Of a stretch of DNA of 38,855 bases, positions 1 through 38,855 are shown piece after piece; positions within the stretch are counted from its first letter, which is position 1; each line of letters starts with the position of its first letter. Source of the DNA: Bacteroidia bacterium 43-41. GTDB lineage: Bacteria; Bacteroidota; Bacteroidia; Bacteroidales; Dysgonomonadaceae. The stretch spans positions 1 to 38,855 of the forward strand of contig MKTD01000059.1 in assembly GCA_001898165.1 (NCBI GenBank), written 5' to 3'. Below the pieces are notes generated by a model. That model did no database searches and was not told the DNA's origin. It was given only the letters and a program-made list of their open reading frames with translations. Both the position numbers and the translations under genes were made by a program.

Positions 1-78
1 GCATTACGGGTATTGCAACGAAGCATCCGGTTCACCTACGAAAGAGACGAAGAAACAGGAATAATTTATATTAAATAA
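1..78 (+). CDS. FecR family anti-sigma factor, C-terminal end only
   Basis: The window opens inside a reading frame of 25 codons that ends with TAA at 76-78. The visible tail (LRVLQRS, then IRFTYERDE and GIIYIK) looks like the C-terminal DUF4974 domain of Bacteroidota FecR proteins, which ends in a short beta-hairpin of this kind. FecR proteins sit in the inner membrane and hold an ECF sigma factor until a TonB receptor signals. The gene lies directly upstream of a susC whose product carries an N-terminal signalling (STN) domain, the usual order sigma-fecR-susC-susD. The call rests on 25 residues plus context, and the bulk of the gene and its sigma factor lie outside the window. Confidence 0.6.
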   Translation, partial: ALRVLQRSIRFTYERDEETGIIYIK

Positions 79-215
79 TGTGCCTATGGAGTAAAACCAA
101 TTACAACATCCGGAAAAACAAAAATCGGCAAGCGCTGCAACGCCCACCGATTATACGTTTTCGTCAACACAACCAGGAAATATTCAATGTATTAACTAAA
201 AACAATTACAAATGT

Positions 216-3200
216 ATGAAGAAAAACAATTCATCGGGTAATAATTTAACCGAAAAAGTACCCATTAAACATTTTTTATTGATCATGAGAACAATCTTTA
301 TTCTACTGTTTGCCTGTATCTTTTGCTCTATGGCAGAAGTTGGCTATACTCAAAACGCCAGGGTAACCATCAATAAACGAAATGTAACTCTCAAAGAAGT
401 TTTAAACGAAATTGAAAGCCAAACCGATTACCTGTTCATTTACAGCAACGAGGTAAATGCCAACGAAAAGGTATCGGTAAAATCCAAACAACAAGCTGTT
501 GCCAATGTGCTGAATAAGCTTTTGAAAGGTAAAGATATGGATTATTCCATGGAAGGAAACCATATTATCCTTTCAGCGATCGAAAAAGCAAGCCAGCGGG
601 AAAAAGGGACAGTTTCTGCTATTGCTCAACAGCAGAAGAAAACAATCACCGGAACGGTTGTTGATGTCGCAGGTGTACCCGTTATCGGAGCAAACATTGT
701 TGAAGCGGGAACAACCAACGGAACCGTTACCGATGTAGATGGTAATTTTTCGCTACAGATAGAAAATAATGCAACTATTCGTGTGTCGTATATAGGATAT
801 TTGGAGCAAAGCATCAATACTGTCGGAAGAACAAATTTCAATATAACGCTTGCTGAAGATACAAAAGCATTGGAAGAGCTTGTAGTTGTTGGTTATGGAA
901 TACAGAAAAAAGTAAATTTAACCGGTTCTATCGCAATAGTTGATTCTGAAAGTATAGAAAACAGATCATTTACAAATGCTTCACAGGCTTTACAAGGAGT
1001 CAAGGGGTTGTATGTAAATCAGGCTGGAGGAAGACCTGGAGCGGATGAAGCTACTATCCGGGTAAGGGGTGTAGGAACTATTGGTGGATCGGGAAAATTA
1101 GCGCCATTAGTACTTGTTGATGGTATAGAGACCTCTCTTATGGATGTTAATCCAAATGACATAGAGAGTATCAGTATTCTGAAAGATGCTGCATCAGCAT
1201 CAATTTATGGGTCTCGGGCGGCAAATGGTGTTATATTGATTACAACAAAAATTGGAAAGACCGATAAGCCAATTATCAATTATAGTGGTTATATAGGTAT
1301 GCAATCTCCCACAATATTACCTGATCCTGTTGATAATTCAGCAACATTTATGGAATGGTATAACAAAGCCATGGTAAATCAAGGGGGAATACCTTATTAT
1401 TCAAATGAACTAATCCAAGAGTTTAGAAATAACCCTACTAGTCTTTTGTATCCTAATACAAATTGGATGGATGTTTTATTTGGCAATGCGCTTATTTACG
1501 AACATAATTTAAGATTTTCTGGTGGTACCAACACAACAAAATATAACTTTTCTACAAGTTTTTTGGATCAAGATGGTGTATTGAAAGGTATGACAGGAGC
1601 AAAAAAGTATAATCTTAATTTACGTATCCAACAAAAATTTTCTGAGCGATTTGGGATTGATGTAGGTTTAACTGCCAATAGATGGGATATTGAACAACCA
1701 TCAGAGGGTATTAGTACTGCAATGAACCGCATTATGCGCATGGTGCCTGTACAACCTGTCGGAAGAATGGAAAATGGAGATTGGCCGGATTGTTGGGTTA
1801 CAACGCCAGGTCAAAATTCTTTCCAAAATCCATTAGTTTTAAAAGAAGACCACTATGGTAAAGAACAAACTAATCGATTACTAGCCAACTTATCTGCTTT
1901 TATCAAAATAACTAATAATCTGCAATACGAAGCGAGAGGATCTGTAAATTATAGTAATTTATTGCGGAAAAACTTTGCTCCGGTCACTTGGTTACATGAT
2001 GTAAGAACGAGTAATCCAACAAGACACCCTTGGAGTTCAACAGGAGTTAAAACCGAATATACAAGCAATAATGAGAGGGTTAACTTTACTCATACTCTCA
2101 GGTATACTGGAGTTATTAAAGATATACACAATGTTTCACTACTAGCCGGGAATAGTGTCGAGCAATATACATCTTCAAATCGACAAGCACGAAAAACAGG
2201 GTATCCAAATAAAGATTTAGATGAACTGGATGTTGGTTCAATGGATCCTACAGTTGCAGGATCATCTTTGGAAGACGCACTCATTTCCTATTTTGGACGT
2301 TTTCAATATGATTTTAAAAATAAATACCTTTTTGAAGCTAATTTACGTTATGATGGCTCTTCAAAATTTGCTAAAGATAATAGATGGGGATTATTCCCTT
2401 CTTTTTCTGCCGGCTGGAGAATTTCAGAAGAAAGTTTTATGGATAAAGCTTCCTGGATTGACGAACTTAAACTTAGAGGTTCCTGGGGACAAATTGGCAA
2501 TCAGGATATCGGAAGATTTCAGTACGTAAATGCTGTGTCATTAGGTTATGGGTATCCTTTTGGAGGTAAATATGATGGTGGAGGAGTTGCTATTACTCAG
2601 TATCGTGATCCTAAAATTAAATGGGAGACTACCACTATGACTAATATTGGAGTCGATTGGTCTTTTTTAAGAGGAAAAATTTCAGGTGAATTTGAGTATT
2701 TTTATAAAAGGACAAAAGATATTCTCAGAGGAATAGCTTTGCCTGCACAGATAGGGGCCTTAGCAGGACCAACTACAAATTTAGCTGTTGTTGATAATTA
2801 TGGCATTGAGTTAGGATTGAATTATCAAGGAAAAATTGGAAAAGATTTTTCTTATCAAATTGGAGGAAACTTCACATACATAAAAAATAATGTCGTAGAT
2901 TTAAATGGTGAGACGATAATTAGTGGTGGAAGAATTACGAAAGCGGGATCTCCTATTGATTCATGGTATGTTTTACAAACCGATGGGCTTTTCCAATCAC
3001 AAGAAGAAGTAGATAATTATCCCACAATTACAAGCAGGGTAGGGCCTGGTGATATCAAATATGTAGATCGTAATAAAGATGGTGTGATTGACGGAGAAGA
3101 TCGATATATTGCAGGAAATACCTTTCCCACCTATACATATGGTTTCAATATTGGTTTTACTTATAAATCATTTTCGCTCTCTACAATTTGGCAAGGAGTC

Positions 3201-3614
3201 GGAGATATTTCCGTTAGGCCTAATAATAATATGGCTTCGCCCTTTAATAATGGTGCTGGAATTACAAAAGACTGGCTAACTGATTCTTGGACACCAGAAA
3301 ACAAAGATGCTCGTTTACCGAGAATTACGACAAGAAACCAATACACTGCTGAGAATTTTTCTGATTCAGACTTTTGGCTGGAAGATGCATCCTACCTACG
3401 TCTGAAAAATATTCAACTGAATTATGAACTTAGCCGATCTATATTTGATAAAATTGGTTTTTTGAGTCGAGCAAATATCTTCGTCAATGCCGAAAACATA
3501 TTAACTTTCACCAATGCAAGACTATTTGACCCTGAACGCGACATTATAGCAACGAATATTGATCAGTATCCAACTGTTAAAACGATTTCTTTGGGTTTAA
3601 ATATTACATTTTAA
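216..3614 (+). CDS. susC: SusC/RagA family TonB-linked outer membrane transporter with STN domain
   Basis: This is an outer-membrane TonB-dependent transporter that works with the SusD lipoprotein to import oligosaccharides. I start it at the ATG at 216 (MKKNNSSGN), giving 1132 residues; the frame stays open to 78, but the extra 46 residues are polar and precede the signal region. After a hydrophobic segment (MRTIFILLF) comes an STN domain at about 48-120, a carboxypeptidase-D regulatory-like beta-sandwich at about 141-215 (TITGTVVD), the SusC plug start (VVVGYGIQKK) and a long beta-barrel ending in NITF. The STN domain is the part that passes the substrate signal to FecR, matching the FecR tail just upstream. 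Coding composition is AT-rich. The transported glycan cannot be read from the sequence. Confidence 0.95.
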   Translation: MKKNNSSGNNLTEKVPIKHFLLIMRTIFILLFACIFCSMAEVGYTQNARVTINKRNVTLKEVLNEIESQTDYLFIYSNEVNANEKVSVKSKQQAVANVLNKLLKGKDMDYSMEGNHIILSAIEKASQREKGTVSAIAQQQKKTITGTVVDVAGVPVIGANIVEAGTTNGTVTDVDGNFSLQIENNATIRVSYIGYLEQSINTVGRTNFNITLAEDTKALEELVVVGYGIQKKVNLTGSIAIVDSESIENRSFTNASQALQGVKGLYVNQAGGRPGADEATIRVRGVGTIGGSGKLAPLVLVDGIETSLMDVNPNDIESISILKDAASASIYGSRAANGVILITTKIGKTDKPIINYSGYIGMQSPTILPDPVDNSATFMEWYNKAMVNQGGIPYYSNELIQEFRNNPTSLLYPNTNWMDVLFGNALIYEHNLRFSGGTNTTKYNFSTSFLDQDGVLKGMTGAKKYNLNLRIQQKFSERFGIDVGLTANRWDIEQPSEGISTAMNRIMRMVPVQPVGRMENGDWPDCWVTTPGQNSFQNPLVLKEDHYGKEQTNRLLANLSAFIKITNNLQYEARGSVNYSNLLRKNFAPVTWLHDVRTSNPTRHPWSSTGVKTEYTSNNERVNFTHTLRYTGVIKDIHNVSLLAGNSVEQYTSSNRQARKTGYPNKDLDELDVGSMDPTVAGSSLEDALISYFGRFQYDFKNKYLFEANLRYDGSSKFAKDNRWGLFPSFSAGWRISEESFMDKASWIDELKLRGSWGQIGNQDIGRFQYVNAVSLGYGYPFGGKYDGGGVAITQYRDPKIKWETTTMTNIGVDWSFLRGKISGEFEYFYKRTKDILRGIALPAQIGALAGPTTNLAVVDNYGIELGLNYQGKIGKDFSYQIGGNFTYIKNNVVDLNGETIISGGRITKAGSPIDSWYVLQTDGLFQSQEEVDNYPTITSRVGPGDIKYVDRNKDGVIDGEDRYIAGNTFPTYTYGFNIGFTYKSFSLSTIWQGVGDISVRPNNNMASPFNNGAGITKDWLTDSWTPENKDARLPRITTRNQYTAENFSDSDFWLEDASYLRLKNIQLNYELSRSIFDKIGFLSRANIFVNAENILTFTNARLFDPERDIIATNIDQYPTVKTISLGLNITF

Positions 3615-3626
3615 GATTTAAAATAT

Positions 3627-5132
3627 ATGAAAAAGTTAAGATATTATTTATTCAGCTTATTTTTGTTCGGTCTATTGGGTTGTAGTAATTTACTCGATAC
3701 AAATCCGACAAACTTTTACAGCCAAGAAACTTATTGGCAAAATTCTCAACACGCATTAAATGCTTTGACAGGTTGTTATCAGGCTCTCACGAATTCAGAT
3801 TTATATGATGCGCAAATTCCATTTATGTTTGAAGCCATGAGCCCAAACGCTTTTAATTATGATAATCAGGGTGCAGCCGGGGATATTGCAAGAGGTGTTC
3901 ACACTGCAACAACATTGGGAATAAATAATTTTATGTGGCGTGGATGTTACAGAGGTATAGGGCGGTGTAATACACTGCTCTCAAATATAGAGAGAATAGA
4001 CATGGATAGCCAATTAAAATCAAGAATTATCGGTGAAGCTAAGTTTCTTCGTGCATTCTATTATTATCGTCTCAATATACTTTTTAATGGTGTTCCACTG
4101 ATTATAGATGAACCTGATCCAGCGAAACAGGCAACTTTACCACGTAATAGCTATGATGAAGTATTAAAGCAAGTTTTTAAAGATCTGAATGACGCTGCAA
4201 GCGTATTACCTGCTTCTTACTCTAAGTCTGATAAAGGAAGAGTGACGAAAGGTGCTGCCTTGGCACTTAAAGCAAGAGCTTTGTTGCAAAATTATGAGTA
4301 CAATGAAGTAGTGAACACTATTGAAGAAATTTTTGATCTTAACGTTTACTCACTCTATCCTAATTATAATGGGATTTTCAGAAAAGCAAATGAAGGAAAT
4401 CAGGAGATTATTTTTGATATTAGATTTCAAGCTCCGGAATTAACTAATTCCTATGACATCATTATGGCCCAATACAGTACTCAAGCTCCTGTCAAAGGAC
4501 TTGTAGATCTTTATCAAATGATAGATGGGTTACCCATTGCGGAGAGCGAGCTTTATAATCCTGAACGACCTTACGAGAATAGAGATCCGAGATTTAAACA
4601 ATCTATTTTATATATTGGTGCCCCTTGGCGTAATAGGACGGCTACTACCGCAGATTTACATCAGACAGGTTTTTCATTTAGAAAATTCACAGAATATAAT
4701 GAATCAACGCAAGGGACAATTTCTAATTCTGACGTAAACTATGTGGAGATACGTTTTGCCGACGTTTTACTCATGTACGCTGAAGCTCTGAATGAAATTT
4801 CAGGACCTACAGACGATGTATATAATGCAATAAATAGTATTCGTCAACGTACAACAGTAGGAATGCCGGTTATTCCGCAAGGATTAAGCAAAGAATCTAT
4901 GAGAGAAGTGATCAGACTAGAGCGTAGAATTGAATTGGCTGGTGAAGGTTCTTATTTTTATGATATAAGAAGATGGAGAACCATAGAAAAAGAAATGAAT
5001 GAACCGATTTTTGATTATAAAGGAGATCTCATTGAAAATAGAAAGTTTGATCCTGCCAGAGATTATTTTTGGCCGATACCTTATACTGAAATTGACTTAA
5101 ATCCTAATTTACAACAAAATCCAGGGTATTAG
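3627..5132 (+). CDS. susD: SusD/RagB family starch-binding-like lipoprotein
   Basis: The 501-residue product begins with a lipoprotein signal (FLFGLLGCSN, lipid-anchored Cys near residue 19) and the typical early SusD motif LLDTNPTNFYSQETYW. Helical TPR-like repeats carry the family pattern with RAFYYYRL near 148, and the C-terminus has the conserved RFADVLLMYAEALNE and RRIELAGEG blocks followed by DYFWPIP. SusD caps the SusC barrel on the cell surface and binds the incoming glycan. It starts 12 bases after the susC stop and is surely co-transcribed. The length is normal for the family. The ligand cannot be told from the sequence. Confidence 0.95.
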   Translation: MKKLRYYLFSLFLFGLLGCSNLLDTNPTNFYSQETYWQNSQHALNALTGCYQALTNSDLYDAQIPFMFEAMSPNAFNYDNQGAAGDIARGVHTATTLGINNFMWRGCYRGIGRCNTLLSNIERIDMDSQLKSRIIGEAKFLRAFYYYRLNILFNGVPLIIDEPDPAKQATLPRNSYDEVLKQVFKDLNDAASVLPASYSKSDKGRVTKGAALALKARALLQNYEYNEVVNTIEEIFDLNVYSLYPNYNGIFRKANEGNQEIIFDIRFQAPELTNSYDIIMAQYSTQAPVKGLVDLYQMIDGLPIAESELYNPERPYENRDPRFKQSILYIGAPWRNRTATTADLHQTGFSFRKFTEYNESTQGTISNSDVNYVEIRFADVLLMYAEALNEISGPTDDVYNAINSIRQRTTVGMPVIPQGLSKESMREVIRLERRIELAGEGSYFYDIRRWRTIEKEMNEPIFDYKGDLIENRKFDPARDYFWPIPYTEIDLNPNLQQNPGY

Positions 5133-5161
5133 TGTAAAAGACTTTAAGTATAAATTAATAA

Positions 5162-5186
5162 TATCTGTGGTAGTTATCCACAGATA
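5162..5186 (+). repeat. Inverted repeat after susD, possible weak terminator
   Basis: TATCTGTGG at 5162-5170 pairs perfectly with CCACAGATA at 5178-5186 across a 7-base loop. It lies in the 119-base gap between susD and the phosphoesterase gene. No T-run follows, so it is a poor intrinsic terminator. It may instead trim or stabilise the susCD mRNA, which often accumulates above its downstream genes in such loci. Nothing else is recognisable in this gap. Confidence 0.4.
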
Positions 5187-5251
5187 CTATTAATTCCATT
5201 CAGATTAAAAAAATTATCCATAAACATTATATAATTTAAATTCCTAGACCA

Positions 5252-6274
5252 ATGTTTATTTTACGCAAGCACATATTTAAATTTAGTCATTTTTTTATTT
5301 TATTTTTGATCCTCATATTTATCTCTGAATCTGTTTTTCCAAAAGAAAGAAATGACACGTTGAAATTCGTACATCTTACAGATATACACCTTATTTTAAA
5401 TCCTATAAGTTACGATTCAAATTTTATTCAAAGACGTTTTAATTATTTTTGGCATGATACAAAGCCATTTGTAAAGTTCTTGAATGCTAATCCTATAATT
5501 AAACAATCAGATTTTTTAGTTGTGACAGGTGATATGATAGATTTTTACGAAGCGGAATCAATAGAAGGAGGATTAATAGGTAATCAAATAGAATTATTTC
5601 AAAAACTTATCAATTCTGAGACCAATTCTATTGTTTATTTAACATTAGGGAATCATGATATAACGAGCTATCCTAAAGGAATGTATCATCAAAATCATGC
5701 AAATACTGCAAGATCAACATGGATAAAAAATTTGCCAGTTTTTAATCAAGGTACTTATTACAGTAAAATATACAACGTAGGTAGTACTAAATATCGCTTG
5801 ATCTTTTTGGATAATGCTTATTTTTCTGTTAAGACACAGAAGGAACAAGCTGCTTTTATTATTGATCGTCCACAATTAGATTGGTTAAAGGCACAATTAA
5901 ATGAATCTCCAGATGATAAAGAAATTATTTTTATGCATATGCCATTACCTGTTCTCAGTAATAATCAAGATGGGGAAAAAGCTAATCCCTATTTAATCTA
6001 TGATGATTATGTAAATAGAACCAATACACAAGATTTTCTAAATGTTTTGAAAGACGCAAACAATGCTTCCATTCAAATAATTGTAGCAGGGCACGAACAT
6101 AAAAACGATTTGTTTGATTTTAATTTTTCAGAGAATTTCAGCTTCAAGCAAATAAAAACCGGCACTTTTGGGAATAGTGTTAATAATTGGCGTTTATTTC
6201 AGCTTACAGAATCTGATATTATTATTTCAATACCCGATTCTTTAAATCAGACAATTAAAATACCACTGAAATGA
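5252..6274 (+). CDS. Secreted calcineurin-like metallophosphoesterase
   Basis: The 340-residue protein has an N-terminal hydrophobic export signal (about 10-30) and all five metallophosphoesterase blocks in order: DIH at 44-46, GDMID from 93, GNHD at 133-136, MHMP around H229 and GHEH at 280-283. These Asp, His and Asn residues hold the two metals of the active site. It probably removes a phosphate or phosphodiester group from a substrate in the periplasm or on the surface. It follows susD and overlaps the next gene by four bases, so it belongs to the same locus. The gene is very AT-rich. Phosphatases are less common than glycoside hydrolases in such loci and hint at a phosphorylated substrate, but the specificity is unknown. 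Confidence 0.85.
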   Translation: MFILRKHIFKFSHFFILFLILIFISESVFPKERNDTLKFVHLTDIHLILNPISYDSNFIQRRFNYFWHDTKPFVKFLNANPIIKQSDFLVVTGDMIDFYEAESIEGGLIGNQIELFQKLINSETNSIVYLTLGNHDITSYPKGMYHQNHANTARSTWIKNLPVFNQGTYYSKIYNVGSTKYRLIFLDNAYFSVKTQKEQAAFIIDRPQLDWLKAQLNESPDDKEIIFMHMPLPVLSNNQDGEKANPYLIYDDYVNRTNTQDFLNVLKDANNASIQIIVAGHEHKNDLFDFNFSENFSFKQIKTGTFGNSVNNWRLFQLTESDIIISIPDSLNQTIKIPLK

Positions 6275-7194
6275 GAAAGAGAAAATCAGATCTAAATTTC
6301 TATTTACAATTAGTTATTTTGTTTTTTCTTCTTATATTTTTACATTCGTGCGGAAATTCAAAGCTGAAATCAATTCCAAATGATGCAATAATAGTATGCG
6401 GAGATAGTAAAGTATTGATAGTAGAGTTTCCAGAACAGGGTGATACTATTCCTCACATCGCCTGGAGTTGGGATGCTCAAATTGCTAATGATCTTCCTTT
6501 TGAATATAGAACAAGAAAATTCAACTCAATTGATGATTGTAAATCTATAAATAACGGGGAGCAATTGATGATTTCATCTTCGTCAGGGGCTATTGCCATA
6601 GTAAATATCGAAGATAATAAGGTAACATTTATAGCCGATGTTCCCAATGCACATTCGGTTGAAATAATACCTGGAAATAAAATTATTGCTGCAGCTTCGA
6701 CAGCCCCGGAAGGTAATCAATTGATGTTATTTGATATTAATCAACCTTCAAAATTATTGGATACCGATAGTTTATATTCAGCCCATGGCCTTGTTTGGGA
6801 TAACCGGAGAAATATTCTATTTGCTCTAGGTTATGATGTCTTAAGAGAATATAAAATAAATTATGAAAATAAACTTATTGTGAACGATGAGTGGAAAATT
6901 CCGGGCATCAGTGGACACGATTTATCAATATCACAAGATGGAAATAATCTTTTCATCACAGAACATACAGGAGCATGGATTTTCAACATAGAAAATCATA
7001 GTTTTAGTAAAATTGAACAGTTTCCGGATGCTGAAAATATAAAAAGTATCAACCAGAATAAGAATCACCTGTACGTTTATACAGTAGCAGAAGAAAGTTG
7101 GTGGACATATCAAGTTAAATTCTTCAATCCTTCAGGTTATTTAAGTTTCCCGAATCTTCGTGTCTATAAAGCCAGGTTCTACAATGTTAATTGA
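6271..7194 (+). CDS. DUF6528-like beta-propeller lipoprotein, function unknown
   Basis: This 307-residue protein carries a signal sequence with a lipobox (FLHSCGNS, Cys near 27). The segment with IIVCGDSKVLIVEF and then HIAWSWDA resembles the start of DUF6528 proteins as I remember them. The rest is rich in short beta strands with repeated patterns (VNIEDNKVTFIAD, MLFDINQPSKLLD), which suggests a beta-propeller like those of PQQ or NHL-repeat proteins. Its ATG overlaps the phosphoesterase stop (ATGA), implying translational coupling. It may bind the substrate or assist the neighbouring phosphoesterase or sulfatase at the membrane. No catalytic motif is evident. The family name is from memory and moderately secure; the lipoprotein call is firm. 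Confidence 0.65.
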   Translation: MRKRKSDLNFYLQLVILFFLLIFLHSCGNSKLKSIPNDAIIVCGDSKVLIVEFPEQGDTIPHIAWSWDAQIANDLPFEYRTRKFNSIDDCKSINNGEQLMISSSSGAIAIVNIEDNKVTFIADVPNAHSVEIIPGNKIIAAASTAPEGNQLMLFDINQPSKLLDTDSLYSAHGLVWDNRRNILFALGYDVLREYKINYENKLIVNDEWKIPGISGHDLSISQDGNNLFITEHTGAWIFNIENHSFSKIEQFPDAENIKSINQNKNHLYVYTVAEESWWTYQVKFFNPSGYLSFPNLRVYKARFYNVN

Positions 7195-7211
7195 TAAAAA
7201 ATATAAGTAAT

Positions 7212-8723
7212 ATGAAACAATTTTTTGTAGCAGGTTTAAGTATATTGAACTTTTCGCCGATTATTGCTCAACAACAGCCTCCTAATATTATTTTTATCCT
7301 TACTGATGATTTAGGCTATGGAGACTTGGGATGTTACGGGCAAACAAAAATAGAGACACCCAATATCGATGGGCTTGCAAGACATGGAATATGCTTTACA
7401 CAACATTACTCCGGTTCACCTGTATCTGCACCTTCGCGTTGTGTACTTCTTACAGGCAAACATTCAGGACATGCCTATATTAGGGGCAATGACGAAATGG
7501 TCGAAAGGGGTGATGTATGGAGCCATCAAGCAATGTTTGATAATCCTTTCCTTGAGGGACAACGTCCTATACCGGCATCCACTTTCACTATTCCTCAAAT
7601 GTTTAAACAAAAAGGATATGCCACAGCATGTATTGGTAAATGGGGGTTAGGATATCCGGGGTCTGAAAGTACGCCTACCAAAATGGGATTCGATTTTTTC
7701 TATGGATATAATTGTCAACGTCAGGCACACACTTATTATCCTCCTTTTTTGTATCGAAACGAAAACCGGGAATATTTAAACGACAAACATATCCTTCAAC
7801 CGGGAACTAAATTAGAGCAATCAGCAGATCTTTTTGATGAAAAGAACTATCAAAAGTTCACCCAGAAAGATTATGCCCCGGATTTGATGTTTAGGGAAAT
7901 TCTCTCGTTTGTGAATAAAAATAAGGAGAATAATTTCCTTTTAATGTGGACCACGCCCATTCCCCATGTCCCTCTACAAGCTCCAAAAAAATGGATAGAC
8001 TACTATGTCAATAAGTTTGGAGAAGAACAACCCTATTCAGGAGATTTTGGATACTACCCTACGCGTTTTCCACATGCTACCTATGCGGCAATGATTTCTT
8101 ATCTTGATGAGCAAATAGGGTTACTAGTGGAATGTTTAAAAGAGAATAACCTGTATGAAAACACATTAATCATTTTCACCAGTGATAATGGACCGACATT
8201 TAATGGAGGGTCTGATTCTCCGTGGTTTAGAAGTGCTGGTCCATTTAAATGTGAACGTGGTTGGGGTAAAGCGTCATTGCATGAAGGAGGAATTCGCGTA
8301 CCATTCATTGCCACGTGGCCTGCAAAAATTCAACCTAAAAGAATATCAAATCATGTTTCCGTCGCTTGGGATATTATGCCGACCTTTGCTGAAATTCTTG
8401 GAACAAAGGTTTTAACAGATGGCATTAGTTTTTTACCAGAACTTACCGGAATAAAGCAAATCCACACTCACGATTATTTGTATTGGGAATATCCCGAAAG
8501 CGGGGGGTCAATAGCTATCCGGATGCATAACTGGAAGGGCATTATCAGTAATATAAATGAAGGTAATGACAGGATGAAATTGTTCGACCTAAATACAGAT
8601 CCCTCAGAATTATTTGATCTGTCAAACCAATATCCTAATATTATTACTTTATTAAAAGAAAATATCCGCAGAGCACGGGTTACTCCGGAAGTGGAAAAAT
8701 TCAAATTTATATTTGAAAAATAG
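7212..8723 (+). CDS. Secreted Ser-type arylsulfatase-like sulfatase
   Basis: I chose the ATG at 7212 (MKQFFVAGL, a clean signal peptide ending near AQQQ), giving 503 residues; the frame reaches back to a TTG at 7191 that overlaps the previous stop and would put polar residues before the signal. The sulfatase core is clear: DDLGYGDLG near 32-40 supplies metal-binding Asp residues, and S-A-P-S-R at 72-76 followed by CVLLTG is the formylglycine signature with Ser in the modified position. SDNGPTF and GGIRVPF follow. Ser-type sulfatases need a radical-SAM maturase (anSME), which is not in this window. Placement behind susCD suggests desulfation of a host or algal-type glycan. The sulfated sugar cannot be predicted. 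Confidence 0.92.
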   Translation: MKQFFVAGLSILNFSPIIAQQQPPNIIFILTDDLGYGDLGCYGQTKIETPNIDGLARHGICFTQHYSGSPVSAPSRCVLLTGKHSGHAYIRGNDEMVERGDVWSHQAMFDNPFLEGQRPIPASTFTIPQMFKQKGYATACIGKWGLGYPGSESTPTKMGFDFFYGYNCQRQAHTYYPPFLYRNENREYLNDKHILQPGTKLEQSADLFDEKNYQKFTQKDYAPDLMFREILSFVNKNKENNFLLMWTTPIPHVPLQAPKKWIDYYVNKFGEEQPYSGDFGYYPTRFPHATYAAMISYLDEQIGLLVECLKENNLYENTLIIFTSDNGPTFNGGSDSPWFRSAGPFKCERGWGKASLHEGGIRVPFIATWPAKIQPKRISNHVSVAWDIMPTFAEILGTKVLTDGISFLPELTGIKQIHTHDYLYWEYPESGGSIAIRMHNWKGIISNINEGNDRMKLFDLNTDPSELFDLSNQYPNIITLLKENIRRARVTPEVEKFKFIFEK

Positions 8724-8758
8724 TATGTAAATAATAATATAGCAAAAATAAAAAAATT

Positions 8759-10081
8759 ATGAACTATTCAAGAAGAAAATTCATCAAAACTGCGAGTCTG
8801 GCTACTGCCGGCACAATTATCTCCTCCAGAGTTACCTTAGGCTCCAACTCCATCTGGGCGTCCAACAGCAACACGCTGAAAGTGGGACTGGTCGGCTGTG
8901 GCGGCCGCGGAACAGGTGCCGCGGGAGAAGCATTGAATGCAGATCCGAACGTTATCCTGACCGCAATGGCGGATGCATTTGAAGACCATCTGGAAACCTC
9001 ATTTAACACCCTTAAGGAAAAGTATGGAGATAAAGTACAGGTACCGGAAAGCAATAAATTCGTCGGCCTCGATGCCTATCAGAAACTTGTTGACTCCGAC
9101 GTGGATGTTGTCCTGCTGGCGGCTCCTCCCTGCTTCAGGCCTCAACACCTTGAAGCCGCCGTCAACGCCAACAAGCATGTTTTCTGCGAAAAACCTTTTG
9201 CCGTGGATGCTCCCGGCTTACGCAGGGTGATGGAAACTGCAAAAAAGGCCAAAGCAAAAAACCTGTCCCTGGTATCCGGATTCTGCTGGAGATACCATCA
9301 ACCCAAAAGAGATACTTTTGGAAGGGTTCTGAACGGTCAGATTGGCGAAATCCTGGGAGGGGAAGCAACCTACAATACAGGTGAGCTGTGGTTCAAGGAA
9401 AGGCAACGCGGGTGGTCCGACATGGAGTACAAACTCCGTAACTGGCTTTATTACAACTGGCTTTCGGGAGACCACCTCATTGAACAGGCTATCCACAGCA
9501 TTGACATGTTCTCCTGGGCCATGGGGGACAAGGCCCCGCTAAAAATTAGCGGTACCGGCGGAAGGCAAAAGAGAACCGACCCGAAGTTCGGAAACGTATA
9601 TGACCATTTCGGACTGACTTACGAATATGATAACGGCGTGAAAATATATTTCTTTTGCCGTCAGCAGGAAGGAACAACTCCTTCATATGCAGTCGAATTG
9701 ATCGGAAAGGACGGTAGATGCCATGTGGACTGCCGGACCGGCGAACACAAAATTACCGGAAAGAGTGCCTGGAATCTGGCTGATGCAACCAAATTCACAG
9801 ACGCGGAAGCTTACAGGCAAACAAAGGTAAGGGGCATGTACCAGGTAGAGCATGATGAATTGTTTGCTTCCATCAGGGCAAATAAACCGATAAACGACGG
9901 TGAATGGATGACACGCTCCAACCTGCTGGCCCTGGCCGGTAGAATGGCTGCCTACTCAGGACAAACCATCACATTTGATCAGGCTCTAAACTCGTCGGAG
10001 GTATTATTCCCGGGAGATATTTCCTGGAATACAAAGTATGACCTTCCCATTGCGATACCGGGGATTACACCATTTAAATGA
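8759..10081 (+). CDS. Tat-exported Gfo/Idh/MocA family oxidoreductase
   Basis: The 440-residue protein starts with a twin-arginine signal (NYSRRKFIKTASLATAG), then a Rossmann fold with the nucleotide motif GLVGCGGRGTG near 44-54 and the family lysine motif CEKPF near 143. A GDHLIEQAIHSID block carries the usual catalytic His region. Such enzymes carry tightly bound NAD(P) and are folded before Tat export, as in glucose-fructose oxidoreductase; Bacteroidota members often oxidise glycosides at C3. The next gene begins one base after its stop and encodes a sugar isomerase-like protein, matching the pairing seen again at 24601-26887. Its GC content is visibly higher than that of the sulfatase 35 bases upstream. 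The exact substrate is unknown. Confidence 0.88.
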   Translation: MNYSRRKFIKTASLATAGTIISSRVTLGSNSIWASNSNTLKVGLVGCGGRGTGAAGEALNADPNVILTAMADAFEDHLETSFNTLKEKYGDKVQVPESNKFVGLDAYQKLVDSDVDVVLLAAPPCFRPQHLEAAVNANKHVFCEKPFAVDAPGLRRVMETAKKAKAKNLSLVSGFCWRYHQPKRDTFGRVLNGQIGEILGGEATYNTGELWFKERQRGWSDMEYKLRNWLYYNWLSGDHLIEQAIHSIDMFSWAMGDKAPLKISGTGGRQKRTDPKFGNVYDHFGLTYEYDNGVKIYFFCRQQEGTTPSYAVELIGKDGRCHVDCRTGEHKITGKSAWNLADATKFTDAEAYRQTKVRGMYQVEHDELFASIRANKPINDGEWMTRSNLLALAGRMAAYSGQTITFDQALNSSEVLFPGDISWNTKYDLPIAIPGITPFK

Positions 10082-10082
10082 G

Positions 10083-11021
10083 ATGAAAATGAACAAAAGG
10101 GATTTTATCAAATCAGCAGCGGTGATGGCAGGAGTTTCTGCCATCACCCCGCTTGCAACTGTATCGGGCATAAATAAAGCACCATCCATGACCGCGGAAC
10201 AAAAACCAACAAAGGTGACGTTAAAAAAAGCGTTGGTCTTTGGGATGATTCAGGACGAGGGTTCACTCACAGATAAATTCAAGATTGCCCGCGATGCGGG
10301 CTTTGATGGAGTCGAGTTAAACAGCCCCACTGATTTCCCATTAACTGATATTCTCCAGGCAAAACAAAGGGCCGGCATAGAACTGCCCAGTGTAATCAAT
10401 AAGGACCATTGGTCGAAACCATTGTCAGACCCTGATAAACAAGTAAGGAAGCAATGTATTGATTCTGTGGCCAAGTCTATGCATGAAGTGAAAGAACTGG
10501 GCGGAAACACCGTATTGGTTGTGCCGGGTGTGGTGAATGAAAAAGTATCGTATGAGCAAGCTTATATTACCTCTCAAAGCGCTATCAGGGAGCTTATCCC
10601 CTACGCCGAAAAAACAGGTGTACAGATTGCATTGGAGAATGTTTGGAACAATTTCCTCATCAGTCCCGTCGAGGCAAAAAGATATGTCGATGAAATAAAT
10701 CATCCTCTGGTGGGTTGGTATTTCGATATCGGAAATGTATTACGCTATGGTTGGCCTGAACACTGGATTCACACCTTACGGTCACGCATCATGCGGCTGC
10801 ATATCAAAGAGTTCAGCCGTGAGAACATGAATTCCAAAGGATTACGGGAAGGATTTAAGGTGGAATTGCTTGAAGGGGATAACAACTGGCCGGTGGTAAT
10901 GAAAGCCGTAAGCGAAATAAAATACAAGGGCGGCTGGTTGACGGCAGAGGTATCCGGCGGAGACAGGAACCACCTGAAGAAAATCGCCGGGCAAATGGAC
11001 CGAATCATTGCTTATCTGTGA
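10083..11021 (+). CDS. Sugar phosphate isomerase/epimerase-like TIM-barrel protein (copy 1)
   Basis: The frame is open from 10038, but the ATG at 10083 (or 10089, MNKRDFIKSAA) begins the Tat-like signal, giving 312 residues. It has the AP-endonuclease-2/xylose-isomerase-like TIM barrel: FDGVELNSP near strand 2, IALENVWNN with the metal-ligand Glu, GWYFDIGNV with the Asp, and LHIKEFSR with the His. Proteins of this type next to Gfo/Idh/MocA enzymes act on oxidised sugars by epimerising or isomerising them. A close paralogue lies at 24601-25518 and a decayed copy of this very gene at 21442-21600. Its 3' end overlaps the oppositely oriented NTPase gene by 10 bases, leaving no room for a terminator. 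Confidence 0.82.
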   Translation: MKMNKRDFIKSAAVMAGVSAITPLATVSGINKAPSMTAEQKPTKVTLKKALVFGMIQDEGSLTDKFKIARDAGFDGVELNSPTDFPLTDILQAKQRAGIELPSVINKDHWSKPLSDPDKQVRKQCIDSVAKSMHEVKELGGNTVLVVPGVVNEKVSYEQAYITSQSAIRELIPYAEKTGVQIALENVWNNFLISPVEAKRYVDEINHPLVGWYFDIGNVLRYGWPEHWIHTLRSRIMRLHIKEFSRENMNSKGLREGFKVELLEGDNNWPVVMKAVSEIKYKGGWLTAEVSGGDRNHLKKIAGQMDRIIAYL

Positions 11022-11503
11022 TTACTTGTCGAGGTTTGGGTAATAGCAAACTCGGAGATTTCATATTTTGCAATCACTCTTTCAAGCAGGTTCCTTTTCA
11101 CGGTAAAGGTTACACCCACTTTTGTGTCGATCAGTCTCCTCAAAAGCGTATCAAATCCAAATCCATTTAACTCAACCGAGCCTATTTCGTCGATCCACAC
11201 CGATTGACGGGGCAGACGGGTGAGTAGATATTCTTCACCTATGGAAAAGCTGCTTTTGAGAAACGCGAATCTGCCTTGAAACAGATACATTTCGGCATCT
11301 TCAGGTGAAACATGCTCTTTGAGAATGATAAAAGGGCGCTCAATGCCATCCGGCAACAGCGTAAGGTGGTAGCCTTTGATGGAGTTGTCATCGGCATACA
11401 GCTTTTTGGAGAACAGGCCGATGCCATTCTCAGAAGCATTGAACAGCTGGATGAACCGGGCGCTCTTTCCGCTGTTTGTATCTCCGGTAATAATGTGAAT
11501 CAC
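11012..11503 (-). CDS. THEP1-like P-loop nucleoside triphosphatase at the end of the nar operon
   Basis: The 163-residue protein has a Walker A loop (GDTNSGKS, residues 7-14) and a Walker B segment followed by Glu (VWIDEIGSVEL), as in the THEP1/NTPase_1 family of small nucleoside triphosphatases. Its start is GTG at 11501-11503, directly after the narI stop, with an AAGAAG element inside narI as ribosome site. It is the last gene of the nitrate reductase operon. MobB, the GTP-binding helper of molybdopterin dinucleotide synthesis, is also a small P-loop protein, and mobA lies at the other end of the same operon, so a cofactor-related role is a fair guess but only that. Its 3' end overlaps the convergent isomerase gene by 10 bases. 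Confidence 0.7.
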   Translation of the reverse strand: MIHIITGDTNSGKSARFIQLFNASENGIGLFSKKLYADDNSIKGYHLTLLPDGIERPFIILKEHVSPEDAEMYLFQGRFAFLKSSFSIGEEYLLTRLPRQSVWIDEIGSVELNGFGFDTLLRRLIDTKVGVTFTVKRNLLERVIAKYEISEFAITQTSTSNHR

Positions 11504-12178
11504 TTAAAACTTCTTGAAATAGTCCAACGCGAAACGGATGGGGATCATAATCATGTGCATCAGTTTGGTGAATGGGAAAAGGATGAAAATCAAAAAACCG
11601 TTCACAATGTGAAGTTTATAGACAATATCCAGATCGGCGATAAATCTCCAGGAATCGGGTTTGAACAGCGCAACCCCTTGTGCCCAATTTCCGGCCGACA
11701 TGTATTCTTCCACCGTGGATTGAGAGGTAAGGTAGGTGCTCCAAAGCCCCAACGCTATCTGCAGCAGCAATAGCGACACGATAAAATAATCCTGAAACTT
11801 GCTTGTCGCGCAGATCCGTTTGTTTGTGAAACGCCGTATCGTCAGCACCGTGATGCCCAGCAGGGCCACTCCGCCGGATAACGAACCCAGGATAATCGCC
11901 AACATCCGCTTTGTTTCGTGCGACATAAACCAATCATACACCCATTTTGGGGTAAGCAATCCAAATAGGTGCCCAAAAAAGACCAGGATAATTGCGTAGT
12001 GAAACAGCAAGCTGCCCCAGTATAATCCTCTGTCCTTACTGATAAATTGGGTAGAGTTTGCCTGAATGGTGTTGTTGCGCTTTACCACGCGATAGATGAA
12101 TCCCGCGAAGAAAACACCGAAGGCGATATAGGGCAAATAGCCCAGGAAGAAGTTGTTCAGATAATCGGATGTGGACAT
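11504..12178 (-). CDS. narI: Respiratory nitrate reductase gamma subunit (cytochrome b)
   Basis: NarI anchors the enzyme in the membrane and takes electrons from menaquinol through two haems b. I start it at the ATG at 12176-12178 (MSTSDYLNNFF, 224 residues) because a perfect AGGAGG lies just upstream; the open frame extends 11 codons further, but those are polar. Five membrane segments are visible. Haem ligand candidates are the two His of LLFHYAIILVFFGHLFG in helix 2 and those of YKLHIVNG and TKLMHM in helix 5, as in the E. coli protein. The start lies inside the end of narJ (22 bases overlap). The NTPase gene begins directly after its stop. Confidence 0.92.
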   Translation of the reverse strand: MSTSDYLNNFFLGYLPYIAFGVFFAGFIYRVVKRNNTIQANSTQFISKDRGLYWGSLLFHYAIILVFFGHLFGLLTPKWVYDWFMSHETKRMLAIILGSLSGGVALLGITVLTIRRFTNKRICATSKFQDYFIVSLLLLQIALGLWSTYLTSQSTVEEYMSAGNWAQGVALFKPDSWRFIADLDIVYKLHIVNGFLIFILFPFTKLMHMIMIPIRFALDYFKKF

Positions 12179-12699
12179 GCGCGCCCTCCTTTCTTCTCGT
12201 TCAATGAACATAAAATCTGCAATAAATTCCCGTAAGGCGACTCTCTTTTTTCCAACGACTGCTTCATGTTTTCCACTATGGGCGCTATCCGCTGTAGCAA
12301 TTGCCGCCCCTCTTCCTCGTTGGTGAGCAACGACAGGTACTCAAGAAAAAGAGGCAGGTAGTCGGGAAGCTCGTTTGAGCAGGGTACAAATCCCGATTTG
12401 ACGTACATCTCCGTGAGGTCGATCATCGCCTGGCCTCTCTCGCGCGAATCACCATACACATGGTCGAACAGGTAGAGGTTGGTCTTTGTGGAGAAATCAA
12501 ATAGCTGCACATACTGCATCTGCCATTCGTTCAGCGTAAGGGGTGACGCATAATTGATAAACGTCGTGAGTTCGGCTTTTTGGTCGTCATCCAGCAGATT
12601 ATCTTCGTCCACAATCTCCAAAAGCCGATGCAGGTTGTTTTTCACCTCCTCATCGGGATAATCCAACAGGAGCGATACTATTTTGTAACTGTTTTGCAT
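12157..12699 (-). CDS. narJ: Nitrate reductase molybdenum cofactor assembly chaperone
   Basis: The 180-residue protein is a NarJ/TorD-type chaperone. It has the all-helical pattern, an opening like NarJ (SLLLDYPDEEVKNNLHRLLEIV) and the conserved stretch QLFDFSTKTNLYLFDHVYGDSRERGQAM, then NELPDYLPLFLEYLSLL. NarJ binds NarG until the molybdenum cofactor is in and the complex docks on NarI; it is not part of the final enzyme. It sits between narH and narI as in most nar operons, 26 bases after narH and overlapping narI, whose AGGAGG lies within the narJ end. The start ATG at 12697-12699 gives the usual family N-terminus. Confidence 0.93.
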   Translation of the reverse strand: MQNSYKIVSLLLDYPDEEVKNNLHRLLEIVDEDNLLDDDQKAELTTFINYASPLTLNEWQMQYVQLFDFSTKTNLYLFDHVYGDSRERGQAMIDLTEMYVKSGFVPCSNELPDYLPLFLEYLSLLTNEEEGRQLLQRIAPIVENMKQSLEKRESPYGNLLQILCSLNEKKGGRACPHPII

Positions 12700-12725
12700 A
12701 ATCGTTTATTTATTAATTTATCCTG

Positions 12726-14194
12726 TTATCTGCCGCCAAACAGGTTGCGTCCCTCCTCTTCTTTGCCGGGATAATCGTAGCCTAAGCCGGCACGAAGAGC
12801 GGCCAGATCGATTTTATGCCCCGCGCCGGGAGAGGTGGGTATCACAAAGCGATCTTTGTAGTCGGCGATGGCAAGATAGCGGTACATATCCTCATAATCC
12901 TGTCGTGTCAACCCCAGTGCGGTGTCGATGGGCGGATGGTCGTCTTTATCCACCGTGCGCGCCCGCATATAGGCCCGCATCGCGAGGAGTTTGCCCAACG
13001 ACTTCCGGATCAGTTCCTCGTCGCCGGCGGTCAGCAACTTCGCCAGATAGTTTACGGGAATACGCATCTCATCAACTGTACCAAAATAGGAAGCCCCTTG
13101 CGCTTCGGTTTCCTGCATGATGGGAGACAGTGGCGGGATATACCACACCATGGGCAGGGTTCTGTATTCCGGATGCAACGGAAAGGCCACACCCCATTTC
13201 TTCATCATTTTATAGGTGGGCGACAATTGAGCCGCCTTGACAAAGGCTTCGGATATCCCCTGCTCTTTCGCTTTTGCGATCACCTCCGGGTCATCGGGAT
13301 CAAGAATGATATCAAGTTGTTTTTGATACAGCTCCCGGTCGTGCCCGGTGGCAGCGTAGTCCGTTATCTTGTCCGCGTCGTATAATAACACGCCGATATA
13401 CCGGATGCGTCCGACGCACGATTCGGAACAGACCGTGGGCTTCCCATTCTCAATTAACGGATAGCAGAAAGTGCACTTTTCCGACTTTTGCCTGTTCCAG
13501 TTGAAATATATTTTCTTGTAAGGGCAGGCGCTCACACACTCCCTCCAGCCACGGCATTTGTCTTGATTGATAAGCACGATACCATCCTCTTCGCGTTTGT
13601 AGATCGCGCCGGAGGGACAAGACGAGGCGCAGGCGGGATTCAGGCAATGCTCGCAGATGCGGGGCAGGTAGAACATGAATGACCGTTCGAACGCTTCATA
13701 CCCTTCTGTGTCTAACTCCTTGAGGTTGGGGTCACGCTTTCGCGCTTCGAAGGTGCCGCCCAGGTTGTCCTCCCAGTTTGGGCCATACTCAATTTTCTCC
13801 ATCCTTTCGCCGGTCACCAATGAGTAAGGGCGGGCGGTAGGTGGCGTCCTGAATCGTTCGCTGCCGGTGAGTTTTGAAAAGTCAAACGTGAAAGGCTCGT
13901 AATAATCTTTCATCTCAGGAAGATAGGGATTGGCAAAGAGTGTTGACAGCACGCTGAGGTTGTGGCCCTGCAACAGCTGGAGCTTTTTCTTCTTTAACGT
14001 CCAGCCCCCTTTGTACTTATCCTGATTTTCCCATTCCACCGGGTATCCGGGCCCCGGCTTCGTCTCCACATTGTTGAACCATGCATACTCCAGCCCCTTA
14101 CGGCTGGTCCACACATTCTTGCATGTGACCGAACAGGTGTGGCACCCGATGCATTTGTCCAAGTTCATCACCATGGCCACTTGCGATTGTATCT

Positions 14195-14198
<4 letters not shown>
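12726..14198 (-). CDS. narH: Respiratory nitrate reductase beta subunit (Fe-S)
   Basis: NarH passes electrons from NarI to NarG through four Fe-S clusters. The start is the ATG at 14196-14198 (MKIQSQVAMV, 490 residues), preceded by AGGAGG; an earlier in-frame ATG lies inside narG and lacks a ribosome site. Cysteine groups are clear: CIGCHTCSVTC near 15-25, then CEHC and ACASSCP, followed by CRGWRECVSACP, where Trp replaces one Cys as in the [3Fe-4S] site of known NarH proteins, and the CTFC and CSESC groups. The start overlaps the narG stop by four bases (ATGA). Every cluster position I can recognise is intact. Confidence 0.96.
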
Positions 14199-17920
<3,722 letters not shown>

Positions 17921-17974
17921 ACAATCAAGATTTTTTTAAGTTCCTTCCGATTGGTCATCTTTGCTAAAAAACAG

Positions 17975-18007
17975 CAAATTCAACTTTGATTCCCCGTATT
18001 TTACAAA
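17975..18007 (-). promoter_or_regulatory. Weak candidate promoter before narG
   Basis: On the minus strand, TTTG (18004-18007) and TGAATTTG (17975-17982) are 21 bases apart, one mismatch from the Bacteroidota TTTG-N19-21-TAnnTTTG pattern. It sits in the only sizeable gap of the nar operon (17921-18023) and could give narGHJI an extra start independent of mobA-narK. The -7 mismatch and the AT-rich setting make this a low-confidence call. Confidence 0.25.
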
Positions 18008-18023
18008 CCATTAAAATCGGTTT

Positions 18024-19319
18024 TCAGCGTTTTCGGAGCGGCTCTTTTTTCGTTTTTGATAAACCGACATACAAGACAATGATTAACACAACAGACAGCA
18101 AGGTGAACGTCAGGAAACCCCGGTCGTACCCCGCCTCTCCCATCCGTTGCACCACATTTCCAAGTATCGGCGGAATGGCAAACCCGCCAAAAGCCCCGAT
18201 ACCTCCCACCCATCCGGTGGCGCCACCCACCGATTGGTGCACAAACACCGGCACCAATTTCATTACGGCCGCGTTGTTCATCCCAAATGCGATGGACATG
18301 ACCATGGTGCCGGCAGCCGATACGGCCCAGTGGCTTGAAAATGCCATGACCAGAGAAGCAATCAGCAAGATCACGAATGCCATGTAGCTTACTTTCAGTC
18401 CGCCTATCTTGTCGGAGAGCTTTCCCGACGGGATTCTGAGCAGCGCGGCAGATAGGGCGAACACTGCAGTGAAAATGCCGGCCTTTACATCTGAAAAACC
18501 GTGTGACTTTTGCCAAAAAGTGGGTAACCAAGCGGTAAGCGCAATAAAACCACCGAACGTTACAAAATAGGACAACACTAAAAACCAGGTTTCAGGCACC
18601 TTGGCGGAAAGCGCTAAACTCTCCCTGGTGTTTCCGGTCGGAAAGAGCTCCTGTCCATGTTCGATCGCTTTTATCTTGCTCTCTTCTTTGGTATATCCCT
18701 GCGCCTTGTATTGAAAAAAATAGGAATTTACGCCGAAAAAAAAGTAGATGACCGTGCCTATTAGCATATAGATTGCCAACAGGTAATAGGCGGTGACAAA
18801 ACCGGCCCATTCCAGCAGGAGCGGTAGTGCGAGCGCGAGCAAACCGGCGCCCATGGTGCCGATTCCTCCAAAAATACCCAACGCGAAACCTTGTCGGTTT
18901 TTCGGGTACCAGTAGGAGGACTGTCCCGCTCCTACCGAAAAGGTGGCCACTCCGCATCCGCTCAAACATCCCAGCAATAAAATAAGCCAGTAGGTGCCAT
19001 CCATGTTGTGCGGGTAGCGGGTGGAAAGCAACAGGCTGAGGCCCAACAGTCCGATAACCGAGAGCGACATCAGCCATAAAAATGATTTCCTGCCGCCGGT
19101 GCCATCCACGGAAGCGCCAAACGGTATGCGCAACAACGACCCGGACAGCGTGGGAATGGCGACCAACAGTCCCATCATCGACGGGGTCATGTGCATCACC
19201 TCATTGAGTCTGGTGGCGGAGGGTCCAAACAGCGATATGGCTGCCGACCCAAAAAAGAATCCCAGGGTAGCAGCGGCTAAACCGCGTGTGGGAGAACCTT
19301 TGATGATTGCTTTAATCAT
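18024..19319 (-). CDS. narK: NarK-type nitrate/nitrite MFS transporter
   Basis: This 431-residue major facilitator protein with 12 predicted membrane segments resembles the nitrate/nitrite porter family. The glycine-rich nitrate signatures are visible as GIFGGIGTMGAG in the middle and GWVGGIGAFGGF near the end, and the first helix has RGLAAATLGFFFG. The start is the ATG at 19317-19319 (MIKAIIKGSP); the open frame runs further upstream but inside mobA and without hydrophobic character. It overlaps the mobA stop by eight bases. It should bring nitrate to the cytoplasmic NarG or export nitrite. Whether it is a symporter or an antiporter cannot be decided from sequence. No nitrite reductase gene is present nearby, so nitrite export is plausible. 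Confidence 0.9.
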   Translation of the reverse strand: MIKAIIKGSPTRGLAAATLGFFFGSAAISLFGPSATRLNEVMHMTPSMMGLLVAIPTLSGSLLRIPFGASVDGTGGRKSFLWLMSLSVIGLLGLSLLLSTRYPHNMDGTYWLILLLGCLSGCGVATFSVGAGQSSYWYPKNRQGFALGIFGGIGTMGAGLLALALPLLLEWAGFVTAYYLLAIYMLIGTVIYFFFGVNSYFFQYKAQGYTKEESKIKAIEHGQELFPTGNTRESLALSAKVPETWFLVLSYFVTFGGFIALTAWLPTFWQKSHGFSDVKAGIFTAVFALSAALLRIPSGKLSDKIGGLKVSYMAFVILLIASLVMAFSSHWAVSAAGTMVMSIAFGMNNAAVMKLVPVFVHQSVGGATGWVGGIGAFGGFAIPPILGNVVQRMGEAGYDRGFLTFTLLSVVLIIVLYVGLSKTKKEPLRKR

Positions 19320-19884
19320 AGATGGTATTTTTATAATCTTCTTGAGTGTTGATATTCGCAAAGCGCGACAGCAACGCATCCGGAATAAGGATTTTTCTGG
19401 AACGTTCCCGTTCAAACAACTGTTTTACCCTGTATTGCTTCAATTCGATCGCCTTTTCGATATCGGGTAGCACTGTTTTGGCAATCAGCAACGGGAAAAG
19501 TGCGTCAACCGCGTCATGCTGCCATCCGATGACCTCCTCACCCCGTCCCGACGCCAGTAACAGCATGATGATCTCTTTCGAGATCAAGGGCATATCGCAT
19601 GTAAGCACTAAAATCCAAGGAGTGTCGCTCTCTCTCAACGCGGTGTATATTCCTCCAACGGGACCCATGTCCGGATACGCGTCTTGTAGGACCGGAATAC
19701 CCTTTTCATTATATTCGGGGTAGCATCCCGCAATCACCACCCCTTTGGTGTAGGGACGGGCCAAGTTGATGAGGTGCTGCAAAAAAGTCTTATCTCCATA
19801 TTCACATAGGGCTTTGTTTGAGCCAAACCGCCTGCTTTTTCCCCCGGCCAAAATGACTCCGGTTATTTGTTCCGGATGCAGCAT
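19312..19884 (-). CDS. mobA: Molybdenum cofactor guanylyltransferase
   Basis: MobA attaches GMP to molybdopterin to make the MGD cofactor needed by NarG. The 190-residue protein has the nucleotidyltransferase motif ILAGGKSRRFGSNKAL near 11-26, GPVGGIYTAL, the metal-binding LTCDMPL near 99, and the typical MobA ending NINTQEDY. It starts seven bases after the membrane protein gene and overlaps narK, so cofactor maturation and transport are made with the reductase. Carrying mobA in the operon makes the block more self-sufficient, as expected of a transferable respiratory unit. Confidence 0.93.
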   Translation of the reverse strand: MLHPEQITGVILAGGKSRRFGSNKALCEYGDKTFLQHLINLARPYTKGVVIAGCYPEYNEKGIPVLQDAYPDMGPVGGIYTALRESDTPWILVLTCDMPLISKEIIMLLLASGRGEEVIGWQHDAVDALFPLLIAKTVLPDIEKAIELKQYRVKQLFERERSRKILIPDALLSRFANINTQEDYKNTIYD

Positions 19885-19891
19885 GATTTTT

Positions 19892-20518
19892 TTATATCAA
19901 TCCATTTAACAAAACGGCAAGGCAGAGGAAGGGGATGGCAAGCCAATTTGTCCACTTTGAAAAACGAATATTCATCGGGAAAAATTGCACCAGGTAATAA
20001 ACCCCCGCCAACATCAGGCCCTGTACCACAGCGCGCCACCCCCACAACAGAAACAGACGGGAGTCAACCGGCGCGTGTAACGCGGGATTGTACGCCACGT
20101 AAGCATCCATCACAAGCTGCCAGCCCCTAAACAACAGGATGGATGCCAGCATCAGTAAAACAGCGGCCGACACAACACTCTTCAGGAAGGCGGGCCGCTT
20201 CCGGACAACGAAGCAGAATGCCCAGGTAGCGCATCCTTCAAGAAAGATGGCGACAGCCGGATTAGTGACATGAAAAACAGGAACGGTGGGCACGATAAGA
20301 AGATTCGAAAGCTTTATCAACGCGGCCACTCCCGCCACTTTCACGGTGGCAGACACTTGGCCTGTTTGTTTGAAAGCCATCATCATGCACAAGAGTCCAA
20401 ACGGATAGAGGAGCAACACCTCGCCCTTGAAATGGATAAGGTGCATAAGCCAACCCAGCGTCGCTTCCAGCACTCCCCAGCAAGCTCCCCAAAAAACAAT
20501 GGCCTTTAGTTTATCCAT
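19892..20518 (-). CDS. Polytopic membrane protein of unknown function, first gene of nar operon
   Basis: I do not recognise this family. The ATG at 20516-20518 (MDKLKAIVFWG) gives 208 residues with about five or six hydrophobic segments, short loops and a basic tail region (RFSKWTN). The opening FWGACWGVLEATLGWLMHL and the size resemble small substrate-capture or energy-coupling membrane proteins, but no family motif is clear. It is the first gene read from the candidate promoter at 20549-20556 and sits seven bases before mobA. A link to molybdate, nitrate or nitrite handling or to cofactor supply is suggested by position only. Confidence 0.6.
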   Translation of the reverse strand: MDKLKAIVFWGACWGVLEATLGWLMHLIHFKGEVLLLYPFGLLCMMMAFKQTGQVSATVKVAGVAALIKLSNLLIVPTVPVFHVTNPAVAIFLEGCATWAFCFVVRKRPAFLKSVVSAAVLLMLASILLFRGWQLVMDAYVAYNPALHAPVDSRLFLLWGWRAVVQGLMLAGVYYLVQFFPMNIRFSKWTNWLAIPFLCLAVLLNGLI

Positions 20519-20548
20519 AGTGAGAAAATTTATGCGAGTTGTATTTCG

Positions 20549-20556
20549 CAAAGATA
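20549..20556 (-). promoter_or_regulatory. Candidate -7 box of the nar operon promoter
   Basis: On the minus strand the sequence reads TATCTTTG, an exact match to the Bacteroidota -7 element TAnnTTTG, 30 bases before the first nar-operon ATG (20518). No TTG is present 19-21 bases upstream; instead the inverted repeat at 20574-20597 is there. That arrangement fits a promoter lacking its -33 box and depending on an activator. Confidence 0.5.
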
Positions 20557-20573
20557 GCGGTATGGGTACGCTG

Positions 20574-20597
20574 AATATGTGTCATAAATTACATTTT
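20574..20597. promoter_or_regulatory. Candidate Crp/Fnr-family operator in the nar-crp divergent region
   Basis: AATATGT (20574-20580) and ACATTTT (20591-20597) form an inverted repeat with one mismatch across a 10-base spacer. Its centre (20585.5) lies about 41-44 bases upstream of the start expected from the minus-strand -7 box at 20549-20556, the class II position of Crp/Fnr activators. A Crp/Fnr gene diverges from the same region. The region is AT-rich, so chance cannot be excluded. Confidence 0.4.
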
Positions 20598-20686
20598 CGA
20601 TAAATTTCCTGCTGAAAAGCTGTTTTTTGTTATTTTTACCTATATTTGTAGAATATAGGACGCGTCTCAACATAGCTCAAGCAAGC

Positions 20687-20717
20687 TTGGCTCTGTATTC
20701 GGCTTTCACTATATTTG
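20687..20717 (+). promoter_or_regulatory. Bacteroidota-type promoter for the Crp/Fnr regulator
   Basis: TTG at 20687-20689 and TATATTTG at 20710-20717 are separated by 20 bases, a good fit to the primary sigma factor pattern TTTG-N19-TAnnTTTG. The expected start would fall within about 15 bases of the regulator ATG at 20736, giving a very short leader. A second TATATTTG at 20641-20648 lacks a matching -33 element. The rest of the 217-base divergent gap holds the nar-facing elements listed separately. Confidence 0.55.
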
Positions 20718-20735
20718 TATGTGAATTGAAAAAGG

Positions 20736-21428
20736 ATGGAACAGATTTCTTTAACGGAACAACATATATCGCAGCTTTTCCGGATACCGCTATTCAATGA
20801 CTTGCCGCTGAATTTGAAAAATTCTTTTGTGGAGAAATTGGATTACACGGTGTATGCCATTCGGAAAAACGATACAGTGGCCAGGCAGCACACGTTGTGT
20901 CGCCAGCTGATGATCTTGTTGGCGGGAAAGCTGAGGGTGGATGCCGTGGATGCTTCCGGCAATGAGGTCCTGATTGAATATATTGTGGCGCCCCGCGCTT
21001 TCGCCACACCCTACCTGTTCAATGCGGGCAACATGCTTCCTGCCACGTTCAAATCGGAGGGAGACGGTGTGCTTCTCATGGCAACCAAGGATTCGTTTTT
21101 TACGCTGTTCACGGATGCTCCCCATCTGTTAAAAAACTTCCTTTGTGTGGTGGGCAACTGCAATAAATGCAGCGACGTCCGGTTAAGGGCGCTTTCCTAC
21201 AAAAACATACGCAGCCGTTTTATCTCCTATCTGATGCAACAGCGAAACGGCGAGGAGGCAACGGTAGCCATCGAGCATAACCAGGTTGAACTGGCGGATT
21301 ATCTCTGCGTGTCGCGACCGGCGCTCACCAAGGAGATCAACAAAATGGAGCGGGAAAACCTTATTCACATCAAAGGAAAAATGGTGGGGTTACTGAATAT
21401 TCCGGAGTTGAAAAGGGCTATTTTGTAG
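20736..21428 (+). CDS. Crp/Fnr family transcriptional regulator
   Basis: The 230-residue protein has a cyclic-nucleotide-binding-like beta-roll (about 15-125), a long dimer helix and a C-terminal winged helix (VELADYLCVSRPALTKEI, 184-201) with the recognition helix at SRPALTKEINK. It lacks the N-terminal Cys cluster of FNR. Cysteines are at 55, 137, 142, 145 and 191, with C-x4-C-x2-C in the dimer-helix region, so a haem or thiol-based sensor like the NO-responsive DNR/NnrR groups is possible but unproven. It diverges from the nar operon and probably controls it through the site at 20574-20597. It is the last intact gene of the nar block. Confidence 0.85.
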   Translation: MEQISLTEQHISQLFRIPLFNDLPLNLKNSFVEKLDYTVYAIRKNDTVARQHTLCRQLMILLAGKLRVDAVDASGNEVLIEYIVAPRAFATPYLFNAGNMLPATFKSEGDGVLLMATKDSFFTLFTDAPHLLKNFLCVVGNCNKCSDVRLRALSYKNIRSRFISYLMQQRNGEEATVAIEHNQVELADYLCVSRPALTKEINKMERENLIHIKGKMVGLLNIPELKRAIL

Positions 21429-21441
21429 TGCTGAGAAAGAG

Positions 21442-21600
21442 TGCCATTTATGACCGCAGAACAAAAACCAACAAAGGTGTCGTTAAAAAAAGCAATAGAA
21501 CTGCGCAGTGTGATCAATAAGGACCATTGTCGGGCCCTGATAAACAAGTAAGGAAGCAGTGTGTTAATTCCGTGGCTAAGTCTCTGTTAGAAAAAGTGAT
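21442..21600 (+). pseudogene. Decayed fragment of the isomerase/epimerase gene at 10083
   Basis: Bases 21446-21494 match 10186-10231 of the intact gene almost base for base (ATGACCGC, GAACAAAAACCAACAAAGGT, TTAAAAAAAGC). About 144 bases are then missing, and the match resumes at about 21495 (ATAGAACTGC, ATCAATAAGGACCATTG, CCTGATAAACAAGTAAGGAAGCA), corresponding to 10376-10480. A second, 13-base deletion lies between two ACCATTG copies of the intact gene. The end around 21584-21600 is no longer alignable by eye. It is closer to copy 1 than to the paralogue at 24601. It cannot encode a working protein. Confidence 0.85.
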
Positions 21601-21658
21601 TTAAAATAGTGCAACATAGTAGTAAACAGATAATAACAACACGTATAATGTTAAAATA

Positions 21659-22986
21659 ATGAGTATCGACACACTTTCTATCTTGGTTCTATTAAGCATC
21701 ATCCTTATCGTAATACTGACTTCCGTAACAAAACTCAACGCGTTTGCTTCGTTGTTCATTGTGTCTTTGCTGCTTGCGGTTATCGCATTGCCCGGCAAAA
21801 ACATTGTGGAAATCCTCAAGCAGGGCTTTGGCAACACCATATCATCCATCGGGTTTCTGATTATTTTTGGTGCAATCATTGCCGTAATATTGGAAAAAAC
21901 GGGTGGAGCCGCAAGCATTGCCAATTATATTTTATCGAAAACGGGACACAGCAAAGCTGCTCTGGCAATGGGAATCACAGGATTCATCGTTGGGTTGCCA
22001 ATTTTTTGCGATTCCGGATATATCATTATGAGCGGGCTGGCAAAGTCATTCAGTTCCAAAGCCAAAGTAGCACTGCCTTTTATTGCATTTGTGCTGGCGA
22101 CTTCGCTCTATTCGGTTCATTGCCTCACTCCCACCCATCCGGGCGCTTTGGCCGCTTCGGGAATTCTGGAAGCCAACCTGGGTTTGCTGATCGTGTTGGG
22201 GCACTGTTCGCCATCCCAGCCGCCTTATCCGCCTTTTTGTGGATTAAATGGCAAACCCGAAACGACACTTTCGAAGAAACGGAAAATCCTTTTAGCGAAA
22301 TCCGAAATGATGAACAACTTCCTACGATTCGTCTATCCTTGTTGCCAATTGTCACACCGCTTTTGCTTATTGCTACCGGTTCGTTGCTCACGATACTGAA
22401 TATTTCCAATGTCAACTTTGCGCTGAAAGGCTTGGCTTTTATCGGACAACCTATCGTTGCGTTGATGATTGGAGTATTGTTGTCATTACTTCTACTGAAA
22501 AACAGGGCAATAAAAAATATTAATGCAGTCCTTGGATCTGCTATTGAAAAGGCTGGGCCGATACTGATCGTTACCGGTGCCGGAGGAATGTACGGACTGG
22601 TAATCAAGGAAACCGGTATAGGCGCTTATGCGGGAGAATTTCTGCTGCAAACGGGATTAGGGCTTGCTGTCCCGTTTCTCATCGCATCAATTTTAAAAAC
22701 GGCGCAGGGGTCTTCTACTGTGGCAATTATTACGGCCGCTTCTTTCGTTGTGCCAATGCTGCCCGCTTTGGGACTTGATTCTGAATCAGGAAAACTTCTG
22801 GCAATGATTTCGATGGGCGCCGGTTCGATGATGGTATCACACGCCAATGACTCCTATTTCTGGGTGGTTTCCCAGTTTTCCGGAATCAATTCGAATACTG
22901 CGCTGAAGGTTTACTCGTCAGCCACCGTCGTGATGGGAATCGTAACGTTTCTTTGCGTTTGGCTGACTTCGTTCTTCATGTTGTAA
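21659..22986 (+). pseudogene. GntP family permease, split by a one-base frameshift
   Basis: Two overlapping frames together encode a complete GntP-type (gluconate/glycerate/lactate) permease of about 442 residues, the usual family length. The first frame runs from the ATG at 21659 through the typical GFGNTISSIGFLIIFGAIIA and LPIFCDSGYIIM regions to about 22200. The second continues from about 22202 (ALFAIPAALSAFLWIKW) through TAQGSSTVAIITAAS and MVSHANDSYFW to 22986. The break is at the run of four G at 22198-22201: one additional G would restore V-L-G-A-L-F-A. It is either a sequencing error or a recent loss-of-function mutation, since both halves remain well conserved. The glycerate 2-kinase gene follows nine bases later, so glycerate or a related acid is the likely substrate. 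Confidence 0.85.
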
Positions 22987-22995
22987 CTGAAAAAG

Positions 22996-24369
22996 ATGAA
23001 AAAGATTGCCGAACAAATATTTCTTGCCGGAGTGAATGGTGTCTTACCCGAGAAGTTGATGCAATCACAGGTGAAGCTCTCCGGAGACCTATTGCAAATC
23101 GCAGAAAAGAAATTCCCTTTATCCCGTTTCAGACACATTTACGTTCTTGCAGCCGGAAAAGCAGCCGCCTCAATGGCCAAGGGAGCCGAAACTGTTTTGG
23201 GCAACAGAATAACAAACGGGCACGTTGTCACCAAGTATGGACACGGAACGGATCTGAAATACCTGACACTTACCGAAGCAGGTCATCCGATACCGGACAC
23301 AGAGGGAGTGAAAGGGACTCAAAAAATAGTCTGTATTGCCCTTCACCGGACTGCCATCATCCGCTTTTGCGGAGTGAAAGGGACTCAAAAAATAGTCTGT
23401 ATTGCCCGGAAAGCAACCGAAAATGATCTGGTTATCTGTCTGATATCTGGAGGAGCATCGGCTTTGATGGCCGATTTTCCGGAAGGTGTAACCCTCAATG
23501 ATTTAAAACGCACCAATGAATTGCTGATAAAATGCGGCGCGGATATTACCGAGATAAATACGGTACGCAAGCATTTATCAAAAATTAAAGGAGGACAACT
23601 CGCCCGGATGCTCTTTCCGGCAACAACGGTCTGCCTGATGTTATCGGATGTGATCGGTGATAAGTTGGACGTGATTGCATCTGGGCCAACGGTGGGCGAT
23701 TCAAGCAGTTTTGCGAATACACTGGCTATTATCGGCAAGTATTCGTTGCAAAACTCGCTTCCCGCACCTGTGCTGCATTATTTACATGGAGGTGCGGACG
23801 GTTCAGTCCCCGATACTCCCAAACCGGACAATCCGATTTTTCAAAACGTGCATAACTACATTATCGGTAGTAATGGCATCGCTCTTGAATGCGCTTCGCG
23901 AAAAGCGCTTGAGTTTGGATTTAAGCCACTCGTCGTAATCAATAGTTTGCAGGGAGATGTTACCGAGGTCGCCAATTTTATTCTGAAAACGATCGAAAAT
24001 CAGAAGCCTACCGGCAACAAACCAGTTTGCCTGCTATTCGGCGGAGAACCCACAGTAAGAGTTTCGGGGAATGGAATAGGCGGACGCAATCAACATTTAG
24101 CCCTTTATTTAGCAACAAAAATTAACCGAAGAAAAAATATCACCGTCCTTTGTGCCGGTACCGACGGCACCGACGGACCTACCAACGCAGCAGGCGCAGT
24201 TGTGGATAACGAAACCGCGTCCAAGTCTGTTGAGAAGGGTGTCGACCCGCGCCACTACCTCGCCAATTACGACTCCTATCATTTTTTTCAACAGGTTGGC
24301 GGTCATATCGTCACCGGAAATACGGGTACAAACGTGATGGATATGATTGTGGTTCTGATTAAATTGTAA
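22996..24369 (+). CDS. Glycerate 2-kinase (MOFRL family) with an in-frame 66-bp insertion
   Basis: The protein belongs to the glycerate 2-kinase family (DUF4147 plus MOFRL domain), which phosphorylates D-glycerate to 2-phosphoglycerate in the cytoplasm. Visible markers are YVLAAGKAAASMAKGAE near 49, HPIPD, LISGGASALM, INTVRKHLSKIKGGQLA, SDVIGD, the GGEPTVRVSGNGIGGRNQHLAL block and the ending GTDGTDGPTNAAGA. Between HPIPDTE and ATENDLVICLISGG the segment GVKGTQKIVCIA occurs twice, 22 residues apart, because of a 66-base in-frame insertion (see repeat entry). The insert lies in a connecting stretch before a core strand, so activity is uncertain. With 457 residues it is correspondingly longer than expected. 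It sits nine bases after the broken GntP gene. Confidence 0.88.
   Translation: MKKIAEQIFLAGVNGVLPEKLMQSQVKLSGDLLQIAEKKFPLSRFRHIYVLAAGKAAASMAKGAETVLGNRITNGHVVTKYGHGTDLKYLTLTEAGHPIPDTEGVKGTQKIVCIALHRTAIIRFCGVKGTQKIVCIARKATENDLVICLISGGASALMADFPEGVTLNDLKRTNELLIKCGADITEINTVRKHLSKIKGGQLARMLFPATTVCLMLSDVIGDKLDVIASGPTVGDSSSFANTLAIIGKYSLQNSLPAPVLHYLHGGADGSVPDTPKPDNPIFQNVHNYIIGSNGIALECASRKALEFGFKPLVVINSLQGDVTEVANFILKTIENQKPTGNKPVCLLFGGEPTVRVSGNGIGGRNQHLALYLATKINRRKNITVLCAGTDGTDGPTNAAGAVVDNETASKSVEKGVDPRHYLANYDSYHFFQQVGGHIVTGNTGTNVMDMIVVLIKL
23305..23407 (+). repeat. 37-bp direct repeat with 66-bp period inside the glycerate kinase gene
   Basis: Bases 23305-23341 and 23371-23407 are identical over 37 positions (starting GGAGTGAAAGGGACTC, ending GTCTGTATTGCCC), separated by 29 unique bases. 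The period of 66 keeps the frame and adds 22 residues. The joint after the second copy continues naturally into the kinase core, so one copy plus the 29-base filler is the extra material. Each copy has a GTGAAAGGG, and CCCTTCAC follows the first copy, so the unit can also fold back on itself. Confidence 0.85.
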
Positions 24370-24498
24370 CTTTTCATTCTTATTTGGAAAGGGCTATCAA
24401 CAAAAAAGTTAATATACCTTTTTAGCATTTTGCTATTTTTTTGACATCCAGATATACCGCCTGTAATTTTTTTTTGATTTTTTATTGAAGATTTTTTA

Positions 24499-24529
24499 TT
24501 TGCCATATGCAAAATAATTCTTATCTTTA
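24499..24529 (+). promoter_or_regulatory. Promoter of the isomerase-Gfo/Idh-DUF1080 operon
   Basis: TTTG at 24499-24502 and TATCTTTA at 24522-24529 are separated by exactly 19 bases, matching the Bacteroidota pattern TTTG-N19-TAnnTTTG with one mismatch in the last base. The leader to the ATG at 24601 is about 65 bases and contains a small GCGC-CTGT-GCGC hairpin. The rest of the 231-base gap (24370-24600) is AT-rich and shows nothing else I can name. Confidence 0.55.
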
Positions 24530-24600
24530 TCGCTCTTTTTAATAAGGCGCCTGTGCGCAATATTTTCTACCCGAACTAACTTCATAAAACATATAATTCT

Positions 24601-25518
24601 ATGAACCGAAAAGATTTTATTAAGTCCGCGGCAGTCTTAGCCGGAGCAGCAACCATAACGCCATTTGCATCTGCGTCCGTTTTGCAGAATAAGCCGGAGA
24701 AAAAAGTTGTTTTAAAAAAGAGCTTAGGTCTGGGAATGATAAAAGAAGAACTATCGTTAACCGATAAATTCAAGCTTGCCAAAGAGTTGGGTTTTGATGG
24801 CGTGGAATTGAACAGCCCTGTCGATTTCAAGATGTCTGAAGTCCTTGAAGCAAAATCGAAATCGGGAATTGAGCTTCCCTCCGTTGTAAATAAGGATCAC
24901 TGGAGCTCACCCCTGTCCGATCCCGATCCGGCCGTGAGAAAAAAATGTATCGACTCTGTTGCCAAATCTTTGCAGGAAGTAAAAGAAATGGGTGGAGACA
25001 CGGTTTTGGTAGTTCCGGGTGTGGTTAACGAAAAAGTATCTTACGAGCAGGCATACATCACATCGCAAAATGCAATCAGGGAATTAATCCCTTATGCAGA
25101 AAAAACCGGGATGCAAATTGCACTGGAAAACGTTTGGAACAATTTTCTCATAAGTCCTGTTGAGGCAAAAAGATATGTCGATGAAATAAATCATCCTCTG
25201 GTAGGTTGGTATTTCGATATAGGGAATGTGTTGCGGTACGGCTGGCCCGAACACTGGATCAAAACGCTTAACTCCCGTATAATGAAGCTTCACATCAAAG
25301 AATTCAGCCGGGAACTGATGAACTCGAAAGGGTTATGGGAAGGCTTTAAGGTAGATTTGCTGAAAGGGGATAACAACTGGCCGGTTGTGATGAAAGCCGT
25401 AAGCGAAATAAAACACAAAGGCGGCTGGCTGACAGCAGAAGTTCCCGGGGGAGACAGGAATCACCTGAAAACTATCTCGGCCCAAATGGATGAAATCATA
25501 TCTCTATTATATAAATAA
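24601..25518 (+). CDS. Sugar phosphate isomerase/epimerase-like TIM-barrel protein (copy 2)
   Basis: This 305-residue paralogue of the gene at 10083 has the same layout: a Tat-like signal with Lys-Arg replaced by Arg-Lys (MNRKDFIKSAAVLAGAA), FDGVELNSP, IALENVWNN, GWYFDIGNV and LHIKEFSR, the last three supplying metal ligands of the barrel. It is the first gene of a run that continues with two Gfo/Idh/MocA oxidoreductases and a DUF1080 protein. In such 3-keto sugar pathways this type of protein is thought to rearrange the oxidised sugar. Stretches of near-identical DNA shared with copy 1 (for example 25162-25220) sit within more diverged sequence. The next gene begins ten bases after the stop. 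Confidence 0.82.
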   Translation: MNRKDFIKSAAVLAGAATITPFASASVLQNKPEKKVVLKKSLGLGMIKEELSLTDKFKLAKELGFDGVELNSPVDFKMSEVLEAKSKSGIELPSVVNKDHWSSPLSDPDPAVRKKCIDSVAKSLQEVKEMGGDTVLVVPGVVNEKVSYEQAYITSQNAIRELIPYAEKTGMQIALENVWNNFLISPVEAKRYVDEINHPLVGWYFDIGNVLRYGWPEHWIKTLNSRIMKLHIKEFSRELMNSKGLWEGFKVDLLKGDNNWPVVMKAVSEIKHKGGWLTAEVPGGDRNHLKTISAQMDEIISLLYK

Positions 25519-25528
25519 TTTACTTAAT

Positions 25529-26887
25529 ATGGAAAACAAAAATTCATTATCAAGAAGAAGTTTCTTAAAAGACTCAGCCATCGGCTCTATCGGGCTTGTC
25601 GGGGGAATTAACATACTCAGTTCCTGCTCGTCCGACAAATCAAAAAAAGGAGAGTTGAAATTGCCCAAGTTACTGGATCAGGCCCCGGACGGGAAAGTGC
25701 TTAAAGCCGGATTGATAGGATGCGGCGGACGTGGCACCGGCGCTGCCATGGACTTTTTGGACGCGGGCCCGAATCTACAGATTGTTGCCTTGGGAGACGT
25801 GTTTCAGGATAAACTGGACAGTTGCAGGGAGATCCTGAAAAAGGAGCGGAACGTTGAAATCCCCGATGAAAACTGCTTTATCGGGTTCGACAGTTATGAA
25901 AAGGTAATCGATTCAGGCGTGGACGTGGTTCTGCTTTGTACCCCGCCCCATTTCCGTCCTGCCCATGTTGAGGCCGCCGTGAATGCCCAAAAACACATCT
26001 TCATGGAAAAACCGATAGCCGTTGACCCGTTTGGTGTCAGAAAAGTATTGGCAGCCGTGAAAAGAGCAAAAACCCTGAACCTGAATATTGTCAGCGGCAC
26101 AATCCGCCGGGCTCAGAAAGATTATATGGAAACCAGAAGAAGGGTCCTCAATGGCGAGATCGGCGATATTACGGGAGCAAACATCATCCGGAACGGGGGA
26201 GCATTATGGTACCGTACCAGAAAGCCGGAATGGACTGACATGGAATACATGCTGCGAAACTGGGTGAACTTCTGCTGGCTTTCGGGCGACCACATAACCG
26301 AACAGTTTATCCACGAAGTGGATGTGATGAATTGGTATTTGGGGAAAAATCCCGTTAAGGCAACCGGTTGGGGCGGACGCCAAAGAAGGGTAACCGGAGA
26401 CCAGTATGATTTCTTCAGCATCGAGTACCTGTACGACAACGGCATGCGGACACATTGTGCCGCCAGGCAGATTGACGGCTGTACCAATGAGAAAGTAGAG
26501 AAGATCAACTGTACAAAAGGCTATGCAGATGCTTCCGGAAAATTGTATGACCTGAGCGGGAACATTATCTGGGAATATCCGCATCCCAAGGAAGGCGACA
26601 CTCAATCGGAATGGAATGTAAAGAATCCGTACGTCCAGGAACATATTAATTTGGTGACTGCCATCCGGAGCGGAAATACCATTAACGACGGTGAAGACCA
26701 GGCTTATTCGTCTCTCGTCACCATTATGGGACGAATGGCGGCTTATACCGGAAAAGACATCACGTGGGATGAAGTGTTAAACGCCGACCTTTATCTGGGA
26801 CCTAAAACTTACGTAATGGGACCTGTTGAAAACATTCCTGAAACTATTCCGGTGGCAGGTGTTCCCGGAAAAGAATTAAATAAATAA
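25529..26887 (+). CDS. Gfo/Idh/MocA oxidoreductase with Tat signal and lipobox
   Basis: The frame is open from 25490, but the ATG at 25529 begins a proper signal: NSLSRRSFLKDSAIG is a twin-arginine motif, and INILSSCSSD further on is a lipobox, so the product (452 residues) is probably a Tat-exported lipoprotein. The Rossmann motif is GLIGCGGRGTGAA near 74-86, and the catalytic-Lys motif appears as MEKPIAVD near 158. GDHITEQFIHEVDVMNW matches the His-bearing helix of copy 8759-10081, to which it is the closest relative here. It should oxidise a sugar or glycoside in the periplasm with a bound NAD(P). Acceptor and substrate are unknown. Confidence 0.87.
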   Translation: MENKNSLSRRSFLKDSAIGSIGLVGGINILSSCSSDKSKKGELKLPKLLDQAPDGKVLKAGLIGCGGRGTGAAMDFLDAGPNLQIVALGDVFQDKLDSCREILKKERNVEIPDENCFIGFDSYEKVIDSGVDVVLLCTPPHFRPAHVEAAVNAQKHIFMEKPIAVDPFGVRKVLAAVKRAKTLNLNIVSGTIRRAQKDYMETRRRVLNGEIGDITGANIIRNGGALWYRTRKPEWTDMEYMLRNWVNFCWLSGDHITEQFIHEVDVMNWYLGKNPVKATGWGGRQRRVTGDQYDFFSIEYLYDNGMRTHCAARQIDGCTNEKVEKINCTKGYADASGKLYDLSGNIIWEYPHPKEGDTQSEWNVKNPYVQEHINLVTAIRSGNTINDGEDQAYSSLVTIMGRMAAYTGKDITWDEVLNADLYLGPKTYVMGPVENIPETIPVAGVPGKELNK

Positions 26888-26907
26888 TATCAAGTAAAAT
26901 AAAAACA

Positions 26908-28161
26908 ATGACTTCCAGAAGGCAATTTTTAAAAACCCTGGGTGGGGTGACACTCCTTACCGTAGTTCCCCGAAATGTGTTGGGGAAAGGTTTTATCGCG
27001 CCAAGCGACGAACTGACAAAAGGAATTATCGGCGTGGGCGGAATGGGACGCGGACACATTCCTTACGACAATACGCGTGTTGTGGCCATGTGCGACGTCG
27101 ATAAAAACCACCTTAAACAGGCCGCGGCTCTGGTAAAAGACAACATCAGCCTCTATCACGACTTCCGCGACCTTATCCTCGACAAAAATGTGGATATCGT
27201 CCATATAGCTACTCCGCCCCACTGGCACGGAATCATGTCGGTAGAAGCGGCTAAAGCAGGAAAAGACATTTTCTGCGAAAAACCGATGACCAGAACCATT
27301 GGGGAAAGCAAGCGCGTGGTTGAAGCCATACAGCAATACGGCAATATTTTCAGGCTGAATACGTGGTTCCGGTTCAAAGACTCATTCTATGGACTGGGAA
27401 CGCCGGTGAAGCCGCTCAAAAAACTGGTTGATAGCGGGCTCCTCGGCTGGCCGCTGAAAGTAACCATCAGCAAGCACACCGGGTTCGACTGGAAATTCTA
27501 CTGGGTAGGGAAAACGCATCTTGAACCGCAACCCGTTCCCGAAGAGCTCGATTACAACATGTGGTTGGGGCCGGCTCCGTACAAACCTTACAACGCGCAT
27601 CGCGTTCACCAAACATTCCGCGGATACTGGGATTACGACGGTGGCGGGCTGGGAGATATGGGTCAGCACTATATCGATCCGGTTCAATACCTGTTAGGCA
27701 AAGACAACACAAGCCCGATAAAAGTAGAAGTGGATGCTCCGCAACAACATCCAGACGCAGTAGGAACATGGCGTTCAATAACCTACACCTATGACGATGG
27801 CTGCCAGATCATCCTTTGGGGAGGCGACTATGGCGAACCCGATACGCCCTACATTGCCGGACCGAACGGAAATGTTTACAAAAACTTTGTCTGCGATATT
27901 CCCGACTGGCAAAAGAAACTGGCCGATTTCCCCGAACCGCGGGAACAGAACACCAACTTCATCGAATCCGTACGCAACCGTCAGAAATTCGCTTTGAACG
28001 AATTGAACGGACACCGCTCCGCCACTATTGTGAATATGGGTGCCGCGGCACTCCGGTTGAACAGGACACTCGAATACGATCCGGTGAAGCAGGTGTTCGT
28101 GAACGACGAAGAAGCCAATCGCTTGATCAATCAGCCGATGCGTGCACCGTGGAGTATTTAA
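26908..28161 (+). CDS. Tat-exported Gfo/Idh/MocA family oxidoreductase
   Basis: The 417-residue protein begins TSRRQFLKTLGG, a short twin-arginine signal. It has a Rossmann motif with GVGGMGRGH near 43-51, CDVDKNHL, and CEKPMTRT near 123. The middle contains WLGPAPYKPYN and a DYDGGGLGDMGQHYID block, which differs from the other two oxidoreductases here and resembles the group found beside DUF1080 proteins. It starts 20 bases after the previous stop and is followed 18 bases later by the HEAT/DUF1080 gene. It may work in series with its neighbour on different positions or intermediates of one glycoside. The substrate is not predictable. Confidence 0.87.
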   Translation: MTSRRQFLKTLGGVTLLTVVPRNVLGKGFIAPSDELTKGIIGVGGMGRGHIPYDNTRVVAMCDVDKNHLKQAAALVKDNISLYHDFRDLILDKNVDIVHIATPPHWHGIMSVEAAKAGKDIFCEKPMTRTIGESKRVVEAIQQYGNIFRLNTWFRFKDSFYGLGTPVKPLKKLVDSGLLGWPLKVTISKHTGFDWKFYWVGKTHLEPQPVPEELDYNMWLGPAPYKPYNAHRVHQTFRGYWDYDGGGLGDMGQHYIDPVQYLLGKDNTSPIKVEVDAPQQHPDAVGTWRSITYTYDDGCQIILWGGDYGEPDTPYIAGPNGNVYKNFVCDIPDWQKKLADFPEPREQNTNFIESVRNRQKFALNELNGHRSATIVNMGAAALRLNRTLEYDPVKQVFVNDEEANRLINQPMRAPWSI

Positions 28162-28179
28162 CTTTCAAAACGTAAGAAA

Positions 28180-31100
28180 ATGAAACATATAAAACTTATC
28201 ATAATCTGCTTGCTCATCGCAGGCGGACTTCAAGCCCAAATGCCGCAGGGCAGGACAAATGCCACCATTATCGCAGACGCGCTGGCACAACTCCCGGCCG
28301 GGGATCAAACCAAATACAGCCGGACGATGACCGATCTGGTTTCCACAGGCGAACAAGGTTTGTTGGATTTAATCGGACGAATGAACCCTCCCGGAAATAA
28401 AAGCAACGAAGCATTGAACTACGCCATCAGCGGATGGACAAACTTTGTGGCAAACGACAATGCCAAGCGGACCATCGCGGCAGATGCTTTCGGAAAAGCA
28501 CTGGACCAATCGTTGGACAATGAGGTAAAAGCCTTTGTCATCCGCCAGCTCGCACGAATAGGATCCGATAACAACGTGGAAGTATTATCTGCTTTCCTGA
28601 ACGATGCATACCTTTCGGCTCCGGCTGCACAGGCGCTGGTTTCCATCGGAACGGAAAAAGCCAAGCAAGCTATCGCCTCAGCTTTACCGGGCAGCACCAC
28701 GGATGCCGTAAAACTCAATCTCGTGAACGCACTCGGCCAGGCAGGATATAACCGTGCCGAACCTGCATTGCTCTCAGCCCTGGCTCAAAATCCTTCCGCC
28801 GAGCTTAACAATGTACTGCTTACGGCTTTAGGAAGCTTGGGAAGCAGCAACGCCCTTGTTCCGCTGAAAAATGCCGCACAACAAATCAATTATTCCTATC
28901 AGCCAAACAACAGTGCAACGGCATCTTACATTTCCTTGTTAAAAAGATTGGTCAACTCCGATGCTCAATCGGTGAAAAAAGAGGCTGAAGATTTGCTCGC
29001 TTTTGCGGCAAAACAAAATCGTCCCGAACTGAAAGTAGCGGCTTCGCAACTTTTACTGGAGATTCCTTCAACAAACAAAAACGATCTCCTCAAAAGTGCA
29101 TTGAAAGACGGGGACATCACCTACCTGGCCCCTGTACTCAACGCCTACCCTTTCAGTAACGACCGGAAAGCTGTTGAAATGATCGTCAAAGGGCTCAATC
29201 CAAAGGCTCCTGCAGAGAAACAAACCGCCATTATTTACTGGCTGGGCGACAAAAATGTACCAAATGCAGCCGGCTTGCTTGCAACTTACGCCAAATCCGA
29301 CAACAAAATGGTGCAAAAAGCAGCCATCTCATCGTTGGCAAAAATCGGTAACGAACAAGCGATGCTTGCATTAGCCGAATTGCTGAAAAGCAACAACGAA
29401 GAAACGGTATTGCTGGCCCAGAACGCCTTGTCAACCTACAAGGGCGACATTTCCTATACGCTTGCGTCCGTTTTTGAGAAAAGCGGCGATGCCGGGAAAA
29501 AAGCAATCCTCCAACTTATTGCCAACCGGAAAATGGAAAACCAGTACAATCTGGTGTATAACCAAATGTTCACGAACAACGAAGCCGTAAAAGCAGAAGC
29601 TGCCAATACGCTTCAACACGTTTCCACCGATAAAAATCTGCCCGATTTATTCGCGCTGCTCGAACAATCGGATGCCAGCTATGTTCCCGCTCTCCAACAA
29701 GCTATAAACGCAGCATTATCCAATCTTCCGGTTGATGAACAAATGAAATTGGTGACAGGTCAGATGGGTAAATCGGCAAAAAAACATCTTTACTATACAG
29801 CATTGGCAAACAGCGGATCCCAAGAAGCAATGGAGATGATTACCAAAGCTTACAACAGCGAAACGGGTGCAAATAAAAATGCCGCTTTCGATGCGCTGAC
29901 CAATTGGAAATCATTCAACGCCATTTATCCGATGCTGGATATCGCCAGAAACAGCAACAATAAAGACGAATTGGGCAAAGTGACGGATGCCATCGTCGCT
30001 ACTATCAATAAATCCGGTGAAACAGGCGCCGTAAAATATCTTTATCTGCGTGAAGCCATGCAGTTTGCGCAAACCGACAAGCAGAAAAACGATATTCTCC
30101 GCCTGTTGGGCAATACCGGACAATATCAGGCAATGCTTTTTGTAGTTCCGTTCATGGATGATCCGGCCTTGAGTGAAAATGCAGCGTTGGCAGCCATGAA
30201 TATCGCCACAAATAATCCTGCTTTTGCAGGCGCCGAAACCACCAAGATCCTGAATAAAGTGAGCAAAACCCTGAAAAACCCCGATGCCGGTTATCAGCGT
30301 GAGTCCATCAAAAAATACTTGGATGAAAATCCGCAGGGGGGAGGTTTTGTCTCCATTTTCAACGGTAAAAACCTTGACGGATGGAAAGGATTGGTGGAAA
30401 ACCCCGTCAAACGTGCCAAAATGACGCCGAAAGAGCTGGCCGCCGCCCAGGAAAAGGCCGATAAACAAATGGCGTTGGATTGGAAAGTAAAAGACGGATT
30501 AATCGTCTTTGACGGAAAAGGGTATGATAACCTTTGCACCGATAAACAATACGGCGATTTTGAAATGCTGGTTGACTGGAAACTCTATCCCGGGCCGGAA
30601 CCCGATGCAGGAATTTACCTCCGCGGGACACCGCAGGTTCAAATCTGGGATACCGCCCGTGTAAATGCTGGAGCACAGGTGGGGTCGGGCGGACTGTATA
30701 ACAACCAGAAAAATCCGAGCAAACCGCTAAAGGTCGCCGACCAGAAAGTGGACGAATGGAACACGTTCCGCATCAAGATGGTTGGCGAACAGGTTTCGGT
30801 GTGGCTCAACGATGAATTGGTCACCGATAACGTAGTACTGGAAAACTACTGGGACAGAAGCCAACCCATCTTCCCGACCGAACAGATTGAACTGCAGGCT
30901 CACGGTAGCAAAGTCGCTTATCGGGATATCTTTGTCAAGGAAATTGAACGCCCCGAGCCGTTCCAACTCTCCGCTGATGAGAAGAAAGAGGGTTTCCGCG
31001 TACTCTTCGACGGAACCAACCTGGACGAATGGACAGGGAACAAAAAAGACTATGTGGTGGAAAACGGAAACATCGTGCTACATCCCAGCCAGAGTTTTGG

Positions 31101-31566
31101 CGGAAATCTTTATACCAGGGAACAATTCGGTAATTTTATTATTCGTTTCGAGTTTATGCTCACTCCAGGTGCCAATAACGGATTGGGCATCCGCACACCG
31201 CAGGAAGGCGATGCCGCGTACGAAGGGATGGAGTTGCAGATCCTCGATAACGAAGCGCCTGTTTATAAAGACCTCCAAGTGTATCAATATCACGGTTCGG
31301 TTTATGGCGTAATCCCCGCTAAACGCGGCTACCTGAAACCAGTAGGTGAATGGAATTACCAGGAAGTGGTTGCTAATGGCGACAACATCAAAGTTATCCT
31401 TAACGGGACAACTATCCTCGACGGCAATATCCGCAAGGCCTCCAAAAACGGCACCATCGACGGGAAAAACCATCCGGGATTGTTGAATAAAACCGGACAT
31501 ATCGGGTTCCTAGGCCACGGTTCGGAAGTGAAGTTCAGAAATATCCGGATAAAACCGTTGAAGTAG
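28180..31566 (+). CDS. Secreted HEAT-repeat protein with two DUF1080 (3-keto-glycoside hydrolase-type) domains
   Basis: The 1128-residue protein has a signal peptide (IIICLLIAGGLQAQ) and a long helical part with HEAT-like repeats (about 30-700; recurrent patterns such as KAAISSLAKIGNEQAMLALAELL). Two DUF1080 domains follow, at about 718-925 (FVSIFNGKNLDGWKG) and about 936-1128 (FRVLFDGTNLDEWTG). DUF1080 proteins have a jelly-roll fold, and characterised members cleave 3-keto-glycosides. Directly upstream genes encode Gfo/Idh/MocA enzymes that can make the 3-keto group, so an oxidise-then-cleave pathway is likely. The helical repeats may present a polymer or hold partner enzymes. The tandem domains may differ in specificity. 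The operon ends at the terminator at 31608. Confidence 0.87.
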   Translation: MKHIKLIIICLLIAGGLQAQMPQGRTNATIIADALAQLPAGDQTKYSRTMTDLVSTGEQGLLDLIGRMNPPGNKSNEALNYAISGWTNFVANDNAKRTIAADAFGKALDQSLDNEVKAFVIRQLARIGSDNNVEVLSAFLNDAYLSAPAAQALVSIGTEKAKQAIASALPGSTTDAVKLNLVNALGQAGYNRAEPALLSALAQNPSAELNNVLLTALGSLGSSNALVPLKNAAQQINYSYQPNNSATASYISLLKRLVNSDAQSVKKEAEDLLAFAAKQNRPELKVAASQLLLEIPSTNKNDLLKSALKDGDITYLAPVLNAYPFSNDRKAVEMIVKGLNPKAPAEKQTAIIYWLGDKNVPNAAGLLATYAKSDNKMVQKAAISSLAKIGNEQAMLALAELLKSNNEETVLLAQNALSTYKGDISYTLASVFEKSGDAGKKAILQLIANRKMENQYNLVYNQMFTNNEAVKAEAANTLQHVSTDKNLPDLFALLEQSDASYVPALQQAINAALSNLPVDEQMKLVTGQMGKSAKKHLYYTALANSGSQEAMEMITKAYNSETGANKNAAFDALTNWKSFNAIYPMLDIARNSNNKDELGKVTDAIVATINKSGETGAVKYLYLREAMQFAQTDKQKNDILRLLGNTGQYQAMLFVVPFMDDPALSENAALAAMNIATNNPAFAGAETTKILNKVSKTLKNPDAGYQRESIKKYLDENPQGGGFVSIFNGKNLDGWKGLVENPVKRAKMTPKELAAAQEKADKQMALDWKVKDGLIVFDGKGYDNLCTDKQYGDFEMLVDWKLYPGPEPDAGIYLRGTPQVQIWDTARVNAGAQVGSGGLYNNQKNPSKPLKVADQKVDEWNTFRIKMVGEQVSVWLNDELVTDNVVLENYWDRSQPIFPTEQIELQAHGSKVAYRDIFVKEIERPEPFQLSADEKKEGFRVLFDGTNLDEWTGNKKDYVVENGNIVLHPSQSFGGNLYTREQFGNFIIRFEFMLTPGANNGLGIRTPQEGDAAYEGMELQILDNEAPVYKDLQVYQYHGSVYGVIPAKRGYLKPVGEWNYQEVVANGDNIKVILNGTTILDGNIRKASKNGTIDGKNHPGLLNKTGHIGFLGHGSEVKFRNIRIKPLK

Positions 31567-31607
31567 CATCCGGGACAAACGACTTCCAAGTCACTTGAAT
31601 TGAACAC

Positions 31608-31651
31608 AAAAAACTATTAGCAAGTTTTAAATGCTTCGCTAATAGTTTTTT
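31608..31651 (+). terminator. Strong intrinsic terminator after the DUF1080 gene
   Basis: AAAAAACTATTAGC (31608-31621) pairs perfectly with GCTAATAGTTTTTT (31638-31651) across a 16-base loop, and the right arm merges with a run of eight T at 31646-31653. It begins 41 bases after the stop at 31566. The A-run on the left also makes it usable from the other strand. It marks the end of the 24601-31566 operon. Confidence 0.85.
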
Positions 31652-31683
31652 TTATAAATTTGTGAAGTAATGCGACAAATAAA

Positions 31684-31983
31684 ATGAAAACAAAAAATGA
31701 ATATATCCAATTACTACACTCTTCGGATAAATTACTATCGCAACAATTCGGCGTTCGCTCTTTACGGCTATTTGGCTCCGTTGCGCGCGACGAACACACT
31801 TCTGCAAGCGATGTAGATATCTGTGTGGAAACGGAAACTCCTAACCCGTTTTTGATAATGGATTTGAAAGAGTATCTTGAAAATCTATTCGGCTGTTCCG
31901 TGGATATTGTTCGATTCAGGGAAAATATGAATCCGTATTTAAAAGAACGTATTGAAAAAGAAGGAATCTATGTCTTACAATAA
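31684..31983 (+). CDS. MntA-like minimal nucleotidyltransferase (antitoxin type)
   Basis: The 99-residue protein is a minimal nucleotidyltransferase. It has the family motif GSVARDEHTSASDVDIC near 37-53, with the G-S pair and the D-V-D metal ligands, and a third acidic residue in CSVDIVRF near 77. In MntA/HepT modules this protein attaches AMP to the HepT ribonuclease and silences it. The reading frame of a HepT-like stump overlaps its end at 31970. Since the toxin is truncated, this is probably an orphan antitoxin. A TAAATTTG at 31655-31662, just after the terminator, could be its -7 box. Confidence 0.82.
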   Translation: MKTKNEYIQLLHSSDKLLSQQFGVRSLRLFGSVARDEHTSASDVDICVETETPNPFLIMDLKEYLENLFGCSVDIVRFRENMNPYLKERIEKEGIYVLQ

Positions 31984-32089
31984 AGAACTGGCCATAAATA
32001 TTTTAAAGCAAATTGAAAAGGCAATTCAGCTTATACAAAATAGGACTTTAGAAATCGCTTTTAAAAGCTGTTCAAGCATTTATTCATAA
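31970..32089 (+). pseudogene. Truncated HepT-like toxin, N-terminal stump
   Basis: A frame starting at ATG 31970, overlapping the end of the nucleotidyltransferase gene by 14 bases, encodes MSYNKELAINILKQIEKAIQ and 19 further residues, then TAA at 32087-32089. The opening resembles the first helix of HepT-type (DUF86) proteins, which are normally about 110 residues and need an R-x4-H-x-Y motif further on. That motif is absent here and in the bases that follow, so no active ribonuclease is expected. Confidence 0.65.
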
Positions 32090-32143
32090 ACTTTCATTAT
32101 AAACAGACTATTTCCCGCAACGAAATGGTCCTAATCCGAATAA

Positions 32144-33319
<1,176 letters not shown>

Positions 33320-33406
33320 TTCGCTGATTATCACACAAAATTTGTATTTCTCCGCTTTCTATGGTAAAAAAACAGCTAAAAAGTGGATAATTAATGAGAT
33401 TATGCC

Positions 33407-33414
33407 TATTTTTG
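33407..33414 (+). promoter_or_regulatory. Candidate -7 box before the ECF-type operon
   Basis: TATTTTTG matches the Bacteroidota -7 pattern TAnnTTTG, 46 bases before the ATG at 33460. A clear TTTG at the right distance upstream is missing (TGG at 33384-33386 is the nearest). The 140-base gap 33320-33459 shows no riboswitch fold that I recognise. Confidence 0.35.
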
Positions 33415-33459
33415 TGATATATGTAGCATTTTTCAACAAAATCATAAAACCATCAGATT

Positions 33460-33969
33460 ATGGCAACTACTGCAAAACTTTATTCACTCCACCTTAGCAA
33501 CACAAAAACCTATTTGTTTGCAATCGTTTTTGTAACCGGCAATTTATTGCTGCCGCAACTGGCGCATCTTGTTCCACAAGGAGGATTAATCCTGCTCCCC
33601 ATCTATTTCTTTACGCTGATTGCAGCGTATAAGTATGGGATCCACGTGGGGTTACTCACTGCAGTTTTATCGCCTTTGGCCAACAACCTGTTGTTCGGGA
33701 TGCCGCCATCTGCCATGCTCCCGGCAATCATCATCAAATCGGTTATTTTAGCGGTTGCGGCAGCCACGGCAGCCAAACATTTCGGGAAAGTTTCATTTCT
33801 TGGAATTTTGCTGGCAATCCTTGCCTATCAGGTGGTAGGCACCGGAATTGAGTGGGCAATGACTCAAAACTTTTTCACGGCTGTTCAGGATTTCCGTATC
33901 GGTGTTCCGGGAATGCTTATTCAACTTGTAGCCGGATATTTTGTACTGAAAGCATTGGCCAAAGTTTAA
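33460..33969 (+). CDS. ECF transporter S component-like membrane protein
   Basis: The 169-residue protein consists of about five or six hydrophobic segments with short loops. Size and pattern (GGLILLPIYFFTLIAAYKYG, VGLLTAVLSPLANNLLFGMPP, LPAIIIKSVILAVAAATAAKHFGK) match substrate-capture (S) components of energy-coupling-factor transporters, which bring vitamins, metal ions or nucleobase-like molecules across the inner membrane. No EcfA/EcfT genes are nearby, which is normal for group II S components that share a common energising module. Its operon partners, a phosphoribosyltransferase 17 bases downstream and a TonB receptor, suggest a base- or vitamin-like ligand. The subfamily cannot be named from the sequence. 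Confidence 0.65.
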   Translation: MATTAKLYSLHLSNTKTYLFAIVFVTGNLLLPQLAHLVPQGGLILLPIYFFTLIAAYKYGIHVGLLTAVLSPLANNLLFGMPPSAMLPAIIIKSVILAVAAATAAKHFGKVSFLGILLAILAYQVVGTGIEWAMTQNFFTAVQDFRIGVPGMLIQLVAGYFVLKALAKV

Positions 33970-33986
33970 ATAACTATCGAATAACA

Positions 33987-34385
33987 ATGTCCGGCAAGTC
34001 TTTTGAAGAAGTAATGCAAAGGTTTCGTGAGATTGAATTTCACGAAACTTTTGATATAATCGTGGCCATTGCCAACGGTGGAATTATTCCGGCGGCTATT
34101 CTGAATCAACGGTTGAATACTGAGATTCAGCTATTGAAAATTAATCTTCGTGATCCGTACCAAAAGCCTAAATACGATAGTCCCAGGCTGCTCTCGCCTG
34201 TCGATTTCAATTTCATGGGCAAAACCGTTCTTTTGGTGGAAGATCGCATAAAAACAGGGGCGACTGTACAATTCGCCATCGATCTTTTACAAGGTGCCAG
34301 ACAAATAAAGACCTTCGCGGTAAACGGAAATGCCGATTATGCGCTTTATAACGAAGATTGTTTCAAGTTTCCCTGGATTGTATGA
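33987..34385 (+). CDS. Small phosphoribosyltransferase-domain protein
   Basis: The ATG at 33987 gives 132 residues. The PRPP-binding motif of type I phosphoribosyltransferases is present as KTVLLVEDRIKTGATVQFA near 78-96, with acidic pair E-D followed by TGAT. IVAIANGGIIPAAIL near 27 is the pyrophosphate-loop region. At 132 residues it is shorter than most purine or pyrimidine enzymes, and its hood region is different, so the acceptor base is open. It lies between an ECF S component and a TonB receptor whose ATG overlaps its stop (ATGA), so it probably acts on, or is controlled by, whatever they import. It could also be a regulatory relative without catalysis. Confidence 0.75.
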   Translation: MSGKSFEEVMQRFREIEFHETFDIIVAIANGGIIPAAILNQRLNTEIQLLKINLRDPYQKPKYDSPRLLSPVDFNFMGKTVLLVEDRIKTGATVQFAIDLLQGARQIKTFAVNGNADYALYNEDCFKFPWIV

Positions 34386-36265
34386 GTAAATTAGCGTTTT
34401 TTCTCTGTGCATGCTTATCTGTTTCCTCAACCATCTGTGCGGATGAAAACAATCCGCCGCAAATTAACGATACCATCCGCCTGGATGAGGTGATCGTTAC
34501 CGGTACGCTGCCGAAAGTGAATCCGAGAAACGTCCCGATGAGCATTTCCGTCGTCGGTGAACGACAAATTCAAAACCGGCTGGAGCCGTCTCTTCTGCCG
34601 CTGCTTACCGAAGAAGTTCCCGGACTCTTCATCACTCAGCGCGGTGTGATGGGATACGGGGTGGCAGCCGGCGGCGCCGGAGGAATGAGCATTCGCGGAA
34701 TTGGCGGCACGCCCACATCGGGGGTGTTGGTGCTCATTGACGGACATCCGCAATATATGGGACTGATGGGGCATCCGCTTGCCGACAGTTACCAGTCGCT
34801 GATGGCCGAACGCGTGGAAGTGGTTCGCGGCCCGGCTTCGGTGCTTTACGGCTCCAATGCGATGGGCGGGGTAATCAACATCATTACTAAAGAACAGAAA
34901 CGGAACGGCGCCCGCCATTCGGCCCGGGTCATGTACGGGAACTACAATACCTTAAGCGCTGAAGCATCCGGCGGATGGAAGAAAGAGAGGTTGCGCGTCA
35001 ACGGGAACATCGGTTACAACCGTTCCGGCGGACATCGGGAAAATATGGATTTTGAACAGATAAACGGTTATGGAAAAATCGGGTACGATTTTACAAGGAA
35101 TTGGAGCGGCTTGATAGACTTGAACCTCTCAAATACCCGATCGTCCAATCCGGGCACGACAGCTGCTCCGATAATCGACAACGACGCCGATATCACGCGC
35201 GGGATGGCCTCTTTCGCCCTTGAGAATGAATACGAGAAGACATCCGGAGCGTTAATATTTTTCTACAATTCCGGGACGCACAGGATCAACGACGGATATT
35301 CAGAAGGACAACAGCCAAAACCGTTCCGATTCAATTCGGACGACCAGATGCTGGGGTTTTCGGCCTATCAGTCCTACGCCTTTTTCGAAGGGAACAGAAC
35401 CACTGCCGGATTCGATTTTCAGCGTTACGGAGGAAAGGCGTGGAATAAATTTCCCGACGAATCCAACAATGTGCAGTTGGCCGATGTGCACCTGAACGAC
35501 GTGGCCGGCTATATCAATGTACAACAAAGTTTACTGGAGAACAGGCTCACATTGAATGCGGGAATAAGGCTCGATAATCACGAAAAGAACGGCCCGGAAT
35601 GGATTCCGCAATTCGGATTAAGTTTCGCCCCTGCAGCTTCAACGGTTGTGAAAGCCGTCATAAGCAAAGGATTCCGGAACCCCACCATTCGCGAGATGTA
35701 TATGTTTCCACCGCAAAACCCGGATTTGCTTCCGGAAAGATTGATGAATTACGAAGTTTCGCTCATGCAGTCGTTGCTCCAAAACCGGTTGAATCTGGGG
35801 TTGAACCTGTTCTATATCAAAGGCGACAATATGATTCAGCAAGCCGAGCCGGGAATTGGCAAATGGGAAAACTCCGGAAAAGTGGAGAACAAAGGGTTCG
35901 AGATCAGCGCCGACTATCAAGCCACGCGCGATTTACGGTTATCGGCCAATTACAGTCTATTGGACATGACCTATAAGATATTGGCAGCTCCGGAACACAA
36001 GTTATACATGGGTGGAAGTTACACGAAAGAGAGGTGGAATCTCTCCACCGGTATCCAATACATTGGCAATTTGTATAAAGCCGTAAGGCCGGAGCCGGTA
36101 AGGGAGAGCTTTGTCCTTTGGAACGCCCGCATAAATTACCGGGCGCTTGGTTGGTTAGATCTATTTTTAAAAGGTGAAAATTTACTTGGACAGGAATACG
36201 AAATAAATGCCGGATATCCGATGCCGAAAACTACTCTCTTCGGCGGTGCCCAGTTACATTTTTGA
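34382..36265 (+). CDS. TonB-dependent outer membrane receptor (BtuB-like size, non-SusC)
   Basis: The ATG at 34382 begins a signal peptide (SKLAFFLCACLSVSSTICA) and gives 627 residues. A TonB-box-like DEVIVTG lies near 33, followed by the plug (MSIRGIGGTPTSGVLVLIDG, VEVVRGPASVLYGSNAMGGVINIIT) and a barrel ending in GGAQLHF. The length and lack of STN or carboxypeptidase-type domains place it with vitamin and metal-chelate receptors such as BtuB or siderophore receptors, not with SusC. It is translationally coupled to the phosphoribosyltransferase. It presumably imports the same small molecule as the ECF S component. The ligand is unknown. Confidence 0.92.
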   Translation: MSKLAFFLCACLSVSSTICADENNPPQINDTIRLDEVIVTGTLPKVNPRNVPMSISVVGERQIQNRLEPSLLPLLTEEVPGLFITQRGVMGYGVAAGGAGGMSIRGIGGTPTSGVLVLIDGHPQYMGLMGHPLADSYQSLMAERVEVVRGPASVLYGSNAMGGVINIITKEQKRNGARHSARVMYGNYNTLSAEASGGWKKERLRVNGNIGYNRSGGHRENMDFEQINGYGKIGYDFTRNWSGLIDLNLSNTRSSNPGTTAAPIIDNDADITRGMASFALENEYEKTSGALIFFYNSGTHRINDGYSEGQQPKPFRFNSDDQMLGFSAYQSYAFFEGNRTTAGFDFQRYGGKAWNKFPDESNNVQLADVHLNDVAGYINVQQSLLENRLTLNAGIRLDNHEKNGPEWIPQFGLSFAPAASTVVKAVISKGFRNPTIREMYMFPPQNPDLLPERLMNYEVSLMQSLLQNRLNLGLNLFYIKGDNMIQQAEPGIGKWENSGKVENKGFEISADYQATRDLRLSANYSLLDMTYKILAAPEHKLYMGGSYTKERWNLSTGIQYIGNLYKAVRPEPVRESFVLWNARINYRALGWLDLFLKGENLLGQEYEINAGYPMPKTTLFGGAQLHF

Positions 36266-36297
36266 AGTTACAGTATGAATAACAAATTAAAAACATT

Positions 36298-37239
36298 ATG
36301 GACAGACGAAATTTTTTAAAAGCTGTTGCCCTGACCGGCGCAGCCATCACAACCATTGAAGATGCCGATGCGATGAGCGTGTTGACGCAATCGTTTCAAA
36401 CAACCCATGCCGCGGCTAAATACGATTTGGTGGCCGTTCTGGGCGGTGAGCCCGAAGTGATGTTCCGCAAAGCGATTGATGAAATGGGAGGAATGAGAAA
36501 CTTCATCAGCAAAGGCGACAAAGTCTGTGTAAAACCGAACATAGGATGGGATAAAACACCTGAACTGGCGGCAAACACCAATCCGAAACTCGTACAGGAA
36601 ATTATCAAACAATGTTTTGATGCGGGAGCAAGGGAAGTAACGGTTTTCGACCATACCTGCGACGATTGGCGTAAATGCTACGCCAACAGCGGAATTGAAG
36701 AGGCAGCAAAAGCCGCCGGAGCAAAAGTGGTTCCCGCACATCAGGAATCGTATTACAAGAGCGTTTCTTTGCCAAAGGGCAAAAGCCTGAAAGAGGCCAA
36801 AATACATCAGGCAATTGTTGATTCCGACAAATGGATCAATGTACCCATCCTTAAGAATCACGGCGGCGCACAATTGACCATCTCCATGAAGAACTACATG
36901 GGAATTGTTTGGGACAGAGGATTTTTCCACGCTAACGATTTGCAGCAATGCATCGCCGATGTTTGTACGTATGCAAAACGTCCGGTCCTTAATGTAGTTG
37001 ATGCTTACCGGTTGATGAAAACAAGCGGTCCGAGAGGAAAATCGGAAGCCGATGTAGTATTATCGAAAGGCCTGTTCATCTCGCAAGACATTGTGGCCGT
37101 TGACACAGCTGCGGCTAACTTCTTTAACCAGGCCAGGGAGATGCCGTTGGATAAAGTTGGTCATCTGGCAAAAGGACAGGAACTAGGGGTCGGGACAATG
37201 AATCTCGATAAGCTGAATATCAGGAGGGTGCGAATTTAA
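36298..37239 (+). CDS. DUF362 domain-containing protein with Tat-like signal
   Basis: The 313-residue protein starts MDRRNFLKAVALTGAA, a twin-arginine type signal. The DUF362 features follow: VCVKPNIGWDKTPELAANTN, VTVFDHTCDDW, WINVPILKNHGGAQLTISMKNYMGIV and DKVGHLA near the end. DUF362 proteins are uncharacterised for the most part and are often fused or adjacent to ferredoxin domains. This one has few cysteines and probably relies on the polyferredoxin encoded 11 bases downstream. Together they look like a periplasmic or membrane-bound redox unit. The start ATG at 36298 is 32 bases after the receptor stop. Confidence 0.88.
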   Translation: MDRRNFLKAVALTGAAITTIEDADAMSVLTQSFQTTHAAAKYDLVAVLGGEPEVMFRKAIDEMGGMRNFISKGDKVCVKPNIGWDKTPELAANTNPKLVQEIIKQCFDAGAREVTVFDHTCDDWRKCYANSGIEEAAKAAGAKVVPAHQESYYKSVSLPKGKSLKEAKIHQAIVDSDKWINVPILKNHGGAQLTISMKNYMGIVWDRGFFHANDLQQCIADVCTYAKRPVLNVVDAYRLMKTSGPRGKSEADVVLSKGLFISQDIVAVDTAAANFFNQAREMPLDKVGHLAKGQELGVGTMNLDKLNIRRVRI

Positions 37240-37250
37240 TCAACTAAATT

Positions 37251-38762
37251 ATGCTTAAAAAAGTCAGGGTAACCGCATCTGTAGTTCTTTTTGCCTTAAT
37301 AACGCTCTACTTTCTTGATTTTGCCGGCTTCCTGCCGGAAAATTTCAGCGTTTTAGCTGATATTCAATTCATTCCAGCATTGCTTGCGCTTAATATCGTT
37401 GTTCTTATAGCGCTGGTGGTACTCACCCTTATTTTCGGCAGGGTGTATTGTTCATCTATCTGCCCCATGGGTATTTATCAAGATATTGTGGCCTGGTTTT
37501 CAAAAAAGGCCCGAAAAAAGAAACGATACACCTACAGCAAGGCTAAAACAATTCTTCGATGGAGCGTTTTGGGTGCAACGCTTATCGCTTTTTTGTCCGG
37601 ATTCACATTTTTGCTCGGGATGCTCGATCCGTATGGCGCATACGGCCGGTTCGTAACTCATCTTTTCCGTCCCGCTTATCTTGCCGGGAACAATTTACTG
37701 GAAACCATTTTCACATCGTTCAACAATTACAGTTTATATAAAGTCGGCATCTACTCGTTGGGGTTGTTTTCGATGATCATGGCGTTGGTCACGTTGCTTG
37801 TTATCGGGTTTTTAGCTTGGAAAAACGGGCGGACCTATTGCAACACCATTTGTCCTGTAGGGACTACGCTTGGTTTTCTGAGCAGGTTTTCGCTTTTCAA
37901 GATCCAGTTCGCAGATGAAAAGTGTAATATGTGCGGTTTGTGCTCCATGAAATGCAAAGCATCGTGTATCGACTCGAAAAACAAAATCGTTGACTACAGC
38001 CGGTGCGTCACTTGTTTTAATTGTATTGAAGCGTGTAAACGCAGTGCAATGAGATACGCACCGGTATTTACCCGGTCAAAAGAGAGCAAGCCGGCCGACG
38101 AATCGAAACGCCGCTTCCTTTTAGCTACATTAGTTACAAGCCTGGCTGCCGGAAAGCTGATTGCCCAAACCGTTACCCAGCCGTCATTGTCCAAACGCGA
38201 ATTGAAACGCCAAACTCCCATTGCCCCTCCCGGAGCACTCAGTTTCGATCATTTTCGCGAGAAATGTATTTCGTGCCACCTCTGCGTGAGCAAATGCCCG
38301 TCGCACGTGATAAAACCGGCTTTTCTGGAATATGGGCCGGGCGGGATGATGCAACCTAAGCTTTATTTTGATCACGGATTTTGCAATTACGACTGTACGG
38401 TCTGCTGCGACATTTGTCCCACAGATGCTTTAGTGAAACTTACCGGGGAAGAGAAGCACCACACGCAGATGGGGAGGGTGAATTTCATTATCGAGAACTG
38501 TATTGTGTATTACGACGAAACCAATTGCGGCGCCTGCTCCGAGCACTGTCCCACTCAAGCAGTCTATATGGTTCCTTACAAAGGCTCATTAACCATTCCC
38601 GAAACAAATCCGAATATTTGCGTGGGGTGTGGCGGGTGCGAGTATGTGTGTCCGGCAATTCCTTATAAAGCCATTTATGTGGAAGGGCTTACTGCTCACA
38701 ATACCATTGAGATCAAGCAGGAAAAGGTGGAAGAAGTGACAATTGATGAGTTTGGATTTTGA
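37251..38762 (+). CDS. Membrane-bound 4Fe-4S polyferredoxin (NapH/NosR-like)
   Basis: The 503-residue protein has four or five membrane segments in the first 200 residues. Two C-x3-CP motifs (CSSICPMG and CNTICPVG) lie next to these segments, as in NapH- and NosR-type electron carriers. The C-terminal part holds several ferredoxin-like sites: CNMCGLCSMKC, CVTCFNCIEACK, CISCHLCVSKCP, CTVCCDICP, CGACSEHCP and CVGCGGCEYVCP. It should move electrons between quinol or ferredoxin and a soluble partner, most likely the DUF362 protein. A short hydrophobic, Ala-rich stretch near 290 (LLATLVTSLAAG) resembles an internal Tat-like segment. The function in this operon is unknown. The last 93 bases of the window after it hold nothing recognisable. 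Confidence 0.88.
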   Translation: MLKKVRVTASVVLFALITLYFLDFAGFLPENFSVLADIQFIPALLALNIVVLIALVVLTLIFGRVYCSSICPMGIYQDIVAWFSKKARKKKRYTYSKAKTILRWSVLGATLIAFLSGFTFLLGMLDPYGAYGRFVTHLFRPAYLAGNNLLETIFTSFNNYSLYKVGIYSLGLFSMIMALVTLLVIGFLAWKNGRTYCNTICPVGTTLGFLSRFSLFKIQFADEKCNMCGLCSMKCKASCIDSKNKIVDYSRCVTCFNCIEACKRSAMRYAPVFTRSKESKPADESKRRFLLATLVTSLAAGKLIAQTVTQPSLSKRELKRQTPIAPPGALSFDHFREKCISCHLCVSKCPSHVIKPAFLEYGPGGMMQPKLYFDHGFCNYDCTVCCDICPTDALVKLTGEEKHHTQMGRVNFIIENCIVYYDETNCGACSEHCPTQAVYMVPYKGSLTIPETNPNICVGCGGCEYVCPAIPYKAIYVEGLTAHNTIEIKQEKVEEVTIDEFGF

Positions 38763-38855
38763 TGCAATTTTATTGTTTAGTCTGACACTATCCCAATAAG
38801 TGTGTAAGTAGTAATTGAAGGGTCTTTACTTATAGCTTAACCCTGTCTGCAAAGA

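Follow-up and report, generated by a model that had tools for sequence, protein, structure and literature searches.

A five-gene Bacteroidales operon proposed to acquire and use the nickel-pincer nucleotide

Vitamin B12 is taken up and salvaged through BtuB and the solitary S component BtuM. To our knowledge, no uptake or salvage has so far been demonstrated for the nickel-pincer nucleotide (NPN). This rare nickel compound, the cofactor of the lactate racemase LarA, is made by LarBCE and serves the LarA superfamily, whose members (PDB 5huq, 6c1w and 9q3j) racemize or epimerize 2-hydroxyacids with the help of the nickel pincer. LarA shares a Pfam clan, CL0471, with DUF362, and its residue His174 is catalytic while Lys184 carries NPN (PMC11770544, available text). 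In our literature searches, nothing but unrelated papers came up for the uptake or salvage of NPN, and neither an NPN uptake system nor a function for DUF362 was found in the available portions of PMC11770544, PMC7583248, PMC11796402, PMC12611868, PMC8305020 and PMC9283937. Here we describe a five-gene operon in a 38,855-nucleotide stretch of Bacteroidia bacterium 43-41 (contig MKTD01000059.1; "the window" denotes this whole stretch), and we narrowly favor the reading that it acquires and uses NPN or a close relative.

The five genes lie on the + strand and are separated, in gene order, by 17, -4, 32 and 11 bases, exactly as a first-pass annotation of this DNA had described. The first gene, here called S1, has at least 575 relatives in our genome contig collection, of which the best 80 loci were kept; the sample is therefore biased towards close kin. 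Among these 80 loci, the complete five-gene run was present in 28, and a further 20 had the run complete except for the receptor, which was absent from the Bacteroides versions that we examined. The five-gene set is not a chance grouping. The operon is modular: its last two genes, for the DUF362 protein and a polyferredoxin, occur without the other three in most of the order, and S1 adjoins this pair in only 4 of 44 pair loci. The first-pass annotation had named separation of the genes in most relatives as an outcome that would count against it, and this modularity partly matches that outcome. At the level of regulation, no Rfam family (riboswitch) was matched across the window at gathering scores. 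The sequence TATTTTTG at 33407-33414 fits what we take to be the Bacteroidota -7 box; boxes of this type were no more frequent in the window than expected by chance, and promoter-like and terminator-like scans were uninformative.

The fourth gene (36298-37239, + strand) encodes a predicted Tat-exported DUF362 protein of 313 aa, which scored 172.6 bits against the DUF362 family (cut-off 24). Its Tat signal exceeded the TIGR01409 cut-off (20.5 against 16.7) and fell below that of Pfam TAT_signal (19.5 against 22.7). When the predicted model was compared with the PDB, all 17 matches at E ≤ 0.001 were LarA-family NPN enzymes. The fold matches were loose (TMq 0.43-0.51, rmsd 4.5-9.5 Å, 9-14% identity), and the likeness to LarA therefore concerns the core only. 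With a diverse DUF362 profile, hhalign gave an alignment to LarA at a probability of 71% (E 3.6e-5), in which His188 fell opposite LarA His174 and Lys198 opposite Lys184 (L. plantarum LarA numbers were obtained by counting along the aligned sequence); the window-type DUF362 profile alone gave no alignment (0.2%). Fourteen DUF362 proteins from several classes all retained His188, Lys198 and His211. The His-x9-Lys spacing was found in 50 of 50 and in 66 of 67 DUF362 proteins scanned, and a single one of the 51 Tat-type DUF362 proteins of S1 loci departed from it. The nickel ligand His200 of LarA lies at +16 from the Lys, a spacing that ferredoxin-type DUF362 shares; His211 lies at +13, an offset of three residues. 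His119 falls in the region of the LarA catalytic His108 by eye only, being left unpaired by hhalign, and no equivalent of the phosphate-binding Arg75 was identified. There was no match to Lar_N (PF09861, sought at E ≤ 1) or LarA_C in the protein, and a sequence search against the PDB returned nothing relevant. By sequence, we class the protein as a DUF362 member of LarA's clan and not as LarA; we propose that it is an NPN-binding enzyme. Where the first-pass annotation had called DUF362 largely uncharacterized, the family can now be given a predicted LarA fold with the key His and Lys and, in other genomes, NPN biosynthesis genes as neighbors.

Unlike LarA, this Tat-type protein is paired with a polyferredoxin, and a net redox reaction would therefore be likelier than racemization. 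The partner, encoded by the fifth gene (37251-38762, + strand; 503 aa), is a membrane protein with a NapH-like N half and a NapG-like C half, matching two Fer4_5 and several Fer4 stretches in Pfam. Both halves scored below the curated cut-offs (TIGR02163, NapH, 86.4 bits against 213; TIGR00397, NapG, 57.2 against 179). The arrangement resembles the periplasmic electron supply by NapGH in placing a NapH-like membrane half and a NapG-like 4Fe-4S half beside a Tat-type partner; it differs in that the halves are fused and the partner is DUF362 and not nitrate reductase. The polyferredoxin adjoins DUF362 in 43 of 44 loci, one of the 45 pair genomes (G046) having been left out as its only DUF362 match (E 2e-21) belongs to a distant class. 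The two genes are an old pair and probably constitute a quinone-linked NPN enzyme, with the polyferredoxin as the proposed quinone and electron link.

The pair was then compared with NPN biosynthesis across 149 genomes, 44 with the DUF362 pair and 105 others, by Fisher tests that ignore phylogeny. LarBCE was present in 11 of the 44 pair genomes and in 5 of the 105 others (P 7e-4). In five of the 11 genomes with both, all of them Bacteroidales and carrying four family labels, the pair has LarC as a divergent neighbor some 180-350 bp away, with LarE and LarB following in three. In the window, by contrast, this place is taken by S1, a phosphoribosyltransferase (PRT) and the receptor. No LarC was found in the genome of our bacterium, a 99.7% complete assembly, whose best LarB-like (52 against 175 bits) and LarE-like (38 against 150) matches stayed below cut-off, and the bacterium seems unable to make NPN itself. 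It nevertheless has two LarA homologs: LarA1, with 197 bits in Lar_N, and LarA2, a curated "nickel-dependent putative hexonate epimerase" (653 bits, above 500). LarA was counted in the 23 genomes over the Lar_N cut-off rather than the 26 at E ≤ 0.001. Two further LarA-positive, LarBCE-negative genomes (G022 and G136) lack the PRT, S1 and the S2 family described below, which counts against the NPN reading. Named control genomes carried DUF362 in 5 of 14 cases; LarC was present in four of these five, the remaining one being B. ihuae, with S1-PRT-DUF362-polyferredoxin. In two controls, a cyanobacterium and H. volcanii, LarC and DUF362 occur without Lar_N. Neither DUF362 nor Lar_N was found in two LarBCE genomes (G016 and G132) or in the LarC-containing controls C. 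glutamicum and M. jannaschii, and DUF362 therefore cannot explain every LarA-less NPN maker.

S1 itself (33460-33969, + strand; 169 aa) is a candidate inner-membrane importer. Its AlphaFold (AF2) model (pLDDT 86.5) has a predicted S-component fold: the 11 best PDB matches were all S components (RibU, FolT, ThiT, PanT and others; TMq 0.49-0.69), with a best E of only 6.5e-3 and none at or below 0.001. This count includes 4huq chain S, titled just "a transporter", which is presumably an S component. The S1 score against Pfam ECF_trnsprt (PF12822), 20.7 bits, is below the cut-off of 30.7; no NCBIfam match was obtained, and an S1 profile matched nothing useful among PDB sequences. EcfT (PF02361) was not found in this bacterium's genome, and S1 therefore seems to be a solitary S-component-like transporter. 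Of the first-pass label "ECF S component", the S-component part survives in the fold but not in the Pfam score, and "ECF" import is not supported. PF02361 was matched in 15 of the 149 genomes (14 over cut-off) and in 4 of the 38 genomes with S1 or S2.

We observed S1 beside three DUF362 classes: the Tat type, the ferredoxin type (16 of 80 loci) and a lipoprotein (one locus, L114). In a single locus of the 80 (L231), the run on the S1 strand opens with the final part of a hexonate-epimerase (LarA) gene, cut there by the contig end, and S1 follows gnd in this run at a distance of 44 bp. A second family, S2, has a DUF362 gene no more than 1 kb away in 16 of 21 genomes. Treating S1 and S2 as one family was rejected (hhalign 0.6%, E 0.1), and the S-like label of S2 is a judgment by eye alone, from length, hydrophobicity and position; S2 members gave no relevant match in Pfam (three members scanned) or NCBIfam (one). 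LarBCE, S1 or S2 occurred in 32 of 44 pair genomes and 21 of 105 others (P 1.7e-9). Among the 44, LarBCE (11 genomes) and the S genes (22) coincide once (P 0.004); across all 149 the exclusion, with one shared genome, is only suggestive (P 0.07). G038 has LarBCE and S2 together. Other counts run against the NPN reading: 12 of the 44 pair genomes lack LarBCE as well as both S families, and S1 was not associated with the pair across genomes (6 of 44 against 11 of 105, P 0.58), nor with any DUF362 (P 0.32). Seven of the 17 S1 genomes lack any DUF362, and three of these (G029, G068 and G078) carry an aldo/keto-reductase-polyferredoxin set instead.

The Asp before the TG in the VDDxxDTG motif of phosphoribosyltransferases is catalytic, and we know of no type I enzyme for an NPN-type pyridine base. 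The second gene (33987-34385, + strand) encodes a short PRT of 132 aa whose assignment to type I was upheld by its family score (44.9 bits, cut-off 26.3) and by its PRPP motif, V[ED]DRxK[TS]G, where a Lys takes the place of the usual Asp in all 57 PRT relatives in S1 loci. The nearest solved relative by profile is the purine PRT 1vdm; the purine equivalogs (HPRT, XPRT) reached at best 34.4 bits against a cut-off of 138. Four of the six PRT genomes are LarA-positive and LarBCE-negative (P 9e-5), although in one of the four, G072, the sole PRT is distant (34%) and lacks the Lys. The third gene (34382-36265, + strand; 627 aa), a candidate outer-membrane importer, had rightly been called a TonB receptor: both plug (75.7 bits) and barrel (142.3 bits) were matched. 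Its best equivalog was BtuB, at 120.3 bits far below the cut-off of 599.7. Among the 28 receptor loci examined, 9 have NikR no more than 125 bp from the receptor, and NikR also adjoins LarBCE in L279 and L280 (2 of 9 LarBCE loci mapped); both observations are in keeping with the NPN reading. Attempts to assign a ligand through the S or receptor family failed, none being matched above cut-off; the two proteins do not fall into different known ligand families, which the first pass had seen as contrary evidence, as neither is placed in any.

Since this genome holds LarA homologs without LarBCE, and a relative of S1 lies in an NPN-enzyme operon, we read the receptor, S-like protein and PRT as probably an NPN-salvage route. 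The gene order, predicted fold, residues, genomic links and absence of LarBCE above cut-off are observed; from them we infer ligand, direction and reaction as follows. The TonB receptor would bring a nickel-pincer compound or precursor through the outer membrane, and S1 would carry the compound, or its base, through the inner membrane. In the cytoplasm, the PRT would use PRPP to add ribose-5-phosphate, giving a mononucleotide. The DUF362 protein would bind this via Lys198, with His188 and His211 nearby, fold and leave the cytoplasm through the Tat system. Once it is in the periplasm, electron transfer through the polyferredoxin would connect it with the quinone pool, and hydride chemistry of the LarA type, which in LarA yields racemization, may here bring about the net oxidation or net reduction of a substrate, most likely a 2-hydroxy or 2-oxo acid. 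The salvaged cofactor would probably also supply the two LarA homologs. As in B12 uptake, a TonB receptor and an S-like inner-membrane protein would serve a metal-containing cofactor; unlike it, the run includes a PRT. The earlier outline of import, ribosylation and redox thus stands, with its ligand, "ECF" and DUF362 readings revised in light of the LarA fold, the LarBCE links and the missing EcfT, and we likewise found no described pathway with this set in the literature searched.

It is unlikely, though conceivable, that the operon makes NPN by an alternative route, with DUF362 still an NPN enzyme: the receptor and S protein would import nickel chelates or a pyridine carboxylate, the PRT would ribosylate a pyridine in place of the LarB entry step, and unknown enzymes would add sulfur and nickel. 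The NikR genes beside the receptor family would fit this route too, a PRT is a natural entry to a mononucleotide, and the absence of LarB, LarC and LarE above cut-off would also fit. However, none of the 80 S1 loci contained a relative of these three at E ≤ 1e-8, which also favors salvage, the run has no other candidate for sulfur or nickel insertion, and the receptor is missing from the Bacteroides versions examined. A system that imports an ordinary vitamin or base, such as a purine-like one, and salvages it with PRPP, the pair serving some other redox step, is improbable: it agrees with the purine enzymes as closest solved PRTs and with the S-component fold, but not with the invariant Lys in place of the catalytic Asp or the lack of any ligand-specific S or receptor family above cut-off, and it leaves the LarBCE and LarA-fold links without explanation. 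Salvage of B12, queuine, purine and nicotinate, considered in view of the families, was set back once LarC had been found beside the pair.

We give still less weight to DUF362 binding a different nucleotide cofactor in its LarA fold, with the LarBCE neighbors reflecting shared anaerobic metabolism. DUF362 is missing from three of 16 LarBCE genomes and from the LarC-containing C. glutamicum and M. jannaschii, 57 of 70 DUF362 genomes lack LarBCE, and the window-type DUF362 is remote from LarA by sequence; against this stand the divergent LarC next to the pair, seen in five genomes under four family labels, the invariant His and Lys at LarA positions, and the remaining named control genomes. Least probable is a mosaic in which S1-PRT-receptor and DUF362-polyferredoxin have separate functions and are co-transcribed by chance. 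The modules are separable and the S1-pair association is not significant, yet S1 occurs beside three DUF362 classes, and the sequence-unrelated S2 also lies near DUF362.

Beyond this operon, we tentatively suggest, at somewhat less than even confidence, that DUF362 is a second widespread nickel-pincer class, of quinone- or ferredoxin-linked NPN oxidoreductases, and that S1-PRT-TonB is the first known NPN uptake and salvage route. If so, the class would span Bacteroidota, cyanobacteria and halophilic archaea, and DUF362 would account for many genomes that have LarBCE and lack LarA. Haloferax volcanii is suspected of having an NPN enzyme (PMC8305020, available text); if DUF362 is that enzyme there and in the cyanobacterium, a domain of unknown function would gain a cofactor and a mechanism, and the proposed role would cover a large protein family. 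NPN would then be an exchanged micronutrient like B12, and if the operon salvages it, a nickel cofactor would be added to the nutrients that gut and digester communities share.

The last 5.3 kb of the window (33460-38762) carry five plus-strand genes with gaps of 17, -4, 32 and 11 bases, as the first-pass annotation had stated and as we confirmed on the window sequence. The first gene encodes a membrane protein of S-component type (S1) and the second a type I phosphoribosyltransferase (PRT) of 132 aa; genes for a TonB-dependent receptor, a Tat-signal-bearing DUF362 protein and a polyferredoxin resembling NapH fused to NapG follow in that order. The window covers one contig, C59, from end to end; the genome measures 3.6 Mb in 80 contigs and is 99.7% complete. 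We found no Rfam family in the window at gathering score, and the GC content of positions 1-8000 is 0.32-0.37 versus 0.44-0.54 across the remainder. Judged by the S1 gene, the closest named relatives are records of Petrimonas and Proteiniphilum, together with related MAGs; all five genes recur in Petrimonas sp. IBARAKI (locus L163), at 84-95% identity to those of the window.

The operon is modular. We searched 149 genomes of the order for DUF362 and obtained 45 genomes at E ≤ 1e-20, from which G046, with a distant class only, was dropped. The close-type DUF362 of the other 44 is 47-72% identical to the window protein and is directly followed by the polyferredoxin at 43 of 44 loci; at the remaining locus, L043, the contig ends there. 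S1 precedes this DUF362-polyferredoxin pair at four of the 44 (the window, L035, L036 and L038), and among all 149 genomes S1 is present in 17, PRT in 6, and the receptor in 35 (E ≤ 1e-80). From the S1 side, genome records gave at least 575 loci, of which we kept 80, a sample biased toward close kin; PRT lies within the S1 run at 57 of these 80, the polyferredoxin at 55, a Tat-type DUF362 at 50, the receptor at 35, and the complete set at 28. A ferredoxin-type DUF362 of ∼373 aa with no evident signal lies upstream of S1 at 16 of the 80, mostly in Bacteroides (L201, L207, L215-L217, L223, L225, L227, L229, L230, L232, L234, L235, L237, L239 and L240), and stays there even without a Tat-type DUF362. 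Other lineages have S1 with a 4Fe-4S aldo/keto reductase (Tat-type motif by eye), the polyferredoxin and often DUF1893; PRT (57 loci) and DUF1893 (6 loci) share a run at none of the 80 S1 loci. At L108, L109, L114, L115, L117 and L119, S1 stands beside the 4Fe-4S aldo/keto reductase and the same polyferredoxin family, in most cases accompanied by the receptor or DUF1893. DUF1893 and a TonB receptor occupy a single 762-aa open frame at L146:6556-8844, which could be a fusion or an artefact of the assembly or the frame.

The genome of the window seems to need the nickel-pincer nucleotide (NPN), the cofactor of lactate racemase LarA, yet to be without NPN synthesis. It carries two LarA homologues: LarA1 scores 197 bits for the LarA domain Lar_N, has malate racemase as its best curated match, below cut-off (317 of 500 bits), and also as its best solved relative, and LarA2, at 653 bits, is above the curated 500-bit threshold for a "nickel-dependent putative hexonate epimerase". 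As for the synthesis proteins LarB, LarC and LarE (LarBCE), LarC was not found in this genome, and its LarB- and LarE-like matches are far below cut-off. Among the 149 genomes, nine are positive for LarA (over cut-off) and negative for LarBCE; these nine include four of the six genomes with PRT (P 9e-5; this and the following co-occurrence P values come from Fisher tests that ignore phylogeny). One of those four, G072, has only a distant PRT that lacks the characteristic Lys described below, and G022 and G136, also among the nine, are without PRT and without either S family. S1 is linked directly to a LarA-type gene in a Tidjanibacter MAG (L231:2-3717), where the end of a hexonate-epimerase gene, a pdxB-like gene, gnd and S1 follow one another on the same strand with gaps of -1, 94 and 44 bases; the epimerase gene is cut by the contig start and scores 272 bits over profile positions 256-411. 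The gnd-like and pdxB-like neighbours of LarA2 (by eye) recur without S1 in L265 and L266. LarA1 is followed after 33 bp, on the same strand, by a gene for an Nramp-type metal transporter (L263:5493-8090).

The decisive link to NPN is the presence of LarC beside the DUF362-polyferredoxin pair. LarC was found in 16 of 149 genomes, with LarB and LarE above cut-off in the same 16. Five of the 11 genomes holding both (G006, G014, G112, G118 and G131, with G014 and G131 from one genus) have LarC divergent beside the pair, ∼180-350 bp away by match coordinates. LarE and LarB come after LarC in G014, G112 and G131, and LarB, LarC and LarE each exceed the curated cut-off at the G014 locus (L072). Overall, LarBCE is present in 11 of 44 pair genomes versus 5 of 105 others (P 7e-4). 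The LarC-LarB-LarE cluster of G038 adjoins a CbiQ-type transporter gene (L274:7360-9415), which may belong to a nickel ECF importer.

We also observed an unnamed, sequence-unrelated membrane family of 160-200 aa, S2 (L059:4334-4843, L052:2868-3380 and 10 others in alignment A3), likened to S components by eye only; the members scanned gave no relevant match against Pfam or NCBIfam. S2 lies ≤1 kb from a DUF362 gene, by match coordinates, in 16 of 21 S2-bearing genomes, three of the 16 (G020, G100 and G120) through other DUF362 classes, and occurs in 16 of 44 pair genomes versus 5 of 105 others (P 2e-6). S2 may be another importer of the same cofactor. The receptor is found in 17 of 44 versus 18 of 105 (P 0.01). 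Across the 149 genomes, S1 was associated neither with the pair (6 of 44 versus 11 of 105, P 0.58) nor with any DUF362 (P 0.32), so that the case for S1 rests on adjacency. At least one of LarBCE, S1 and S2 is present in 32 of 44 pair genomes versus 21 of 105 others (P 1.7e-9); within the 44, LarBCE (11) and S1/S2 (22) overlap in one genome (P 0.004), and 12 lack all three, seven of them with the receptor. DUF362 is absent from 7 of 17 S1 genomes and from 3 of 16 LarBCE genomes, two of which (G016 and G132) are also without Lar_N.

There is a good case for DUF362 being an NPN enzyme. A PDB comparison of the AlphaFold model of the window protein (pLDDT 85, pTM 0.84) gave 17 matches at E ≤ 0.001, every one of them from the LarA family (9q3j best, at E 1.3e-6; 6c1w and 5huq among the others), with loose superposition (TMq 0.43-0.51, rmsd 4.5-9.5 Å). 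When 14 diverse DUF362 proteins were combined into one profile, it matched a LarA profile (E 3.6e-5, probability 71%); the narrower window-type DUF362 profile alone did not reach LarA. The profile alignment pairs DUF362 His188 and Lys198 with LarA His174 and Lys184, and His188, Lys198 and His211 are invariant in all 14 proteins. LarA His200 sits 16 residues from the Lys, a spacing shared by the ferredoxin-type DUF362, whereas in the window type His211 is three residues nearer. Passages of one study assign catalysis in LarA to His108 and His174 and service of NPN to Arg75, Lys184 and His200, and place DUF362 and DUF2088 (Lar_N) in one Pfam clan (PMC11770544); an excerpt of another describes a thioamide link to Lys and His as nickel ligand in an NPN enzyme (PMC12611868). 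In DUF362, we identified no counterpart of Arg75, and the candidate for His108 is His119, which lies in the corresponding region by eye but is unpaired in the profile alignment.

Fourteen named genomes served as controls, with LarC in six, DUF362 in five and Lar_N in two. LarC is present in four of the five DUF362-bearing controls; the fifth, Bacteroides ihuae, is without LarC, and its record L198 holds S1-PRT-DUF362-polyferredoxin. LarC and DUF362 occur without Lar_N in Synechococcus elongatus and Haloferax volcanii; for cyanobacteria and H. volcanii, passages of PMC11796402 and PMC8305020 consider it likely that there is an NPN protein awaiting identification. The counter-cases are Corynebacterium glutamicum and Methanocaldococcus jannaschii, which have LarC and neither DUF362 nor Lar_N.

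On the import side, the 11 best PDB matches of the S1 model (pLDDT 86.5) are solved S components (best E 6.5e-3). EcfT was not found in the window's genome and is present in only 4 of 38 S1/S2 genomes, so S1 is probably a solitary transporter, as BioY and BtuM are described to be. Of the 28 receptor loci examined, nine have NikR, a nickel regulator, ≤125 bp from the receptor, none of the nine with S1; NikR also adjoins LarBCE in 2 of 9 LarBCE loci mapped (L279 and L280). This links the receptor family to nickel rather than to NPN in particular. A nucleoside hydrolase-FmdE fusion stands beside receptor relatives at L148, L152, L156, L157, L158, L161 and L162 (Pfam assignment for L157; relatives 33-45% identical in the other six), and NikR is also adjacent in four of these seven; an enzyme that cleaves nucleosides under nickel regulation would fit a substrate of the NPN type. 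PRT aligns with purine PRTs (1vdm), and the Asp of the PRPP motif is replaced by Lys in 57 of 57 PRT relatives of S1 loci. That Asp faces the base in purine enzymes, and Lys in its place would suit an anionic base.

We propose that a compound would enter via the receptor and then S1, and that PRT would turn it into a mononucleotide, which would load DUF362 and LarA in the cytoplasm. The loaded DUF362 would be exported by Tat and exchange electrons with the polyferredoxin and quinones; loading before Tat export fits a cofactor made in the cytoplasm. What the analysis shows is the order of the genes, the predicted fold, the conserved residues, the genomic links and the lack of LarBCE matches above cut-off; we infer the imported compound, the PRT reaction, and the redox reaction with its direction. 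The first-pass outline, in which a small ring compound is imported, salvaged with PRPP and processed in a redox step, holds in part. The salvage chemistry is the weakest step, NPN being a Lys-bound nucleotide, and NPN salvage by S1, PRT and the receptor is plausible, with the balance about even. Overall, we regard the locus as a likely cofactor salvage operon.
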